64,000 nucleotides of DNA, taken from Nitrososphaerota archaeon (GTDB taxonomy: Archaea > Thermoproteota > Nitrososphaeria > Nitrososphaerales > Nitrosopumilaceae). The notes under the pieces were generated by a model. It was not told the DNA's origin. It searched no databases and saw nothing but the letters and a program-made list of their open reading frames with translations. Positions 1-64,000 of this stretch are shown piece after piece; position 1 is the first letter of the stretch; every line of letters starts with the position of its first letter. Made by a program: the position numbers and the translations under genes. The DNA is taken from contig JABDDN010000003.1 in NCBI GenBank assembly GCA_013287585.1, positions 1 through 64,000 on the forward strand, read 5' to 3'.

Positions 1-476
1 GAACAAAAACTAAGATTTAATCTATCAATTATGTGACGAGCTATTTTCATATTTCCATTTCCTATTTTAACAATTTTTCTATCAGCTTTCAATCCTGCCA
101 AGATTCTAACGATATGTGATATTAATTCATCAAGTGATGTATAGGTTGAGCTTTCAATTTCATTTTGATAGTAAAAAACTGAAAACCCTATTCTATTACC
201 TGGATCTATTCCTAAAACTAATGTACATTCATGAAAACCAGCTTCGAGTTTTTGTGTTATTAGCCCTTTTATTACAGTTGGATCTGCATCAAATTCTTCT
301 GCGCATAGAACAAAATTACTTGCAATTTTAGACGCTTCCTGCATGGTAGTAAGAATAAGTCTTTTATCTGTATGATCTATTTCAGTAGGCAATATAGAAT
401 CATAATTCATTTTTAAAAATTTAAGCATCTTTACAAATTTAAAATAGTAACGTCCCTGAATTGTTGCAACAGCAAT
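1..476 (-). CDS. RuvC-like (RNase H-fold) nuclease-like protein, 3' end cut by window edge
   Basis: Partial gene; its C-terminus lies beyond position 1. The translation contains VLGIDPGNRIGFSVFY, the first acidic beta-strand motif (D-P-G) of RuvC/RNase H-fold nucleases, preceded by a small N-terminal domain containing VATIQGRYYFKFVK. That N-terminal motif looks like part of the conserved domain, but the first ATG codons (428, 410) lie downstream of it. The frame stays open up to a stop at 570-572 and has no ATG, GTG or TTG between, so the start is uncertain; an ATT at 476 is used here. TATA-like stretches sit at about 503-512 and 530-543. No partner gene is visible. The fold assignment is from the motif; the function as resolvase or other nuclease is inference. 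Confidence 0.5.
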   Translation of the reverse strand, partial: MAVATIQGRYYFKFVKMLKFLKMNYDSILPTEIDHTDKRLILTTMQEASKIASNFVLCAEEFDADPTVIKGLITQKLEAGFHECTLVLGIDPGNRIGFSVFYYQNEIESSTYTSLDELISHIVRILAGLKADRKIVKIGNGNMKIARHIIDRLNLSFC

Positions 477-577
477 ATTATTTTGTGATGAATATGCTAT
501 GCTTTTATAATGTTTAAAGTAAAATTTAAAGTTTTTATATATAATGAAAACGGTAATAAATTTAAGAAATTAGATTT

Positions 578-985
578 TTATTTAGTAAGTTTTTCTGTAA
601 TGTTGTCAAATTCATCATTTGTAAGTTTTGGTTTTTTGCTAAACATACTATGAATTGGCCCTACAGAGTCATTGATATTACGTGGAATAATGTGCACATG
701 AACATGAGGAACCTCTTGTCCACTTTCTTTACCATTATGAATGGCTACAAGTGAAGATGGGGCTAAGCGTTCTATTTTTCCTGTTAAAATTCTTACAACC
801 TCAAATAGATCCGAATTATCTTCTTTGGTCATTTCCTCAATTTTGACGTAGTGTTTCTTTGGAATAACTAGTGTATGTCCTTTTGTTAATGGAAATGCAT
901 CTAAAAATGCCAATGATTTCTCAGTTTCAGTTATTTTCCTTGATGGGATCTTTCCCTCCACTATCTTACAAAAAATGCAATCCAT
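578..985 (-). CDS. HIT-family nucleotide-binding protein
   Basis: A 135-residue protein of the histidine triad superfamily, which hydrolyse or transfer nucleotidyl groups from nucleoside phosphoramidates or dinucleotides. The diagnostic motif HVHVHIIPR is near residues 94-102. The N-terminal CIFCKI motif carries the paired cysteines often found in zinc-containing HIT proteins. The length is typical for the family. It lies about 40 nt downstream of the C39-like/TPR gene on the same strand, so the two may be cotranscribed. Substrate cannot be deduced from sequence; cytosolic, no signal peptide. Confidence 0.93.
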   Translation of the reverse strand: MDCIFCKIVEGKIPSRKITETEKSLAFLDAFPLTKGHTLVIPKKHYVKIEEMTKEDNSDLFEVVRILTGKIERLAPSSLVAIHNGKESGQEVPHVHVHIIPRNINDSVGPIHSMFSKKPKLTNDEFDNITEKLTK

Positions 986-1026
986 GTTATTTTACTCCTC
1001 ACAGTATTGTAAAACCTTTCCAAATG

Positions 1027-1968
1027 CTATAATTCTTTTAAAACCTCTAAGATCCCGATTCTGTCAGCGGCATTTGGCATTTGTTCCAAGTATTTTTCAA
1101 AGTCATCCTTAGCTTCGGTTTTTTTATTCTGTTCTAGTCTTACCAAACCACGATTTTTATAAATTGGACCAAATCTATTTTGATTTATTTCAATTGCTTT
1201 TGTATAGTATTTTTCTGCATTTGAATAGTCCTTTGATTTTAAATAAAAATTTCCAAGGCCTCTATATGCAAGATAACACCTAGGATTTAATGCGATACTT
1301 TTTTGATAATATTGAACAGCGTCAGGAGAATTTTGATCATTTAGTATTCCACCAAGCAAACAATATGCAGTAGAGTTGGATTGATTTATTTCAAATGCCT
1401 TTTGTAATATAGTTATAGCATCTGTAAATTTTCCTTGTAAGCGTAATTTCTCAGCATTAAAACATAATCTATTTGATTTTTCTTTTTTATTTTCTAAATT
1501 TATTTCTGAAAGTATATCTGTTGGAACTAAAACAAGTAAGAGTTTATCATCCTCAGACCATTGTTCATCAAATTTTTTTTCTGGTATTGCACCAATCTTA
1601 TCAGGTTCAGGAAAATAATGTAAGATTGTTTTTTCCATATCATCATATCCTAAAATAAGAGATGCGTGCTGTACGGTATCACGTATTCCTGGAAGGATAA
1701 CTATGGGTGGAATTCCCATATCAATTAATTTTTTCAATTCTTTAATTGTAGAATTTAAGATCAAACTAGCAAGTCCATGTCGTTCTGCAAGCTCAATTCC
1801 CTCCATCATTATGCTTCCTTTCATGTTAGGATATTTTTTTGCAATCTCTTTAGCTTCAGAAAAAGGGAGATCTATTCCCCAATACTTGGATACTGCAATA
1901 ATTACAAGAGGCAGACAAATGTTTTCCTCTTTTACAATTGGTAGTGAGAGAATGTGGTTAGATTCCAT
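1027..1968 (-). CDS. C39 peptidase-like domain fused to TPR repeats
   Basis: 313 residues. Residues about 8-130 resemble a papain-like C39 peptidase domain: a Cys in EENICLPLVIIAVSKYWGI and a His in QHASLILGYDD, matching the usual Cys and His-(x)-G-Y/D blocks. From about residue 165 there are three or more tetratricopeptide repeats (for example AYRGLGNFYLKSKDYSNAEK). There is no signal peptide or transmembrane segment, so it is probably cytosolic, unlike C39 domains of bacteriocin ABC exporters. The Gln before the Cys is not conserved, so peptidase activity is uncertain. It lies between the HIT gene and the amidotransferase gene with short gaps, suggesting one transcript. Confidence 0.72.
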   Translation of the reverse strand: MESNHILSLPIVKEENICLPLVIIAVSKYWGIDLPFSEAKEIAKKYPNMKGSIMMEGIELAERHGLASLILNSTIKELKKLIDMGIPPIVILPGIRDTVQHASLILGYDDMEKTILHYFPEPDKIGAIPEKKFDEQWSEDDKLLLVLVPTDILSEINLENKKEKSNRLCFNAEKLRLQGKFTDAITILQKAFEINQSNSTAYCLLGGILNDQNSPDAVQYYQKSIALNPRCYLAYRGLGNFYLKSKDYSNAEKYYTKAIEINQNRFGPIYKNRGLVRLEQNKKTEAKDDFEKYLEQMPNAADRIGILEVLKEL

Positions 1969-1999
1969 TACAAATCATAATAAATTTACAATATTAAAA

Positions 2000-2545
2000 C
2001 TATGGAATAGCGATGAATTTTTCTAGAAGAAGTTTTCCATCATCACTCATTTCTGGATGAAATTGAGTTCCAAAGATTTTATGATTTGTATATTGGAATA
2101 TTTCATATTTGCAATAATCAGATTTTGCAATGTGCTCAAAACAACTGTCAAGTTTTGAAACTAGGTAAGAATGACTCTCAAAAACCCTAATTTTATTTTC
2201 GCATATGGGATTTGGTTTTATGACTTCAATTTCTTGGATTCCATTGTTTAATTTGCCCATTTTCTTAATTGTACCTCCAAGTGTAAGTGCAAGGATTTCG
2301 GCACCATAACAGATTCCAAGTAGGGGAGTTTTTTCCATAACAGCATGTCTTATTATTTTAGAGTTAATGGCATTCATCAAAGCAATGTTTGTTGTTCTTC
2401 CAGAGAGAATTATTGATGAATATTTGTGAATCTCTGAAAGAATCACTTTATCAAAAGAGAGTGTGTTAAAGGTTATTTTTTTGTGTAATAGAAAATTCAA
2501 AAGTGATTTAGTGTAGACAGAGCCGTTATCTACTACTAAAAGCAA
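2000..2545 (-). CDS. class I glutamine amidotransferase (GMP synthase subunit A-like)
   Basis: 181 residues with the class I GATase triad: nucleophile Cys in LLGICYGAEILALTLGG (around residue 77) and His/Glu in GTQFHPEMSDD near the C-terminus. Such subunits hydrolyse glutamine and hand ammonia to a synthetase partner. The length and layout resemble archaeal GuaAA, the separate glutamine subunit of GMP synthase, but no ATP-pyrophosphatase subunit lies next to it, so the partner is uncertain. The start is a TTG immediately after the UPF0182 stop codon, indicating translational coupling to that gene. Confidence 0.8.
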   Translation of the reverse strand: MLLVVDNGSVYTKSLLNFLLHKKITFNTLSFDKVILSEIHKYSSIILSGRTTNIALMNAINSKIIRHAVMEKTPLLGICYGAEILALTLGGTIKKMGKLNNGIQEIEVIKPNPICENKIRVFESHSYLVSKLDSCFEHIAKSDYCKYEIFQYTNHKIFGTQFHPEMSDDGKLLLEKFIAIP

Positions 2546-5398
2546 CTAACCTACCTCAATTGAGATATAATGTAATTCTGGCACATTATCTACAACCACA
2601 ATTGTACCTAGCTTTACTGTGCTATTTTCTTCCCAGAAAATTATCCTGTCACTTCTTGGCTGTACAAAGTTCTTCAAGAAATCTGAGATTAGCTTCTTTG
2701 TATTGTCTAGATCAGATGGTTGTAAGAAGGAAGTCTTGCCCTCTTCAAATGAAAGTGGTAGTTGTATGGATGTTGGACTAACAATTTTCAAGTTATCTGC
2801 TTCTAGTATAGTTCTTAGAGTAGCAATCCTACTTGTTTGATCTAGTTGTAAGGCACTTGTAACATTCGACGGAGCAACACCACTAAGTTTAGCAAGATAT
2901 GCAGTAAAGGCTTGTTGTGGTGTATTTCCTAGTCCTACATGATATTCTCCATCAAATGCTGCACCAACTGCAGCAATTGTTCCAAGTTGTGTAACAACTC
3001 CACCCGAACCTGCAGTATATACTGGAATAAAGTAAACATCATCATTACCTATTCTGTAAAGAATATTATCTCCAATTCTTGGATTTCTAAGTAATGTTTG
3101 CAATTTAGCATAATCAGGATCTCTAGACAGTGCTTCACTTACTGCTGATGGACCAAGAAGCTTTGTCTTAGAATCTAATGGAACTTGATAAAATTGCATC
3201 TTACCCAAGTTAGGAATGTCATTTTGAACAGTCATAAAACCTGCAAGGTTTCTTCCCTGTGATCCTTGTAACTCAAGTGAAAGAATTCCGATAAATGATG
3301 TTTTGTCATATCCTGGAGGTTTTGCCTCTACATAATAAGTTCCAAGTCCAGTTGGAACTTCATAGAAGTCTTTTGCCTGTATGAATGTAGAAGTGTCTGT
3401 AACATGATACATGTTAAACATGTCCACTTTCCAATTGAATAACGCCTCTGGATATCGAAGTTGTTTCTGAAGCCAAGATGGTGTATCGATAAAATTATTT
3501 CCATATTCACTAACAAACATTTTTGTAAAGAAATCGTCTCCAGTTTTTATCAAAGTAATGTTGCCGTTGTAGGTATCCAACAATGCAAAACCAACAAGTC
3601 TGAGATATGGGTTACTTACTGACCAAGGTACATTCTTTGTATCAAAACCTACTATTAGTGGAACAAGCCAGTATGTCTTTTGACCGTCAGTAACAGGTAA
3701 AGCGTCTACATTATTCCCAAATAGGTTGTACTGGAAATATGGATACAATAATTGCATTCTATCATGAATATCCCTATATCGAATTATGTGGATTGGTTCT
3801 GTGGGATAAGAAAGGAAAAAGTTAGGTTCAAAAATTTGGCTTATTGGCGGAGATACATCTATGCCGCCTTTTCCATTATATGATGCATTATTTAGTTCAG
3901 CAGTGTTTGTACCTCTATTAACTGGATATGCAGACCATGTATCTGTAAAAAGTCCGCCTTCTCCATAATAGATCACTCTTTGTTTGAAGAGATTATTGCT
4001 ATCTACTATAGTACCATTACTTGCATCTAATGCCAGAAATCCGTTGTCAACGTGGGTATAAACAAGATGTTGGTTATACCAGATATTTTCCTGAGTTACT
4101 GATGATGGAAGAATTGGTTTCATTGAAGCTGTCCAATAAAGCGTGTCGTTAAATCTCAAAATGTCGTTATTTTCAAAAGCTACATATGGTATAAGTCCAA
4201 TTTCGGGTTTAATTTTATCATTTGCTCCTTGCGAATCCCAAACTCTTATCTTGTTTAGTAGAGCATTATTTTGCATTACATAACTTGGAATATCTGTAGG
4301 TTGAATGGAAGAACTTTGCTTGACTTCATGAGGTGTAATCTGGATTTGATCAAGCTGGCCCAGATATCGATTAACACCAATTTGTTGAGCTTTGTATGGA
4401 CCAAGATATTCTATTTTTTTTGCATCGGCAATACTGTTATTGACAGCCATTATTGAACTTGCAATTATTGCAATTGTAATTATCGTCAATATGCGGATAT
4501 AGATATCTCGTTTTGAAGGATGTATGATTACTTTGGATTTGAATTTATCAATAAAATAAAACACAATTAAAGCAAATCCTACAGCAAGGGTACCACCTAT
4601 TGCGTATTTTGTGTTGTAATCTATTTGATCTGTGAAAAACATGTTTATTCCAGCCCAAATTATTCCAATACCAATTATGCCTTCTATAGTTGCAATATAA
4701 TCAAGGAATTTTGGCTTGCCTTTTGATGCATCTTGGACATAATTTATGATGACTCTAACGATGTTATGTAATCCAACATAAAGTACAAGACGTAAACCAA
4801 TTGCAGCTAATATTGGTGGAACTAAAATGATAAGAGTTGGAATCATTGGAGTAACTTTGTCTAACGAATATGAAGGATCTGTTGGAGGTGTTGTAAATGG
4901 AAGTGAAAACAAATTCCATATGCTTTGTACTCCAAGATCATTTCCTTGAATCATGTATGAAACTGCAAAACCAAACATGAGGTTTGCAAAGAATGCACCA
5001 AAGAGCAGGACTTTTGTTATTTGCCAAATTATAAAATTAGGAATACTAAGCTTGTAATCTTTAAAGCTTGGTATATTTTCAGTTACAGAATAATTGTTTC
5101 CTTTTTTTAAAAAATTTATTGCCGCATTAATGCTATACCAAGCAATAGAAGAGCGATTTTTTATATTTACTCGTATCAGTACTATAGAAGCAAGTATTAC
5201 AGCAGAAAGAAGAGAATAGTAAAGCGGCTGTGTAAATAGATGACCAAATTCTTTTACATTCATAAATAAAACTACAGCTTGATTGCTTATCATCACGAAA
5301 ATTATGATACCAATAAGTGCGGCAATCCCTATTCTGATGTATCTTCCCGCATCACGCGGAGGTGGATTGTCTTGTGTGGATGAGCTGTACAAAATCAC
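2546..5398 (-). CDS. UPF0182 family membrane protein
   Basis: A 950-residue protein matching the UPF0182 family: an N-terminal membrane domain with about seven hydrophobic segments (residues ~20-335, for example IGIAALIGIIIFVMIS) followed by a large extracytoplasmic domain of about 600 residues rich in aromatic residues. Recognisable family features include the IEYLGPYKAQQIGVNRYLGQL start of the soluble part and the LDNTKKLISDFLKNFV C-terminus. The length is typical. Function of the family is not established. It is immediately followed by the amidotransferase gene with no intergenic space. Confidence 0.9.
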   Translation of the reverse strand: MILYSSSTQDNPPPRDAGRYIRIGIAALIGIIIFVMISNQAVVLFMNVKEFGHLFTQPLYYSLLSAVILASIVLIRVNIKNRSSIAWYSINAAINFLKKGNNYSVTENIPSFKDYKLSIPNFIIWQITKVLLFGAFFANLMFGFAVSYMIQGNDLGVQSIWNLFSLPFTTPPTDPSYSLDKVTPMIPTLIILVPPILAAIGLRLVLYVGLHNIVRVIINYVQDASKGKPKFLDYIATIEGIIGIGIIWAGINMFFTDQIDYNTKYAIGGTLAVGFALIVFYFIDKFKSKVIIHPSKRDIYIRILTIITIAIIASSIMAVNNSIADAKKIEYLGPYKAQQIGVNRYLGQLDQIQITPHEVKQSSSIQPTDIPSYVMQNNALLNKIRVWDSQGANDKIKPEIGLIPYVAFENNDILRFNDTLYWTASMKPILPSSVTQENIWYNQHLVYTHVDNGFLALDASNGTIVDSNNLFKQRVIYYGEGGLFTDTWSAYPVNRGTNTAELNNASYNGKGGIDVSPPISQIFEPNFFLSYPTEPIHIIRYRDIHDRMQLLYPYFQYNLFGNNVDALPVTDGQKTYWLVPLIVGFDTKNVPWSVSNPYLRLVGFALLDTYNGNITLIKTGDDFFTKMFVSEYGNNFIDTPSWLQKQLRYPEALFNWKVDMFNMYHVTDTSTFIQAKDFYEVPTGLGTYYVEAKPPGYDKTSFIGILSLELQGSQGRNLAGFMTVQNDIPNLGKMQFYQVPLDSKTKLLGPSAVSEALSRDPDYAKLQTLLRNPRIGDNILYRIGNDDVYFIPVYTAGSGGVVTQLGTIAAVGAAFDGEYHVGLGNTPQQAFTAYLAKLSGVAPSNVTSALQLDQTSRIATLRTILEADNLKIVSPTSIQLPLSFEEGKTSFLQPSDLDNTKKLISDFLKNFVQPRSDRIIFWEENSTVKLGTIVVVDNVPELHYISIEVG

Positions 5399-5502
5399 GC
5401 TTCCTTACTTTGTGTCAAATTAATGTCTTACCTAGAAAGATATAGTTACATGGAATCTTGTAAAATGCATAGATTTCTGCAAATTGAGCCTAATTTTCAC
5501 TA

Positions 5503-6627
5503 TTATTGAGTGACATCAGCTAGTCCTTTGCAAATCATGTAAACTGCAGCGTGTTTTGGTACAGAAATAGTTTCACCAACATATGGTCCATATTTCTTAT
5601 TTTTTAGTCTAAACGAGATGGGATAATTTGCTAAAACTTCAACTTTTTCATCACCAAGTAAACAAGCATCAGAAAATGGATCAAAGTTTTCTAAATCCTT
5701 ACAGAGAATTTTTGAAAGGCCGCTTTTGCTGTTAATAGATCCACCTAATCTGAAAATTCTATGAATATCCATTGTTACCTTCGGATCTATTCTTACACCT
5801 ATCGTATGTCTCATTTCTTCAAGTCTTGACTGAAAAGCTGAATATCCTCCTAAAAGTATCTCTTGAATGATTTTGGGTCGTTTTGATTTTGTACCAAAAA
5901 TTTCTCTTGCCACTCGTCCACGCCAACCTTTTTCTCCAATATCTGGAAGCAACATCTTTGAATTATTTTGCCTATTAATTCCAAGAGTTTCTGGTATCAC
6001 TCCATTAAACATGATATAATCTGCCAAGTCTGCTCTTTCTCTAGAATCCAAGGTTTGATATTCTGAATTTTCTATATGTACATGAAATCCTTCATTTCCA
6101 GAAAAATAGACTAGAATTTTTTCTTTATTTATTGCAAGATCTTCCGTTAAAACTTGGACTAGTTTTTGTACTTCTTTCTTTGTTTCAGATATACAATTCT
6201 GACAAGTAACTGATATTACATCAAATTTATCAGAATTGCATTTAATACATTTTGATGATTGTTCATTTATGCATTGACATGAGTTACATTTGAAACAGGT
6301 ATGATTTTTTCTACAATCAAGTTTCAAATCCTTTGCATCTATATCAAATATCAATTCTGCTTCTTTCCAATCCTTTTCTGACATTGGCAGATTTGGAAAG
6401 GAGTAACAAGCATTTGAGCAATAAACGTCAGATGGCATCTGCGTCATAAGTAAAAAATGTAAATCTTTATCATTTTTTATTGTAAGGTGTCTAGTCATAC
6501 CAGAGTTGAATTTTTGATAGCCAAATTCTCGTTCTGAAGTTCTAGAGGGAACGTGAATCAGCTCAAAGTTATTAAAATAATATTCTTTTAGTGCTGCTTC
6601 TACAAAGTTTATATTTTTTTCAAGCAT
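5503..6627 (-). CDS. priS: DNA primase small (catalytic) subunit
   Basis: Catalytic subunit of the archaeal/eukaryotic-type primase that synthesises RNA primers for replication. The AEP active site is visible as ELIFDIDAKD (DxD metal ligands) and the nucleotide-binding VYFSGNEGFHVHIE. A cysteine-rich knuckle (CFKCNSCQC plus CIKCNSDKF) is inserted between them, as in archaeal PriS zinc domains. The start is placed at ATG 6627, preceded by GAAGG, rather than an upstream TTG at 6648. It overlaps the 3' end of priL by 8 nt (ATGCTTGA), so the two subunits are translationally coupled. Confidence 0.96.
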   Translation of the reverse strand: MLEKNINFVEAALKEYYFNNFELIHVPSRTSEREFGYQKFNSGMTRHLTIKNDKDLHFLLMTQMPSDVYCSNACYSFPNLPMSEKDWKEAELIFDIDAKDLKLDCRKNHTCFKCNSCQCINEQSSKCIKCNSDKFDVISVTCQNCISETKKEVQKLVQVLTEDLAINKEKILVYFSGNEGFHVHIENSEYQTLDSRERADLADYIMFNGVIPETLGINRQNNSKMLLPDIGEKGWRGRVAREIFGTKSKRPKIIQEILLGGYSAFQSRLEEMRHTIGVRIDPKVTMDIHRIFRLGGSINSKSGLSKILCKDLENFDPFSDACLLGDEKVEVLANYPISFRLKNKKYGPYVGETISVPKHAAVYMICKGLADVTQ

Positions 6628-7660
6628 TTGTTTTCCTTCTTGTACCAAACTGAACTGGATTTATAATTCCGTCACATTCCGGTATAGCAAAGCAAAGATT
6701 TTCACTCTTTAGTTTTTCACATGATGGACAAACATATTTTGTACCTTTACCAGATGATCCTGCAATGTGTTCAAGTTGATATTTTGTAACACGTTCATTG
6801 TAATCTGGTGCATTTTTAAATAATGGCGCAATTTGTTCAACAGTCTGTCCTTTTGCTAGCAGATATGTAGCAAGCATAAACCTTCCCGAATGCGGCAAAT
6901 TTTCTCCTTTATCAAGTACTTCTATTGCGTGTTTGACACATGGTGGATAATCACTGGACACAATTACTGTAGTAGAAAATTTTTTTGCAAGCAATACCAA
7001 ATCTCCTACACGTTCACGAAATGTTTCTGGAATAAATGATACACTAACTGATTGTATCTTTGAATTTATGTATACATCAAGTTCTTTTCGTACAAGTCTG
7101 ACTATTTCATGTGATGATAAATATACATAACCACTTTCCACTTGACGATTTACTAGCTTCCACTCTCGTTCATTAAAATGAACTGCACGCTTAAGATAAT
7201 CTGCAATACGAATTTTTAATCTGTCATCTTCCATTTCTACCTGTATTGAAAAAAGATCTTGTATTATTTTCAGGGAAGATTGAATTGATTCCTCTTTTAG
7301 TTTTAGATTTTCTAATATAGTACGGTCTTTTTGTAAAGCATTGAGACCTTGTTCTAGATACCTCTCTGCTCTTCTTGCTTCTGCAAGAGAAAATCTTCTG
7401 TTCAGAGTAGAGATTCCTGCTGATTTTAATAATATTATACCAATAACAAAAGAAAGAATCTCCAAGTCGGGGTTTTCAATATCACCGCCATAAATTTGCC
7501 CCGTTGTAGCAACAACAATCCTACCATATGCCTTTTCAACCACTGGTTTCCAATCTGGATCTGACAATTGTTCTAGATTGAATCCTTTGTCTCTTAGATA
7601 ATCTCCCGTTTCCGCTAGGAAGGGATACTTTGCAAGCTCCTTTATGCCAAGTTGTAACAC
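6620..7660 (-). CDS. priL: DNA primase large subunit
   Basis: 346 residues, regulatory subunit of the archaeal primase heterodimer. The C-terminal half carries the cysteines expected to bind the [4Fe-4S] cluster: PPCVKHAIEVL, then YVCPSCEKLKSENLCFAIPEC. The helical N-terminal domain mediates PriS binding in known structures. It begins at a GTG (7660) and is the first gene of a priL-priS operon divergent from endonuclease IV. The whole length fits the family, with no damage visible. Confidence 0.95.
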   Translation of the reverse strand: MLQLGIKELAKYPFLAETGDYLRDKGFNLEQLSDPDWKPVVEKAYGRIVVATTGQIYGGDIENPDLEILSFVIGIILLKSAGISTLNRRFSLAEARRAERYLEQGLNALQKDRTILENLKLKEESIQSSLKIIQDLFSIQVEMEDDRLKIRIADYLKRAVHFNEREWKLVNRQVESGYVYLSSHEIVRLVRKELDVYINSKIQSVSVSFIPETFRERVGDLVLLAKKFSTTVIVSSDYPPCVKHAIEVLDKGENLPHSGRFMLATYLLAKGQTVEQIAPLFKNAPDYNERVTKYQLEHIAGSSGKGTKYVCPSCEKLKSENLCFAIPECDGIINPVQFGTRRKTNA

Positions 7661-7778
7661 ATTTTCTTTGTTTCTTTTTACCTTAAAAATTTGGTTATGT
7701 TTTCAAAATAAGAATTGGTGCCATCATTTGCCTCAAATACTCCTAGGAGTTTAAATTATCCTCAATTAAATTACCAGC

Positions 7779-8621
7779 ATGCAGGTTGGCTTGCATGTAT
7801 CCATATCTGGTTCTATAGACAAATCAGTTGATAATGCAGAAGCAATGGGTTGTTCAGCATTTCAGATTTTTACAAGAAATCCAAGAGGATGGGCTGCAAA
7901 GCCACTTTCCAAAGACGATATTACAAGTTTTAAAGAAAAACTTGTAGCAAGTAAGATTGACAGGTTTGCAACTGTTGCTCATATGCCATATTTACCAAAT
8001 CTTTCTTCACCAGAAGATGACCCATTTGCAAAATCTTTGAATTCGTTAATAGATGAGATAAAAAGATGTAGTAAACTTGGAATTCCATACCTTGTAGCAC
8101 ATCTTGGCAGCCATAAAGGAACTGGAGATAAAAAAGGAATAGAAAAACTAGTTAAAGCATTTACAAAAGCTGCTAAAGAAACAGCAGATGATGTTACTAT
8201 ACTTCTTGAGAACACTGCAGGACAAAAAAATAGTGTTGGCTCTGATTTTGAACAGCTTGCTTCCATATTATTTCAACTTAAACCCGAAAAAAGATTTGGA
8301 GTCTGTCTTGACACATGTCATGCCTTTGCAGCAGGATATGATTTAAGAACAAAAAAAGCTGCCGCCTTGACTCTTGAAAAGTTTGGAAAGGCAGTAGGTT
8401 TTGAACAACTCAAAATAGTTCATTTAAACGACTCAAAAGGCGAGATAGGTTGCAATATTGACAGACATGAACACATCGGACTAGGACAAATTGGTGAAAT
8501 TGGTCTTGCTCATGTCATAAAATTTACTAACTCTAAAAATATTCCAATTATCTTAGAAACACCAATAGATGAAAGACGTGACGATCTTGGAAACATAGAA
8601 AAAGTAAAGGAATTAGCATAA
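7779..8621 (+). CDS. nfo: endonuclease IV (AP endonuclease family 2)
   Basis: 280-residue TIM-barrel apurinic/apyrimidinic endonuclease of base-excision repair. It starts with LHVSISGSIDKSVDNAEAMG and contains the Zn-ligand blocks FQIFTRNPRGW, VAHLGSHKGTG, LLENTAGQ, VCLDTCHAFAAGYD, VHLNDSK, DRHEHIGLGQIG and a terminal ILETP. These cover the His/Glu/Asp ligands of the trinuclear zinc centre. The start is ATG 7779, followed by the universal N-terminal strand. Glycyl-tRNA synthetase follows 35 nt downstream on the same strand. Confidence 0.95.
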   Translation: MQVGLHVSISGSIDKSVDNAEAMGCSAFQIFTRNPRGWAAKPLSKDDITSFKEKLVASKIDRFATVAHMPYLPNLSSPEDDPFAKSLNSLIDEIKRCSKLGIPYLVAHLGSHKGTGDKKGIEKLVKAFTKAAKETADDVTILLENTAGQKNSVGSDFEQLASILFQLKPEKRFGVCLDTCHAFAAGYDLRTKKAAALTLEKFGKAVGFEQLKIVHLNDSKGEIGCNIDRHEHIGLGQIGEIGLAHVIKFTNSKNIPIILETPIDERRDDLGNIEKVKELA

Positions 8622-8656
8622 TTACATATGAATTCAAGTGATGGAGTTGATTTGTT

Positions 8657-10114
8657 GTGAATTATGATCAGATAATGCAGCTTGCATTAGAGCGTGGATT
8701 TTATTTCCCAAGTTGTGAAATTTATGCAGATGCACAAGCTGGTTTTTGGGAATATGGTCCATCTGGTGTCAGTCTAAAAAATAAATTTGTTGAATTGTGG
8801 AGACGAGAGTTTGTTAGAAGAGATAGAATGATGGAAATAGATGGCTCTCAAATAATGTCAGAGGCTGTTTTTGTGGCATCTGGTCATCTTTCTAGTTTTG
8901 CAGATCCTATCATAGGATGCCAAAAATGTAAGTCAATTTTTAGAGCAGATAAACTAATTACCGAAATTACTTCCATTGTAGTGCCTGAAAGCGCTGATCT
9001 TACTGAGTTTGACAAAGTAATTTTAGAAAAAAACATTGTCTGCCCAAAATGTAAAGGTACCTTTGAGAAGGCTCACAAATTCAACATGATGTTTAAGGTT
9101 GGCATAGGCCCTGAATCAGAACCAGCATATCTTAGGCCAGAAACATGCCAATCCATTTTTGTTGATTTTCCGAGGCTTTTTAAAACAATGCGAGGTAAAT
9201 TGCCTATAGGAATAGCACAAATTGGAAAGAGTTTTAGAAATGAGATTTCTCCAAGACAGAGTCTTTTAAGACTACGGGAATTTTATCAAGCAGAAATTGA
9301 AGTCTTTTGCAATCCAAACAAACTAGATAATCTTGAAAAATTTTCTGAGGTTGAAAACACTGAGATCAGAATCATGGTTGAAGATGATATCAAAACAATG
9401 ACCTGTAAACAAGCTCTAGACGCAGGAATTTTACCAAACAAGCTTGTTGCATATTATCTTGGTTTATTGATAGAGTTTTATCAAAAAACAGGAATTGATG
9501 TAACAAAAAGCAGGTTTAGAAAACTTGGAGACAAAGAAAAGGCATTTTATGCATCTGTTGCTTTTGATTTTGAAGTTGAAACTACTACAGGATGGTTAGA
9601 GCTTGTCGCATGTAACTATAGATCTGATTATGATTTAACGAGTCATGCAAATAAAAGTAAGGAAAAATTTGAAGTGTTAGATGATGAGATCAAAGTACTC
9701 CCACATGTGTTTGAGCTATCCATGGGCATAGACAGGAGTCTCTATACTATACTAGAACATAGTTTTCGTGATGATAAAGAAAATGACAGAGTTGTTCTTT
9801 CTTTAAAGCCATATCTTGCACCAATTCATGTTGGCATATTATCTCTAGTTAAAAAAGATGGACTTGCAGAAAAAGCTGAGGAAGTTTTTTTCAAGATTAG
9901 AACAAAATATGATGCATTTTTGGATCACTCTGGTGCCATAGGAAGAAGATATAGGAGATTAGATGAGGTTGGTGCACCACTTGCTGTTACGGTGGATCAT
10001 CAAACTCTGCAAGACGATACTATTACTGTAAGAATACGTGATTCTATGAGTCAAGAAAGAATAAAAATTTCAGATCTTGATGCATATATTGTAAAAGCTA
10101 TTACTTATCCGTAG
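8657..10114 (+). CDS. glyS: glycyl-tRNA synthetase, archaeal/eukaryotic type
   Basis: 485-residue class II aminoacyl-tRNA synthetase. It contains the glycine-enzyme N-terminus (FYFPSCEIYADAQAG, FWEYGPSGV), two CxxC pairs of an inserted zinc knuckle (CQKCKSIF and CPKCKGTF), motif 2 (KSFRNEISPRQSLLRLREF), motif 3 (ELSMGIDRSLYTILEHSF) and a C-terminal anticodon-binding domain (PYLAPIHVGIL to RIRDSMSQERIKI). The frame has a stop at 8648-8650, so the start is the GTG at 8657. It is somewhat shorter than many archaeal GlyRS, with a compact insertion domain, but all catalytic blocks are present. Confidence 0.95.
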   Translation: MNYDQIMQLALERGFYFPSCEIYADAQAGFWEYGPSGVSLKNKFVELWRREFVRRDRMMEIDGSQIMSEAVFVASGHLSSFADPIIGCQKCKSIFRADKLITEITSIVVPESADLTEFDKVILEKNIVCPKCKGTFEKAHKFNMMFKVGIGPESEPAYLRPETCQSIFVDFPRLFKTMRGKLPIGIAQIGKSFRNEISPRQSLLRLREFYQAEIEVFCNPNKLDNLEKFSEVENTEIRIMVEDDIKTMTCKQALDAGILPNKLVAYYLGLLIEFYQKTGIDVTKSRFRKLGDKEKAFYASVAFDFEVETTTGWLELVACNYRSDYDLTSHANKSKEKFEVLDDEIKVLPHVFELSMGIDRSLYTILEHSFRDDKENDRVVLSLKPYLAPIHVGILSLVKKDGLAEKAEEVFFKIRTKYDAFLDHSGAIGRRYRRLDEVGAPLAVTVDHQTLQDDTITVRIRDSMSQERIKISDLDAYIVKAITYP

Positions 10115-10162
10115 ATAAACCATAAAACTAAATTGAAATAATGTTTGAAAAGTTTTAATAAT

Positions 10163-13100
10163 TTATTTTGAAGATTCTGTTACAAATGCTGTTTCTACTG
10201 CCCTATACTTGATCTGCATGAACACATCTTGTGCGGCATGTGCAGATGGTACAAATTCATTCTGGGAAACAATTTCTACTTTCCAATCTCCTACTATCGC
10301 GTCTACTGATGTGATTGTAAATCGTTCCAATGTACTTTCTGAGCCAGAATATCTTACTCTGTATACCTGGTCACCTATTGTTACAGACTTGAAGTTGCCT
10401 TGTCCTATTGTGGAATGAGTCACGAGACATTTGTCAGCTGGTCCTATGACACATGTACCATCTGGAGCTGTTACCTGATATCTTAGATTACCTTCACTAT
10501 CCTTGAATGAAGAGTGTAATGCAATTGGATTTGCTATGGTTTGGTTGTTCTGTTCAATAATACCAATGTTAATTGGTTGTGATATGGATAATGTCTTTGT
10601 AGCTGGGAATGTGGTTACCATAACTGTACTAGTATTAATTGAATTATCATATCCATTATACTTTGCAAATACTTGATGACTCTTTACATATCCTAGTGTA
10701 GATGTCTTCCATTTTAGATCAACTGCAGTCTGTCCAGCTCCAAATAGTTGTGGTGATGATGTGTATACGATATTTCCATCGGCTACAAGAGATATAGTTC
10801 CAAATACGGGCTTGCCTGTGTTGGTGAAATATGCAATTGGTGTTGCAGTTGTACCTTCTGCTCTAGCTGGAAGTATGTCCACTTCTAGCTTACCTTGAGT
10901 TGAATAGCTTGGTTTGACACCAATTGAGTATTGGTCAGAGTCTGATGATTTTCCTGCTTGATTTTGTACATGTATCCAGTATGTAATAGCTGGAGCTTGT
11001 GCCATCTCTTTTGGAATTACTCCAGATATGATGTATGTAGTGTTGGATATATGCAATGGTACAACATCCATGCTTACTGCAGCATACTTTGTGATATCGT
11101 CTCCCAGCTTTACAAATCTGAGCTCTGCTCTGTCAAGTGGCGTGGGGCTGTTTATTATAGAATAAACAGTCGTTGGTTGTGAATCAATGTACTGGTTTGT
11201 CACATCAGAGGACAATACCTTGGTGCCATTTCCTATCTGGAACTTGACATCAAATATCTGCGGAGCAGAAAGATCAATTTGTGTTGGTTGAATTACTGAT
11301 GCTCCATTTTCAATTGATACTGTTTCACTGCATCCGTTTATCTGAATTGTCTTGCCTACAGTATTGATATTCTTGCCTATTGCTTCTAGTACAACAACCT
11401 CAAAGGATTGTTCTTTTGGATTGATGTGAGCCACATAGACTGTCTTTTGTATTGTTGCGTTTACGTTTTCTTGTGTGTATGGCTGATCATTGGATAGTTG
11501 TGCTTGAATGATTCCTGACATTGTTCGTAGAATAACAGTTGGGTTAGCTCCAGGATCTGTTCCTATTGTTATCTTTACGATATCTTGGTTACATAGGTCG
11601 TATGACACTTGGTAGATCTTCAAGTTTGGTGTCAGGATACCGCCAAATCCAGTAGAGCTGCTAGATGAGCTTGATGTGCCAGATGGACCAGTCCCTACTG
11701 CACCTCCTGCACCGCCCGAACCTCCAGATGAAGTTCCAGATGAAGTTCCAGATGAAGTTCCAGATGAAGTTCCAGATGAAGTTCCAGATGAAGTTCCAGA
11801 TGAAGATGAACTCCATGTTCCAAATCCTGTAAAGTGTTTTGTCCAGACTACCAAGTCAGATCCTACATTAATCTTGCAGTTTCCTCCTGCTGGTAAGGCA
11901 TTGTTTGTAGTTTGAGTATCATCTGCACAAGTTGCAGCAATCTCTGTAAGTGGAACTGTATGTGTATAACCAACACGCAATCCTGCTTGGCCAACAAATA
12001 AGACGCGTACTGCCTTGTTAAAAGTTAGGGAAGTACTGCCAAAACCTAGTTCTACGACTTGTTTTACAGTATTAGTTGTCTGTGGTTCTACTGGTGCTGT
12101 AACTGAATTGAGAGGTTTAACAGTTAGTAAAGTGAGTGATCCTAACCAGCTAGTAGGACCTGATATTGGGGCGGTAGCACCTGCAGGAATAGCAGCCTGT
12201 ACATTTAGAGAACCGCCACTTGAGTATTTATTGATTGTAAGAGCATTGTTAATTTGTACTGTGTGATCTCCACCGCTTGTTTGAATTATACTAGAATAGT
12301 TTAATGTTGCACTTGTTGTAGAATCAACTTTTACTGTTGACAAGGCTGCATTGCTACTTGTCACATACAAATCTGGTTTGTTTGGATCAACTGTAATTTC
12401 TGTTTGTGTATTTTCAACAAGTTGTGTAGAGGGTGCTAGATTCTTTGCGGAAGTTGATGAATCGGTAAATGTGATGGTTGACTCTGAGACTGCAGCTGCG
12501 TTGTTGTGTACTATGGATGCTGATGCTGAGTCAGTGAAGGATGTGGATTCTGAGATTGAAGCTGATTTGTTGTGTACTATGGATGCTGAGTCAGTGAAGG
12601 ATGGTGATTCTGAGACTGCAGCTGCGTTGTTGTGTACTATGGATGCTGATGCTGAGTCAGTGAATGTGATGGTTGACTCTGAGACTGCAGCTGAGTTGTT
12701 GTGTACTGCAGTTGTAGATACTGAATCAGAGAAGGATGGTGATTCTGAGACTGTAGCTGCGTTGTTGTGTACTGCAGTTGTAGATACTGAATCAGAGAAG
12801 AATGTGGATTCTGAGACTGCAGCTGAGTTGTTGTGTACTATGGATGCTGATGCTGAGTCAGTGAAGGATGGTGATTCTGAGACTGCAGCTGAGTTGTTGT
12901 GTACTATGGATGCTGATGCTGAGTCAGTGAATGTGATGGTTGACTCTGGGACTGCAGCTGAGTTGTTGTGTACTGCAGTTGTAGATACTGAATCAGTGAA
13001 GGATGTGGATTCTGAGACTGCAGCTGAGTTGTTGTGTACTGCAGTTGTAGATACTGAATCAGAGAAGAATGTGGATTCTGAGACTGCAGCTGAGTTGTTG

Positions 13101-16100
13101 TGTACTATGGATGCTGATGCTGAGTCAGTGAAGGATGGTGATTCTGAGACTGCAGCTGAGTTGTTGTGTACTATGGATGCTGATGCTGAGTCAGTGAATG
13201 TGATGGTTGACTCTGGGACTGCAGCTGAGTTGTTGTGTACTGCAGTTGTAGATACTGAATCAGTGAAGGATGTGGATTCTGAGACTGCAGCTGAGTTGTT
13301 GTGTACTGCAGTTGTAGATACTGAATCAGTGAAGGATGGTGATTCTGGGACTGAAGCTGATTTGTTGTGTACTACGGATGCTGATGCTGAGTCAGTGAAG
13401 GATGTAGACTCGGAGACTGAAGCTGAGTTGTTGTGTACTACGGATGCTGATGCTGAATCAATAAAGGATGGTGATTCGGAGATGGATGCGACCTTTGTCT
13501 TAGTTACAGAGGCTGAATCAGTGAAGGATGGTGATTCTGGGAGGACTGAAGCTGATTTGTTGTGTACTACGGATGCTGATGCTGAATCAATAAAGGATGG
13601 TAATTCTGGGACTGAAGCTGATTTGTTGTGTACTACGGATGCTGATGCTGAATCAATAAAGGATGGTAATTCTGGGACTGAAGCTGATTTGTTGTGTACT
13701 ACGGATGCAGAAACTGTATCAACGATTTGTATGTTCTGCAATGGAATGAATTTACCAAGGGTTGCAGAGACTGTGTCAGTGATTTGTATGTTCTGCAATG
13801 GAATGAATTTACCAAGGGTTGCAGAGACTGTGTCAGTGATTTGTATGGTGGGCTCTGATGGTACTGCGTTGCCAGCCGATTTTATTTCAATTTCTACCTG
13901 TGCGAACGAATTAGCACCGCTAGCGGAAGTCCAAGTATTTGCATAGTTGCCCACAGCGTTAGTAATTTGTGTGCTTCCCGCAACTATTGGTTGATCTGCA
14001 CCTGCTGCATCACATACGTTAAATTGTTGTGTTTTACCAGCGGTAAGGGCACCACTAGCACAAGTCCCTGCACCGCCTGCGGTATTGTGTGCAACTACAT
14101 CAAATACCCAGCTATTGCCTTGCAATGTAGTAATGGTGTTGGCGGCAGGAACATTACCAGTACCAGTATATGTAATTGTATTAGATGGTAACGCTGTTTG
14201 ATCAACGCCAAAGAAGGATATGCCAGCGATGTTAAAATCAGAAGCAGCAGCACTTAATGTTACTACTATATTGCCTGACGTTGATGCAGTTGGAGTTAAT
14301 AGTCCATATATTGCAGACGTTTCTGATGCAGCGTTAGATTTCGTAACTACATTGGTCAGTGTAATACCATTCCATTTCACACTTGATATTGTTGGAGTAC
14401 CAGCACCAGAATTTCTATATCCGATACCAACTAATAACAACCTGTTAGCACCAGAACCGACAGCGAAACTAGAAATGGTAACAGAGTTGGTAGCTGTTCC
14501 TAATGCGGTTTGGACGTTATCTATTGAAATAGTATGAGCAGGAGGATCATTTGCTACATACCACGGTCTTGCTTCTGTGAAGGTTTGGTCTAGTCCATAA
14601 TGGATCTCAACAGGTCCTAATGCATACAGCTTTGGAAACTCTAGCGGAACAGAGTAAGAATATTGTACTGATGTCTTATTTCCTATTACATTCTTGTCCC
14701 ATGTCAGAATTTTTGTATCTCCTATAGTTTCTACACTTGCATCAGTTGTAACATTAAATGATGATGGCACAAATTCCTGAATTTTCAAGTTATTTTGTGA
14801 TACAAAAGATTCAATGTCGATTCGTACGTTAAACAGATTTGGATTGCTTATTGGATCTATCTTGCTATCAGCAGTTCTGACAATATCAAAATCAAATGAT
14901 TTTTGGACCGAAAATGATGTGCCAAAGTTAGCTGTGCCAGATGGGTTTTGTGCGTTTACGTTAATGGTGTAGTTTCCCTCAGATGTGGTGGTGTAATTGG
15001 CATTATACAGTCCACATTTGGCATCTGGTATGATTCCATTTCCTGTAGTAAGTGTGGTTGTCTGTGAATTTGGATTTGTAACATCCATTGCTATAGCAGA
15101 ATTACAAACTGGGTGTCCTCCATTATCTAATACGGTAATGATAAAAGCTGCTGTATCTCCTGGTCTGTAGATACTTTTCTTGGTGTTAAGTGACACCAAT
15201 CCCCATGTAAATTGGTCTTGTGTTGTGTAGGTCTTGCCATCTTTGATCAGTACGGCTTTTATCGTATAAAGACCAGGTGTGATACTTCTTGTTGAATTAA
15301 GTGTGATATCGAATTTGCCGTCAACTACTTTATCGATTGTTGTCTGCACTGATGTTACGCTGCCCTTTGGATCTATTGTTTGAACTGATATGGTCTGATT
15401 GGAATCTGTCCACTTGCCAGACTGTGACTGTGTTGTATCGTTTAGCGATGCTACAGATGTGGTGATAGTTTGCGCCGAGCTGGTCAGATTCTTTGTGTTT
15501 ACGTCCTGCGCTGTTTGTTTTATTTGATCAACTGTATCATTTAGCATTGATGCTACTTGGTGCACGTCCTCTTTTGCTGCAACTGTCTGGTTTAGCGCGT
15601 CTTGGAATTGCTGTAGAGATTTTGTCTTTTCTGCAGTAGCTATGGTTTGTTGCGCTTGCATGAGTTGTGCTTGTGTGGTATCAATTTGTAGTTGAGCGGA
15701 GTTGATCTGTACTTGTGTTTGGTTTATCTGACTAACTGTCTGGGAAATACCATTAGTTACAGTACTATTTACTACAACTTCGGTCTTGTTGAGATTTTCT
15801 TCAACTTTGTTTATCGTGGATAGATCATTTTTGATCTCTTTTTGTGCGTTCTTTAGGATATTGGAATCATTAAGGTACTGGAAGTCTAGCTGTGGTGTTT
15901 CTGTTAGAAGATAACTTTTCTTAACTGTCGTTAATTGTGGAGTTATGGTAGCATTGGTTGTTAGTGTTGCGTTTGTTAGTGTTGTATTAGCAGATACAGA
16001 ATCTGTGAATGGTAGTAATTCTGATATGGATGTTGCATTGGTTGCTGGTGTGTCATGTGTACTGCAGGATATGTTGGTACAGTGAACTAACTTTAGCTCT

Positions 16101-18985
16101 CCATTTGTTGTATCAAAGTAGCTAATAACTGGGAATCCATCAGTTCCAATTGCAATTGATGTGTGTAACCCAACATTTCCTGAACTATCAAGTGTTGCTG
16201 GTGTGTCATGTGTACTGCAGGATATGTTGGTACAGTGAACTAACTTTAGGTTACCATTTGCGACATCAACGTAGCTGATCACTGGGAATCCATCAGTTCC
16301 AATTGCAATTGATGTGTAATACCCAACATTTCCTGAACTATCAAGTGTTGCTGGTGTGTCATGTGTACTGCAGGATATGTTGGTACAGTGAACTAACTTT
16401 AGCTCTCCATTTGTTGTATCAAAGTAGCTAATAACTGGGAATCCATCAGTTCCAATTGCAATTGATGTGTATTGCCCAAAATCTCCTGTAATATCAAGTG
16501 TGGTTGGTGTTGTGTTTGTTAGTGTTGTATTAGCAGATACAGAATCTGTGAATGGTAGTAATTCTGATATGGATGTTGCTTTGGTTGCTGGTGTTGCGTT
16601 TGTTAGTGTTGCATTAGCAGATACAGAATCTGTGAATGGTAGTAATTCTGATATGGATGTTGCTTTGGTTGCTGGTGTTGCGTTTGTTAGTGTTGCATTA
16701 GCAGATACAGAATCTGTGAATGGTAGTAATTCTGATATGGATGTTGCTTTGGTTGCTGGTGTTGCGTTTGTTAGTGTTGCATTAGCAGATACAGAATCTG
16801 TGAATGGTAGTAATTCTGATATGGATGTTGCATTGACATATGATGTATTATTGGCAAGTGACGGACCGATGGGGTTTGCAATACCAGAATGCGTATTGCT
16901 ATAGTATAGTTGTGCAATCTGGGACTGGCTCAAAGTAGAGTTGTACAGGTTTACACTTTCAATTGATCCAGAAAACTTGTTACTTGGTGTTCCACGTAAA
17001 GTGTTAAGATATGCACCTATCACAATGTCTGCGTTAGATGATAGCGAGTCTACCGTTTTTGTAGTCAACTGACCATTAACAGCTAATGTTGGAACTCCGG
17101 ATACTGGGAGTGTGGATTGCAGGGTGCCGTTTACATAGATGCTAATTGAAGACCCATTAAATGTTGCAGCCAAATGGGTCCAGTTTTCTTCAATTGGAAC
17201 AGTGGAGTTGGCAGTATACCACTTGATTCCATTATACACTGAAAATGTGGCTATCTTTTGTGGTGGAATAAGGTTGTTAATTGACATGGCAAACTGATTT
17301 TCCTTGCTGATTACGGTAAACTGTGGTGAACCTTGGCTATAGTCTGGCTTTATCCAAGCAGATATGGAAAGTGCAGATAGGTTTCTGGTAGAGCTTACGT
17401 TTTCGGCCAAATATCCTGTTCCTGTCAGTTGTAATGATGATGTGTTTGTGATATTTTCTAGCTTTGCCTTTATGGTTGCAGTCGAGTTTGGAAGCGAGGT
17501 AAATTGCCAAGATTTTGTTGCGTTGGGAAGAGTAACAGTAGTGTTGTTAGAAGCATTAGATGTGGAGTTGTTAATTATTACCGAGTTAGGAATTATTACT
17601 TTTGATGTCTCGTTGGTTGGTACTGTAGCATTTACAATGGTAGCATTGACAGGTGGAGTAACTAAATTAGAATTAAGATAAACTGCTATGGTATCTGTTA
17701 TTTTCATCGAGTCCAAGATAGATGTGGTATTGGCTGATACTGTATTGAGAGTAGAATTGATGTGTACTGTATTGAGAGTAGAGTTGGTTTTGAGAGGTGT
17801 ATTTGTAGCTGTAGTGGAATTTGTAGAATTGGTTACAATAGTAGATGTTTTCAATGTAGAATTGTTTGCTGTCTGGTTTAGCAATAGACTACCAGTATTA
17901 TTAGAGATTTGATTAGACAGTGTGGAAGAGGGGGTAGAAGGGAGGGTACCAGATGAATTCATGGATGAATTCGTCACAGGGTTTGGTGACTGAGTGTTAT
18001 TCATCTGCTCAGCATAAGCATTTGATAAAAATGTTGGAGAAATTGATAACGGTGTAACTATTACAGAAGAAACCAAAATTATAAGAAAACAAAATGATAC
18101 AAATTGTTTCATTCTAAAAAATTCTAATTTTACCTCTTCGACTCTTGCTAAAATGTAACCCGATAGAGGTACCAACAACAAAAATATTGCTGGATTTTTT
18201 AAATTATCAACACCATGAGTTGTTCTACTGATGTTGTCATCAATTGATTGTGAAAATGAAAAAAGAGGATCATTACTTCCACTAGCTATTGCAAGTGTAG
18301 AAAAATTATTCTTATAAGATAGAGTTTTTAATAATTTTTCAACTATCTGAAGTGGATTATCTTCATTCCAGTTTATAGTAGACAATTTTATATTTTTTAT
18401 AAAATCAGCGATGACAGTAGAATGATGATTCCATGAAAGATCGTCAACAAACATTATTTTGCCGTCGTATCTGATCTTAACAACATTCCATATTCTTTCC
18501 AGTGTTGTGGAAAATTGTGATTCATGTGTTGCAATTAATACAACATTAGGATTTACAATGTCAGTTCTAAATGATAATGTTTCTTGGACTGCAACATATT
18601 TGTTTTTTGAAATTGGAATTGGCGTTACCTGATCATTTTGTGGATTTCCATTAGTATCTGAAATTCCAATATTTTCAGCAGCACTAACTTGAAAGTGTCT
18701 ATGGCCTTCTGTTTTGATCGAATTTGATTGATCAATTATTTTTTCACTGTTTCCAAGAACTCCAGCTGCATTATCCATATTTGGTATTGTTGAGCTTGCA
18801 TCAACATTTGCAATCATTGATGATGCGAGTAAAATAAAAACAAGAAGAGAAATTTTTTTTGTTCTAATTTTATTTTTATTAATTTGTTTTATGGTAATAA
18901 AATTGCCAAAAGTTTTGATCGATTCAGTATTAGCTATAATTGCAATTAGGGATAGTATAATATTGACAATTTTCCTATTTTCCAT
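10163..18985 (-). CDS. giant repetitive secreted surface protein with LamG-like domain
   Basis: 2940 residues, Thr/Ser/Asn-rich with many N-x-S/T sequons, so probably glycosylated and exported. From the N-terminus: two hydrophobic segments (about 7-25 and 45-62), a soluble region, a hydrophobic segment near 268-285, and a complete second signal peptide starting at Met292 (18112). Then an N-x-T-rich linker; a concanavalin/LamG-like domain (SALSISAWIKPDYSQG, HLAATFNGSSISIYVNGTL); 28-residue repeats; three 51-residue propeller-like repeats (SIAIGTDGFPVISYF); a coiled coil; macroglobulin-like segments (KSIYRPGDTAAFIITV); about 19 VHN-type repeats of ~22 residues; a GTSS run; and a C-terminal beta-rich region. 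No C-terminal membrane anchor. The true start may be 18985 or 18112. Function unknown; a cell-surface or matrix role is inferred. Confidence 0.85.
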   Translation of the reverse strand: MENRKIVNIILSLIAIIANTESIKTFGNFITIKQINKNKIRTKKISLLVFILLASSMIANVDASSTIPNMDNAAGVLGNSEKIIDQSNSIKTEGHRHFQVSAAENIGISDTNGNPQNDQVTPIPISKNKYVAVQETLSFRTDIVNPNVVLIATHESQFSTTLERIWNVVKIRYDGKIMFVDDLSWNHHSTVIADFIKNIKLSTINWNEDNPLQIVEKLLKTLSYKNNFSTLAIASGSNDPLFSFSQSIDDNISRTTHGVDNLKNPAIFLLLVPLSGYILARVEEVKLEFFRMKQFVSFCFLIILVSSVIVTPLSISPTFLSNAYAEQMNNTQSPNPVTNSSMNSSGTLPSTPSSTLSNQISNNTGSLLLNQTANNSTLKTSTIVTNSTNSTTATNTPLKTNSTLNTVHINSTLNTVSANTTSILDSMKITDTIAVYLNSNLVTPPVNATIVNATVPTNETSKVIIPNSVIINNSTSNASNNTTVTLPNATKSWQFTSLPNSTATIKAKLENITNTSSLQLTGTGYLAENVSSTRNLSALSISAWIKPDYSQGSPQFTVISKENQFAMSINNLIPPQKIATFSVYNGIKWYTANSTVPIEENWTHLAATFNGSSISIYVNGTLQSTLPVSGVPTLAVNGQLTTKTVDSLSSNADIVIGAYLNTLRGTPSNKFSGSIESVNLYNSTLSQSQIAQLYYSNTHSGIANPIGPSLANNTSYVNATSISELLPFTDSVSANATLTNATPATKATSISELLPFTDSVSANATLTNATPATKATSISELLPFTDSVSANATLTNATPATKATSISELLPFTDSVSANTTLTNTTPTTLDITGDFGQYTSIAIGTDGFPVISYFDTTNGELKLVHCTNISCSTHDTPATLDSSGNVGYYTSIAIGTDGFPVISYVDVANGNLKLVHCTNISCSTHDTPATLDSSGNVGLHTSIAIGTDGFPVISYFDTTNGELKLVHCTNISCSTHDTPATNATSISELLPFTDSVSANTTLTNATLTTNATITPQLTTVKKSYLLTETPQLDFQYLNDSNILKNAQKEIKNDLSTINKVEENLNKTEVVVNSTVTNGISQTVSQINQTQVQINSAQLQIDTTQAQLMQAQQTIATAEKTKSLQQFQDALNQTVAAKEDVHQVASMLNDTVDQIKQTAQDVNTKNLTSSAQTITTSVASLNDTTQSQSGKWTDSNQTISVQTIDPKGSVTSVQTTIDKVVDGKFDITLNSTRSITPGLYTIKAVLIKDGKTYTTQDQFTWGLVSLNTKKSIYRPGDTAAFIITVLDNGGHPVCNSAIAMDVTNPNSQTTTLTTGNGIIPDAKCGLYNANYTTTSEGNYTINVNAQNPSGTANFGTSFSVQKSFDFDIVRTADSKIDPISNPNLFNVRIDIESFVSQNNLKIQEFVPSSFNVTTDASVETIGDTKILTWDKNVIGNKTSVQYSYSVPLEFPKLYALGPVEIHYGLDQTFTEARPWYVANDPPAHTISIDNVQTALGTATNSVTISSFAVGSGANRLLLVGIGYRNSGAGTPTISSVKWNGITLTNVVTKSNAASETSAIYGLLTPTASTSGNIVVTLSAAASDFNIAGISFFGVDQTALPSNTITYTGTGNVPAANTITTLQGNSWVFDVVAHNTAGGAGTCASGALTAGKTQQFNVCDAAGADQPIVAGSTQITNAVGNYANTWTSASGANSFAQVEIEIKSAGNAVPSEPTIQITDTVSATLGKFIPLQNIQITDTVSATLGKFIPLQNIQIVDTVSASVVHNKSASVPELPSFIDSASASVVHNKSASVPELPSFIDSASASVVHNKSASVLPESPSFTDSASVTKTKVASISESPSFIDSASASVVHNNSASVSESTSFTDSASASVVHNKSASVPESPSFTDSVSTTAVHNNSAAVSESTSFTDSVSTTAVHNNSAAVPESTITFTDSASASIVHNNSAAVSESPSFTDSASASIVHNNSAAVSESTFFSDSVSTTAVHNNSAAVSESTSFTDSVSTTAVHNNSAAVPESTITFTDSASASIVHNNSAAVSESPSFTDSASASIVHNNSAAVSESTFFSDSVSTTAVHNNAATVSESPSFSDSVSTTAVHNNSAAVSESTITFTDSASASIVHNNAAAVSESPSFTDSASIVHNKSASISESTSFTDSASASIVHNNAAAVSESTITFTDSSTSAKNLAPSTQLVENTQTEITVDPNKPDLYVTSSNAALSTVKVDSTTSATLNYSSIIQTSGGDHTVQINNALTINKYSSGGSLNVQAAIPAGATAPISGPTSWLGSLTLLTVKPLNSVTAPVEPQTTNTVKQVVELGFGSTSLTFNKAVRVLFVGQAGLRVGYTHTVPLTEIAATCADDTQTTNNALPAGGNCKINVGSDLVVWTKHFTGFGTWSSSSSGTSSGTSSGTSSGTSSGTSSGTSSGGSGGAGGAVGTGPSGTSSSSSSSTGFGGILTPNLKIYQVSYDLCNQDIVKITIGTDPGANPTVILRTMSGIIQAQLSNDQPYTQENVNATIQKTVYVAHINPKEQSFEVVVLEAIGKNINTVGKTIQINGCSETVSIENGASVIQPTQIDLSAPQIFDVKFQIGNGTKVLSSDVTNQYIDSQPTTVYSIINSPTPLDRAELRFVKLGDDITKYAAVSMDVVPLHISNTTYIISGVIPKEMAQAPAITYWIHVQNQAGKSSDSDQYSIGVKPSYSTQGKLEVDILPARAEGTTATPIAYFTNTGKPVFGTISLVADGNIVYTSSPQLFGAGQTAVDLKWKTSTLGYVKSHQVFAKYNGYDNSINTSTVMVTTFPATKTLSISQPINIGIIEQNNQTIANPIALHSSFKDSEGNLRYQVTAPDGTCVIGPADKCLVTHSTIGQGNFKSVTIGDQVYRVRYSGSESTLERFTITSVDAIVGDWKVEIVSQNEFVPSAHAAQDVFMQIKYRAVETAFVTESSK
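11727..11798 (-). repeat. 12-bp tandem repeat encoding GTSS linker
   Basis: Six perfect tandem copies of GATGAAGTTCCA (plus strand), in frame, coding for a (GTSS)n linker in the giant surface protein, next to a Gly-rich stretch. The perfect identity suggests recent slippage expansion or contraction. Confidence 0.9.
12455..13727 (-). repeat. array of ~19 units of about 66 bp (VHN / SES-SFTDS repeats)
   Basis: In-frame repeats of about 22 residues with consensus SAAVSES-(P/T)-SFTDS-(A/V)S-(A/T)-(S/A)-VHNN. Eighteen units contain VHN and one carries KTK instead. Units differ mainly in PSF, TSF, TFF or TITF after SES and in SASAS versus VSTTA. Four consecutive units form a 267-bp block that is present twice in tandem (about 12774-13040 and 13041-13307), showing block duplication on top of unit expansion. 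Confidence 0.92.
13707..13850 (-). repeat. 57-bp tandem repeat (IQITDTVSATLGKFIPLQN)
   Basis: Copies begin at 13707, 13764 and 13821 (57-bp period). They encode a 19-residue unit IQITDTVSATLGKFIPLQN directly upstream, in protein order, of the VHN array. The 13764 and 13821 copies are nearly identical and the 13707 copy is diverged, as if it were the transition into the VHN array. Confidence 0.88.
16044..16502 (-). repeat. three 153-bp propeller-like repeats
   Basis: Copies start at 16044, 16197 and 16350, exactly 153 bp apart. Each encodes 51 residues with the core SIAIGTDGFPVISY followed by NG-(E/N)-LKLVHCTNISCS, a beta-propeller or sialidase-like repeat with a conserved cysteine pair (CTNISC). 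The two outer copies are more like each other than the middle one (VDVANGN variant). Confidence 0.88.
16503..16835 (-). repeat. four 84-bp tandem repeats (SISELLPFTDSVSANATLTN)
   Basis: Four near-identical 84-bp units, phased at 16566, 16650, 16734 and 16818, encoding 28 residues centred on SISELLPFTDSVSANATLTN plus ATPATKAT. A fifth, isolated copy lies at about 15945-16045 on the other side of the 153-bp repeats, so the propeller repeats appear inserted within, or flanked by, this array. Confidence 0.88.
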
Positions 18986-19006
18986 GACATTAATGAAATG
19001 ATTTAG

Positions 19007-19211
19007 GCATTAAGACGGCCGGAATACAATCATCCAATTCTAGCCCATCTTGGCAGAGATGTATATCATATGCTTCCATTTTGGAATGATTTTTTATGAG
19101 TATATTAATAAAAAATCATTTGATCTGATTATTATCTTAACAAAGGTCTCTGAAAATGATTTGCAAATTGTGAATTTTTTGTTTTCTAATTATTGTAAAA
19201 GATTCTCATAA
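19007..19211 (+). pseudogene. frameshifted gene fragment, possibly of a GTPase-like protein
   Basis: Reading from 19007 gives ALRRPEYNHPILAHLGRDV and continues to a stop at 19097. Reading from 19098 in the next frame gives YINKKSFDLIIILTKVSEND and continues to a stop at 19209. Dropping one T from the T6 run at about 19090-19095 joins the two into one 65-residue segment with coding-like composition. The 5' end is lost (stop at 19004, no start codon). The FDLIIILTKVSENDLQI block recalls a Walker-B/G4 region of dynamin- or IRG-like GTPases, but this is weak. It lies just upstream of the divergent giant surface-protein gene, so it may mark a rearrangement breakpoint. Confidence 0.45.
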
Positions 19212-19790
19212 ACGGTATTAACAAAATAGGAATAAGCAATTTACAATACAAACCAATTTTGTAATTTTGTTCATATAACATTAATTTTTTTCAAAGCAAT
19301 GCTTTCAAAAGAAAAAGTATCATTTTATTTTGTCCATGATACCCTTATATGATTATAGACTATTTGTTGAACTATAATTTTCAGTTTGTTATATGGATAA
19401 CGGATGCTCTTATATGACTAGAATAAATTTTCTTATATGCGTATAATGACGAGTAAACCGAATTGGTTCTTATGTTTTAGAAATTAGTAAAACCCTTCAA
19501 TTGGTAAAATCATTTTGAATTGTGTATTTTGAAAAGACCTCTTTTAATAGAACAGTATAACTGTGTACCCCCCCCCCCTGTTTGTTCTTAGAAATCTGCA
19601 GGTTTTCGTAAAGTATTTTGTTATTGGTTCAAATTTTATCGATTTCATTAGTTGTGTGGGAATATAGACGGAGTCTTAGATTTTGCACTAATTTTTTTAT
19701 AAAAAGGAATTTTGGGAAATAGACAGAAAAGAATACTACGTATCAGAACACCATGTGAAGTAGCTGGAATTAAGATCGAAGGAGATAACA
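19212..19790. other. AT-rich noncoding stretch with C11 tract and CTTATATG motifs
   Basis: No convincing gene. It holds an uninterrupted run of 11 C (19568-19578), conspicuous in AT-rich DNA, three copies of CTTATATG (19344, 19408, 19431), and a strong TATA-like element TTTTTTTATAAAAAG (about 19693-19706). That element would place a plus-strand transcription start near 19728, upstream of the small-ORF cluster. Confidence 0.6.
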
Positions 19791-19791
19791 A

Positions 19792-19821
19792 ATGGATAAC
19801 ATTGATACAAAATGCGAGTAG
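19792..19821 (+). CDS. possible 9-residue leader peptide
   Basis: ATG 19792 is preceded at ideal distance by GGAG (AAGGAGATAACAA), the best ribosome-binding site in this region, yet the frame encodes only MDNIDTKCE before TAG. The stop lies just before the likely start (19824) of the next ORF, so it could act in translational coupling or attenuation. It may also be a relic of an older start. No homology is claimed. Confidence 0.3.
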   Translation: MDNIDTKCE

Positions 19822-19823
19822 AA

Positions 19824-20171
19824 ATGAGTAATCCTGTTGAAGACATAAGAGATCAAGTGGGTAGGCTTGAGGATTTGATAAGACTATACATAGACCAAGA
19901 AAAAGAACAAGAAAAACGGTTCACAGATTTTTCTCTTGATAAGTTATCAGTTATTAAAAGAATCGAACAACAAACATTTGGAGGTTTTGCTGTTGTCATT
20001 GCCATACTCCTAGGATTGACACAGTTGCCTATTCTAAAAAATAATGATCTTGCTTCTAATTTAATCATCTACTATCTTGTTTCTGCAATGATAGGTTTAC
20101 TTATCATAGCGGGTGTACTATTTTTTGTTTTTACTATTTGGCATAGAAATACCGCATGGACATTTAGGTGA
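19824..20171 (+). CDS. two-TM membrane protein, N-terminal part of a probable frameshifted gene
   Basis: About 115 residues from ATG 19824 (an in-frame ATG at 19812 is also possible). A charged amphipathic N-terminus with coiled-coil character (DIRDQVGRLEDLIRLYIDQE) is followed by two hydrophobic segments (FAVVIAILLGLTQL and IGLLIIAGVLFFVFTIW). It ends with RNTAWTFR at TGA 20169. The following sequence in the +1 frame continues like the same protein (GDLIVSHDTAIDNLQLILEY), so this is probably the N-terminal portion of one gene broken, or programmed, by a +1 shift. Family not recognised. Confidence 0.55.
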   Translation: MSNPVEDIRDQVGRLEDLIRLYIDQEKEQEKRFTDFSLDKLSVIKRIEQQTFGGFAVVIAILLGLTQLPILKNNDLASNLIIYYLVSAMIGLLIIAGVLFFVFTIWHRNTAWTFR

Positions 20172-20538
20172 TTTGATAGTAAGTCATGATACAGCAATAG
20201 ACAACCTACAATTGATTTTAGAATACACAATACTTGCAACAATGAATAAATTGGAAGGTGAAAAAGAAGTTGTTTCTGAGGTCGGAAAAGCAGTGATATT
20301 ATTGAAACATGCTAATGAATTATACCAAATAAAACCACGTGAAAAAATATCAAAGTTAAGAATATTGGCTAATTTTATACAAGAGCATCATAAACATAAA
20401 GCAGAAACTCTGAAATCTGATGCTACAGCGATGTACAACGCTTATGTCAATTTGAAGCGGGATAAAATACCGATTGAGGTAAGAAGGATAAGTTGTAAAG
20501 TTTTCTATGATAATGAAGAATACGTTAAGATTGAATAA
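20113..20538 (+). CDS. C-terminal helical part of the same membrane protein (+1 frame)
   Basis: Overlaps the preceding ORF by 59 nt in the +1 frame. The first residues (MYYFLFLLFGIEIP) lie inside the upstream ORF's second membrane segment and are probably not a genuine N-terminus; convincing protein starts near GDLIVSHDT. The remaining ~115 residues are charged and helical (EKEVVSEVGKAVILLKHANE). The junction reads TTT AGG TGA TTT, so slippage on AGG before TGA would restore the frame. It could be a natural frameshift, a decayed gene or two overlapping genes. Family not recognised. Confidence 0.5.
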   Translation: MYYFLFLLFGIEIPHGHLGDLIVSHDTAIDNLQLILEYTILATMNKLEGEKEVVSEVGKAVILLKHANELYQIKPREKISKLRILANFIQEHHKHKAETLKSDATAMYNAYVNLKRDKIPIEVRRISCKVFYDNEEYVKIE

Positions 20539-20563
20539 TGTCATTTTACACAAGTAATAAGAG

Positions 20564-20869
20564 ATGTCAATTATCTACATCGCTTTCATAGAATGTGTAT
20601 TAAGACCAAAACACGATTGGTTTGTAGTTTATGGCTTTCCTCAGATGAATGATCCTCGAACAGATGGATTGTACAAGACATTATCACATGAAGCAGAAGC
20701 TGGTTTAGTAGACATTAAGAATGACAGAAGATATTTTCGTTTTAAAAGAGACGAGGAAGTACGCATAGTAAACAATGTAGTCGTATTTGACGATGAGTGG
20801 GTAGAAGAATTAGCAATAGATGAACTAAACAATTCCCTAAAAAGAAAAGAATTGATGAGTAGATGTTAG
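20564..20869 (+). CDS. hypothetical 101-residue protein
   Basis: Unrecognised small cytosolic protein. It contains an N-terminal hydrophobic strand, RTDGLYKTLSHEAEAGLVDI, a basic middle and an acidic C-terminus ending in LKRKELMSRC. The composition is protein-like with charged alternating strands. It follows the frameshifted membrane gene by 25 nt, and its stop overlaps the ATG of another tiny ORF, consistent with a compact small-gene operon. Accessory character is inferred from lack of recognisable homologues and the unstable neighbourhood. Confidence 0.5.
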   Translation: MSIIYIAFIECVLRPKHDWFVVYGFPQMNDPRTDGLYKTLSHEAEAGLVDIKNDRRYFRFKRDEEVRIVNNVVVFDDEWVEELAIDELNNSLKRKELMSRC

Positions 20870-20967
20870 AGATTGATAAAAACAGGTTTGTATATATTAT
20901 ACCGCTCAGAAATTTCGAATTAGTAGGTATTGTAGAATCAAGACTTTATGAGTTATTAAAAAAATGA
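20863..20967 (+). CDS. 34-residue ORF overlapping the preceding stop
   Basis: ATG 20863 overlaps the stop of the 101-residue ORF (ATGTTAG arrangement) and reads MLEIDKNRFVYIIPLRNFEL and on to ELLKK before TGA 20965. The end overlaps the 3' end of the convergent surface-protein gene by 22 nt. The overlap and protein-like composition (amphipathic C-terminal helix) favour a translationally coupled small protein, but length alone cannot prove it. Confidence 0.35.
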   Translation: MLEIDKNRFVYIIPLRNFELVGIVESRLYELLKK

Positions 20968-21719
20968 GTTTTTCTTGTGATAAATATGACCGTAACAAGT
21001 GCTACAAACAGTGCAACAATAGGCACTGGAAACTCTGGTAAGGATTCATCAGGTGATACAATTTCTCCCCACTTGCTTGGAGTAGGAATTCCAAATTGAG
21101 AAGTTGAAGTCAAGTTTTCTGGAAAGGTATAGATCTTTTTTGCGTGTGAATCATACACTCCAAGGTAAAAACCGTACACATCTGATCTTCCAAGCAGATC
21201 AATTGGAATTCTAAATTCATAATTTGAATGTGGAATTGCAGTATAGTGATCATTTTCATCTGAAACTGCTGCAGCTCCTATTATTCCAGGATTTGCAATG
21301 TTTGTATAGTGTTCAGTTTGTTCCAATGTAGATCCTCCCCTTAATACAAACGGATTATTATTGCCTAATGCAATTCCAAAACAATAATCATCATTTGCAA
21401 TTTTACTTGTATTATTGTTAACATCAAAACAAATGATTGCCCTATCTGATCCTTTGTTATAGTGTGTCATGGAAACTGCATCAATAAGTACATAGATAAA
21501 ATTTCCTTGATGTGCAGTTCTTAGCTGCATGCTAGTTCCATCATCATACGATAAAGTATATTCACTGGTTGCTTTCCATTCTTCATAAGATGTCCACTTG
21601 CCATTCCAAGTTATGTCGTTCATTAGAACTGATCTTGTTATTGGTATCTGTTCAGCAGCATATGCTGTTTGTACTATACACAATGCAATTACCGATAAAA
21701 CAAGAATTGGTTTTTTCAT
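20946..21719 (-). CDS. secreted surface protein with PEF-type C-terminal anchor
   Basis: About 257 residues from ATG 21719 (start chosen because MKKPILVLSVIALCIVQTAYA is a clean signal peptide; an in-frame Met nine codons upstream is possible). The exported part is beta-rich and ends with a sorting-type tail: LPEFPVPIVALFVALVTVIF followed by basic residues (TRK). This PEF-plus-hydrophobic-plus-basic layout matches the C-terminal signals processed by archaeosortases, common in this phylum. The middle resembles a ligand-binding beta-sandwich (WNGKWTSYEEWKATSEY, YEFRIPIDLLG) of the CBM9/DOMON kind, which is tentative. Confidence 0.75.
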   Translation of the reverse strand: MKKPILVLSVIALCIVQTAYAAEQIPITRSVLMNDITWNGKWTSYEEWKATSEYTLSYDDGTSMQLRTAHQGNFIYVLIDAVSMTHYNKGSDRAIICFDVNNNTSKIANDDYCFGIALGNNNPFVLRGGSTLEQTEHYTNIANPGIIGAAAVSDENDHYTAIPHSNYEFRIPIDLLGRSDVYGFYLGVYDSHAKKIYTFPENLTSTSQFGIPTPSKWGEIVSPDESLPEFPVPIVALFVALVTVIFITRKTHFFNNS

Positions 21720-21819
21720 CTTATTATCAATAACAATACAGATCACTGATACAAATATTCATCTGGAGTACATCTAGTCAAATATCTTTATATGATAAGT
21801 TAGTCAATCACTGAAAGGC

Positions 21820-22038
21820 TTGAACAAGAAATATGGTTTGGCTGCGATAATATCAGGTGTAATTATTATGGGAATTTTGGTATTTATGTATGGCAATAAT
21901 ACCAATACAAATCCTGCAATACAAAATCAGCAACCAAGTGCATCAAATTCCACAACAATAAATCCATCATCTAACACAACTGGAAGACATTTTTTTGCTG
22001 GTGTAGATGAGAATGTAAAAATCACTACAAATCCATGA
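21820..22038 (+). CDS. small single-TM exported protein
   Basis: 72 residues starting at TTG 21820 with GAAAGG just upstream. One hydrophobic segment (LAAIISGVIIMGILVFMYG) is followed by an Asn/Ser/Thr-rich tail with several N-x-S/T sequons and a conserved-looking end (HFFAGVDENVKITTNP). Probably a membrane-anchored small surface protein. A TATA-like TCTTTATATG lies about 30-35 nt upstream of the start codon. Function unknown. Confidence 0.55.
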   Translation: MNKKYGLAAIISGVIIMGILVFMYGNNTNTNPAIQNQQPSASNSTTINPSSNTTGRHFFAGVDENVKITTNP

Positions 22039-22058
22039 TAATATGCCAGATTGGCACG

Positions 22059-22072
22059 TATCATGCATGATA
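22059..22072. promoter_or_regulatory. perfect 14-bp palindrome TATCATGCATGATA
   Basis: A perfect inverted repeat about 43 nt upstream of the secreted-protein gene at 22115, in a short intergenic region. It could be an operator for a dimeric regulator or part of the small hairpin region that also includes GCCAGATTGGC (22045-22055). Confidence 0.45.
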
Positions 22073-22114
22073 TTTTCCGCAAGCTCTAATAGTTAAGTCT
22101 ACTATTTACCAATA

Positions 22115-22843
22115 ATGCAAAAAACAACGACAGCAATACTGGCTATATCTATAGCTGCCATAACGGTCAGCTTTATAGCAGCAAACGGTATGCTTCCAAC
22201 GACATTTATGGTTGCGCAAAGCAATCCACAGCCTGGCATCAATGATAAAAGTACGATGTTAGGACACGTTACCTATGTGGTAAAGGGTCCTGATGGACAC
22301 ATCAAGGCATATGCCCAAACAGACAACTCCAGAACAATTGAAGGAATAAACTGTGCGGAACAGATTCTGTTCAATCCAAACAATGGACAAAAACTAGTCA
22401 CCAACAATACAGCTAGCGCTTGTCCTGGTATGGATGTTAGAAGTTCAGCTGGATTCAATGGCTTTAATGTAATTGGTCTGGTAAACGGCTCTAGTACCAC
22501 AGGAATGATACTTAACGGCTCAGACAACATATCCACCTCAAAGATTGGTGGAACCCGTACAAATTCAGGAGATGGAATAATCGTTACTGCAAATCAAGGT
22601 GCGTCTGTAGCAAGTACAGTAGCTGGAACACCAACATACAACCAGATAACAATCACATCACCAGCATTCACATTCACAGGTGATAGAGCTGCGGGAACAA
22701 ACATACGTGGTTCATTCTTGCTGAATAACACAGGAAGTGCAGCAAACGTAGCTACGTTCGCAGAAAATACATTTACTGGCGGTGGTGTAGCTGTAGCTAA
22801 CGGAGACACTTTGACTGTCACTTGGACAATAACCCTAAGCTAA
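22115..22843 (+). CDS. secreted beta-rich protein
   Basis: 242 residues with a signal peptide (TTTAILAISIAAITVSFIAA). The mature part is Gly/Thr/Asn-rich and beta-strand-like, without charged clusters. It includes TYNQITITSPAFTFTGDRAA and ends in LTVTWTITLS, which resembles a structural surface or filament-like protein. No catalytic motif is seen. It is followed directly by a hairpin-plus-T terminator and preceded by a palindrome. Family not recognised. Confidence 0.7.
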   Translation: MQKTTTAILAISIAAITVSFIAANGMLPTTFMVAQSNPQPGINDKSTMLGHVTYVVKGPDGHIKAYAQTDNSRTIEGINCAEQILFNPNNGQKLVTNNTASACPGMDVRSSAGFNGFNVIGLVNGSSTTGMILNGSDNISTSKIGGTRTNSGDGIIVTANQGASVASTVAGTPTYNQITITSPAFTFTGDRAAGTNIRGSFLLNNTGSAANVATFAENTFTGGGVAVANGDTLTVTWTITLS

Positions 22844-22880
22844 GCACTAACCAATTTTTTTAGGCAGTGCTAGTTTTTTT
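22843..22880 (+). terminator. hairpin with T-run
   Basis: AGCACT (22843-22848) pairs with AGTGCT (22866-22871), followed two bases later by seven T (22874-22880), just after the stop of the secreted-protein gene. Archaeal termination often needs only the T-run; the stem makes this a stronger call. Confidence 0.6.
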
Positions 22881-23051
22881 ATATAATTATAGTTATTGAA
22901 AAAATATTGTGATTTAATCATTCATCATAACCTATCTGGATTCAAAAGACCTTCAATTTGTTCAAGCTTGTGTCCATCACTAATGAGGATCTGAGTCTAA
23001 TTATAATAGAAAAAGAGGACGTATTCGCCAATTTCCCATTGCGAGTTCTCC

Positions 23052-23693
23052 CTACTCGTATGTAGATTGTGACGATACACCCGAGGGTGATGGAACTGAT
23101 GGGAATCTGTCGCCAATTTGTTGTTCTGCAACTGCCGATGCCTCTTGTAGGATCTTGTCCGTTTCCTCGTTTGATACATCAGAGTCTACGCTAAAGTCTC
23201 CACTGGCTAATGAATCCATCATTAGTCCGTTGAGTGTCTGGGTCATAGAGTTTAGTTCGGAATCTGCTTCTGGCATGAATCTTCCAAGGGATGATTTGAG
23301 TCCCTTCATTGTTGACATTGCTGGTGCGATTGCTACCATTGCATCTCCAAGATCGTGGATGGTAGTTAGACGTAATTGCACCTGTTCTAGTGCCATTCTT
23401 GCATTTCCTAGCATTTTTGTGACCTTTCTTATTTCAGCAAGTTCATTTGACAGAACTCTGCTTGTACTAGAGTCGTGTTGTTGCATTGCGGCTACGATTC
23501 GTTTGAAAAGCTGGGCATCTCTTTCCCTTAACTTTCCCAACATAGAATCCATCTTCGATATTTGTCCCTGTAATTTGTTCACAGCGCCCTCTATCCTAGG
23601 TTTGAGTGCTCCCTGTGGTTTTACAGTTTCACGTAATTTTTCGGTTAAACCCACAGACTCTGGTCGAGTCCATGTTTTATCGAAGCCGGTCAT
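23052..23693 (-). CDS. cdvB: ESCRT-III-like cell division protein CdvB paralogue 1
   Basis: 213 residues with the Snf7/ESCRT-III helical core: basic N-terminal helices (KLRETVKPQGALKPRIEGAV, KLQGQISKMDSMLGKLRERD), conserved LGNARMALEQVQLRL, and an acidic C-terminal helix (EETDKILQEASAVAEQQIGD). It ends in RFPSVPSPSG, which resembles the proline-rich MIM2 motif that contacts the CdvC/Vps4 MIT domain. ESCRT-III polymers drive membrane constriction in cell division. It is closely similar to the gene at 55818-56456, with which it shares a promoter element. Which of the several thaumarchaeal CdvB paralogues this is cannot be decided here. Confidence 0.9.
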   Translation of the reverse strand: MTGFDKTWTRPESVGLTEKLRETVKPQGALKPRIEGAVNKLQGQISKMDSMLGKLRERDAQLFKRIVAAMQQHDSSTSRVLSNELAEIRKVTKMLGNARMALEQVQLRLTTIHDLGDAMVAIAPAMSTMKGLKSSLGRFMPEADSELNSMTQTLNGLMMDSLASGDFSVDSDVSNEETDKILQEASAVAEQQIGDRFPSVPSPSGVSSQSTYE

Positions 23694-23725
23694 GCGAGGT
23701 ACTTTAAAATTTGATTCTTAATGGC

Positions 23726-23770
23726 AGGTGTATATTATCATCAACATTAGGCTAAATTTAGCTCACAAAA
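23726..23770 (-). promoter_or_regulatory. palindromic promoter element of ESCRT-III gene 1
   Basis: GCTAAATTTAGCTCACAAAA (23751-23770, plus strand) has a 12-bp palindrome and begins 58 nt from the start codon base at 23693; AGGTGT lies at 23726-23731. Both elements recur with identical spacing upstream of the second ESCRT-III gene. TAAATTTA may also serve as the TATA element, which would give a leader of roughly 30 nt. Confidence 0.7.
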
Positions 23771-23801
23771 TGTAAATCAGGTACATAGCAATTTGGGATT
23801 T

Positions 23802-24560
23802 GTGGTAAAAATTGCTGTCTTTGATTCCGGCTTGGGATCACTTTCAATAATTAAACCAATTCAGAAAAAAGTTATTGCCGATATAATCTATTTTGCAGAT
23901 CAAAAGAATTTTCCATATGGCAAAAAATCTGTTCTACAGCTTGAAAAAATAATAAAATCCACTATTGAAATGTTAGATAAAAATTTCAGTCCCAATATAA
24001 TAGTAATTGGTTCCAACACACCATCGCTTTTATTAAAAAAAATTATTAAGAATACAAGAATTGTTAGAGTTTTTCCACCATTAAAAGATGCAAAACGGAA
24101 AACAAAAACAAAAACAATAGCAATTCTTGCTACAGAATCTGTAATTAAAAGTAATACATTACAGAATTATATTAAAAAAAATTTGCCTAAAAAAATCAAA
24201 GTTGTTAAAATTAATGCGTCACCACTTGTAGAGCTTGTTGAATCTGGTAAATTTATGGATAACAAAAAACTATGTATAAATATAATTAAAAAGATTTTAT
24301 CAAAATCATTTATACAGAATCATGTTGATGTTGCAACTTTATCAAGTACGCATCTTCCTTTTCTTTTGCCGTTATTAAAAGAAATTTTTCCAAATATCAT
24401 ATTTTTAGATCCGGGAAATGTTGTTGCGGATAAAATTGCCAAGAAATTAAGACATCAAAATAAAACAAAGACATTAACTATTTTTGCATCAGGAAATGTA
24501 CAAGTATTTCAAAAAAAATTATCTAAAATAGGAATTAAAAATAAAGTTAGATCATTATGA
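23802..24560 (+). CDS. glutamate/aspartate racemase homologue lacking both catalytic Cys
   Basis: About 252 residues in the MurI/Asp-Glu racemase fold. Landmarks are KIAVFDSGLGSLSIIKPI (family: VFDSGVGGLT), IIYFADQKNFPYG, VIGSNTPS where active enzymes have ACNTAS, and TLSSTHLPFL where they have GCTHYPLL. Both catalytic cysteines are Ser here, so a normal two-base racemase mechanism is unlikely. The start is GTG 23802 (an in-frame TTG at 23793 is possible). Lys/Ile-rich and AT-rich. Archaea of this phylum lack peptidoglycan, so a different role is likely. It converges on cbiF with a 6-nt overlap. Confidence 0.75.
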   Translation: MVKIAVFDSGLGSLSIIKPIQKKVIADIIYFADQKNFPYGKKSVLQLEKIIKSTIEMLDKNFSPNIIVIGSNTPSLLLKKIIKNTRIVRVFPPLKDAKRKTKTKTIAILATESVIKSNTLQNYIKKNLPKKIKVVKINASPLVELVESGKFMDNKKLCINIIKKILSKSFIQNHVDVATLSSTHLPFLLPLLKEIFPNIIFLDPGNVVADKIAKKLRHQNKTKTLTIFASGNVQVFQKKLSKIGIKNKVRSL

Positions 24561-25322
24561 TTTGATTTTTGCTTTTCTGAATCCATGGCTAAAAGTTTTA
24601 TCATATAATTTAGAATACTCGTAAGATTTTGGTTTTATCACATCACCAATTATGACAATTGCAGTTCTGGTAATTTTTTCGTCTCTGACTTTTTTTGTTA
24701 TATCTGTTAGTGTTCCAGTAATTATTTTTTGATCGCCCCAGCTTGCACGATAAACTACAGCAGCAGGAGTGGAAGTTGTATATCCACCATCTATTGCTTG
24801 CTTTACAATTTCTGAGAGAAGATGAACGCTGAGATAGAATATCATGGTAGCTTTATGCTTTGCAAGCTCTGAGATTCTCTCTTCTTTAGGAACTTTGGTT
24901 CGTGATTCTGCTCTTGTTATAATCATGGTCTGAGTTACACCTGGAAGTGTTAATTGTATACCAAGTGCTGCAGCAGATGCCAAAAATGATGTTACTCCAG
25001 GAACAACTTCTGATTCAACACCTTCTGGTTGCAGATTGTCTATCTGTTCTTTTATTGCACCATATATGCTTGGATCACCATCATGTAATCTTACAACAAT
25101 TTTGTTTTTCTTTGCATTATTTTTTAAGATTTCAAAAATCTCTTCTCGAACAAGTTTTGAAGCATCATGAAGTTTTGCTTTTTTACAGAAATTAAGAATT
25201 GGGGTTGGAATTAATGAACCAGAATACACTACAACGTCTGCCTTTTGAATTATTTTTTTTGCTTTAACTGTAATAAGATCAGGATCACCGGGACCACAGC
25301 CAACAAAGTAAACTTTATGCAC
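24555..25322 (-). CDS. cbiF: cobalt-precorrin-4 C11-methyltransferase
   Basis: 255-residue SAM-dependent tetrapyrrole methylase. It has the family N-terminal loop VYFVGCGPGDPDLITVKA, the VVYSGSLIP block diagnostic for the C11 enzyme, the KIVVRLHDGDPSIYGA SAM-site loop, and EVVPGVTSFLASAAALG. It methylates C-11 during corrin ring synthesis. It overlaps the upstream cbiL by 8 nt, forming a cbiT-cbiL-cbiF series on the minus strand. Confidence 0.93.
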   Translation of the reverse strand: MHKVYFVGCGPGDPDLITVKAKKIIQKADVVVYSGSLIPTPILNFCKKAKLHDASKLVREEIFEILKNNAKKNKIVVRLHDGDPSIYGAIKEQIDNLQPEGVESEVVPGVTSFLASAAALGIQLTLPGVTQTMIITRAESRTKVPKEERISELAKHKATMIFYLSVHLLSEIVKQAIDGGYTTSTPAAVVYRASWGDQKIITGTLTDITKKVRDEKITRTAIVIIGDVIKPKSYEYSKLYDKTFSHGFRKAKIKS

Positions 25323-26046
25323 GTTTTACCACCATGATTGAAAAGTATTTTGTAGTCATCGTATCTTTGGTAACTTCACCTAGGGTTAACTTTTTGATTA
25401 TTTCCTGATCAGTTCCTATATCTTGGCCAATTGCAAAAATTGAGCTATCTGGAAATCCAGCTTCTTTTAGTAATTTTATTACCTGATCAAAATATCTACC
25501 GTCTTTTAGAAAAATCATAGTGTCACAATTTTTTGCAGTTTCCTTAACTCTTGACAGATCATAACAAGATGGAATCACTGCCATTGTTTCTGCACCTTCT
25601 GCAAGACTAATTCCTACTTTGGATGCAAAAGTAAACATAGATACAATTCCTGGGATGACACTAATCTTAATCTCAGGATGTTTTGCTTGCAATTCTCTAT
25701 CAATGTAGATCCATGTACTGTAAAGATATGGATCGCCAACTGTAAGATAAACAACTTTTTTTCCAGAAAGAACCTTTTCTGCAATGATTTGAGCATTTTG
25801 TTGCCAACTATTTTCTAAAGTATCTTTTTCTTTGACCATTGGAAACACCAAGTTAACAACTTCTGGATTTTTGTACTTGTCAACTAATGATTCTATGATA
25901 GAATAAACAATGCTAGGTTTTCCTTCTTTAGAGGTGGGACAGATAATCACTTCGGCACTTTTTATTGCTTTGACTGCCTTTACCGTTAAAAGCTCTGGAT
26001 CACCAGGACCACAGCCAACACAAATAAGCTCAGACATTAATTGCAA
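25315..26046 (-). CDS. cbiL: cobalt-precorrin-2 C20-methyltransferase
   Basis: 243 residues, tetrapyrrole methylase family. It begins with LICVGCGPGDPELLTVKAVK and has VIICPTSKEGKPS (typical of the C20 enzymes), KVVYLTVGDPYLYSTWIYI and SVIPGIVSMFTFASKVG. It adds a methyl at C-20 early in cobalamin biosynthesis. ATG near 26046 starts just before the family N-terminus. Cotranscribed with cbiF (overlap), and cbiT lies 78 nt upstream on the same strand. Confidence 0.92.
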   Translation of the reverse strand: MQLMSELICVGCGPGDPELLTVKAVKAIKSAEVIICPTSKEGKPSIVYSIIESLVDKYKNPEVVNLVFPMVKEKDTLENSWQQNAQIIAEKVLSGKKVVYLTVGDPYLYSTWIYIDRELQAKHPEIKISVIPGIVSMFTFASKVGISLAEGAETMAVIPSCYDLSRVKETAKNCDTMIFLKDGRYFDQVIKLLKEAGFPDSSIFAIGQDIGTDQEIIKKLTLGEVTKDTMTTKYFSIMVVKRA

Positions 26047-26124
26047 TCAAAATTGTGCCTAATTAAAAGCTAGATTTTAGAGAAATGTTTCGTAGCAGGA
26101 ACAAAATGCAAAAAAGATACGTTG

Positions 26125-26715
26125 TTAGATTTTTGATGCAGAAATTATTGTGACGGGATTTCTTGCAAGCATCATTGTACCAGTAGAGGTTTTACGGCTC
26201 TTTGAAATTGTAATTTGTGTGATATCTATTGATGAGAATTTGAGCTTTTCAACTACATTCAAAACTGCAAACAGAGTTTCAATGAGGATTGTCCCTATTA
26301 CTATTCTACCACCTTGTTTAAGTTTGGATTCACAGAGTTTCACGATATCAGCTGTGTCACCACCCGTGCCCCCTATGAAAATTGCATCAGCCATTGGCAA
26401 TTCTGAAATTTTTTCTTTTGCATTGCCTAAAATCACAGTAACGTTAGAAATTTGGAATTTGGCAAGATTTTTTTTGGTTAAATCTACTGCATTGGGGTCA
26501 AGATCAATTGCAAATACTTTACCTAGTTGTTGTACTTGCAAAGCAGCCTCAACAGATACAGAACCGCTTCCACAACCGACATCATAGATTATTTGGCCTG
26601 GTGAGAGCCTTCCTTTACTTATTTGAACAGCTCTTACCTCCTCTTTGGTTATAGGAACTTCTTCAACTCTCTCAAAAAATTCATCAGGAATTCCGGGAGT
26701 GCTATATTTCCACAT
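26125..26715 (-). CDS. cbiT: cobalt-precorrin C15-methyltransferase/decarboxylase subunit
   Basis: 196-residue Rossmann methyltransferase. Family N-terminus GIPDEFFERVEEVPITKEEV is followed by motif I VGCGSGSVSVEAALQ, VFAIDLDPNAVDLTKKNLAK and the GNAKE/DAIFIGGTGGD blocks. CbiT performs the C-15 methylation and C-12 side chain decarboxylation; in many archaea it is a separate protein from CbiE. No cbiE is seen nearby. Confidence 0.92.
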   Translation of the reverse strand: MWKYSTPGIPDEFFERVEEVPITKEEVRAVQISKGRLSPGQIIYDVGCGSGSVSVEAALQVQQLGKVFAIDLDPNAVDLTKKNLAKFQISNVTVILGNAKEKISELPMADAIFIGGTGGDTADIVKLCESKLKQGGRIVIGTILIETLFAVLNVVEKLKFSSIDITQITISKSRKTSTGTMMLARNPVTIISASKI

Positions 26716-26748
26716 TCTAGATGAATTATACAGTCTTGATATTTAGTG

Positions 26749-27165
26749 CTACCTAATAACTTGTAAACCTACTTCTGGATGAATCAAGGTGTTTACAAGA
26801 ATCCAGCTAAATACGAACATGAAAAAGTAGCTTCCTATACCTGTCATGATCAGTTTTTTCTTATCAGAAGCTGGCAATTGAATCCGCATTGATTTTGCTA
26901 TTGCATATGAAATGATAAACAAGAAAATCATAATTCCAAATCCCAAAAACGGCCTTGATGCCTCTTCAATAGATAATCCAAGCTCTGCTGATAGTGCACC
27001 TGCGAGTATACCCATACCTACACGAAGCCAGAAAAGTTTGTCAAGTGGGTTTTTTCGCTTAACCCCTTCTGTCTGATTTGGCGTAGGAACCTCTGGAGAT
27101 GTATCCTTTGTGTTAGGATTATTTGGGGCAGGCGTTTCTTTTTCTTTTTTTGGATGTCTAGTCAA
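26749..27165 (-). CDS. three-TM hypothetical membrane protein
   Basis: 138 residues. A long polar Pro/Asn/Thr-rich N-terminus (about residues 1-38) precedes three hydrophobic segments (VGMGILAGALSAELGL, FLGFGIMIFLFIISYAIA, IGSYFFMFVFSWILVNTLI). Family not recognised. It lies between cbiT and the divergent rqcH gene. The topology suggests a small integral membrane protein with a cytosolic or external disordered tail. Confidence 0.65.
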   Translation of the reverse strand: MTRHPKKEKETPAPNNPNTKDTSPEVPTPNQTEGVKRKNPLDKLFWLRVGMGILAGALSAELGLSIEEASRPFLGFGIMIFLFIISYAIAKSMRIQLPASDKKKLIMTGIGSYFFMFVFSWILVNTLIHPEVGLQVIR

Positions 27166-27261
27166 TTAAATTTACAAAGTGACTCACAGTCATCCTTGTT
27201 TAAAATCTTTGGATGACCATTCAATAGCAACAGTATAATTTTAGAGTAACAACTCTTCATT

Positions 27262-29193
27262 ATGACGCTAGCTGGAATCGAGTTACGTTACTTGGTAAAT
27301 GAAATTAGTAAAAACATAAGTGAATATTATGTAAGCAACATCTATGGAATAAGTCGTAATAGTATTCTTTTCAAATTACATCATCCTGAAAAGCCAGATA
27401 TCTTGTTAATGTTTTCTACATTTGGCTTTTGGATTACTACAAGAAAGATAGAACAAATAGAAGAAAATAGACTGGTAAAGAGATTAAGAAATGATCTTCT
27501 AAGATCCAAAATTTCTGAGATAAAACAAATTGGCACAGAAAGAATTGTATACATTACATTTAGTGGATTAAGTCAAGAATTTGTTCTTGTAGGGGAATTT
27601 TTTGGTGATGGCAATATTGTTCTATGCAATAAAGAAATGAAAATTCTTTCTTTATTGCACTCAATAGATGTCAGACATAGAAAATTAAATGTGGGTTTTA
27701 ATTACGAATTACCCCCTTTAGGTGGTTTAAACATTTTTGAAATGACATTAAAAGATCTCATGGATATTAAATCAGTTTCAACAGCCACAGTAAGATGGAT
27801 AGGTAGAACTCTAGGACTTCCTACAAAATATGCTGAAGAAATAATGAAGCTTGCAAATATAGATCCACAGTCACCAGGAAATAGTCTTTCCGATAATGAT
27901 ATAGAAAAAATTTTTAGCGTTACAAAATCTATTACAGAAAAAGTTGTAAATGGAATTCATGAACCATTATTGGTACGTGATGAAAAGAAATCAGATGTTT
28001 TACCTTTGCCACTAGGAGATATAGAAAATAAAAACTGTACTAGAGTAGCAAGTTTTATGGAAGGTCTTGATTTACTTTTTACAGAAAATCTTCTTGAAGC
28101 TGGTAAAACATCACAAACAAACACTGTTACTCAAAAGATAGAGGAATTTGAACATAAATTAGAGGAACAAACTAAAGCAATTTCTACAGTTAAGCAAAGA
28201 ACTGGCTCAATCTCAGCTGTAGCAAAATCTCTTTTAGAATTTAACTCTAAAGGAATAGCTTCACTTGTGGATCCTAATATTTTACAGATGTTTAAGGATC
28301 AGAGCACATCACTTGCAAAAGAAAGAGGAATTTCGTTTCTAATAGTCAAAGAGGAGAAAATAAAAATAAATCCAGATTCATCCATGCCAGCTATTGCATC
28401 AACATTATTTAACGAATCAAAAAGACAGTTAAAAGCAATTGAGACCATAGAATTAGAAAAGAGAAAGACAGAAAGAATTTTGGAAGGATTTAGAAAACAA
28501 GCCAGTATTGCAAAGGATTCTGTCGTTTTTTCAGTGCAAAAAAAAAGAGAATGGTATGAAAGATACAGGTGGTTTTTCACTTCAGATGGCCTTTTGGCAA
28601 TAGGTGGCCGTGATGCATCATCAAACTCATCAGTCATAAGAAAACATCTTGAAAAAGATGACAAGGTATTTCATGCAGAAATTGTTGGATCACCTTTTTT
28701 CTTATTAAAAAATAGTTCTGATAATACAGTTACAAGTGTAAAGGAAACTGCACATGCCACTGTTTGTTTTAGCAGAGCTTGGAGGGAAGGATTGTATGGA
28801 TTAAATGCATATTGGGTAACTTCAGATCAGATAAAAACAGCAGCACCAAGTGGACAATTTATTGCAAAGGGTTCATTCATAGTTGAAGGAACTAGGAGTT
28901 TTGTCCAAGTAACTACACTACAACTTTCTGTAGGGCTATATCAAAAAGGAGACAGTTATTCATTGATGTGCGGACCGTCTGAACCAATCAAAAAAAATTG
29001 TGTCTACTATGTTACTATTGAGCCATCCGGTCTAGAAATGGTAGAAGCAGCAAAAAAAATCAAAATTGAGTTTCAAAAATTTAAAGAAAAAGAAGAAATT
29101 GTTAAAGCAATAAGTATTGATGATTTTATTCGAGTTATACCAGCAGGAGATAGTCACATAGTGGAATCAGGAACAGGACTGGCATTTAATTGA
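27262..29193 (+). CDS. rqcH: ribosome quality control protein RqcH (NFACT family)
   Basis: 643 residues. NFACT-N domain (about 1-170, MTLAGIELRYLVNEISKNI) with the conserved SIDVRHRKL region, a helix-hairpin-helix-like part (VRWIGRTLGLPTKYAEEI), a long central coiled coil (about 270-330 and 385-430) and NFACT-R (WYERYRWFFTSDGLLAIGGRD, VFHAEIVGSPFFLLKN). Homologues (RqcH, Rqc2/NEMF) bind stalled 50S/60S subunits and direct C-terminal tailing of the nascent chain. It is the first gene of a tightly overlapping three-gene operon with a Mut7-C nuclease-like protein and AMMECR1. Confidence 0.93.
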   Translation: MTLAGIELRYLVNEISKNISEYYVSNIYGISRNSILFKLHHPEKPDILLMFSTFGFWITTRKIEQIEENRLVKRLRNDLLRSKISEIKQIGTERIVYITFSGLSQEFVLVGEFFGDGNIVLCNKEMKILSLLHSIDVRHRKLNVGFNYELPPLGGLNIFEMTLKDLMDIKSVSTATVRWIGRTLGLPTKYAEEIMKLANIDPQSPGNSLSDNDIEKIFSVTKSITEKVVNGIHEPLLVRDEKKSDVLPLPLGDIENKNCTRVASFMEGLDLLFTENLLEAGKTSQTNTVTQKIEEFEHKLEEQTKAISTVKQRTGSISAVAKSLLEFNSKGIASLVDPNILQMFKDQSTSLAKERGISFLIVKEEKIKINPDSSMPAIASTLFNESKRQLKAIETIELEKRKTERILEGFRKQASIAKDSVVFSVQKKREWYERYRWFFTSDGLLAIGGRDASSNSSVIRKHLEKDDKVFHAEIVGSPFFLLKNSSDNTVTSVKETAHATVCFSRAWREGLYGLNAYWVTSDQIKTAAPSGQFIAKGSFIVEGTRSFVQVTTLQLSVGLYQKGDSYSLMCGPSEPIKKNCVYYVTIEPSGLEMVEAAKKIKIEFQKFKEKEEIVKAISIDDFIRVIPAGDSHIVESGTGLAFN

Positions 29194-29678
29194 GTGAAAA
29201 AAGACCTAATTTCATAGTAGATGCAATGCTTGGCAATCTGGCAAAAAAATTACGAATTCTTGGATATGATTCAAAATATTTTTCATCAATTGAAGATGAT
29301 AAGCTCATTGCAATAGCAAAAAATGAAAAACGAATAATCTTAACAAAAGATGAACAGCTTACCAAAATTTCTGAAAAACAAAGTGTCGTTTCTGTGCTTA
29401 TTAGAGGAAATGATGAACTTGAACAAATTGCACAAATAAATGCAAAAATAAAGCTTGATCAATTTGTAATGGATACAAACAATTCTCGTTGTATAGTCTG
29501 CAATGGTATTTTACAGTCAATAGAAAAATATAGAATTATAGGCAAAGTTCCTGAAGGAATTTTGGAAAGGGAAGAAAAGTTTTGGATGTGTGATTCATGT
29601 AAAAAGATCTATTGGGAAGGCACACATTTTGCAAAACTTCAAGAATTTGTTAATAAATTAAACAACAGATTACAATGA
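29190..29678 (+). CDS. Mut7-C RNase domain protein
   Basis: 162 residues, TTG start overlapping the rqcH stop (TTGA). The N-terminal part is PIN-like, FIVDAMLGNLAKKLRILGYD with RIILTKDEQL, as in the Mut7-C (DUF82) family. The C-terminal part is a zinc ribbon (CIVCNG and WMCDSCKKIYWEGTHF). The acidic residues of the PIN-like site (VDAMLG, TKDEQL) are present, so ribonuclease activity is plausible. Coupled translation with rqcH suggests a role linked to stalled ribosomes or mRNA, which is inference. Confidence 0.88.
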   Translation: MSEKRPNFIVDAMLGNLAKKLRILGYDSKYFSSIEDDKLIAIAKNEKRIILTKDEQLTKISEKQSVVSVLIRGNDELEQIAQINAKIKLDQFVMDTNNSRCIVCNGILQSIEKYRIIGKVPEGILEREEKFWMCDSCKKIYWEGTHFAKLQEFVNKLNNRLQ

Positions 29679-30274
29679 TACTATCAGATCAAGATGGAGA
29701 AACCATAGTAAAAACAGCTAGAGATGCAGTAACAGAATATCTTAAAAGAGGAAAAAAAATTAATTTACATGAAGATTTCAAATCAAAATTTTCATATAAT
29801 TCAGGAGTCTTTGTAACTTTAAACAAAAAAGAAAATCTGAGAGGGTGCATTGGGTTTCCAACACCTGTGAAAAAACTCTATCAATCTCTTGTAGATGCAG
29901 CTATTGCTTCTGCAACCGAAGATCCGCGATTTCCACAAGTTCGGTATGAGGAATTAAATGAGATTTCTTTTGAGGTAACCATTTTGACTCCTCCTAAAGA
30001 AGTAAAAGTAACAAACCCCCTTGAATATACTAGTAAGATAAAGGTAGGTAGGGACGGTCTTATCGTAAAATGGGAGTTTGGTTCTGGGCTTCTTTTACCA
30101 CAAGTTCCTGTTGAGTATGGCTGGAATGAAGAGGAATTTCTTAATCACACGTGTGAGAAGGCAGGTGCGCCCTCTAATTGTTGGAAAAATAAAAACACCA
30201 CAATACTACAATTTGAAGGAATTGTTTTCAGTGAGATAAAACCAAATGGAAATGTGGAAAGAGTCTCTCTATAG
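29675..30274 (+). CDS. AMMECR1 family protein
   Basis: 199 residues with the AMMECR1 signature LRGCIGFPTPVKKLYQSLVD, followed by DPRFPQVRYEEL and LLPQVPVEYGWNEEEFLNHT. Biochemical function of this universally distributed family is unresolved. ATG overlaps the preceding stop (ATGA), so it is translationally coupled to the Mut7-C gene. Its 3' end overlaps the convergent phosphomevalonate dehydratase small subunit by 6 nt. Confidence 0.93.
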   Translation: MILSDQDGETIVKTARDAVTEYLKRGKKINLHEDFKSKFSYNSGVFVTLNKKENLRGCIGFPTPVKKLYQSLVDAAIASATEDPRFPQVRYEELNEISFEVTILTPPKEVKVTNPLEYTSKIKVGRDGLIVKWEFGSGLLLPQVPVEYGWNEEEFLNHTCEKAGAPSNCWKNKNTTILQFEGIVFSEIKPNGNVERVSL

Positions 30275-30652
30275 AATTTTTCCATTTTCTGCATCAAGAA
30301 TAATTTTTGCACCATCTTTTATGGAATCGTATTCGTCTTTTGATGCTACAACTAGAGGAATATTTGCAAGAGCACAGCCAGAAGCAGTAGTAAGATCTGC
30401 CTTTAAACAGATCATTGCCTGCGGAGCACATTTGTTAGATTTTATAGAATATATGGTATAAGCACCAACACTGCTTCCAACACCATATGGAAAGACAAGA
30501 ATTTTTTCTGCAAGAGATTTACCAAAGAGATCGTGTTTTTCATCTCTGATTTTGCCAGTTTTTTTGTCAACTGCACCAAGAAAATTCATCGGATTTTTTG
30601 CAACTAATGCAATACCCTGGACTTTGCCTTTTACAATTACTTTTATGGTCAT
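30269..30652 (-). CDS. phosphomevalonate dehydratase small subunit (aconitase X swivel domain)
   Basis: 127 residues matching the AcnX swivel domain: KGKVQGIALVAKNPMNFLGAVD, then LAEKILVFPYGVGSSVGAYT and an end with GAKIILDAENGKIL. With the large subunit it forms the enzyme converting mevalonate 5-phosphate to trans-anhydromevalonate 5-phosphate, the archaeal branch of isoprenoid synthesis for lipids. The start overlaps the large-subunit stop by 4 nt, fixing the pair as one complex. Confidence 0.9.
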   Translation of the reverse strand: MTIKVIVKGKVQGIALVAKNPMNFLGAVDKKTGKIRDEKHDLFGKSLAEKILVFPYGVGSSVGAYTIYSIKSNKCAPQAMICLKADLTTASGCALANIPLVVASKDEYDSIKDGAKIILDAENGKIL

Positions 30653-31803
30653 TTTGTTTCCTCCTCTACAATTTGACTGAGGCTCTTTAGGTTTACATCT
30701 ACTCCGTTTGAGGTTCGCAGATAATATGCTCCCTTTACACTATTTGTAATTACGCCATCTACATTTTTCTTATCAATTAAGGGGGTAAGACAGATACAAC
30801 AATCATAAAGAATTTCTCCCCCCGCACGTTCAATTTCTTTTGCATAACCAAACTTTCTTGTCTGTTCCTGAATTGCTCGTGGGCAGAACACCATACAACG
30901 TTTCTTGAAGCTTCTTCCCTTTAGAATACCTGTAAGATCTGATATTTCATCAAGACCAAGCTGCGGACTGCCCAGAGTTATAATGTCACCAGAATCTGCA
31001 GTGTTTAGCTCATCATGAGTTTTCTGCATCTCCTTTTTGTCAAAATCAATTGTTTCCCCTTTGGCATCTCCCAAAGTGAACATTCCACACGCACCTGATG
31101 TCCCCATTCCAGCACAAAGTGATTTACAGCTACGTCTATCAAGCTCGCTTACTCCAGAAATGGCAACAGAGCTTCCTGCTACTTTTCCTGCATAATATCC
31201 TAGCAGTCCAAATGCAAGTTCATCTTTTTTATCTGCTTTCATGCGTATTGTCAAATTGGGATTTCTGGTCTCATCTTTTCTTAGATCAGAAAAAGGACTT
31301 TTGCCTGTCAATGCACTTGCAAGCGCACTAAACGCACCTTCCTTGTTTGTTTTAAGCTTTGATATAGAATTTGCATAAATTGCAGCATTGCTTTCAGCAA
31401 AAGAGACATGGGTACCATTTTTTGGCAAATCAAAAATCTCATATGGAATACAAGAAAAAGACGGGATAGCTCCCATCTTTTCATAAGAATTTTTTATGCT
31501 TTTTTGTTTTGTAATAAATTCATCATTAAGATCATATTTTGCAACAGTATCAAAATCAAAGCCCATTGGATTTACTGTAGTTTTAATTTTGAACTTGGCA
31601 TCTTTACTTAATTTTGCAAGAAATTCCTCTCCTGCATCCCCTATAGTATTATAGTTAATTCCAGAAAGATGAGCCCATTCTACAGGTAGCAGGCGATCAG
31701 CATTAGTAGCTTCACCTACAGCGACTAGTACTCTGTATGCAAGAGCAAGTGTTTCTCCTTGTTCACCCTTCAATGCTGCATCTTCATCTTTTGTTAAATC
31801 CAA
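30649..31803 (-). CDS. phosphomevalonate dehydratase large subunit (aconitase X catalytic)
   Basis: 384 residues of the AcnX catalytic domain. Recognisable blocks are VEWAHLSGINYNTIGDAGEE, CIPYEIF, HVSFAESNAAIYANS, GMGTSGACGMFTLGDAKGE, ITLGSPQLGLDEI, and the C-terminal CICLTPLI with VKGAYYL. Cysteines in IPY, SGACGM, FCPRAIQEQ and CCICLTP are candidates for Fe-S ligation. Together with the small subunit it supports the archaeal mevalonate pathway. Complete and undamaged. Confidence 0.92.
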   Translation of the reverse strand: MDLTKDEDAALKGEQGETLALAYRVLVAVGEATNADRLLPVEWAHLSGINYNTIGDAGEEFLAKLSKDAKFKIKTTVNPMGFDFDTVAKYDLNDEFITKQKSIKNSYEKMGAIPSFSCIPYEIFDLPKNGTHVSFAESNAAIYANSISKLKTNKEGAFSALASALTGKSPFSDLRKDETRNPNLTIRMKADKKDELAFGLLGYYAGKVAGSSVAISGVSELDRRSCKSLCAGMGTSGACGMFTLGDAKGETIDFDKKEMQKTHDELNTADSGDIITLGSPQLGLDEISDLTGILKGRSFKKRCMVFCPRAIQEQTRKFGYAKEIERAGGEILYDCCICLTPLIDKKNVDGVITNSVKGAYYLRTSNGVDVNLKSLSQIVEEETK

Positions 31804-31849
31804 TATGCGTCCTTATTCTAACAGATATAATACTTGTATGGTCTAAGAT

Positions 31850-32524
31850 ATGATCAAGAACTTGGAACAAATGAAAAAAATTCTGCATGGTATGATGGAA
31901 ACAATGAATTCTGTCAAACCACCTAGAATGACTGCATTAAGAGAATTACGTGAAGCTGAAACAGGCGGTCCTCTTAGCATCCTTATTGGAACAATTCTTT
32001 CTGCAAGGACGCGAGATGAGAACACTTCTGCTGTTGTAAGAAAATTATTTGCAAGATACAAATCTGCCAAGTCACTTGCACAAGCCAAGTTATCAGATAT
32101 TGAAAAAATAATCAAGTCAACTGGATTTTATCATGTAAAGGCGAAAAGAATCATCGAAGTTGCATCCCTCATTCATTCAAAATATTCTGATAAAGTTCCA
32201 GATACATTGGAAGAGTTGCTAAAGCTTCCCGGAGTTGGCAGAAAAACTGCAAATTGTGTTCTTGTATATGCATTTGAAAAGCCTGCAATACCAGTAGATA
32301 CTCATGTTCATAGAATTTCAAATAGGTTAGGTCTAGTAGAAACAAAAACTCCTGAAGAGACAGAACTCGAATTAATGAAAAAAATTCCAAAAAAGTACTG
32401 GCTTAGAATAAATGACACATTTGTTATGTATGGTCAAAACATCTGTAAACCAATATCTCCCATGTGTGATGTCTGTCAGATAAAAAAAGAATGCAATTAT
32501 TACAAGACTAGTTTCGTTTCTTAG
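31850..32524 (+). CDS. nth: endonuclease III
   Basis: 224-residue DNA glycosylase/AP lyase for oxidised pyrimidines. The helix-hairpin-helix is LPGVGRKTANCVLVYAF with the catalytic Lys (GRKTA); the catalytic Asp is in VDTHVHRISNRLGL; the C-terminal [4Fe-4S] cysteines are in CKPISPMCDVCQIKKEC. Start ATG 31850. It converges on a secreted-protein gene with a 17-nt overlap. All signature residues intact. Confidence 0.95.
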   Translation: MIKNLEQMKKILHGMMETMNSVKPPRMTALRELREAETGGPLSILIGTILSARTRDENTSAVVRKLFARYKSAKSLAQAKLSDIEKIIKSTGFYHVKAKRIIEVASLIHSKYSDKVPDTLEELLKLPGVGRKTANCVLVYAFEKPAIPVDTHVHRISNRLGLVETKTPEETELELMKKIPKKYWLRINDTFVMYGQNICKPISPMCDVCQIKKECNYYKTSFVS

Positions 32525-33218
32525 TTTTAACCAGCACTATTATCAAAACTGCTGTTCCCGCAAGTACTACCATTGGCATATAAAATATTGGGCTTTTTGC
32601 AGGGTCACCAGATAGAAAATTAAGAGTCATGTTTCCAGAATTTGTTGCAGGCGGATCGGTGGTAGATCCCATTCCATAAACAGAAAAAGTCTTTATTGTT
32701 AAATCGTTCACATCTAATTCATCTACAGCCGTTTTTGATCCAACTGTTACCGAAAGGCCACTGTTACTTGAGTGTTGAACAGTAATTACCTTATCTGGTG
32801 ACCAACCATTAGTTGGTTCATCTTTAATTACAAAATATCCATCCGCAGGAGTATTCACAGCTACCCAAAATTTGTGATCAGGCTGGCTGCCCATACCAAT
32901 TTCAACAAATTTTTCTGCGCTTGAGATATCATATAGTCGTACTACGGCAGTACCATTTGGGTTTTCATAAACAAGTTTGTTTTGGATTTCAATTAGCCAG
33001 TTTGTAGCATGTTCGTGTTCAAGATTAAAAACAGTTGCATCATGACTAACTACATTAAATGCACTAAATGGAACTGTTACCGAGTCCAGGCGTTCTGATG
33101 GATTTATTGGGGATTGAGCATATGCTGGAACAAATGAAATTATTAACAAAAGAACAAAGATTGCAATACAACTTGTAAAACTATATAAAGTAATTTTTAA
33201 TAAAAATTTATTCAACAA
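32508..33218 (-). CDS. membrane-anchored secreted protein
   Basis: 236 residues. An N-terminal signal segment ([14 protein letters not shown]) is followed by a beta-rich exported domain (about residues 36-200) with [20 protein letters not shown] and [18 protein letters not shown], and a C-terminal transmembrane helix ([15 protein letters not shown]) ending in KTKKRN. The topology fits a surface protein held by its C-terminus. Family not recognised. It lies just after sat and overlaps it by 11 nt on the same strand. Confidence 0.7.
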
Positions 33219-34362
33219 AGGGTTTATCCCAGCTCATTATTATTTTGGAGACTTCGGGCCTAATCATATATTCTGATGGGCTTTGTTTTTCAAGAATCAT
33301 TGTTCTTAGTTTAGTACCGCTGAGCTGTTCTTGATGTTCTGGTCCGTGTGGACAATTTTTCTCACTTGCAAATGAAAGGCATTTTTTGCAATAAAAAAAT
33401 GCAGGATAAAAGACAGGCTCTATTTCAAGATCAGAATATTCATCAAATATTTTCTGTGAAGCAAATGGATCATAGAAAGTTCCAACACCTGCGTGATCAC
33501 GACCTATTATAATATGAGTACACCCAAAGTTTTTTCTCATTATGGCATGATGAATTGCTTCTTTTGGACCAGCATATCTCATTTCTGTATGAAGTGTTGC
33601 CAGCAGACATCGATTTTGCGGATAATAATATTTGATTAATGTTTCATAGGCACTAACTATTACTTCATCAGTAAAATCGCCAGGTTTTTTCTTGCCTATC
33701 AATGGATTTACAAAAAGGCCATCATGTGTGTTAAGGGATGCCTTTTGAAGCATTTCATGAGCTACATGTGGTACGTTTCTTGTCTGAAAAGCAACAATAG
33801 TTTTCCATCCTGATTTTTCAAAGCTTGATCGTGTTTCAATTGGTGTCTTTCGATATTTTCTTATTGGTATTTCAGATGGCCTTTTGATATAATCAATTTT
33901 TCCACCAACAAGAAAGTCCTGCATCGACATGGTCTTTGCAACACCTGGATGGGTTGAATCAGTTGTACCATAGATACCTTTTGCCGTCATATTTTTGTCA
34001 AAAGTATACACATCCTCAACATGCAAAATTGCAAAATCTTCGCCTTGAGGATTTTTCAAGATAACATCGCGCGCATCTTTCATTTTAGTAGCTGTTTGTT
34101 TATCGACATCAAGTACGATTGGAATTGTCCAAGGAATTTCGTTTGTTAATCTTCCCTTGTTGACTACTGCATCAAAGTCTTGTTGTAGTAAAAATCCCTC
34201 CAGCGGACTAAAAATTCCATCTGCAATGTTTTCAATATCGCTTGCAAGATCAGCATTAACTGATATTGAATATGTCCCAGCAGAATTTTTAGTCGTTATT
34301 CTATTTACTAATTTGCCACCGTGTGGTCTAGCAACTCCCTTACCTTGTTCCAAGAGACTCAC
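33208..34362 (-). CDS. sat: sulfate adenylyltransferase (ATP sulfurylase)
   Basis: 384 residues. It contains the ATP-binding [16 protein letters not shown] (QxRNxxHxxHE), [20 protein letters not shown] and [12 protein letters not shown], all active-site blocks of the single-polypeptide Sat family, plus a C-terminal zinc-type cluster ([16 protein letters not shown]) found in archaeal and some bacterial forms. It makes APS from sulfate and ATP. Overlaps cysH by 4 nt, so sulfate activation and APS reduction are coupled; no APS kinase lies here. Confidence 0.95.
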
Positions 34363-35081
34363 TTGTTACCGTGATCTGCGTGCAAACCGCATTCTTTTTC
34401 CAGATCGGTTTCCCACCACCAGCGTCCTGCTCTTAGTGGTTCACCTGGTTTTATTGCTCGTGTACATGGTTCACACCCAATACTAGGATAACCCTTATCG
34501 TGTAACTTGTTATATGGAATATTGTTTGATTTGATATAATCCAAAGTTTGATCCCAACTCCAGTCGATTATTGGATTTATTTTGATCATACCATTGTGCT
34601 GTTCATCTACTTCAATTTTTTTTGAGCCTGCGCGGTTCTGAGTTTGGTCGTTTCGTAGTCCCGTTATCCAGCCATCAAGTGTTACAAGCATTTTATTCAA
34701 GGGATGAACCTTTCTTATCCCACAACAAAGTTTTCTGTTTCCCATGCTTTGATAAAACAAATTCATTCCGTTTACTCGGACCATCTGTTCTACTTCATTT
34801 TGGTCTGGAAACATGACCTCAAGGTTTATGTTGTATTTGTTTCGAATCTCGTCCATCACATCGTAGGTCTCTTGGTTAAGCCTTCCTGTGTCAAGGGTAA
34901 AGATTCTAGCCTTTGGATTTATCTTCATCATCATATCAATGATTGCTACGTCTTCTGCACCAAAACTTGATGCCATTCCTAGTTTTGGATGAAGATTATC
35001 AATTGCCCATTTTAGAACTTCTTGTGGAGTTTTTAGATCGTTATTTAACTGATTAATTTGTTCAGCAGTAAACTTACCCAT
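34359..35081 (-). CDS. cysH: assimilatory APS reductase (CysH family, Fe-S type)
   Basis: About 240 residues. The PP-loop-like [14 protein letters not shown] and [11 protein letters not shown] bind the nucleotide; [10 protein letters not shown] and GCEPCTRAI supply the Cys-Cys and Cys-x2-Cys of a [4Fe-4S] cluster that marks APS (not PAPS) reductases; ECGLHADHG near the C-terminus carries the catalytic cysteine. ATG 35081 ([12 protein letters not shown]) is preferred; ATG 35093 and an upstream TTG 35126 are alternatives. A TATA-like TTTATAAC lies at about 35148-35156. It precedes sat, so APS made by Sat is reduced to sulfite. Confidence 0.92.
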
Positions 35082-35179
35082 AAAGAATTGCATTTCTTCT
35101 GGCCATATAATTATTACTAGATTCAATTAGAAAGAAAAACCATTCTAGAGTTATAAAGAACTTGAAACAAAGAAATCAA

Positions 35180-36316
35180 ATGAGTGAGAAAACAGTAATT
35201 GTCGTTTTCCCTACTATTTTTTCTCTAAACAAAATAGATTATCTAATTTCAAACATAGCTAAAATTCTTAAAATGAAAAACCAGAGTTATGACAAAATAC
35301 AACAAAATGATTCTGTCATAATAATAGATGCAAGGGATCCTGTTATTGCATCCTCAATAATAGGCACACTTTTTGGAATTGATAAGATAGCAATTGCAAC
35401 AGAGGTAGAAAATAGTTTTGATAGTGTTCTTCCCAGCATTGTTAAAATTGGTTCAAATCTTCTTCTAAAAGGAGAAAAATTTTTAATAAAAGTAGACGGG
35501 CAAACAACTCAATACATGCCAAAAGATTTGGAATTAGCTGCAACATCTTCACTAATTGAAAAGACCTCTCATCTACAAACAAAACCTGGTTCTACAACAA
35601 TCTATGATAAACTTCTTTACACATATCTTACAAAATCACATGCCTACATCTGTATTTTCATCGATAAAGGTAATGGCGGAATTCCCTACAATTCTCATAA
35701 TGAAAAAATTCTTTGTTGTGTACATGACGAATTTTCAGCAATTTCATGTCTTCAGATAATTAAGATGGGTTTTGAACCTAAAATTTTAATATGTTATCAA
35801 AGTGAACCAGATCTTCTAAACATTGTCAAGATGATAAATCAAATATTATCACACATAATACAAGATAAGGTAGAACTTCAGTTTTGCAAACTTTCTTCAA
35901 AATCATCTGGGGGTTCAAGTGTTTTGTTTAAGGTTGCTGTCATTACAGAAATACTTTCAGTTCTTGCAACTAGAACAAAAATAAAAAGGATATCAATTTC
36001 AGTTTCATCAATGATATTTCCTTCTTGGTTTATTGAGTATAATGCCAAAGTTGTATTAAAAAAAAATCTGCTACCATGGTTTCCTCTTCTAGCAGTAGAT
36101 AATAGTATTTTTGAAAATGCAAATGAGTTAGGATTAGAAAAGTATATGTCTAAAATACGGAATTTATGCAAACTAAGATTCAACGGCAACAACATACAAC
36201 AAGACAGAATTCGCAAGATTTCACAAATCGCTATAAAAACAAGAAAGATAATCATGGTTAAGATAGGTACAAAAAACGTACATGATATTATTGATTCAAT
36301 AAAATCTAATCACTGA
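35180..36316 (+). CDS. THUMP-domain, ThiI-like protein
   Basis: About 378 residues from ATG 35180. A THUMP-type RNA-binding domain is suggested around residues 70-125 (KGEKFLIKVDGQTTQYMPKD with an N-terminal ferredoxin-like domain). The following half resembles the PP-loop region of ThiI (ICIFIDKGNGGIPYNSHNEK) but the canonical SGGxDS loop is degenerate or absent. ThiI proteins thiolate tRNA U8 or feed thiamine synthesis. Here the catalytic loop looks divergent, so it may bind tRNA without ThiI chemistry. It is divergent from cysH, which may indicate shared sulfur-related function. Confidence 0.6.
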   Translation: MSEKTVIVVFPTIFSLNKIDYLISNIAKILKMKNQSYDKIQQNDSVIIIDARDPVIASSIIGTLFGIDKIAIATEVENSFDSVLPSIVKIGSNLLLKGEKFLIKVDGQTTQYMPKDLELAATSSLIEKTSHLQTKPGSTTIYDKLLYTYLTKSHAYICIFIDKGNGGIPYNSHNEKILCCVHDEFSAISCLQIIKMGFEPKILICYQSEPDLLNIVKMINQILSHIIQDKVELQFCKLSSKSSGGSSVLFKVAVITEILSVLATRTKIKRISISVSSMIFPSWFIEYNAKVVLKKNLLPWFPLLAVDNSIFENANELGLEKYMSKIRNLCKLRFNGNNIQQDRIRKISQIAIKTRKIIMVKIGTKNVHDIIDSIKSNH

Positions 36317-36347
36317 GAATTTAAACGGGATAAATTAATTTTATTTC

Positions 36348-37577
36348 ATGTTAAAGATAGGTGAATTCATTTACCCATGGGGAAATGGTCATTACACAAG
36401 AATGATGGCGTTAGATCAAATTCTGACTAAATACATAAAATCAGAGTTTGAGGTTCATTATTCAAGTAAAGGCGAAGTATATCAAAAACTACTTGAAAAA
36501 TTTCCTACAAAAAAACAATATATTCATGAAATTTTTATGCCAACACCAATTGATGGAAAGAAAGGTCCAAGTGTAACACGTTCACTATGGAATTTTTTGC
36601 TTCCAGTTTCAGGGAATCCACCACTAGTTAAACAAATTTCAAGCTATTTAATAAAAGAAGCAAAACTGTACGATGTACAAAAATTTGATCTTGTAATAAA
36701 TGATGGCGATGTTGGATCTAATGTATTAGCAGATAAAAGAGGAATTAATTGTATATTTGTAACAAACCAGTTTAAACCAAAACTTTGGAAATCACATTCT
36801 TATTTTTATCCTTCAGTAGTTTACATATCAAAACAGATAGAAAAAGCTACAAAGATTGTAGTGGCTGATTCTGCTCCCCCAAACACCATCTGTGAATACA
36901 ATCTCAACTTTACAGATAAGATAAAGGAAAAAGTGATTTATGCAGGACATTTTTCAAATAGAATAATAACAAATCCAAAACCAAAATCAGATTTAGAAAA
37001 ATTAACTGAGAATGAAGATTTCGGATATTGGATGCAAACTGGCAACAAAGCTACCAATGACGTAACTGGCAAAAAATACAAACAAGTTTTTCATGCAAAT
37101 GAGATGCGTAATGAGAAGAGATTAATCTCCCATGCCAAAAATGATCCAACTATAGATAGAGTTACTGGTAGAGACGGTAAAGTGTATTCTTTTTCTGAAG
37201 CTTTCGATAAAAAAATAGATTGGATTCAAATTGATGTTGGGTTTTTGTCAGAACAGGAAAAAAACACAGTTCTGGATTTGTGTAAATATGCAGTGATAAA
37301 CGGTTCACATACAGCAATGGGTGAAATACTTGGAATGAAAGCAAAACCAATCATAGGTATTCCAATCTATGATGAACATACAAACCAGATAAAATGGGCA
37401 GAAGACAGACGCCTAGGTGTTCTTGCAACAAATAAAAAACAAGTAATAATGGGTATTCATAAAATACAAAAAAATTATGAGGTATACTTGGAACATGTTA
37501 CTGAATTTGCTAGGAGTTTTAATAGAAATGGTGCACAAAACACGGCAAAAATTATTTCTGAGATGCTAGAGAGTTAG
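36348..37577 (+). CDS. glycosyltransferase-like protein (GT-B fold)
   Basis: 409 residues. The N-terminus LKIGEFIYPWGNGHYTRMMA recalls the G-x-G-H start of GT-B glycosyltransferases of the MurG/UGT type, and the later GSHTAMGEILGMKAKPIIGI region resembles their nucleotide-sugar domain (H-x-G/T-x-x-E). An insertion near residues 240-280 is unusual. No membrane segment. Donor and acceptor unknown; a role in surface glycan or lipid headgroup synthesis is inferred. Confidence 0.6.
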   Translation: MLKIGEFIYPWGNGHYTRMMALDQILTKYIKSEFEVHYSSKGEVYQKLLEKFPTKKQYIHEIFMPTPIDGKKGPSVTRSLWNFLLPVSGNPPLVKQISSYLIKEAKLYDVQKFDLVINDGDVGSNVLADKRGINCIFVTNQFKPKLWKSHSYFYPSVVYISKQIEKATKIVVADSAPPNTICEYNLNFTDKIKEKVIYAGHFSNRIITNPKPKSDLEKLTENEDFGYWMQTGNKATNDVTGKKYKQVFHANEMRNEKRLISHAKNDPTIDRVTGRDGKVYSFSEAFDKKIDWIQIDVGFLSEQEKNTVLDLCKYAVINGSHTAMGEILGMKAKPIIGIPIYDEHTNQIKWAEDRRLGVLATNKKQVIMGIHKIQKNYEVYLEHVTEFARSFNRNGAQNTAKIISEMLES

Positions 37578-37612
37578 AAAGGATTATAATTTTTCATTAC
37601 TCAATTTCAAAC

Positions 37613-37677
37613 CTGGTACGCGGCATTTTCGATGGGCGAACTGACCGAAAGGGATGACGATAGAGACCGCGTACCAG
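37613..37677 (+). ncRNA. candidate small structured RNA or leader hairpin
   Basis: CTGGTACGCGG (37613-37623) pairs perfectly over 11 bp with CCGCGTACCAG (37667-37677), enclosing about 43 nt that contain a CC-GAAA-GG mini-hairpin flanked by CTGA and GATGA, a layout reminiscent of K-turn/K-loop motifs bound by L7Ae. A TATA-like TTATAATTTTT (about 37584-37594) lies about 25 nt upstream of the stem, which would place the transcript start at or near position 37613. It could be an independent sRNA (H/ACA-like) or a 5' leader of the zinc-ribbon gene at 37714. RNA class not identified. Confidence 0.55.
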
Positions 37678-37713
37678 AAAATTGGCAAAGGCTTTTATGG
37701 ATAATTTTGATGA

Positions 37714-37944
37714 TTGGCGTCATTGACTGATTGTCCGGAGTGCGCAGCCAAGGAAGTACAAATAGAGATGAAGTTTGATCTTAACACGAAACATTTTATC
37801 TGTAAAAAATGTGGGCTTTATGCAACTAGAGAACAAATAAGTGATATCAGAGATAGATTAAATCGTCGTGAGAAAACAAGAGAGGACAAGCACGATGAAT
37901 ATCGAGATTGGTGGACGTCAAGTAAAAAAGAAAAACAGAGTTAG
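37714..37944 (+). CDS. small zinc-ribbon protein
   Basis: 76 residues from TTG 37714. Two CxxC pairs (CPECAA and CKKCGLYA) about 24 residues apart form a zinc ribbon; the C-terminal half is a highly charged helix (ISDIRDRLNRREKTREDKHD, then DWW). Resembles small archaeal nucleic-acid-associated zinc ribbons; no specific partner known. The 130-residue gene follows 20 nt downstream, so both may form one transcript with the upstream hairpin as leader. Confidence 0.72.
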   Translation: MASLTDCPECAAKEVQIEMKFDLNTKHFICKKCGLYATREQISDIRDRLNRREKTREDKHDEYRDWWTSSKKEKQS

Positions 37945-37964
37945 TTTTTTAGAGTGAAATTAAA

Positions 37965-38357
37965 ATGGCAAAAGAACTTCCAAAATGGGCTCAAGATGAA
38001 ATAAAGAATGCAAAATTTGGCAAACCCGAGTCTCTGACTAGGACTGGTTACATACTTGAGATCTATGATAAGGATAACAAAATTGACGCTCAATTGTATG
38101 AAGAAGTTGAGGATGGAAGACGTATCATAACATTAGATTTACCAAAAAAAACCAAGACTACAGATCTAATGAAAGGTGTTGTCTATGAATTTACATTTAA
38201 TTCTGTTAAGGCACCATTGAGTAAAAAGCTAATAGATCTTCTAAAAAAAGAGATGGAGATAGATATGGATGCAATTTACCAATTTGAGCTCACACAACTT
38301 GAAGCAATGGATGTGGATTCTGGTACTTCAAGTTCATCAGAATCTGAAGAAGAGTAA
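37965..38357 (+). CDS. conserved hypothetical protein with acidic tail
   Basis: 130 residues. N-terminal PKWAQDEIKNAKFGKPE is followed by a beta-rich middle (TRTGYILEIYDKDNKIDAQL, GRRIITLDLP) that could form an OB-like barrel, a helical part (LSKKLIDLLKKEMEID), and a Ser/Glu-rich disordered tail (SSSSESEEE). Function not recognised. Start ATG 37965. Probably cotranscribed with the zinc-ribbon gene. Confidence 0.7.
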   Translation: MAKELPKWAQDEIKNAKFGKPESLTRTGYILEIYDKDNKIDAQLYEEVEDGRRIITLDLPKKTKTTDLMKGVVYEFTFNSVKAPLSKKLIDLLKKEMEIDMDAIYQFELTQLEAMDVDSGTSSSSESEEE

Positions 38358-38375
38358 TATCCATTACAGGTTAAT

Positions 38376-39176
38376 TTAGGATACTTTTCTTGCTTTCATT
38401 GCCTTTCTAAAAGCTGCACCGATAATTGGATTGATTAGATAAGGAAATGTTTGTTTGAACCACACTGCAACTCTAACAAACGATGGAACTATGATCTCTA
38501 GTCTTGGCGAAGATGATGCTCTCACTACTGCTTTAGCAACAGCACTAGAACTAAGTGACATTGATGAATATTTTGGGAAAGATTTGAAAGATTGATGTTT
38601 TAAAAAATTAGTTCTGACCATAATAGGACTGACTACGGTAACCCCAACTCCAGTTCCCTTTAGCTCATGATAAAGGCTTTCTGAGAAACCTAACATGGCA
38701 AACTTGGATGCACAATATGGTGCAATTCCAGGAATGCCAAGACTTGCAGCAACCGAAGCCACATTTACTATATGTCCTGATTTTTGCTCTAGCATTTTTG
38801 GCAGGAATGTCTTTGTACAATAAACCATACCAAAATAGTTTGTAGCCATTTGAGATTCTATTTCTTCAATTTTTGATTCATGTATTGGACTGTAAATGCC
38901 AAAACCTGCATTGTTGACTAAAACATTGATTCTACCAAACTTTTCTATAACAGCTCTGCCCATTTTTTCAACCTCATCTTTCTTGGATATATCACAAGGA
39001 TAAACTAGGAATTCAGAATTATATTTTTTAATTTTTTCTGCTACAACTTCAAGATTTTGTTTATTTCGTGAGACCAACACTACTTTGCCTTTTCGTTTGG
39101 CAAATTCTATTACTGATTCTTCGCCAATACCGCTAGAAGCTCCAGTGATTACAACTACTTTGTTGGCATAATTCAT
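38376..39176 (-). CDS. short-chain dehydrogenase/reductase
   Basis: 266-residue classical SDR: nucleotide-binding ITGASSGIGEESV, NNAGFGIYSP, catalytic Ser in IVNVASVAASLG and Tyr-x3-Lys in YCASKFAMLGFSESLYHEL. An Arg/Lys after the second strand (VSRNKQNL) favours NADP(H). The C-terminus extends about 30 residues with a hydrophobic patch, common in membrane-lipid-type SDRs. Substrate unknown. It follows the flippase-like gene on the same strand after 36 nt, so lipid or isoprenoid chemistry is conceivable. Confidence 0.88.
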   Translation of the reverse strand: MNYANKVVVITGASSGIGEESVIEFAKRKGKVVLVSRNKQNLEVVAEKIKKYNSEFLVYPCDISKKDEVEKMGRAVIEKFGRINVLVNNAGFGIYSPIHESKIEEIESQMATNYFGMVYCTKTFLPKMLEQKSGHIVNVASVAASLGIPGIAPYCASKFAMLGFSESLYHELKGTGVGVTVVSPIMVRTNFLKHQSFKSFPKYSSMSLSSSAVAKAVVRASSSPRLEIIVPSFVRVAVWFKQTFPYLINPIIGAAFRKAMKARKVS

Positions 39177-39212
39177 TAAAACAAAAAAGAGTCTTTGAAA
39201 ATAAAGTGGTTT

Positions 39213-40238
39213 CTATACAGTTTTTGTATTTTTTATGCCTGGGTATACAATTTTCATCAAGAATATCCAGCTTATAACAAGGCCAACATGATAAGTTGCG
39301 ATCCTCCAGCCTATTACAACATTCCATTGAAGACTGTTTTTTGCTGCCTCAAAGGTTAGTGTATTAAGATGTCCAAGATACGCCCAGATTGCAAATTCTG
39401 TAAGACCAGATCCTCCAATTGTAATGGGTAAGTTTCCTATAGCGTTTGAAGCCATTGCAGCCATAAGGGAGTGAAAGAAATCTATAACATAACCTGCATT
39501 GTTTGCAATTATCATAAATGATAATCCATAAAATCCCCAAGTAAAGGCGGAAATAATAACTGATACAGCAAAGGCTTTTTTTGCTTGCTTGTTATGTAAA
39601 GTTTCTCTACTCATATCACAAATCTCTTTCATCCAAAGATTTGTTTTATCAAGAGAATTTACTATGCGTTCCCTTCCAGAGCGTTTTGCAAGTTTTGTAG
39701 CCCATGAAGGAATTTGAAAAGTTCTTTTAGAGGATAAAAAAAATAACGTGCACCACAATCCAGTAACAGGTAGACTTATTGCAACTATTGCAATTCCAAT
39801 AACATAGGCGCCATTAAGAAATGAAAATGCAGCTGCAGTAAGAGCAAAAGTTCCTGCTACTAGTACTTCGGTAACAATTTCCATTATCGTGACCCAAGAT
39901 GCTTTACCAATTGGAATACCTTTCTTATTTAACCACATTATTCTAGCCAGTTCTCCACCTACAAATGATGGAGTAGTAGATGTAACAAACTCGCTTCCAA
40001 TTCTTACTGAAATTGTTTTCCAATTAGCCTCTACAGGTCCAAGAAATTTTTTTACTAAATAATTGAATTTTAGACCTTGTGTAAACAATTTACAACACAT
40101 AGCAAGTGCAGCACCAATGAAAGGAAGAAGACCTATCGCAAAAAGAGAATCGAGACTTATGTTAAAGGTAACAGCAATTAAAACAAAAGGTATTACACTT
40201 ACTGGAATTGCCAGTATTTTCCAATTCATTATCTGCAT
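39213..40238 (-). CDS. lysylphosphatidylglycerol synthase TM region-type (UPF0104) membrane protein
   Basis: 341 residues, about eight hydrophobic segments. Family blocks include VRIGSEFVTSTTPSFVGGEL (the conserved P-(S/T)-x-x-G-x-(E) motif), then LPITIGGSGLTEFAIWAYLG near the C-terminus. This family includes archaeal AglD and bacterial MprF flippase-like domains that act on polyprenyl-linked sugars or lipids. The preferred start may be ATG 40229 (MNWKILAIP). Divergent from the GPN GTPase gene by about 50 nt. Confidence 0.88.
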   Translation of the reverse strand: MQIMNWKILAIPVSVIPFVLIAVTFNISLDSLFAIGLLPFIGAALAMCCKLFTQGLKFNYLVKKFLGPVEANWKTISVRIGSEFVTSTTPSFVGGELARIMWLNKKGIPIGKASWVTIMEIVTEVLVAGTFALTAAAFSFLNGAYVIGIAIVAISLPVTGLWCTLFFLSSKRTFQIPSWATKLAKRSGRERIVNSLDKTNLWMKEICDMSRETLHNKQAKKAFAVSVIISAFTWGFYGLSFMIIANNAGYVIDFFHSLMAAMASNAIGNLPITIGGSGLTEFAIWAYLGHLNTLTFEAAKNSLQWNVVIGWRIATYHVGLVISWIFLMKIVYPGIKNTKTV

Positions 40239-40288
40239 TATTTAGAGATGGAAATATAAGCTGAACATAAAAATAGCTATTAGTCAAA

Positions 40289-41047
40289 ATGAAGGCCATT
40301 TTTATTATCGGTACTGCTGGTTCCGGAAAATCATTACTCACGGCCAACTTATTTGATTATTATACAAAGAATGGTAATTTTGTTGGTGTTTTAAATTTGG
40401 ATCCAGGAGTAGAAAATTTACCATATACTTGTGATGTTGATGTTAGAGACTATGTAGATCTTATCTCAGTAATGAAACAGTACGATTTGGGACCTAATGG
40501 CGCAATGATAATGGCAAGTGATCTGATTGCATCAAAAATTGATGAACTTCAAAGAGATGTCGATAATGTAAATCCAGACTATTTAATAGTTGACACGCCA
40601 GGACAGATAGAGCTTTTTGCATATAGAACAAGTGGGCCTTTTTTTGTACAAAATTTTAATGTGGAACAAAAAAGTGCAATATTTCTACATGATGGTTCAC
40701 TTGTTACCACACCAACTAATTTTGTTTCAATGGCACTTCTTGCTTCGTCAATCAAACTTAGACTAAATTTGCCTTTCGTTAATGTCTTAACAAAAATTGA
40801 TCTTATAGAAGACCGAATTAGAGATATTTTAAAGTGGTCTTCAAATCTGAGCAGTCTTGAAGAAGCAATATCTAAACAATCAGATGGAGAAAGCTATACA
40901 CTTGTAATGAATATTTTAAGAAGTTTGAATGTTGGTGGATTTTCCCAAGGACTAATTCCAGTTTCAAATGCAACTACTGAAGGAATGATTAACCTTGAGG
41001 CTGCGTTGAGCAGAATTCTTAACTTGGGAGAGGAGGTAGAAGAGTAA
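40289..41047 (+). CDS. GPN-loop GTPase
   Basis: 252 residues: P-loop IIGTAGSGKSLLTANL, the family-defining Gly-Pro-Asn in YDLGPNGAMIMASD, Walker B/G3 LIVDTPGQIELFAYRTSGP, and G4 LTKIDLI. GPN GTPases are dimeric archaeal/eukaryotic proteins; eukaryotic members assemble RNA polymerase II, while the archaeal role is not settled. The stop overlaps the thrB start (TAATG), so the two genes are translationally coupled. Confidence 0.94.
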   Translation: MKAIFIIGTAGSGKSLLTANLFDYYTKNGNFVGVLNLDPGVENLPYTCDVDVRDYVDLISVMKQYDLGPNGAMIMASDLIASKIDELQRDVDNVNPDYLIVDTPGQIELFAYRTSGPFFVQNFNVEQKSAIFLHDGSLVTTPTNFVSMALLASSIKLRLNLPFVNVLTKIDLIEDRIRDILKWSSNLSSLEEAISKQSDGESYTLVMNILRSLNVGGFSQGLIPVSNATTEGMINLEAALSRILNLGEEVEE

Positions 41048-41964
41048 TGGTCTCTAAAGTTATTGTAAAATCTCCATCTTCTACTGCAAACTTGGGTCCC
41101 GGCTTTGATGTGTTTGGGCTTGCACTTGACGCCTATTATGACAAAATACAACTTGAAAAAAGTAATAATGGAATTAAAATTCAAACTTCTGACTCAATTC
41201 CCCTTGTACCAGAAAAAAATTCTGCTGGATTGGTTGTAAAAGAAATGGCAAAAAAATTCAAGATCAAGTCTGGTCTTGTTTTAAAAATTAACAAAGGAGT
41301 ACCTGCAGGCTTTGGAATGGGAAGCAGTGCAGCATCTGCTGCTGCCGCTGCTGTAGCTTTTGATGCGTTATTTGATCTTAATCTTGATGCAAAAACTCTT
41401 GTAGAATTTGCAGGTATGGGAGAAAAAGCCAGTGCGGGTTCTATTCATTATGATAATGTAGCAGCCGCGTTACTTGGCGGCTTTGTCATAGTGAGAACAA
41501 ATCCACTTAATATAATAAGAATAGAACCACCTAAGGATCTGGTTCTTTGTGTTGCAATTCCCAAACTTGTCATACCACCAAAGAAGACTCAGGTTTCTAG
41601 AGGTGTCCTACCAAAACAAATCAAGCTTTCAGATCACGTCCGTAATCTCTCAAATGCCGCAGCAATGACAGCAGGATTTATGAAACAAGATACATTGATG
41701 ATTGGAAGTTCTGTAAGAGACATAATAGTGGAACCTGCAAGGCAACACATGATTCCGGGATTTATTCAAGTAAAAGAAAATGCTCTTCGAGCTGGTGCAC
41801 TTGGTTTCACGATAAGTGGTGCAGGACCATCTGTTATTGCCTTTGCCTCAAAGACATCCAATGTAAAAAAGATTTGTACTGCTATGGAAGCGGGATTCAA
41901 ATCTGCAAAAACAAAATGCCAAACAGTCATATGCAAACCAAGTAAAGGTACAATAATACTTTAG
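41047..41964 (+). CDS. thrB: homoserine kinase (GHMP kinase)
   Basis: 305 residues. SSTANLGPGFDVFGLALDAY is the ThrB-type N-terminus, PAGFGMGSSAASAAAAAVAF is GHMP motif 2 (ATP loop) and ISGAGPSVIAFA is motif 3. It phosphorylates homoserine for threonine synthesis. Starts at ATG 41047 overlapping the GPN stop; ends 4 nt inside the convergent enoyl-CoA hydratase gene. Confidence 0.93.
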   Translation: MVSKVIVKSPSSTANLGPGFDVFGLALDAYYDKIQLEKSNNGIKIQTSDSIPLVPEKNSAGLVVKEMAKKFKIKSGLVLKINKGVPAGFGMGSSAASAAAAAVAFDALFDLNLDAKTLVEFAGMGEKASAGSIHYDNVAAALLGGFVIVRTNPLNIIRIEPPKDLVLCVAIPKLVIPPKKTQVSRGVLPKQIKLSDHVRNLSNAAAMTAGFMKQDTLMIGSSVRDIIVEPARQHMIPGFIQVKENALRAGALGFTISGAGPSVIAFASKTSNVKKICTAMEAGFKSAKTKCQTVICKPSKGTIIL

Positions 41965-42722
41965 TTATTTTTTTCTACAAACGCTCGCATTCTTTCTTCT
42001 CTTTCTTTACTTGAAAAGCAAAGAGACCAAGAATAGATTTCAAGCTTCAAACCAGTATCCAGATTTGCATCCATCCCTTTGTTAACAAGCATCTTTGATA
42101 TACCAACAGCAAAGCTACTGTTTTTTATTATATTTTTTGCATATGCTTTTGATTCTGAAATAAGGTTTTCATTTGGAATTATTTTATTCACCAAACCCAT
42201 GACAAGAGCTTCTTCTGCACCAATTTTTCTTCCTGTAAATATTAGATCCTTTGCCCTAGCAGGTCCTATAATTCGTAAAAGTCTTTGAGTACCACCCCAC
42301 CCTGGACAGATACCTATTGTAACTTCAGGTTGACCAAGTTGAGCATTTGGAGAAGCGAACCTAATGTCACACGCAAGACCAAGCTCACAACCACCGCCAA
42401 GTGCGTAACCGTTAATTGCTGCAATGACTGGTTTTTCCAGTTTTTCAATCTTATTTAGTACCTCGTGTCCTTTCAATGCATATTTTTCTGCTTCCGATGA
42501 TCCTATCTTACTCATATATTCAATATCAGCTCCTGCAGAGAATGCCTTTTGTCCAGCACCGGTAATAATAATTACCTTTGACGAGTCTTTTTCCAAATTA
42601 TCTAATATTGAAATAAATTCATTCATTACTTCAAGATTTAATGCATTAAGTTTCTCTGGTCTGTTTATTGTGATTAATACAATTTCGCCGTCTTTTTCAA
42701 CCTGAAGATATTTTGGTGTCAT
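41961..42722 (-). CDS. enoyl-CoA hydratase/isomerase family protein
   Basis: 253-residue crotonase fold. Oxyanion-hole motifs GQKAFSAGADIEYM and AAINGYALGGGCELGLACD, and both catalytic glutamates expected for hydratases (GGCELGL and LGQPEVTIG), are present. In this phylum the 3-hydroxypropionate/4-hydroxybutyrate carbon-fixation cycle uses a crotonase-family protein for 3-hydroxypropionyl-CoA dehydration and crotonyl-CoA hydration; this gene is a candidate, but the window has no other cycle genes. Confidence 0.88.
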   Translation of the reverse strand: MTPKYLQVEKDGEIVLITINRPEKLNALNLEVMNEFISILDNLEKDSSKVIIITGAGQKAFSAGADIEYMSKIGSSEAEKYALKGHEVLNKIEKLEKPVIAAINGYALGGGCELGLACDIRFASPNAQLGQPEVTIGICPGWGGTQRLLRIIGPARAKDLIFTGRKIGAEEALVMGLVNKIIPNENLISESKAYAKNIIKNSSFAVGISKMLVNKGMDANLDTGLKLEIYSWSLCFSSKEREERMRAFVEKNN

Positions 42723-42814
42723 GACAGAAAATTAATGTTCTAGAAATTAAACTTTGGAGGAGTCATCTGATGATAGAAAACGAGTTATAACACAATTTTT
42801 ACAAAGAAACTAAC

Positions 42815-43642
42815 TTGATATATTTGGGTCTGCTTTTTGCTGTTCTTGCGGCTATAAACTGGGGAACTTTTTTTGTATCAGTTAGAAAAGTAGGTATCAC
42901 AAATGTCTGGCAACTACAAGGAGCAACTTCTATAGGCGTTCTTCTTTTTGCTATCCCAATTGGTTTTTTCTGGGGTTTTGAAATACAGTTAAGTGGTTTT
43001 GTAGCTGGTATAATTTGGACTGTCAGTAATATTCTAGCTCTATATGCAGTAAGACTAATAGGACTTGCAAGGACATCGCCTTTTCTTGCAGGATTTAGTA
43101 TTATAGCATCATTTACATGGGGAGTTTTATTTTTCGGTGAAAAATTTAATTCATTAATTCTTGCATTAGTAGCAATAGGACTTTTACTATGTGGATTACC
43201 ATTTGTAACTAATGGAGCTAGAGATTCATCAATACAAAAAAAAGGATACATAATAGCAGCAGCTGGAGGTTTGATAGGAGGTTCTTATGTGATTCCAATG
43301 CAAGCAACTCATACACTACAAACAGGGTTTTTTTCGTCAAGTCTTTCCATTTTTATGATTGGTATCCCTTTGTTTTTCTTTGCTAGAAGATTTATCAAAA
43401 AGGATACTATTGCTGGAGTCATTTCTGGAACTCTTTTTAATATTGGTAGTTTATCAGTGTTAATTGCTGTAGGCCTGATAGGCATAACAATAGCATATCC
43501 AATTTCTCAAACAGCTACCCTTTTTGCAGTATCTTGGGGAATATTATATTTTAAAGAAATAGTTCAAAAGCGTGGAATAATACGTGTCGGTATGGGCGCT
43601 GTTTTGATATTATGTGGTGCAGCACTACTTGCTATAGCATAA
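42815..43642 (+). CDS. GRP-type drug/metabolite or sugar transporter
   Basis: 275 residues with about ten hydrophobic segments and the internal duplication of the drug/metabolite transporter superfamily. The spacing and motifs (AAINWGTFFVSVRKVG, IIWTVSNILALYAVRLIG, QTATLFAVSWGILYFKE) resemble the glucose/ribose porter (GRP/RhaT-like) branch. Start is TTG 42815. Substrate not deducible. queC follows with a short gap on the same strand. Confidence 0.8.
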   Translation: MIYLGLLFAVLAAINWGTFFVSVRKVGITNVWQLQGATSIGVLLFAIPIGFFWGFEIQLSGFVAGIIWTVSNILALYAVRLIGLARTSPFLAGFSIIASFTWGVLFFGEKFNSLILALVAIGLLLCGLPFVTNGARDSSIQKKGYIIAAAGGLIGGSYVIPMQATHTLQTGFFSSSLSIFMIGIPLFFFARRFIKKDTIAGVISGTLFNIGSLSVLIAVGLIGITIAYPISQTATLFAVSWGILYFKEIVQKRGIIRVGMGAVLILCGAALLAIA

Positions 43643-43680
43643 TCAAGCAATTTATTTGGCATAAAACAATAGCATTCAAA

Positions 43681-44355
43681 TTGAAAAAAGCAATAATAAT
43701 TTTTAGTGGAGGATTAGATTCTGTTTGCACAGCAATACATTTGAAATCTAGGTTTGAACTTTATGCAATTACTTTTTCATATGGTCAAAAGGCAGATCAA
43801 GAAATAAAAATAGCAAAACATTTTGCAAAAATTTTAAAATTAAAAGAACATAAAATTGTAAATATAGAGTTCATGAAAGAACTTTACGAGAAAACAAATG
43901 TGCTCACAAACTCAAAAATGAAAATTCCTTCCAAGTTTGATTATTCTATTGTAGTTCCTATAAGAAATGCTGTTTTTCTCTCAATTGCTTCTGCATGGGC
44001 ATTTTCAAAAAATGCACAATTAGTAGCATATGGCGCCCACAAGGGCGATCAAAGATATCCGGATTGTAGACCTTCCTTTAGTAGACTAATTGAACGAGCA
44101 TTTAATGAAGGTGAAATTGATGGAATAAAGCAAAATCTCAGAAAGAAAATCAATGTGTGGACTCCTTTTATGTCTGGTTTGTCAAAAAGTGATCTTTTAA
44201 AAATTGGTTATAAAAGACTTGGAGATGAAATCTTCAAAACTTGGAGTTGCTATGCCAATGTCAAAATTCATTGCGGTAGCTGTGAATCATGTAATAATCG
44301 AAAAGTTGCATTTCTTAAAGCCAAAATATATGATAAAACAGAGTACAAAAACTAG
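43681..44355 (+). CDS. queC: 7-cyano-7-deazaguanine (preQ0) synthase
   Basis: About 224 residues from TTG 43681 (KKAIIIFSGGLDSVCTAIHL, the PP-loop). A longer in-frame extension from 43612 overlaps the upstream gene and lacks family similarity. Other blocks: ITFSYGQKADQEIKIAKHF, VPIRNAVFLSIASAWA, YGAHKGDQRYPDCRP, and zinc-binding CYANVKIHCGSCESCNNRK. It converts carboxydeazaguanine to preQ0, the precursor of archaeosine in tRNA. QueE and FolE genes lie 0.3-1.6 kb downstream on the other strand. Confidence 0.94.
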   Translation: MKKAIIIFSGGLDSVCTAIHLKSRFELYAITFSYGQKADQEIKIAKHFAKILKLKEHKIVNIEFMKELYEKTNVLTNSKMKIPSKFDYSIVVPIRNAVFLSIASAWAFSKNAQLVAYGAHKGDQRYPDCRPSFSRLIERAFNEGEIDGIKQNLRKKINVWTPFMSGLSKSDLLKIGYKRLGDEIFKTWSCYANVKIHCGSCESCNNRKVAFLKAKIYDKTEYKN

Positions 44356-44359
44356 ATCT

Positions 44360-44614
44360 TTAGATTTTTGATAAAATAGGTCTTTTCAAAATAAAATTTC
44401 GTACAATCAGATAATAGACAAGAAAGACTGCACCAATTATTCCCCAAAATATCCAATCAGTCATGTCTACTGTAAATCCTATTTTTTGAAAATAACTCAT
44501 GGAATTCAATGAAATTCCAATGGCCGCTCCTAACACAATAAAGAATTCAAGGGCATACCATAGGAATGTAGGAAACGATTCTTTTGGTACATGTGCATTA
44601 TTGTGTACACCCAT
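44360..44614 (-). CDS. small two-TM hypothetical protein
   Basis: 84 residues with two hydrophobic helices (TFLWYALEFFIVLGAAIGIS and WIFWGIIGAVFLVYYLIV) and a short basic C-terminus. His-rich N-terminus (GVHNNAHVPKES). Family not recognised. Located 5 nt past the convergent queC end and 45 nt downstream of folE, so it could be the last gene of the queE-folE transcript. Confidence 0.65.
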   Translation of the reverse strand: MGVHNNAHVPKESFPTFLWYALEFFIVLGAAIGISLNSMSYFQKIGFTVDMTDWIFWGIIGAVFLVYYLIVRNFILKRPILSKI

Positions 44615-44658
44615 GTTTTGGTGTAGTTTGGACGTTATTATTTAGTTTTTTCAAAAAA

Positions 44659-45222
44659 TTAGATTATTTTAGTTTGTGAGCTGGCATTGTAAATCATACC
44701 CAATATGTCTGTTCTAGCTTCTTTTTTGTCGTAAATTCCTCTATATGCAACGGTAGTTACTTTGGCATCGTTTTCAACACCACGCATTTTCATACAAAGA
44801 TGTTCACCTTCTGTGATCACAATAACTCCCTTTACTCCTTCTGAATACAATTCATCTGCAATGTTTTTTGTAATCCTTTCTTGTATTTGCAATCTTTTAG
44901 TATATTTTTCTACAAGTCTAACTAATTTTGAGATTCCAAAAACTTTGCCACTTGGCGAATATGCTATAGCAATCTTTCCAAAAAAAGGCAACATATGATG
45001 TTCACACATTGAATAAAATTGAATATCCTTTGCAATAATTACATCAGAATCTTCAGAGAACTTGACAGATAGTTCAGATTCGGCATCATAACCATTGAAA
45101 ATTTCTGTGTACATATCTGCAATTCTGGCTGGAGTATCCACTAGACCCTCGCGAGTAGGATCTTCGCCTATTTCGGCTATTAGTTCTCTTACTAGTCGTC
45201 TTATTCTATCTTTATTCATCAT
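44659..45222 (-). CDS. folE: GTP cyclohydrolase I (type IA)
   Basis: 187 residues. Zinc and active-site residues appear as YSMCEHHMLPFFGKIAIAY, ISKLVRLVEKYTKRLQIQER and EGEHLCMKMRGVE (the second zinc Cys and conserved RG). It makes dihydroneopterin triphosphate, the first step toward preQ0 (and pterins). ATG at 45222 overlaps the queE stop by 4 nt, so coupling to deazaguanine synthesis is strong. No queD is seen in the window. Confidence 0.95.
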   Translation of the reverse strand: MMNKDRIRRLVRELIAEIGEDPTREGLVDTPARIADMYTEIFNGYDAESELSVKFSEDSDVIIAKDIQFYSMCEHHMLPFFGKIAIAYSPSGKVFGISKLVRLVEKYTKRLQIQERITKNIADELYSEGVKGVIVITEGEHLCMKMRGVENDAKVTTVAYRGIYDKKEARTDILGMIYNASSQTKII

Positions 45223-45932
45223 GGTGCACCTATGAATTTATGAAGTTGCGGAATTATTCGTGCTTCATTATAATATGGATAAACTGCATCATAAAAACTA
45301 AGAAGCTGTTTCAAACTTGGCTCTGCTATACCATAGGTTGGCTGTATTATAAATCCTGCAATTTTTGATTTAGAAATACTAGTAAAAATCTTCTCTAGTA
45401 GCTTTTTAAATGGTCCAAGTTGAGTTTTTGAATTTATTACGACTTTAATATAGGTAATTTTTTTTGAATTTACTGCTAGTGTAAGACATTGTAATTCATT
45501 TTCTAAAAGCTTAGAATAATGTTTTGGATCAACAAATTCTGATTCTGGTGTCTTAAATTCAATTTTGATGTAATCAAGATATGGAAGAACTTGGGAAAAT
45601 CTTTTCGAGTCATAACACGATGATTCAAGATAAGTTGGAATTTTTTTTGTCTTGACAAACTTTGCCATTTTGGAGACTGCTTCAGATTGTACCAAAGGAT
45701 CGCCTCCTGTAAAATTGACTTTGTATGTATTTTTTTCCAAATTATTTTCTATTAGTTTACAAGCTTCGTCAATGGTGTATTCCTGTCCAGAATCCATTGG
45801 TAAGGAGTCTTTAGTATCACAGTAAAAACATTTGAAAGGACAACCTGCTAGTCTTACAAAAAGTGTCTTTGTTCCATATAGTATCCCTTCTCCTTCAAGT
45901 GAGGTGAATATCTCAAATAGTCTTACTTTCAA
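45219..45932 (-). CDS. queE: 7-carboxy-7-deazaguanine synthase (radical SAM)
   Basis: 237 residues. The radical-SAM cluster motif in GCPFKCFYCDTKDS has the family's Cys-x3-Cys-x2-Cys; the N-terminal EIFTSLEGEGILYGTKTLFV and VNFTGGDPLVQSEAV are QueE signatures. It converts carboxytetrahydropterin to CDG. First gene of a queE-folE operon on the minus strand. Confidence 0.94.
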   Translation of the reverse strand: MKVRLFEIFTSLEGEGILYGTKTLFVRLAGCPFKCFYCDTKDSLPMDSGQEYTIDEACKLIENNLEKNTYKVNFTGGDPLVQSEAVSKMAKFVKTKKIPTYLESSCYDSKRFSQVLPYLDYIKIEFKTPESEFVDPKHYSKLLENELQCLTLAVNSKKITYIKVVINSKTQLGPFKKLLEKIFTSISKSKIAGFIIQPTYGIAEPSLKQLLSFYDAVYPYYNEARIIPQLHKFIGAP

Positions 45933-46025
45933 GCAATCGATCTGTAGTTTTTCAATATTTATTCAATTGGATCTATGCCTGAGTAACTAAAATGATTTAT
46001 TTGTTCAAAATAGAAAAATGATGTA

Positions 46026-48410
46026 GTGAAAATCATACTTTGTGCAAGTTTACTCTTCTTAACATTAATTTTTCTAATTCCTCAAGAAGCTCATGCAATT
46101 ACAATAGATGCTGTTCCAGAATCTACCGATTTTGGTCCAAATGACAACATCAGTGTAGATCTTAACATACATGGATATGGTATGGGATCCGTATCATGGA
46201 TAGCACATAGACCTGATGGTTCTAACATATCTGGTTTCCTTGATCAGTTCAAAGGAGGTAAAGCAACTCATCAGATTTTAAGAAATGCGTTTGATAATTA
46301 CTTTGGTAATTGGTCAATAGATTATATATACAGTGGCATAAAGCAGACAGTTTCGTTTAAGGTAGAACCTATCAAATTTATTGCAATTCCAGACAAAGAA
46401 CTCTACTATGAACCTGATATTATGAAAATAAACATCACTACATCATATTACATTCCTGTTGCTGCAAAAGCACAGGTTTTTCATTTAAATTTTTATAATA
46501 GCGACGGTACTTTTGTAAAGAATTTGAAGCAAATTGACATAATGCCCTTTCAATATAGTACAGTATACAATTTTCCAATAAGTGAAATTGTTGATAACGA
46601 TAATCCTCCAGGAGAATATAAGTTCAGGATTCAATATTACAATATTTCTGTTGAAGTACCATTTCTAATAGATGATGTAAGAAATCTTATGACAATTTTT
46701 TTGCAAACAGATAAGCAAATATACGATACAGGAGATGGTGTCAATCTCCACCTCTTGTTTACAAGAGTAAAAGAATCAAGTGGTGCAATGAAAATCACAA
46801 ATCCTTTAGGCAATACGACATCCCGGACATTTCCAGTTACCTCAGTTAATACAAATTTGCACCTAGAAAATATTACAACCAAACCTGGAACCTATAATTT
46901 GGAAATACAATATGCTGGAATCACTCAAAAAGGTTCATTTCAAGTGACAACAAGATCTACTCTAAAACCAAATATTGATTTAGAAATTTTCCTTGACAAA
47001 TTAAAATACAGACCAGGTGAGATTATTAGTGCAAAAATTCATAGTGCAAATTTGATTACAAATTCCATAGGTTTCTGGTTTGTAGACCCAAATGGAAAAC
47101 AGAGTCTCAAAACCACTGTGTCAATGAAATCAGGAGATATTATTATTCCACATAAAATTGACAAAAACGACGTGCAAGGAACATGGAATATGTATATTGA
47201 TTATAGCGGTGCCACAAGAACTGCAACATTCTTTGTACAGGGGGTTCCTATAGAAAATATCGACACTGTTTCGTCTATTAAGTTTAGTAAACCAAAATTA
47301 ATTACTACTTTTGGTTCTGGCAGTAATGTTAATTTCAAGAATCCCAGGGCTATCGCAATAGATTCTATCGACAACATCTACGTAGTGGATTCTGGAAATT
47401 CAGAAATCAAGATATTTGACTCTACTGGAAAACTGCTTTTGTCTTGGGGATCATTTGGATCAGGAAACGGACAATTTCAAAATCCATCTGGAATTTTAGT
47501 TGATCAAAAATATGTTTACATATCTGATACTGGAAATGCGCGTATAGAAAAATTTGATAAAAATGGAAACTTTGTATTAACATGGGGAACATATGGAGAG
47601 GTTCCAGGAATGTTTCATACACCCACTTCTATAGCTGAAGATAGAAATGGGAACATTTTTGTTTTAGATTCTGGAACAAATAAAATCCAAATATTTGATC
47701 TTAATGGAAAATACAAAGATGAATTACATCTTGCTCTTACTTATGGTGGAAACTTTACTGCAGCCAATTCAATTGTTTTTGATTCTCAAAATAATTTTTA
47801 TGTTGTAACCTCAGATACGAATAGAATTTTGAAATATAATAATAATGTAGATATTATCAATTATTTTGGTTCTACAGGTACTGAAGAAGGCAGATTTAAC
47901 AATCCTAATTCCGTAGCAATAGATTCTAACGGTTACACCTATGTTGCAGACACAAATAATTATAGAATACAAAAGTTTGATTCTGATGGAACATTTCTAG
48001 TTAGTTGGGGTTCCTTTGGTACTAGTCTTGGACAATTTGCAAATCCAGTTGGATTAGCTATTGATTCAAAAAATAATGTGTATGTAATTGATAAGGCAAA
48101 TAATGATGTTCAAAAATTTTCTCCATTTGGCAATGCAAATGAAATAACTATACCAACTTGGGTAAAAAATAATGCCAAATGGTGGTCTCAAGATCTTTTT
48201 AGTAATACTGATTTTGCAACAGGAATAAATTATCTAATAAGACAAGGAATAATTCAAGCTCCTATAACCTCTAATGAATCTAATTCTAATGTGAAAATAC
48301 CAGGGTGGATTAAAACAAATGCAGGCTGGTGGACAAATGGATTGATCTCAGACAAAGAATTTACAGCTGAAATTCAATACCTCATCTCTGTTGGAATAGT
48401 AAAGACTTAG
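46026..48410 (+). CDS. secreted NHL-repeat beta-propeller protein with tandem W-W C-terminal motifs
   Basis: 794 residues, GTG start. Signal peptide (LLFLTLIFLIPQEAHA); three immunoglobulin-like/macroglobulin-like segments (about 25-410); six NHL repeats (about 420-705, for example NPRAIAIDSIDNIYVVDSG and FNNPNSVAIDSNGYTYVADT), enough for a six-bladed propeller; then two copies of a thaumarchaeal C-terminal module (IPTWVKNNAKWWSQDLF and IPGWIKTNAGWWTNGLI, each ending in a hydrophobic I-x-Y-L-I-x-x-G-I pattern). Extracellular protein-protein or glycan binding is inferred. Confidence 0.88.
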   Translation: MKIILCASLLFLTLIFLIPQEAHAITIDAVPESTDFGPNDNISVDLNIHGYGMGSVSWIAHRPDGSNISGFLDQFKGGKATHQILRNAFDNYFGNWSIDYIYSGIKQTVSFKVEPIKFIAIPDKELYYEPDIMKINITTSYYIPVAAKAQVFHLNFYNSDGTFVKNLKQIDIMPFQYSTVYNFPISEIVDNDNPPGEYKFRIQYYNISVEVPFLIDDVRNLMTIFLQTDKQIYDTGDGVNLHLLFTRVKESSGAMKITNPLGNTTSRTFPVTSVNTNLHLENITTKPGTYNLEIQYAGITQKGSFQVTTRSTLKPNIDLEIFLDKLKYRPGEIISAKIHSANLITNSIGFWFVDPNGKQSLKTTVSMKSGDIIIPHKIDKNDVQGTWNMYIDYSGATRTATFFVQGVPIENIDTVSSIKFSKPKLITTFGSGSNVNFKNPRAIAIDSIDNIYVVDSGNSEIKIFDSTGKLLLSWGSFGSGNGQFQNPSGILVDQKYVYISDTGNARIEKFDKNGNFVLTWGTYGEVPGMFHTPTSIAEDRNGNIFVLDSGTNKIQIFDLNGKYKDELHLALTYGGNFTAANSIVFDSQNNFYVVTSDTNRILKYNNNVDIINYFGSTGTEEGRFNNPNSVAIDSNGYTYVADTNNYRIQKFDSDGTFLVSWGSFGTSLGQFANPVGLAIDSKNNVYVIDKANNDVQKFSPFGNANEITIPTWVKNNAKWWSQDLFSNTDFATGINYLIRQGIIQAPITSNESNSNVKIPGWIKTNAGWWTNGLISDKEFTAEIQYLISVGIVKT

Positions 48411-48628
48411 GATATTATTTGTGGTGTTTTTCTCACAAAAAGTCCTGCTATGAAAATTACTACACCAAGTATTCCAATAAGACTTCCTATGAACTCAATC
48501 GTGTCTTTAAGTTCAATTTGTGTTGGCGCAAGTAATACTGCAAGTAAAGCTCCAACTACAATCATTGGTATACCTACACCAACAGAAATTTGTTTAGAAG
48601 TCATGTAATGAGTTGCCATGAAAAACAT
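48407..48628 (-). CDS. small two-TM membrane protein
   Basis: 73 residues; ATG 48628 or the second ATG 48619 are possible starts. Two hydrophobic helices (VGIPMIVVGALLAVLLAP and IGSLIGILGVVIFIAGLFV) and a short basic end. Its stop codon overlaps that of the convergent NHL gene by 4 nt. Family not recognised. Confidence 0.6.
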   Translation of the reverse strand: MFFMATHYMTSKQISVGVGIPMIVVGALLAVLLAPTQIELKDTIEFIGSLIGILGVVIFIAGLFVRKTPQIIS

Positions 48629-48656
48629 ATATGAAGTTTATGTAAGTTTTGTATCG

Positions 48657-50204
48657 CTAATCTCTAGAATTGTCAGTCTTAATCTTTTTTCTATCTTGAT
48701 TTTGTGAATTAGTCTCTTTAGGAGATTTTTTATTATTAACATGATGTTGGTTATCATTAACTGCATTGACATTCTGCGTAGCATTTACATTATTTACTGT
48801 CCCTGATTGTGTTTGGTTATTTCTATTTTCATGAAGTCTTTTTTCATTGTCAATATGAGGTGGATTATTAACGATGTTGGAATTTTGTGTTGGATTTACA
48901 TTATTTACTGTCCCTGATTGTGTTTGGTTATTTCTATTTTCATGAAGTCTTTTTTCATTGTCAATATGAGGTGGATTATTAACGATGTTGGAATTTTGTG
49001 TTGGATTTACATTATTTACTGTCCCTGATTGTGTTTGGTTATTTCTATTTTCATGAAGTCTTTTTTCATTGTCAATATGAGGTGGATTATTAACGATGTT
49101 GGAATTTTGTGTTGGATTTACATTATTTACTGTCCCTGATTGTGTTTGGTTATTCTGTTTTGTTATAGTTGAGTTGTTAACTGGATTTGTTATTTCTGTA
49201 GTATTGAAATTATTCATATTGGCTGGCTGTGTTGCATTTGGTGTTTCAGTTGTAGGTATTTGGGGACTTGTCTCTTGGTTTTGTAGGGCCTCAATTAATT
49301 TTATCAATTTTAGTGCTTCGTCAATTTTACCCTCTGAAACAAGCTGTTTTAGTTGAATAATCATATCAGGTATATTTCCTGTCTGACTTTTGTTAGTGAC
49401 TTGAGGTACAGGTGTATTGAAAGGAGTAGTAGATGATTGTGTTACATTTTGTATTGGGTTAATTTCTTTTACCTGACTTTCGTTAGTGACTTGAGGTACA
49501 GGTGTATTGAAAGGAGTAGTAGATGATTGTGTTACATTTTGTATTGGGTTAATTTCTTTTACCTGACTTAGTCTTTGAATTTGTTTTTCTGTAAAGTCTT
49601 TAGCTCTATCTGATGTTTTCATTTTTGCAGCATCTGCAAGAAGTTGATGAGCGTCAAGGAGGAACTGATTCGCAGTTTCAAGATCATTATTTACTTGATT
49701 GGCATTCCCAGCATCAAGATTTTGTCTTGCGTCTTGCATTGTTTCATTAAATTTGGTGAAATTTATTTCCACGTTGTTCTTTATAGCAATTGTTTTTAGT
49801 CTATCTCCAAGCATTTGCTTTCTATTGATTTCACTCTTTAATTGTAACGTATCAATTTGAGTGGGTTGTTTACTTGTGGCAACAGGTGTAAGAGATGATA
49901 TTTTATCATTTATCTCCTTGAAAATTTTCATTGCAGAAAGAAAGTGTTCCTTGGAGGAAGCTTGATCTGCTTGTGAAACTGATTGTGATAACGCATCAGT
50001 TTCTTCTGAGCCTTGTTTATAGAGTTGGTTAATTTCATCAGATACTGTTGGAAGTTGGGATAATTGGATATTGATATTATCCCTTGCTTGTGTTGCAATT
50101 CTTAGCAAGACATCAAGGTTTGGATCAGCATAAGATGGAACTGGCAAATTTGTCAATACTAGACTTCCAACCAAAACAAACAAAACAAATGCTAATGATT
50201 TCAT
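48657..50204 (-). CDS. secreted coiled-coil protein with tandem Asn-rich repeats
   Basis: 515 residues. Signal peptide (LAFVLFVLVGSLVLTNLPVP), then a helical domain (about 25-220; AKMKTSDRAKDFTEKQIQRL), two 30-residue repeats (QVKEINPIQNVTQSSTTPF), a short helix, and three-plus 37-residue Asn-rich repeats (TQSGTVNNVNPTQNSNIVNN), ending in a basic tail. It overlaps the upstream membrane regulator by 4 nt, so the two are likely coexpressed and perhaps interact across the membrane, which is inference. Confidence 0.75.
   Translation of the reverse strand: MKSLAFVLFVLVGSLVLTNLPVPSYADPNLDVLLRIATQARDNINIQLSQLPTVSDEINQLYKQGSEETDALSQSVSQADQASSKEHFLSAMKIFKEINDKISSLTPVATSKQPTQIDTLQLKSEINRKQMLGDRLKTIAIKNNVEINFTKFNETMQDARQNLDAGNANQVNNDLETANQFLLDAHQLLADAAKMKTSDRAKDFTEKQIQRLSQVKEINPIQNVTQSSTTPFNTPVPQVTNESQVKEINPIQNVTQSSTTPFNTPVPQVTNKSQTGNIPDMIIQLKQLVSEGKIDEALKLIKLIEALQNQETSPQIPTTETPNATQPANMNNFNTTEITNPVNNSTITKQNNQTQSGTVNNVNPTQNSNIVNNPPHIDNEKRLHENRNNQTQSGTVNNVNPTQNSNIVNNPPHIDNEKRLHENRNNQTQSGTVNNVNPTQNSNIVNNPPHIDNEKRLHENRNNQTQSGTVNNVNATQNVNAVNDNQHHVNNKKSPKETNSQNQDRKKIKTDNSRD
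48790..49152 (-). repeat. 111-bp tandem repeat (37 residues)
   Basis: Three nearly identical 111-bp units plus a diverged fourth in the Asn-rich part of the secreted coiled-coil protein; the TTATTAACGATGTTGG element recurs every 111 bp. Near-perfect identity implies recent expansion or gene conversion. Confidence 0.9.
49398..49577 (-). repeat. 90-bp direct repeat (30 residues)
   Basis: Two tandem 90-bp copies (GACTTGAGGTACAGG at 49398 and 49488) encode the same 30-residue segment (QVKEINPIQNVTQSST core), differing by about one codon (NES versus NKS). Confidence 0.88.
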
Positions 50205-51403
50205 TCTTGATTTTCCTCCGACATTTTTCGTAGTTTAATGAGGTTTTGTTGGTCTATCTTTTCTATTTCAACAATTCCTTCTCTTTCAAGGCGTTTTACC
50301 GCACGCCAAGTTGTTGTTCGTGGCATGAGGAATTTTTTACGTAGTTCACTTTCATAGACCTGGCCTCCATTTTCAGAGATAAATGTCACGATATCTTTGT
50401 CCTCTTGGCGCAATTCAGGTTTGAGTCTAAAAATTGTTTCCTTGTCTGGTACTACAAGGTTTTCATTCTTAGAAAGTTCAATTGTTTTAACTGGTTTACT
50501 ATTTTTTGTTCTTTTGATCAAAACAACAGATACTGCAACAGCTCCCGCAATACCACCACCAATCAAAAATAAAGTATTGTCTGATGTTGGTTTTGGATTT
50601 GAAAGAGCCGTTTGTTGTTCTTGAGAAGCTGTGTTCTTTGCATCATTAGCAAGAACCTCTGCATTTGAATACTTGCCTTGACTGAATGCGGAATTGGCAT
50701 CTGCAAGTTTTGCAGTAGCTATTGGTGTCTTGATTCCTTCTGAATTAATATTGTTAATAAAATCTTGAGCTTTTGCTATAGCAAGTGTAGCAGTTTGGTT
50801 CGTACCCAAAACTCCAAACACATAGCTAATGTCAGCAGAGCCGCTTGGAAGAGTGATAAGAGATTGATTATCAACAATTTGCATATTAAGCGGATATGTA
50901 CTCATTCCAACAATTACTGTATTTTTTGGTAAGGCTAGAGAGAAATCGGTAGGCGAATCAACATGAAATGTCCATGTCTTACCACTTTTTGTCACAAGAT
51001 CAGCTGTATCATAATCGATTTTAACCACAGAAGCTCCAAGCGTTTGGATTGTTACCGAATTTATGTTAATTTGACTGGAAAGTAAAGTTCCATTTTCATC
51101 CTGAGCTACAAAGTTATCAGTTGTATTTCCAAATAGATTTACTGTAGCATCAGGTGATTGTTCATCCACGTTGATTTGATAAAAAACATGAGTAGTGCCG
51201 TCTGCATAAATGGTAAAGTCAAGAACCTTAGTTGAACTAGAACTAAATGAATACTGAGTAAATGATGAAATCGCTACTAAGAAAAAGCATACCGCTACGA
51301 CAGGTGCATTTACCATCGTTGACAGAATATATGTGATCCTTACAAAAAGCATTCCTTCAGGTAATGCATGCTCTGCTTGGACCAATTGTGCCCTTTGTTC
51401 CAT
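50201..51403 (-). CDS. membrane-anchored winged-helix regulator
   Basis: 400 residues. N-terminal TM (about 30-48, VNAPVVAVCFFLVAISSF), an extracytoplasmic beta-rich domain (about 50-270), a second TM (LFLIGGGIAGAVAVSVVLI) and a cytosolic winged helix (DIVTFISENGGQVYESELRK, TTTWRAVKRLEREGIVEIEK). This layout suits a one-component sensor passing external signals to DNA. The secreted repeat protein gene begins within its stop, so that protein may be its ligand or target. The winged helix resembles archaeal DUF7343-type domains. Confidence 0.8.
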   Translation of the reverse strand: MEQRAQLVQAEHALPEGMLFVRITYILSTMVNAPVVAVCFFLVAISSFTQYSFSSSSTKVLDFTIYADGTTHVFYQINVDEQSPDATVNLFGNTTDNFVAQDENGTLLSSQININSVTIQTLGASVVKIDYDTADLVTKSGKTWTFHVDSPTDFSLALPKNTVIVGMSTYPLNMQIVDNQSLITLPSGSADISYVFGVLGTNQTATLAIAKAQDFINNINSEGIKTPIATAKLADANSAFSQGKYSNAEVLANDAKNTASQEQQTALSNPKPTSDNTLFLIGGGIAGAVAVSVVLIKRTKNSKPVKTIELSKNENLVVPDKETIFRLKPELRQEDKDIVTFISENGGQVYESELRKKFLMPRTTTWRAVKRLEREGIVEIEKIDQQNLIKLRKMSEENQE

Positions 51404-51406
51404 AGT

Positions 51407-51730
51407 TTAATACCTTAGGTTCATCGTTTGGACAATATTCTGGAATCTTTGGAATTCTTGGAAGAATCTGATTCCTTTTTCGGTAATCACAAAGAGGCGG
51501 TTTCTGTTGTCCTTCATTGACTCTACTAGGCCTGCATCAATTAGTTTTTGACACTTTTCAAGCACTGCATAGTGTGATAGGTTTGCTCGTCTTGAGATAG
51601 CAGATACAATTACGCCTTGTGTACCTCCGTCCATGGTTACACCTAAAATATCGGAAATTATGCCCATTTCCGATCTGTATTGTTGTTTTGACATGCCATC
51701 TCTATAGAATCGATGTTTTATCAGGGACAT
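51407..51730 (-). CDS. small winged-helix DNA-binding protein
   Basis: 107 residues. A compact winged helix of the archaeal HTH_45 type: GVIVSAISRRANLSHYAVLE (helix-turn-helix), KCQKLIDAGLV and the wing RNRLFVITEKGIRFFQEFQR. The start may be 51730 or the Met13 at 51694 (SKQQYRSEMGII), where the family similarity begins. It precedes the membrane regulator by only 3 nt. A perfect 10-bp direct repeat directly upstream could be its operator. Confidence 0.85.
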   Translation of the reverse strand: MSLIKHRFYRDGMSKQQYRSEMGIISDILGVTMDGGTQGVIVSAISRRANLSHYAVLEKCQKLIDAGLVESMKDNRNRLFVITEKGIRFFQEFQRFQNIVQTMNLRY

Positions 51731-51743
51731 CGTGAAATGTCAC

Positions 51744-51765
51744 AGCGGAACGGCTAGCGGAACGG
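51744..51765. promoter_or_regulatory. direct repeat AGCGGAACGG x2
   Basis: Two perfect copies of AGCGGAACGG (51744-51753 and 51756-51765) separated by 2 bp (12-bp phase, near one helical turn), 14-36 bp upstream of the winged-helix gene. GC-rich against the AT-rich surround. A dimeric repressor site, possibly autoregulatory, is a reasonable reading. Confidence 0.5.
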
Positions 51766-51863
51766 GTGTTTCATAGTTTGAAATTGCCAAAAATTGTCAA
51801 TTTGTGTTGGCGGGGGCGACTAAAATTAGAGAGATTCTAGCTGTTATTTAATTAAAAAGAAAT

Positions 51864-51954
51864 GGAGGTTTGGCTTCAAACCCCCCGATTACGGAATTAT
51901 AACCCAACGCGCCAAACGACTCTGGCTCTTTTGGGTAGCCAACTTGCCTACAAG
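51864..51954 (+). ncRNA. candidate structured RNA (four hairpins)
   Basis: Intergenic segment with successive stems: GGTTTG/CAAACC (51867-51882, GCTT loop), CCG/CGG (51885-51894), ACCCAA/TTGGGT (51902-51936, with inner GCC/GGC) and CTTG/CAAG (51943-51954); GGCT (51872-51875) can also close with AGCC (51937-51940). A TATA-like TTATTTAATTAAAA (51844-51857) lies just upstream on the plus strand. It is not a recognisable tRNA, and the class is unknown. Confidence 0.45.
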
Positions 51955-52138
51955 AAGCAATATGAAGTTAATAGAGATGTTAGATCGTCAAAATTAAACA
52001 AAAACATGTGTGATTAGGTACTAGGCATTCTATAGTTTGATTATAGCCATAAATTCAACAACTTATGATTATGGAAAGCGAATCATCTATTAAAAAACAA
52101 GACATATTTAACGAATTTAAAATCTGACATGACATAAC

Positions 52139-52522
52139 TTGAAAAATGGCAACGGCAAAGCGCACTTGGTTCCTATTGTAGAAGACATCCTGTCAATAGA
52201 TCCTGGAATGAGGTTTGCGGCAATAATAGATCTTAAAGGAAACATATCTGAAGCCATTATGAAGGAAGGAAAAACTTCGCTTAAAACCCAAAGAGAGGAA
52301 GAGCATTTTTGCAAACAAGTTGCACTCAGAAGGAAGATGCGAAAGCAATTTGACAAAAGCCTAGGACCGGTAAACTATGTTCATATTGAACGTGAAAAAG
52401 TGACTCAAATTGTAGTATATCCAAAGCGGAAAACAGTGTATGTCACAATAGAGCCAAATGTTGATATTAAAAGAAAACTGGAAATTGTGGAATTAATTAA
52501 AAAGAAAACAGTACGTTTGTAG
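52139..52522 (+). CDS. DUF6659-like conserved archaeal protein
   Basis: 127 residues from TTG 52139. Roadblock-like character: IDPGMRFAAIIDLKGNISEA, a helical middle (KQVALRRKMRKQFDKSLG) and a terminal strand pair (VYPKRKTVYVTIEPNVDI). Such small proteins are multi-copy in this phylum, but the role is not known. No signal peptide. The gap upstream carries the four-hairpin segment. Confidence 0.65.
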   Translation: MKNGNGKAHLVPIVEDILSIDPGMRFAAIIDLKGNISEAIMKEGKTSLKTQREEEHFCKQVALRRKMRKQFDKSLGPVNYVHIEREKVTQIVVYPKRKTVYVTIEPNVDIKRKLEIVELIKKKTVRL

Positions 52523-52573
52523 AAATAAGAAAAATTAGGAAAAGAAAATTAGTTTTTGGAAGTTGGACAGCAC

Positions 52574-52918
52574 TTATTCAGATGATGGTTCTGCTGCAGG
52601 TTGTGGAGAACCTTCTCCTACTACTTCAGCAGTAGCAAATCGTCCACCCACTTGAGTGACTTTGATTTTTGCATTTTGTCCTATTTGTCCACCTTTGACA
52701 AATATCACAAAGCCATCTACTCTTGTAATACCGTCTCCCTTTCTACTAATTTCTGTTATGGATACGTCGTATTCCTTGCCAGTTTCTACTGGTTTTGGCC
52801 TGTCATCAAATCGTCTACCGCCGCCTCCAAAGCGTCTACCACCGCCGCCAAACCTTCGACCGCCGCCGTAGCCTCGGTTATCAGAACTTTCGCCAAAACC
52901 GCCTTCGTTATAGCTCAT
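52574..52918 (-). CDS. RGG-rich TRAM-domain RNA-binding protein
   Basis: 114 residues. The N-terminal 40 residues are Gly/Arg-rich (RGYGGGRRFGGGGRRFGGG), then a TRAM domain (EYDVSITEISRKGDGITRVD to VIFVKGGQIGQNAKIKVTQV) and an acidic Ala/Pro tail. TRAM proteins in archaea act as RNA chaperones, sometimes cold-induced. The RGG extension makes it resemble bacterial cold-shock and RGG proteins in layout. A strong ribosome-binding site precedes it. Confidence 0.88.
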   Translation of the reverse strand: MSYNEGGFGESSDNRGYGGGRRFGGGGRRFGGGGRRFDDRPKPVETGKEYDVSITEISRKGDGITRVDGFVIFVKGGQIGQNAKIKVTQVGGRFATAEVVGEGSPQPAAEPSSE

Positions 52919-52925
52919 CGTTACA

Positions 52926-52932
52926 CCTCCTT
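52926..52932 (-). promoter_or_regulatory. strong Shine-Dalgarno AAGGAGG
   Basis: AAGGAGG ends 7 nt before the ATG of the TRAM gene, an unusually complete ribosome-binding site for this genome. Together with a TATA-like TTTATTTAAATTG at about 52990-53002 it implies a leader of about 50 nt and high expression. Confidence 0.6.
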
Positions 52933-53171
52933 CCTAAATTCCCATGAATTCATACCATATAAAATCTGATCAGATATTCAATTTCACAATTTAAATAAAC
53001 TTAGTAAGAATCTAGCCTAGTTACAAACAATATTACATTCAAGTTTTACCATTTTTGCAAGAAATCATTTACTTGAGATTATATCAGATATTTGGAAAAT
53101 GAGGTCAAGGTATCTAATGAGTGAATCTATTAACTTTTTATATATTGCAAATTACATTATTGATAAGCAAT

Positions 53172-53741
53172 ATGTTTGAGAGGTTCAAAAAAAATCGTAA
53201 TAAATTAAATGAATTTTCCTCAGAAAAAGAACCCGAAAGTAGTGTTATGGTTGAAGACACACATTATGAACCTCAAAAGGCAGAATCTCCTAAAATTGAG
53301 CACAAAGTTGTTGAACAAGTAAAAATACCGGAACCTATTGAACAATTCAACATGAGTCAACCAACTGAAGACATTGGAATAAGATCGCTTATGGATAAAC
53401 GAACAAAACTTGAAGAAGCAATAGATTACGTTGGTCTATTAATCAAGAATCTCAAAGATAAGCGTACAAAACTTGAGAAGAGTATTGAAGATGAATCTGT
53501 TGATATTAAAAATCTTAAAGAGAAGTTACTCAAGGTAGGTCAGTATATTGATGAGGAAAGACATGGAATCAAAGTACTACAACAAAAAAGAACAGATGTA
53601 GAAAAAGAAGCAGATGATGTGGGCACAATGATTAACAATCTACGAGAAAAACTCATGTCCATTGATAGCATAGTAAATGAAGAAGGTAATAAGATAGAGA
53701 AATTTAAGGAATCACGTCCAAAATCTGAATCTTCATTATAA
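53172..53741 (+). CDS. coiled-coil protein
   Basis: About 189 residues from ATG 53172 (leader and TATA TTTTTATATATTG place transcription near 53165, so the longer in-frame start at 53121 is unlikely). N-terminal basic region (FERFKKNRNKLNEFSS), then an imperfect helical repeat of about 25 residues (MDKRTKLEEAIDYVGLLIKN, KDKRTKLEKSIEDESVDIKN, LREKLMSIDSIVNEEGNKIE). Cytosolic, no membrane segment. Structural or scaffolding role inferred. Confidence 0.7.
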   Translation: MFERFKKNRNKLNEFSSEKEPESSVMVEDTHYEPQKAESPKIEHKVVEQVKIPEPIEQFNMSQPTEDIGIRSLMDKRTKLEEAIDYVGLLIKNLKDKRTKLEKSIEDESVDIKNLKEKLLKVGQYIDEERHGIKVLQQKRTDVEKEADDVGTMINNLREKLMSIDSIVNEEGNKIEKFKESRPKSESSL

Positions 53742-53742
53742 C

Positions 53743-54117
53743 CTAGAAAGTAAAACTTTCTTTTAGCATTGAACTTAGGTTTTCCTTAATATCAAGTTCA
53801 GAAGAAACCGAATCCAAATCTCCTATCAAAACCTCAGCGGCAAGACATTGATTTTTAGAGAATTGATAATAACATTCTAGTCTTTCTTGGTATGTCTTGG
53901 CATTGTGAAATGTTTCCCAAAAATTTTCAGATGCGTGTTGTACAAACAATAGAAACTTGCGTATAGCTTCTTCAATTTCTGGTGATTGACTATCTTTTGT
54001 CAATCCAATTAAGATCTGCTCAAGTTTGCTCTCCAAGTTTGATTCGTATATCATATGATAAAGATCAATTTCTTTTGTCATGCAATTCGTATGCAAGTGT
54101 ATCATAAAAGTATTCAT
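53743..54117 (-). CDS. hypothetical helical protein
   Basis: 124 residues; the likely start is ATG 54081 (TKEIDLYHMIYES). Predominantly helical: ESNLESKLEQILIGLTKD, EEAIRKFLLFVQHASENFWE, LAAEVLIGDLDSVSSELDIK. No recognised family, signal peptide or metal motif. Convergent with the coiled-coil gene (1-nt gap). Its promoter side abuts the ~215-nt structured RNA region. Confidence 0.6.
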   Translation of the reverse strand: MNTFMIHLHTNCMTKEIDLYHMIYESNLESKLEQILIGLTKDSQSPEIEEAIRKFLLFVQHASENFWETFHNAKTYQERLECYYQFSKNQCLAAEVLIGDLDSVSSELDIKENLSSMLKESFTF

Positions 54118-54235
54118 TGAATAATTTTCAAGAAAAATTGTATAATGATATAGTAACTACATGTTTTAAAAAGATCTTGAAATTTTAAACTCAAATTTGC
54201 ATAAAACTTTAAATAATTTAATCACGTATTATATG

Positions 54236-54450
54236 TCCCTATCAAAGGAATATCCTTCCGAGATAGGCATCATGCAGAAAACAGGCAACGCGGTCAAGGA
54301 AAAACCCTTCCGCACGAAAGGACTAAGTCGGTCTATGGGATGAAAGACTCCCAAGAAACGATGACAAAGGTCATCGACAGGCTTATGGATCCCTTAAAAG
54401 ATCCTACCTTGCGCTTGGCGTGTCTAATACACGCTCATGCATGATTAAAT
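54236..54450 (+). ncRNA. candidate ~215-nt structured RNA of unknown class
   Basis: A TATA-like TTTAAATAATTTAA (about 54208-54220) precedes by about 25 nt a segment that folds into: a 5' hairpin CCTATC/GATAGG with inner AAGGA/TCCTT; a long-range 8-bp helix ATCATGCA (54269-54276) with TGCATGAT (54438-54445); internal hairpins GCGG-AAGG/CCTT-CCGC, GATGAC/GTCATC and GGATC/GATCC; and a 3' hairpin GCGTGT/ACACGC followed by a T-rich end. No open reading frame and higher GC than its flanks. The hallmark GGAAAGTCC of RNase P RNA and the SRP helix-8 motif were not found. Confidence 0.6.
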
Positions 54451-54552
54451 TTTTCCCACAGTCAATTTTGTTTTAATTAAAATCGACAAATTTATGGAAT
54501 TTATTAGAATGTATTATACAATAATAGGACTGCATTGTGAGTATCAAAATAA

Positions 54553-55821
54553 ATGTCTAGTGCAAAGAACAGTAAGTGGATATGGTATCTTTTTCCTTCA
54601 AACGTTGTCACCCAAGGTCTATGTACTGTCATCCCATTGTATGTAATTTTTCTTGGAGGAAATATTGGTGAAATTGCAATTATTGTTGCTATGCAAAATG
54701 GCGCCTCTGCTTTTGGCGCCATATTTTGGGGAAAGATAATAGATAGATTTCATGTACGGCGCACAGTTCTTTTGGTCACTTTTTTTGTTGTGATGCTTTG
54801 CAGTCTTATGATGTATTTTACAAACAGCATTAATGTCCTTTATGTAATTTCTCCTCTACTTGGTTTCTTTATAGTAGGCAAAAATCCTGTTGCACAATTA
54901 CTTGTAATGGAATCTATTCATAAAAATCAATGGAGATGGTTATTTGCAAGAACTTCAATAATTGGAACTTTTGGTATGCTTGGTGCAATGATAATTGGTG
55001 CTATAGGAAGTGTGTATTTTGATTTAAAACCATATTTTTTGATATGTGCAGCAGCGTGTGTAGCTACAATGGGTCTTAGTATGACAATCAAAGAATCTCA
55101 GTTCCATTTGGAAAGGAGTAGTATAGCACATTCAATCCATGGTTTACGATATGTATTTTCACATTTCCATGTTGACTTGCCAAAGATTCCAGAGCTGCAT
55201 GACTATAAGCACATAATTACAATTTTTAAGGGAAGAGTAACTGACGAGATAGGCGTTTTCTATATTACTAACTTTTTATTTTATCTTGGTAGTAATATCT
55301 ATTTTACTGCTTTTACACCATTTCTAAAAAATTATGGGTTTTCAAACTCTGATGTTTTTTTGATTTACATGATTCAAACTGCAGCAATGATCTCAGTTTT
55401 CTTTTTGGCCCCACGATTTATATCAAAAATGGGAGAGGAACGCTCCATATCGTTATCATATGTGCCAAGAATAGCTGCAGTAGTAATAGCTGGATTGTTT
55501 ATTCCAATAACAATAGGCCAAGGGTCTTTTGCAGTAGCAATTATTTCAGCTTCTTTAATGGTCATTGCTTTTTCAATTTTTAGTACTGCAACTTCAATTA
55601 TTTTTTTCAAAAGCATTCCCCAGGGTTTTGAAGGAAAATATCTTGGAGTGAACAGCTCAATTACAACGGTTGGCCTTTTTATTGGTGCCTTGTGTACTGG
55701 GCAGCTTGCAAATTCGTTTGGATATACAATAACATATGCTGTTGCCTCTGGAATCCTAGTTACCTCTTTTGCTTTGTTTAGAGTATATCTTCGCTACAGG
55801 CTATCAGATAAAACTGACTAG
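54553..55821 (+). CDS. major facilitator superfamily transporter
   Basis: 422 residues with about twelve hydrophobic segments. MFS features include FGAIFWGKIIDRFHVRRTVL (between TM2 and TM3), a long central cytosolic loop (about 190-235) and PQGFEGKYLGVNSSITTVGL in the second half. Substrate unknown. Start ATG 54553; its stop overlaps that of the convergent ESCRT-III gene 2 by 4 nt. Confidence 0.88.
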   Translation: MSSAKNSKWIWYLFPSNVVTQGLCTVIPLYVIFLGGNIGEIAIIVAMQNGASAFGAIFWGKIIDRFHVRRTVLLVTFFVVMLCSLMMYFTNSINVLYVISPLLGFFIVGKNPVAQLLVMESIHKNQWRWLFARTSIIGTFGMLGAMIIGAIGSVYFDLKPYFLICAAACVATMGLSMTIKESQFHLERSSIAHSIHGLRYVFSHFHVDLPKIPELHDYKHIITIFKGRVTDEIGVFYITNFLFYLGSNIYFTAFTPFLKNYGFSNSDVFLIYMIQTAAMISVFFLAPRFISKMGEERSISLSYVPRIAAVVIAGLFIPITIGQGSFAVAIISASLMVIAFSIFSTATSIIFFKSIPQGFEGKYLGVNSSITTVGLFIGALCTGQLANSFGYTITYAVASGILVTSFALFRVYLRYRLSDKTD

Positions 55822-56456
55822 ATGTAACGAGCAGAAGATTGACCTTGACCAGCAGGCATGGATGGTAGTTTGTCGTTTACTGCCGCCTCTGCAACTGCTG
55901 CTGCTTCTTGGAGTATCTTTTCTGATTCTTCGGTTGTTGCTTCTGAATCGATTCCAAAGTCGCCACTGTGGAATGTGTCTGTCATCAAACCGTTGAGCAT
56001 TTCAGTCATTCCACCTAGCTCACGATCTGCTTCTGGCATGAATTTGATTAGTGATGATCTGAGGTTCTTCATCAAACCTATTGTTGGCATTATAGTAACA
56101 ACAGTGTCTCCAAGATCGTGGAATGTGCTTAGTCTGAGCTCAATTTGCTCAAGTGCCATTCTTGCATTTCCTAAGAGCTTGGTTACCTTGCGTACTTCTG
56201 CTAATTCTTTTGATAAAACTTTGCTAGCGGTAAGATCATGTTGTTGTGTTGCAACTACAATTCTTTTGAAAAGTTTTTCATCTCTTTGTTTTAGTTTTGT
56301 AATCATTCCATCTAATTTTGAAATTTGAGTTTGAAGTCTTTTTATCGCAGTCTCCATTCTTGGCTTTAGTGCACCTTTTGGTTTTATAGCGTCATTGAAT
56401 CTTTCACCAATGCTTGGTGTCTGTGGTCTTTGCCAGTTATTTGCGAAAGTTGTCAT
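55818..56456 (-). CDS. cdvB: ESCRT-III-like cell division protein CdvB paralogue 2
   Basis: 212 residues, closely similar along its length to the gene at 23052-23693: KPKGALKPRMETAIKRLQTQ, LGNARMALEQIELRLSTFHD, ESEKILQEAAAVAEAAVNDK. The C-terminus KLPSMPAGQG resembles a MIM2-type motif for CdvC. The N-terminus (ANNWQRPQTPSIGERFND) and the tail diverge most, as in the other paralogue. It likely copolymerises or acts in the same division or membrane-remodelling step. The shared promoter element argues for co-regulation. Confidence 0.9.
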   Translation of the reverse strand: MTTFANNWQRPQTPSIGERFNDAIKPKGALKPRMETAIKRLQTQISKLDGMITKLKQRDEKLFKRIVVATQQHDLTASKVLSKELAEVRKVTKLLGNARMALEQIELRLSTFHDLGDTVVTIMPTIGLMKNLRSSLIKFMPEADRELGGMTEMLNGLMTDTFHSGDFGIDSEATTEESEKILQEAAAVAEAAVNDKLPSMPAGQGQSSARYI

Positions 56457-56488
56457 GGTAACGACTAAGAAAATTAGTTATTAATTAA

Positions 56489-56533
56489 AGGTGTGAAATG
56501 AGGTTCACAGTATGCTAAATTTAGCTAACAAAA
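56489..56533 (-). promoter_or_regulatory. palindromic promoter element of ESCRT-III gene 2
   Basis: GCTAAATTTAGCTAACAAAA (56514-56533, plus strand) starts 58 nt from the first base of the start codon (56456), and AGGTGT lies at 56489-56494. Both match the element at 23726-23770 with identical spacing, while the sequence around them is diverged. Confidence 0.7.
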
Positions 56534-56660
56534 CCGTGCTTGCCTCAAGTATCAACATATGCAAAAACAATGTTTTTTCCTGTTTTTATAACAAAAATAT
56601 GAAAATTTGTGGATAACCTAAATTGGATACATCCTACGAACCTATCCTAGAAGCAAAGAA

Positions 56661-56771
56661 TTATTGCACTATTTGCATCGCAATATTTCTCTGCGGATGG
56701 ATTTTCTTTATGTGAATCGCCAGCGCAGTTTGTGATTGCTGTGATTCACAGCAAAGTGGACATTTTTCCAT
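56661..56771 (-). CDS. 36-residue C2H2-type zinc-finger microprotein
   Basis: ATG 56771 reads MEKCPLCCESQQSQTALAIH followed by IKKIHPQRN and a stop at 56661. Cys4-x2-Cys7-x12-His20-x4-His25 is a classical C2H2 finger spacing, and the helix residues (Leu17, Ile21) match the fold. A TATA-like TATTTAAATAC about 40-45 nt upstream (about 56805-56815) fits a short leader. It lies alone in an otherwise noncoding 730-bp region between the ESCRT-III promoter and TFB. DNA or protein binding is inferred. Confidence 0.65.
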   Translation of the reverse strand: MEKCPLCCESQQSQTALAIHIKKIHPQRNIAMQIVQ

Positions 56772-57189
56772 TTTATTTAATGTCGATCCAACAAAAAAAT
56801 CGTATTTAAATATTTGCATTTGGGAGTTTTTGGCATCAAAAACAATTTTTCAAATCAAAAATTATTTTGGTCTCTTTTTTTGTTTTTGAAAATAATTTTT
56901 GAAATTTCTAAATCGAATTTGTCTCATTGAGAGAAAATAAAATTAATTTTTGAGACATTTTCAAAACAACAACTAAAAAATCAATAAGAGAGATGACTCC
57001 ATTTAAATTTCTTAAAAAATAATAATATTATGACTAAATAAAATGATTATTTTTATAAATTTTATATATTTTTAATTAAAAATTTCTTATTTTCTGATAT
57101 TATCTATATTATTATAATAATAATTTCAATCTGTGGTAATAGTTAAACCTTTTTATTGTCGTTTGACCGAAACTTTTATTAGATATTAT
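56772..57189. other. AT-rich noncoding region upstream of TFB
   Basis: Very AT-rich, with long A/T runs and no convincing ORF. It contains the promoter of the zinc-finger microprotein on one side and, near 57148-57156, a TTTTTATTG element placed to start the TFB transcript close to its ATG at 57190. Confidence 0.55.
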
Positions 57190-58104
57190 ATGACGCGCGA
57201 ATCTTTCGGTGGCGGAGGACGCTGTCCACGTTGTGGAAAAGGTCCAATGGTTACGGATAGTACTACCGGAGAAATGTTCTGCGGTGGTTGCGGTTTTGTT
57301 CTAACTGAAAGAGTAGAGGAATCAGGTCCGGAATGGAGATCTTTTTCCAAAGAAGAACATGAGGACCGAAGTAGAACTGGAACTCCAACATCACTTGCAA
57401 TGCACGATATGGGACTAGCGACAATTATTGGTCCTGCAGACAAGGATGCATCTGGAAAACCTCTATCGGCATCTATGAAAAGCACAATAGAAAGACTCAG
57501 AACTTGGGACAGTAGAAGTCAGGTCCACGAGCCAGTTGATAGAAACTTTAGACAAGCGTTCAGTGAGCTTGATAGACTAAAAGACAAGCTTGCACTTTCA
57601 GATGCCGTCATAGAAAAAACGGCATACATATACAGAAAGGCATTGGACAAAGGCCTTGTCAGAGGTAGATCAATTCCAGGACTAGTTGCGGCTGCACTTT
57701 ATGCTGCATGTAGAGATACTGAAACTCCACGAACTTTAACCGATGTTGCAAATGGAATTAACATAAAAAGAAAGGATGTGGCAAGATGCTACAGGTTACT
57801 CTTAAGAGAACTTGATCTAAAAATGCCAGTAGTAGATCCTATAAAATGTGTAGCAAGAATTGCAAGCAAAGCAGGTTTGAGTGAAAAGACAAAACGAAAA
57901 GCATTGTTGATATTAAAAGATGCTGCAGAAATTGAAATCTCTGCTGGTAAAGATCCAATGGGACTTGCTGCAGCTGCGTTGTATCTATCTTGTGTGATGA
58001 ACGGCGAGAACAAAACTCAGAAAGATGTTGCACAGGCAGCTGGAGTAACTGAGGTAACCATAAGAAACAGGTACAAAGGGCTCAAAGAATCCCTTAAACT
58101 ATAA
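57190..58104 (+). CDS. tfb: transcription initiation factor TFB (TFIIB homologue)
   Basis: About 304 residues from ATG 57190. N-terminal zinc ribbon (CPRCGKGPM and CGGCGFVL), B-reader/B-linker region (GPEWRSFSKEEHEDRSRTGT), then two cyclin repeats (IEKTAYIYRKALDKGLVRGR, PGLVAAALYAACRDTETPRT; second LAAAALYLSCVMNGENKTQK) and the C-terminal recognition helix (GVTEVTIRNRYKGLK). It recruits RNA polymerase to TBP-bound promoters; thaumarchaea often encode several. An in-frame extension upstream (57133) is not family-like. Confidence 0.95.
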   Translation: MTRESFGGGGRCPRCGKGPMVTDSTTGEMFCGGCGFVLTERVEESGPEWRSFSKEEHEDRSRTGTPTSLAMHDMGLATIIGPADKDASGKPLSASMKSTIERLRTWDSRSQVHEPVDRNFRQAFSELDRLKDKLALSDAVIEKTAYIYRKALDKGLVRGRSIPGLVAAALYAACRDTETPRTLTDVANGINIKRKDVARCYRLLLRELDLKMPVVDPIKCVARIASKAGLSEKTKRKALLILKDAAEIEISAGKDPMGLAAAALYLSCVMNGENKTQKDVAQAAGVTEVTIRNRYKGLKESLKL

Positions 58105-58138
58105 TTTTTTAAAATACTCAAAAACCAATCATATCTTG

Positions 58139-58558
58139 ATGAGGAAATCTGTCTATATTCTAGCTGTGGTAATTATTACAATAGCAATTGCAATTTCATT
58201 ACAGCCTAAAAATGAAACCAACACAGTATATCATGTAACACTAGCAGATCCTAAACTTTACAACAATGGAATCTTTACAGATAATTTCAAAATTCAAAAG
58301 GGGACATATCAATTTAGTTTTGTACCAAATGGTGACAGCCCCCAAAATCTTTCAATTTCACTAAAAGGAAATTTTTCTTACAACGAGGATTTCAGTCTTA
58401 ATGGAACTATACACAACACGGGGATTTCAAGCTACGACACCTGGGATTATTTGGGCAACAAAATAATTGAGATTCCACAGGACCAGAAAATTCAGATCAG
58501 AATAGATCCGCATGGCAATGTAGATGGTAGTGTATCAGTTGAACTAAATAGAAGATAA
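58139..58558 (+). CDS. small exported protein
   Basis: 139 residues from ATG 58139. N-terminal membrane/signal segment (VYILAVVIITIAIAISL), then an exported beta-sandwich-like domain: LADPKLYNNGIFTDNFKIQK, GTYQFSFVPNGDSPQNLSIS, LGNKIIEIPQDQKIQIRIDP. No catalytic motif. Probably an anchored surface protein; family not recognised. A structured segment begins 3 nt after its stop. Confidence 0.65.
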   Translation: MRKSVYILAVVIITIAIAISLQPKNETNTVYHVTLADPKLYNNGIFTDNFKIQKGTYQFSFVPNGDSPQNLSISLKGNFSYNEDFSLNGTIHNTGISSYDTWDYLGNKIIEIPQDQKIQIRIDPHGNVDGSVSVELNRR

Positions 58559-58561
58559 TTG

Positions 58562-58650
58562 GCGTGGCCCCCCGTCAGATAAACAGAGATTACCTCTTAT
58601 GAATCCGAACCGATAGCGGTGGATTTCAAACCAAATCTGCGGAACCACGC
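58562..58650. ncRNA. candidate structured RNA closed by GCGTGG/CCACGC
   Basis: GCGTGG (58562-58567) pairs with CCACGC (58645-58650) around 77 nt containing hairpins AGAG/CTCT (58585-58597), CCG/CGG (58610-58619) and GATTT/AAATC (58622-58637). Higher GC than its flanks and no ORF. It could be the 3' UTR of the preceding gene or a separate RNA; strand uncertain. Size suggests tRNA, but no T-arm or D-arm consensus fits on either strand. Confidence 0.45.
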
Positions 58651-58915
58651 AATTTAAGCAGTAGATTTGGCATCTTTCTGCATGTTTTAGTATATGTCTT
58701 TGAAGTATTTATCACTTTGTAAGAATTTTTTTATGATTTCTTTTGTATTTAACAAAATTATACAATTATGATCGAATCTTTATGGAATGTGGAACAAATA
58801 AAAATCATTTTTTGGAACAAATTGATTTTTGGTGTGATATAGATGACTGATCTGATTCACAGATCTGACAGTTACAGTTTTAGGATTTATTAAGTCAGTA
58901 AATCTTGGTAGAAAC
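58651..58915. other. noncoding spacer upstream of GtrA gene
   Basis: AT-rich with no convincing gene. It contains an inverted repeat GATCTG/CAGATC (58849-58865) about 50 nt before the GtrA start, which could be regulatory, and a 16-codon ORF that is not convincing. Confidence 0.5.
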
Positions 58916-59344
58916 ATGGCAGTAGGGGAACAGAAAAGATCAGACAGATTCTCCCTTTTTGCAAAACATGCTTTTCAGTATTATCTAGTTGGCGCAAGTG
59001 GTGTATTGGTTAATCTTGGTCTCCTTTATGCGATAAAAGAATATGCAGGATTATGGTATCTTCTATCATCAGCTATTGCAATCTATCTTTCCATGACAAC
59101 AAATTTCATACTAAATAAAACTTGGACTTTCAAGGACACGATGGCAAAGCAAAGGACAATTTTCATGTATGGGAAATTCATTGCCATTAGTTTAGTTGGC
59201 ATGTTAATTCAGCTTGGGTTTAACTACATATTTGTGGACAAGCTTGCCATGTATTATATTTTGGCCGCATTAATTTCTATAGTGATAGCATCTGGTGTGA
59301 ACTTTGTATTGAACCGTCACATAACTTTTGGAATAAAGCTCTAA
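58916..59344 (+). CDS. GtrA family membrane protein
   Basis: 142 residues with four hydrophobic helices (YYLVGASGVLVNLGLLYAI, LSSAIAIYLSMTTNFILNKT, FIAISLVGMLIQLGFNYIFV, AALISIVIASGVNFVLN). The motifs SMTTNFILNKTWTF and NFVLNRHITF are typical of GtrA proteins, which are implicated in moving polyprenyl-linked sugars for surface glycans. ATG 58916. An SDR gene follows at 31 nt. Confidence 0.9.
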   Translation: MAVGEQKRSDRFSLFAKHAFQYYLVGASGVLVNLGLLYAIKEYAGLWYLLSSAIAIYLSMTTNFILNKTWTFKDTMAKQRTIFMYGKFIAISLVGMLIQLGFNYIFVDKLAMYYILAALISIVIASGVNFVLNRHITFGIKL

Positions 59345-59375
59345 AATTAAAAAGCTACTTGTCGTATTTCATTTT

Positions 59376-60119
59376 ATGAAACTAGCAGGAAAGGTTGCCA
59401 TCATAACAGGTGGCAGCAGGGGAATTGGAAAGGCAACAGCTAAACTTTTCGTAAAAGAAGGTGCAAATGTAACTATAACATCAAAGGATCCAAAAAGACT
59501 GCAAGATGCTGTAAAGGAAATTGGTAATGTTTTTTCTGTTTCAGGAGATATCAGAAATGAATCAGATGTACAAAATGTTGTAAAAGAGACACTGGAAAAA
59601 TTTGGCAAGATAGACATTTTGGTAAATAATGCAGGAATTTTTCCACATGTAAAACCGTTGCACAAAATTTTAGAAAAAGAATGGAATGAAGTAATTGATG
59701 TAAATCTGACTGGACAATTTCGCTTTACAAAAGCTGTCATACCACACATGGAAAAAAATGGTGGGTGCATCATCAATGTTTCATCTGATGCAGGTTTGAA
59801 GGCATTTGAAAATTTTGAAGCTGATGCATATACTGCATCAAAGGGCGCACTGGTGTTATTGACAAAGGCGTGGGCAATAGAATATGCAAAATGGAAAATT
59901 CGAGTAAATTGTGTCTGCCCTGGAATGGTTGAGACAGACATGACAAAGCCCTATCTTTCTACGGAATCAGATAGAGATATGGCAATATCAGAACATCCCA
60001 TTGGCAGAATAGGAACACCTGAGGATGTGGCAAAGGCCATTTTGTACTTTGCCTCAGATGACTCCTCATGGGTCACAGGAGCTGTCTTGCCTCTAGATGG
60101 CGGTATGGCTGCCAGATAA
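59376..60119 (+). CDS. SDR family oxidoreductase (FabG-like)
   Basis: 247 residues: ITGGSRGIGKATAKLFVKEG, DILVNNAGIFPHVKPLHKIL, catalytic Ser in IINVSSDAGLKAFENF and Tyr-x3-Lys in YTASKGALVLLTKAWAIEYA, C-terminal GAVLPLDGGMAAR. Closest in layout to 3-oxoacyl reductase/glucose dehydrogenase-like SDRs. Substrate unknown. Second SDR in the window, not closely similar to the one at 38376. Confidence 0.9.
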   Translation: MKLAGKVAIITGGSRGIGKATAKLFVKEGANVTITSKDPKRLQDAVKEIGNVFSVSGDIRNESDVQNVVKETLEKFGKIDILVNNAGIFPHVKPLHKILEKEWNEVIDVNLTGQFRFTKAVIPHMEKNGGCIINVSSDAGLKAFENFEADAYTASKGALVLLTKAWAIEYAKWKIRVNCVCPGMVETDMTKPYLSTESDRDMAISEHPIGRIGTPEDVAKAILYFASDDSSWVTGAVLPLDGGMAAR

Positions 60120-60161
60120 TCATACTAATCAAATTAATAGAACCAATACCAAAATCATACC

Positions 60162-60374
60162 GTGACACCAAGTAAAAAGAGATCACTAAAAATTATAATC
60201 ATGTTATCTATTGTCTGGTTTGCATGTGCGCTTCCAGTACCCATTCTTATAACACATCCTGATCCTGCACACAGCGAGCAGTATAGGGCCTATGTGTATA
60301 TTGCTGCCATAGTTTCCATTCCATTTATTGGCATGGCAATAGCATGGACAGTAAAACCAGAGCTAACTACGTAA
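60162..60374 (+). CDS. small two-TM hypothetical protein
   Basis: 70 residues from GTG 60162. Basic N-terminus (TPSKKRSLKI), two hydrophobic helices (IIMLSIVWFACALPVPILI and AYVYIAAIVSIPFIGMAIAW) around a polar loop (HPDPAHSEQYR). Family not recognised; its 3' end overlaps the convergent CARF-like gene by 8 nt. Confidence 0.6.
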   Translation: MTPSKKRSLKIIIMLSIVWFACALPVPILITHPDPAHSEQYRAYVYIAAIVSIPFIGMAIAWTVKPELTT

Positions 60375-61113
60375 GAAATTCCTCTGCACCTAGCCCTTCT
60401 TGAGTTATTTTTATCCAGCGGTTTCTTCCAATTTGTTCAATTTCAATAAACTTCCATTCCTGGAGTAATGGCTGTATGATGTTTTTGTCAAGGCTGGCAA
60501 ATCTGGCTTGCTGAAAATTTTCTTCTCTTGCATTTACTACAATTAGCTTGTTTTCATAGGCAAGCTTTGCCATTTCTTTTTTAGTTATTTTTCCTCCATT
60601 TTCTTTTATTATTTTTAGAGCCTGTACTAGAACTGGCTTTGGTGTGTGAATTTCATATGCGGGAAGCTGTACAACTGTTTTTAATCCAGAGGAAAGCTGT
60701 GCCCCTTTTACACTTGCATAGCTTTCTGGTTCGGCATAGTATGGAGTAAGTTTATTTTTTCCTTTAAACATCATGCATGCCATCATGCATGCTATAGCTT
60801 GAATTTTCGAGCCAGATGATACGTTGACAAAAATATCATTTCCTTGTTCTTTTTGAACAATTTCTTTGACTGATTTTAAGATCTTGAATAGATCAAACCT
60901 ATCTGAATATACCACTTGGACTGTGATCTTGTCTTTTTTAAGATGGGTCCTAATCTTTTCCATGTAATCTCTTGCCTTGTCCTTTGCAGGGTCGCCATGC
61001 ATCAAAAGCCAAACCTTGTCTGCTTTCATGTTTCTTGCTGGAATGGCAATTCTGTCTATCTCAAAGCCAACTGGTGCAATGTGGACTCTAAGGTGTGCAA
61101 TACTAGTCATCAT
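60367..61113 (-). CDS. CARF-like domain plus winged helix (DUF6293/HFX_2341-type) protein
   Basis: About 248 residues from ATG 61113 or 61110. N-terminal Rossmann-like domain: LRVHIAPVGFEIDRIAIPAR, VWLLMHGDPAKDKARDYMEK, IFVNVSSGSKIQAIACMMAC, GKNKLTPYYAEPESYAS; the SSGSK loop and strand order resemble CARF nucleotide-sensing domains. The C-terminus is a winged helix (KPVLVQALKIIKENGGKITK, FIEIEQIGRNRWIKITQEGL). Such proteins may bind cyclic or modified nucleotides and regulate transcription. No CRISPR-Cas genes nearby. Divergent from a 25-residue ORF across one TATA region. Confidence 0.75.
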   Translation of the reverse strand: MMTSIAHLRVHIAPVGFEIDRIAIPARNMKADKVWLLMHGDPAKDKARDYMEKIRTHLKKDKITVQVVYSDRFDLFKILKSVKEIVQKEQGNDIFVNVSSGSKIQAIACMMACMMFKGKNKLTPYYAEPESYASVKGAQLSSGLKTVVQLPAYEIHTPKPVLVQALKIIKENGGKITKKEMAKLAYENKLIVVNAREENFQQARFASLDKNIIQPLLQEWKFIEIEQIGRNRWIKITQEGLGAEEFLT

Positions 61114-61142
61114 GGTATGTACAGTTTGCATACTATGGTGAT

Positions 61143-61153
61143 GATATATAATA
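61143..61153. promoter_or_regulatory. shared TATA region of divergent genes
   Basis: GATATATAATA (61143-61153) reads as a TATA element on both strands. On the plus strand it lies about 27 nt before ATG 61176 (leaderless start); on the minus strand it lies about 30 nt before ATG 61113. A single bidirectional core promoter is likely. Confidence 0.5.
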
Positions 61154-61175
61154 ATTCTGCATTGGTATCATAATC

Positions 61176-61253
61176 ATGAAAACAAGTTACCAATCCAAAA
61201 AGGAAACAGATTCGTCTGTTTATCCCAAAGTAAAATCTGTCTTTGAGGAATAA
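61176..61253 (+). CDS. 25-residue leaderless small ORF
   Basis: ATG 61176 reads MKTSYQSKKETDSSVYPKVK and SVFEE to TAA 61251-61253, ending exactly where the convergent hemerythrin gene ends. The TATA element about 27 nt upstream fits a leaderless archaeal mRNA. Lys/Ser/Glu-rich and hydrophilic. The precise promoter spacing is the main argument; the coding nature is unproven. Confidence 0.4.
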   Translation: MKTSYQSKKETDSSVYPKVKSVFEE

Positions 61254-61793
61254 TTATTTCATCCAAGGTCTTTGTTCTAATCCAGAAATCAATTCCAACA
61301 TCTCATCTAGTTTTGTGGTAACGGCAATGACTGCACGAAATTCCTCGTACATCATCTTTTCTTCTTCTTGGGATAGAATTTCTTTTTCGGCAACATCAAA
61401 GAAGCGATCTTCTTTTGTCATATGATCGTTTAGGTAAACTACATAAGCTTTGAGAAATCGTGCAACAGGTTCCCTTTCGTCATTTCCCTTTTTCCAGCTT
61501 TGCAGATGTGTAGAGATGCTTTTTGCAATTCTTCTTGCAAACTCGTGCTCTATCATGAATCCTCTAATCTCTTCTTTCAAAGTATCATAGCTTGCAACAC
61601 AGGCAAAGTATGCATCCTCTTCTCTGGAATAGTGGATTGCATCTAAAAACTCTGACATTATAATTGTCATTTGTTCTATATCAGAAAATGGAATGTCTTG
61701 TCCTGCATATAGCTTGGTGTAACATTGTATGATGATTTTTTCTAGTCGTCTGATTTGTTTGTGATCATTGCGCAGTGATTCTGTGGCACTCAT
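61254..61793 (-). CDS. hemerythrin HHE cation-binding domain protein
   Basis: 179 residues, four-helix bundle. Metal-ligand pattern: LRNDHKQIRRLEKII, AIHYSREEDAYF, MIEHEFARRIAKS, YLNDHMTKEDRFFDVAE. Such proteins bind a di-iron centre and sense or handle O2, NO or iron. No fused domain. The metallophosphoesterase gene lies immediately upstream (5 nt), so both may be cotranscribed. Confidence 0.9.
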   Translation of the reverse strand: MSATESLRNDHKQIRRLEKIIIQCYTKLYAGQDIPFSDIEQMTIIMSEFLDAIHYSREEDAYFACVASYDTLKEEIRGFMIEHEFARRIAKSISTHLQSWKKGNDEREPVARFLKAYVVYLNDHMTKEDRFFDVAEKEILSQEEEKMMYEEFRAVIAVTTKLDEMLELISGLEQRPWMK

Positions 61794-61798
61794 GTTTT

Positions 61799-62635
61799 CT
61801 AGATTGATTTTACCGTAAATAATATTACTTTTTTTGGATCATATTGTATGATTCCAAAGTGTGGATCTGCATGTCCTCCGCCATATTTACCAGCTGGACC
61901 GCCAAGACCTAGTCTTATAATATAATTGTGTGACGGGTTAATCTCAATTTCCCTTTTTTCTAGTATATGGTTTGAGGTTTTTTCTTGCGTTACTTTGAGG
62001 GAATGATAGATTTCGCGAATCTCACCATCTTGGATGAGAGCTGTCTCTTCGTGCTGGTGCCCACACAAAATAATATGAGATTGGCTATTTTTTGCCTCGT
62101 CAAATGCGGAAGACGCTTTGTAATGATACCCAGAATAATTAAAAAACTCAAAATCCTCTGGCGTAAGCCTTTGCCAAGACCTGTGATACAGCCAGGATTC
62201 GTCGTTTGCATTTTTTGGTGTGATTTTTTTTGGATCTAGTGGACCGCCATGGACGCATAATAGTTTATTTTTTTTATCAATGAAAAACTGCTGGCCAAAC
62301 GTTTCATCATTGTTTTGTTTGAAAAATGCAATATCCTCTTTGGATAATTTGGCATGTGCATCCATGCTTTCAATTGAACTAGCTCCAATCAGTTTGTTAT
62401 GTAAAAACGCCTCGTCATGGTTTCCCAGAACAGAAACAATTGGATAATTTTTTTCAAGAGATTGTAGTTTATCCAGTACTTGTTTTGGATGTATGCCTCG
62501 TTCCAATACATCGCCAAGATTAATTATTCTGGAATAGTTGCCGTATTTTTTTATAAAGTCACTGCTTGATGCCATATCCAAGATTGATTCTAATCCATCA
62601 ATGTCCGCGTGAATATCTGAAAAAACTAAGTCCAT
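61799..62635 (-). CDS. calcineurin-like metallophosphoesterase
   Basis: 278 residues. The five metal motifs are in order: FSDIHADIDG, LGDVLERGIHP, LGNHDEAF, CVHGGPLDPK and CGHQHEE. Substrate may be a phosphodiester or a diadenosine-type nucleotide or phosphoprotein; the family is broad. No signal peptide, cytosolic. Forms a probable operon with the hemerythrin. Confidence 0.92.
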   Translation of the reverse strand: MDLVFSDIHADIDGLESILDMASSSDFIKKYGNYSRIINLGDVLERGIHPKQVLDKLQSLEKNYPIVSVLGNHDEAFLHNKLIGASSIESMDAHAKLSKEDIAFFKQNNDETFGQQFFIDKKNKLLCVHGGPLDPKKITPKNANDESWLYHRSWQRLTPEDFEFFNYSGYHYKASSAFDEAKNSQSHIILCGHQHEETALIQDGEIREIYHSLKVTQEKTSNHILEKREIEINPSHNYIIRLGLGGPAGKYGGGHADPHFGIIQYDPKKVILFTVKSI

Positions 62636-62662
62636 GGTATAATCAGCTTTTTAACCTAATAT

Positions 62663-63589
62663 CTAATTTTTCGTGTTAATTTTTTGAAATGAATCATCTG
62701 GTATTGTTAGATCTGCGTATGTTTTTGGGTTTATGATTTTTGCTAAAATCTCAAGACCTGTTACTGTTCTTGGTCCTGGCTTGCTAAAATACTCGTTTGC
62801 ATTTACTGCATAGACTTGATTGTTTTGTACTGCTGCAAGTGATTTCCATTGTATATTATTGGCAAGCTTTTCGTATTCTAGAATGGTTCTTTTTACGTCA
62901 AATCCGCATGGCATTAGTATTATGATATCAGGATCAAACTTGATTGTCTCATCAATTTCCATTCTGCGGGATTGGTCACCTGTTGAGCTTATTCCGTTAA
63001 TTCCGCCTACCATTTCTACCAATTGAGGTACCCAATGGCCTGCAGTAAAGAGTGGATCTAGCCATTCCACACAAAGTATTTTGGGTTTTGATTTTTTTGG
63101 TCTTGTTTGTACGGATATGATTCGTTTTTTTAGTGAATCAATAAAGCTTTGAGCTTCTTTTTCTTTTCCTACTTTTTTTGCAACATCTAGTATGTTGGTT
63201 AGAATATCATCTAAATTTCGCGGATCTAAGATCAGGACTTCGGGTTTGTTGTCTAGTATGGTAACAGCTCTGTTGACTTCTTTTGTATAAGGAGAGCATA
63301 CTTCGCATATGCCTTGGGAAATGATCAGATTTGGGTTTGCTTTTTTGAGGATATCTTCATCTAAAATGTAAATGTCTTTTCCTGAATGCATCAGGTCTAC
63401 TACCTTGTTGTCTATTTCTTGGCTTGTCATGGTATCTGGATCAAAAGAAGAATGAATTACGCGTGGTTTAGTTTTAGCTTGTTTTGGATAGTTGCATTCG
63501 TGTGTTACGCCGACAATTTGATCTCCTGCACCTAGCTCGTAGAGTATCTCTGTAGCGCTTGGAAGAAAGGAGACTATTCTGTTTAGCAT
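62663..63589 (-). CDS. BtuF-like cobalamin/metal-chelate binding protein without signal peptide
   Basis: 308 residues, class III periplasmic-binding fold. VSFLPSATEILYELGAGDQI and VGVTHECNYPKQAKTKPRVI are typical of BtuF-like proteins, with IISQGICEVCSPY and CVEWLDPLFTAGHWVPQLV. The protein starts directly at the domain (MLNRIVSFLPSAT), with no signal peptide or lipobox, so it may be cytosolic. No ABC permease or ATPase lies nearby. A cobinamide/cobalamin-related role agrees with the cbi genes at 24-27 kb, but this is inference. Confidence 0.85.
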   Translation of the reverse strand: MLNRIVSFLPSATEILYELGAGDQIVGVTHECNYPKQAKTKPRVIHSSFDPDTMTSQEIDNKVVDLMHSGKDIYILDEDILKKANPNLIISQGICEVCSPYTKEVNRAVTILDNKPEVLILDPRNLDDILTNILDVAKKVGKEKEAQSFIDSLKKRIISVQTRPKKSKPKILCVEWLDPLFTAGHWVPQLVEMVGGINGISSTGDQSRRMEIDETIKFDPDIIILMPCGFDVKRTILEYEKLANNIQWKSLAAVQNNQVYAVNANEYFSKPGPRTVTGLEILAKIINPKTYADLTIPDDSFQKINTKN

Positions 63590-63675
63590 GATTTTATGTT
63601 GTGATTGTATTGTTTAAACGTCTCCTCAAAACTTAAGAATAACTCGCAACTCGAATGAGTTTGTTGAGTAATTAT

Positions 63676-64000
63676 ATGGTAATAGGCGGAAAAGCTTCCG
63701 AAGACCTTGCTAAAAAGATAGCAAAAAAACTAAAGGCAAAGTATCTCAAATCAGAATTACGAATTTTTCCAGATGGAGAAAGCAAGATAACAATTTCTGG
63801 AAAACCAAGCGGAAAGGTTGTCGTAGTACATTCAACATATCCTCCAGTTGATTCTAACCTAATCCAAGCACTTTTGCATGTTTCAAAGGCAAAAAAACAT
63901 TCATCCCAAGTCATTGCTGTAATACCATATCTTGGATATGCAAGACAAGACAGAGAATTTCTGCCAGGCGAGGTAGCTACCATGTCAATTGTTGCAAATA
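63676..64000 (+). CDS. prs: ribose-phosphate pyrophosphokinase, N-terminal part (cut by window end)
   Basis: First 108 residues visible from ATG 63676: VIGGKASEDLAKKIAKKL, SELRIFPDGESKI, KVVVVHSTYPPVDSNLIQAL, VIAVIPYLGYARQDREFLPG. These are the PRPP synthetase N-terminal blocks (FPDGE and the RQD ATP loop). PRPP feeds purine, pyrimidine and histidine synthesis. Divergent from the BtuF-like gene by 87 nt. The gene continues past position 64000. Confidence 0.93.
   Translation, partial: MVIGGKASEDLAKKIAKKLKAKYLKSELRIFPDGESKITISGKPSGKVVVVHSTYPPVDSNLIQALLHVSKAKKHSSQVIAVIPYLGYARQDREFLPGEVATMSIVAN

Follow-up and report, generated by a model that had tools for sequence, protein, structure and literature searches.

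Comparative analysis argues strongly that a genuine, previously uncatalogued stand-alone gene for a structured RNA lies on the forward strand of the window, i.e. the whole 64,000-nucleotide stretch of DNA from a Nitrososphaerota archaeon that was analysed here. Its presumed transcript would represent a new RNA family, which matches no Rfam family and is found in ammonia oxidizers related to Nitrosotalea. Ammonia-oxidizing archaea are major players in nitrification, and since culture transcriptomes can be screened for the RNA straight away, RNA biology becomes directly testable in this group. In the open-access literature no paper was found with both "Nitrosotalea" and "non-coding RNA", a description elsewhere being possible. 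The main text of a comparative survey of 104 candidates contains neither Nitrosopumilus, Cenarchaeum nor Thaumarchaeota (PMC2864571).

The locus combines the features expected of a stand-alone non-coding RNA gene: promoter-like element, conserved covarying fold, U-run and absence of a conserved ORF. Coordinates are listed in Table 1. The RNA is about 215 nt long in the window and roughly 165-215 nt in relatives; the best, approximate estimate of its 3' end in the window is 54454-54458. Its GC content of 0.46 is elevated, as originally predicted, compared with 0.18-0.35 in neighbouring 100-nt windows lying outside or mostly outside the RNA. The plus strand folds with predicted energy of -71.6 kcal/mol (z = -4.8, 200 dinucleotide shuffles), the minus strand more weakly (z = -2.5), and relatives give z values similar to that of the window RNA. 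The 5' hairpin, the 8-bp long-range closing helix and the strong internal hairpins described in the original prediction are all present. The same prediction included a 3' hairpin with T-rich end. Both hairpin and T-run exist, but the hairpin is not a terminator: the last hairpin (P7) sits inside the closing helix, and the T-run follows this helix rather than P7.

Table 1. Position and main properties of the RNA gene, its predicted helices and flanking elements in the window
Feature	Position	Strand	Remarks
Structured non-coding RNA, whole gene	54236-54454	+	covariance models align 54236-54461 end to end, 108-138 bits
Promoter: TATA-like box TTTAAATA (54208-54215), then conserved TTTAATCACGTA element	54208-54228	+	28 aligned loci
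P0, 5' hairpin CCTATC/GATAGG, short AGG/CCU tip	54238-54267	+	one stem pair A-U to G-C in 14 sequences
P1, closing helix, 5' strand ATCATGCA	54269-54276	+	nearly invariant in all homologs; partner 54438-54445
P1, closing helix, 3' strand TGCATGAT	54438-54445	+	nearly invariant; partner 54269-54276
P2, 5' and 3' strands	54282-54286, 54413-54417	+	two-sided changes in 7 of 7 consensus pairs
P3, hairpin GCGG/CCGC plus AAGG/CCTT	54290-54313	+	two-sided changes in 8 of 9 pairs
P4, arm AAG (54325-54327) with CTT (54382-54384)	54325-54384	+	encloses P4a (54336-54353) and P5
P5, hairpin CGATGAC-AAAG-GTCATCG	54359-54376	+	all sequences checked have an AAAG or AATG loop
P6, hairpin GGATC/GATCC	54387-54404	+	two-sided changes in 5 of 5 pairs
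P7, hairpin GCGTGT/ACACGC	54418-54434	+	core GTGTG/CACAC nearly invariant, unlike the outer pairs
U-run TTTTT, likely archaeal transcription terminator	54450-54454	+	kept in aligned homologs; termination predicted
Divergent neighbour, 124-aa protein, not part of RNA gene	53743-54117	-	no Pfam/NCBIfam match
Downstream MFS transporter, not part of RNA gene	54553-55821	+	Pfam MFS_1

The TATA-like box and, downstream of it, the predicted 5' end (~54236) are about 26 nt apart, which is the right distance and agrees with the original prediction. When 28 homologous loci are aligned, the TATA box and CGTA are kept and the remaining spacer drifts. Likewise, the spacer between the RNA and the divergent 124-aa gene keeps its length (in most loci 117-119 nt separate the gene start from the 5' end of the RNA) with few letters preserved outside the promoter. 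The U-run at the other end is conserved and likely to act as an archaeal transcription terminator.

To what extent is the proposed structure shared by homologs? In a MAFFT alignment of 18 homologs, built from sequence alone, 92.8% of cells are paired under this structure. Two-sided changes occur in 22 pairs compared with 10.3 in shuffled alignments (none of 500 reaches 22), and the covariation score is 0.206 versus 0.132; the count of further pair types is unremarkable, 45 of 500 shuffles reaching it. If pairing partners are slid by 1-3 columns, paired cells fall to 32-50%, a control over which the structure has an advantage as it was drawn from folds of the same 18 sequences. When 42 sequences are aligned to the model, two-sided changes are seen in 41 of 60 pairs versus 22.8 in shuffles; this alignment is fitted to the model and thus leans towards the structure, it includes a stray reverse-strand row, and the shuffles take no account of relatedness. 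Pair counts across genera come from a model-fitted alignment. Compensatory changes, proposed as a check of the original prediction, are thus found in relatives, and the alignments support a common multi-branched fold of the homologs.

Individual helices differ in the way they are conserved. P2, P3, P4, P6 and outer pairs of P7 vary in sequence with pairing kept, while the sequence itself is fixed in P1, in the P5 loop and in the P7 core. For P4, 97.6% of cells are paired and two-sided changes are found in 3 of 3 pairs; in the genus of the window this pairing is read from the alignment, the single-sequence minimum free energy fold pairing the same bases differently. The P5 motif GAC-AAWG-GTC is present in 41 of 41 sequences. 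The P0 internal loop is nearly invariant, with AA on the 5' side (37 of 41 sequences) and mostly CCCAA on the 3' side. The C-rich 3' strand of P0 reads AUCCUCCCAA in most relatives and is strongly conserved though mostly unpaired.

This pattern bears on the possibility that the locus hides a short protein-coding gene. No ORF of at least 60 aa is present within 54236-54450, in line with the original prediction. Chance ORFs of 20-47 codons do occur in some homologs, but those of at least 20 codons inside the RNA differ in place and sequence among relatives, and two-sided base-pair changes dominate. A coding function is therefore extremely improbable.

Does the RNA belong to a known class? Search of Rfam 15, suggested as a check of the original prediction, retrieved no family at gathering thresholds and, with E relaxed to 10, nothing above chance level. 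Archaeal RNase P RNA (RF00373) resembles the window RNA in being a multi-helix RNA of 200-300 nt encoded by a single-copy gene, and archaeal SRP RNA (RF01857) is a structured RNA in a ribonucleoprotein, as we propose below for the window RNA. However, neither model matches the window above its gathering score, and the same genome has its own copies on other contigs: RNase P RNA on C7 (G000:C7:42607-42883, 189 bits) and SRP RNA on C1 (G000:C1:154174-154490, 108 bits). The window RNA is thus not a diverged copy filling either role. No tRNA or tmRNA was detected in the window by ARAGORN. The first reading, too, recognized no RNase P, SRP or tRNA signatures.

The further suggestion that the RNA might be a guide RNA finds no support, as there is neither a conserved unpaired segment of guide length nor a clade-wide C/D or H/ACA signature. 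Features of C/D and H/ACA RNAs were sought by eye and with Rfam, and no Rfam snoRNA family matches above threshold. A C-box-like UGAUGA is located at P5 in many sequences of genus g8; the window and its genus have CGATGA at this place. K-turns need G-A pairs, and a k-turn in P0 is unsupported, the internal loop having mostly A opposite A.

Several multi-way junctions with invariant elements give the RNA a complexity that is seen in some ribozymes. Against a ribozyme or other catalytic RNA, ribozyme families are among the Rfam families without match, the gene is a fixed single-copy one with its own promoter, and nothing suggests a substrate. We regard this reading as improbable. Among described archaeal RNAs, Tan1 (Thalassoarchaea ncRNA 1) is a 229-nt, highly expressed RNA of complex predicted structure from one marine lineage (PMC5069720). 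By description it is similar to the window RNA in size, in complexity of predicted structure and in being unassigned; unlike the window RNA, it is hosted by marine group II Euryarchaeota (PMC5069720).

Distribution of the RNA was examined by DNA search and by three covariance models. DNA search of 200 genomes of the family gave long matches in four genera (g1, g7, g8 and g21). Model R1, built on 18 g8 sequences and run on 250 family genomes, found one copy per genome in 42 of them, all within these four genera. With R2, a broader model of 41 sequences applied to 41 genomes of the family, a diverged homolog was also recovered from a fifth genus (genome G009 of g9; 50.5 bits, E 5.5e-14). It retains P0, P1, P5, P7 and the U-run in this order, including GATGACAATGG of P5, and is preceded by a TTAAATAA element. 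R1 on 400 genomes of the class gave a single further match, which is weak (15.6 bits; 19.1 bits with R3) and was rejected as it lies within a collagen-like coding repeat. The last model, R3, added nothing credible in 120 class genomes.

The carriers seem to be Nitrosotalea-related ammonia oxidizers of soil and freshwater, a small group in which g8 is probably Nitrosotalea itself; one homologous locus is G008:C1:39285-39479. Elsewhere in the class no credible match was obtained, at a sensitivity at which the many-genome searches scored few candidates per genome and R1 missed G009. At this sensitivity, the homologs are confined to five genera of one family, which is consistent with the lineage-specific RNA envisaged originally; together with conserved structure and lack of an Rfam match it bears out the description as an unassigned structured RNA gene. 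Several candidates were discarded. Matches outside the five genera (13.9-19.1 bits) and a second match in g21 are located, on inspection, in or across long ORFs, collagen-like repeats among them, and were attributed to chance; one of the rejected weak matches (L159/L162) overlaps an ORF only partly. A reverse-strand match at L022 (15 bits, alignment A3) was left out of later alignments. Weak DNA matches of the two RNA ends in other genera revealed no RNA on reading.

Of 37 g8 genomes, 33 have the RNA; among the 19 good genomes of this genus, 18 do. As a single-copy gene with a complex conserved fold and such a distribution in the main genus, it is probably important to the cell. Three of the g8 genomes without the RNA, G090 (96% complete), G176 and G189, also have no match to the 124-aa neighbour; in the fourth, G159, the contig ends inside the gene for this neighbour. 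Hence at least one absence, that from G159, is due to an assembly edge, and that from G090 may be either true loss of the region or a gap.

In most loci the gene order is the same: gene for a 206-aa coiled-coil-like protein, divergent 124-aa gene, RNA, MFS gene and CdvB/Snf7-like gene. The MFS gene starts about 100 nt downstream of the RNA on the same strand in most relatives, as would be the case if the RNA were a cis-acting leader or riboswitch of this transporter gene. A riboswitch or mRNA leader would have a fixed downstream coding gene, but here the RNA is kept without it: three loci (L022, L025, L053) have no MFS match between RNA and CdvB gene, and a fourth (L035) has only an MFS remnant (48.6% identity over 37 codons), the RNA being intact in all of them. 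In G009, the RNA stands at an unrelated locus with no adjacent MFS gene and none of the usual neighbours in the stretch examined. The RNA is thus independent of the MFS gene. Moreover, the U-run precedes the MFS gene, and in most MFS-bearing genomes it is followed by a conserved AT-rich promoter-like stretch. Hence a leader function appears very unlikely.

A functional link between the RNA and the 124-aa neighbour is also unsupported, since g17 orthologs of this protein (41-46% identity) have no window-type RNA alongside. In two g8 genomes (G102, contigs C71/C93; G117, contigs C38/C46) a second match to the 124-aa protein is found on another contig, which may be either a genuine paralog or a duplicate created by assembly. 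The 206-aa protein (53121-53741, plus strand), conserved beside the RNA locus, has weak SMC/Rad50-like matches only.

What might the RNA do? We tend to favour, with modest confidence, a trans-acting ribonucleoprotein RNA. According to this model, a stable RNA of about 215 nt would be made from its own promoter and end at the U-run. Its conserved fold comprises a 5' hairpin that stands apart (P0) and a body that P1 closes; P1 opens into a three-way junction with P7 and P2. P2 in turn holds a multi-way junction with P3, P4 (bearing P4a and P5) and P6. The RNA would work in trans as RNA part of a ribonucleoprotein, in which the covarying P2, P3, P4, P6 and outer P7 would provide the scaffold, and the letter-fixed P0 internal loop, P1, the P5 C-AAWG-G loop and the P7 core would be docking sites for protein or another RNA. 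It is the constant sequence of P1, of the P5 loop and of the P7 core that suggests binding sites.

The fixed elements could equally be seeds for pairing with a target RNA. The main rival of the ribonucleoprotein is accordingly a trans-acting regulatory sRNA that would base-pair with mRNAs, for example through the strongly conserved, mostly unpaired C-rich strand of the P0 internal loop. There is a precedent in Methanosarcina mazei sRNA154, an intergenic archaeal sRNA that covers a ribosome binding site with one of its loops (PMC5867862). By description, sRNA154 and sRNA162 of this species resemble the window RNA as intergenic archaeal small RNAs and differ from it in having known mRNA targets (PMC5867862, PMC3510493). 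In the window, however, Shine-Dalgarno-like motifs precede 7 of 57 long ORFs, hardly more than at a control position (5 of 57), which argues against a general anti-ribosome-binding-site role of the P0 strand and weakens anti-Shine-Dalgarno action. No complementary site was found in the window besides the gene itself and one near-match. Furthermore, the multi-branched covarying body exceeds the needs of a seed RNA. We thus consider a base-pairing sRNA unlikely, though deserving serious attention.

Uniqueness of the promoter was assessed separately. In the window's genome (G000), the 21-nt element (54208-54228) has one match with at most 2 mismatches. In G058 it has two exact sites, each before a structured RNA: one precedes the homolog of the window RNA, the other a second small structured RNA. 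Other, mismatched sites that were examined fall within apparent coding sequence. Across the tested genomes, the full element is close to unique. One may speculate, and we hold this as a doubtful extension only, that the RNA forms the core of a new ribonucleoprotein or ribozyme peculiar to Nitrosotalea-like ammonia oxidizers, with a role for which other archaea need no RNA, and that in some g8 members it would be expressed jointly with another new RNA from a promoter element that, in the genome searched, precedes these two genes only.

The second small RNA is about 70 nt long and closed by GACGGAAACG/CGTTTCCGTC; it was observed at L105 / L123 (G058:C1:403695-403799, minus strand) and L124-L131. 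Five loci checked gave no Rfam match. Nine g8 genomes carry it behind a promoter element resembling the one of the window RNA. Sequences related to it, but with other upstream sequences, occur in further g8 genomes and in g3, g4 and g11 (L132-L134, L138, L144, L145). A tetraloop protein site common to both RNAs was considered and dropped, as the loop of the second RNA differs in other genera.

Elsewhere in the window, the minus strand at 48657-50204 encodes an Asn/Gln-rich protein, predicted to be secreted, whose almost perfect tandem repeats are located at 48783-49161 (111 bp x 3.4) and 49383-49569 (90 bp x 2.1).
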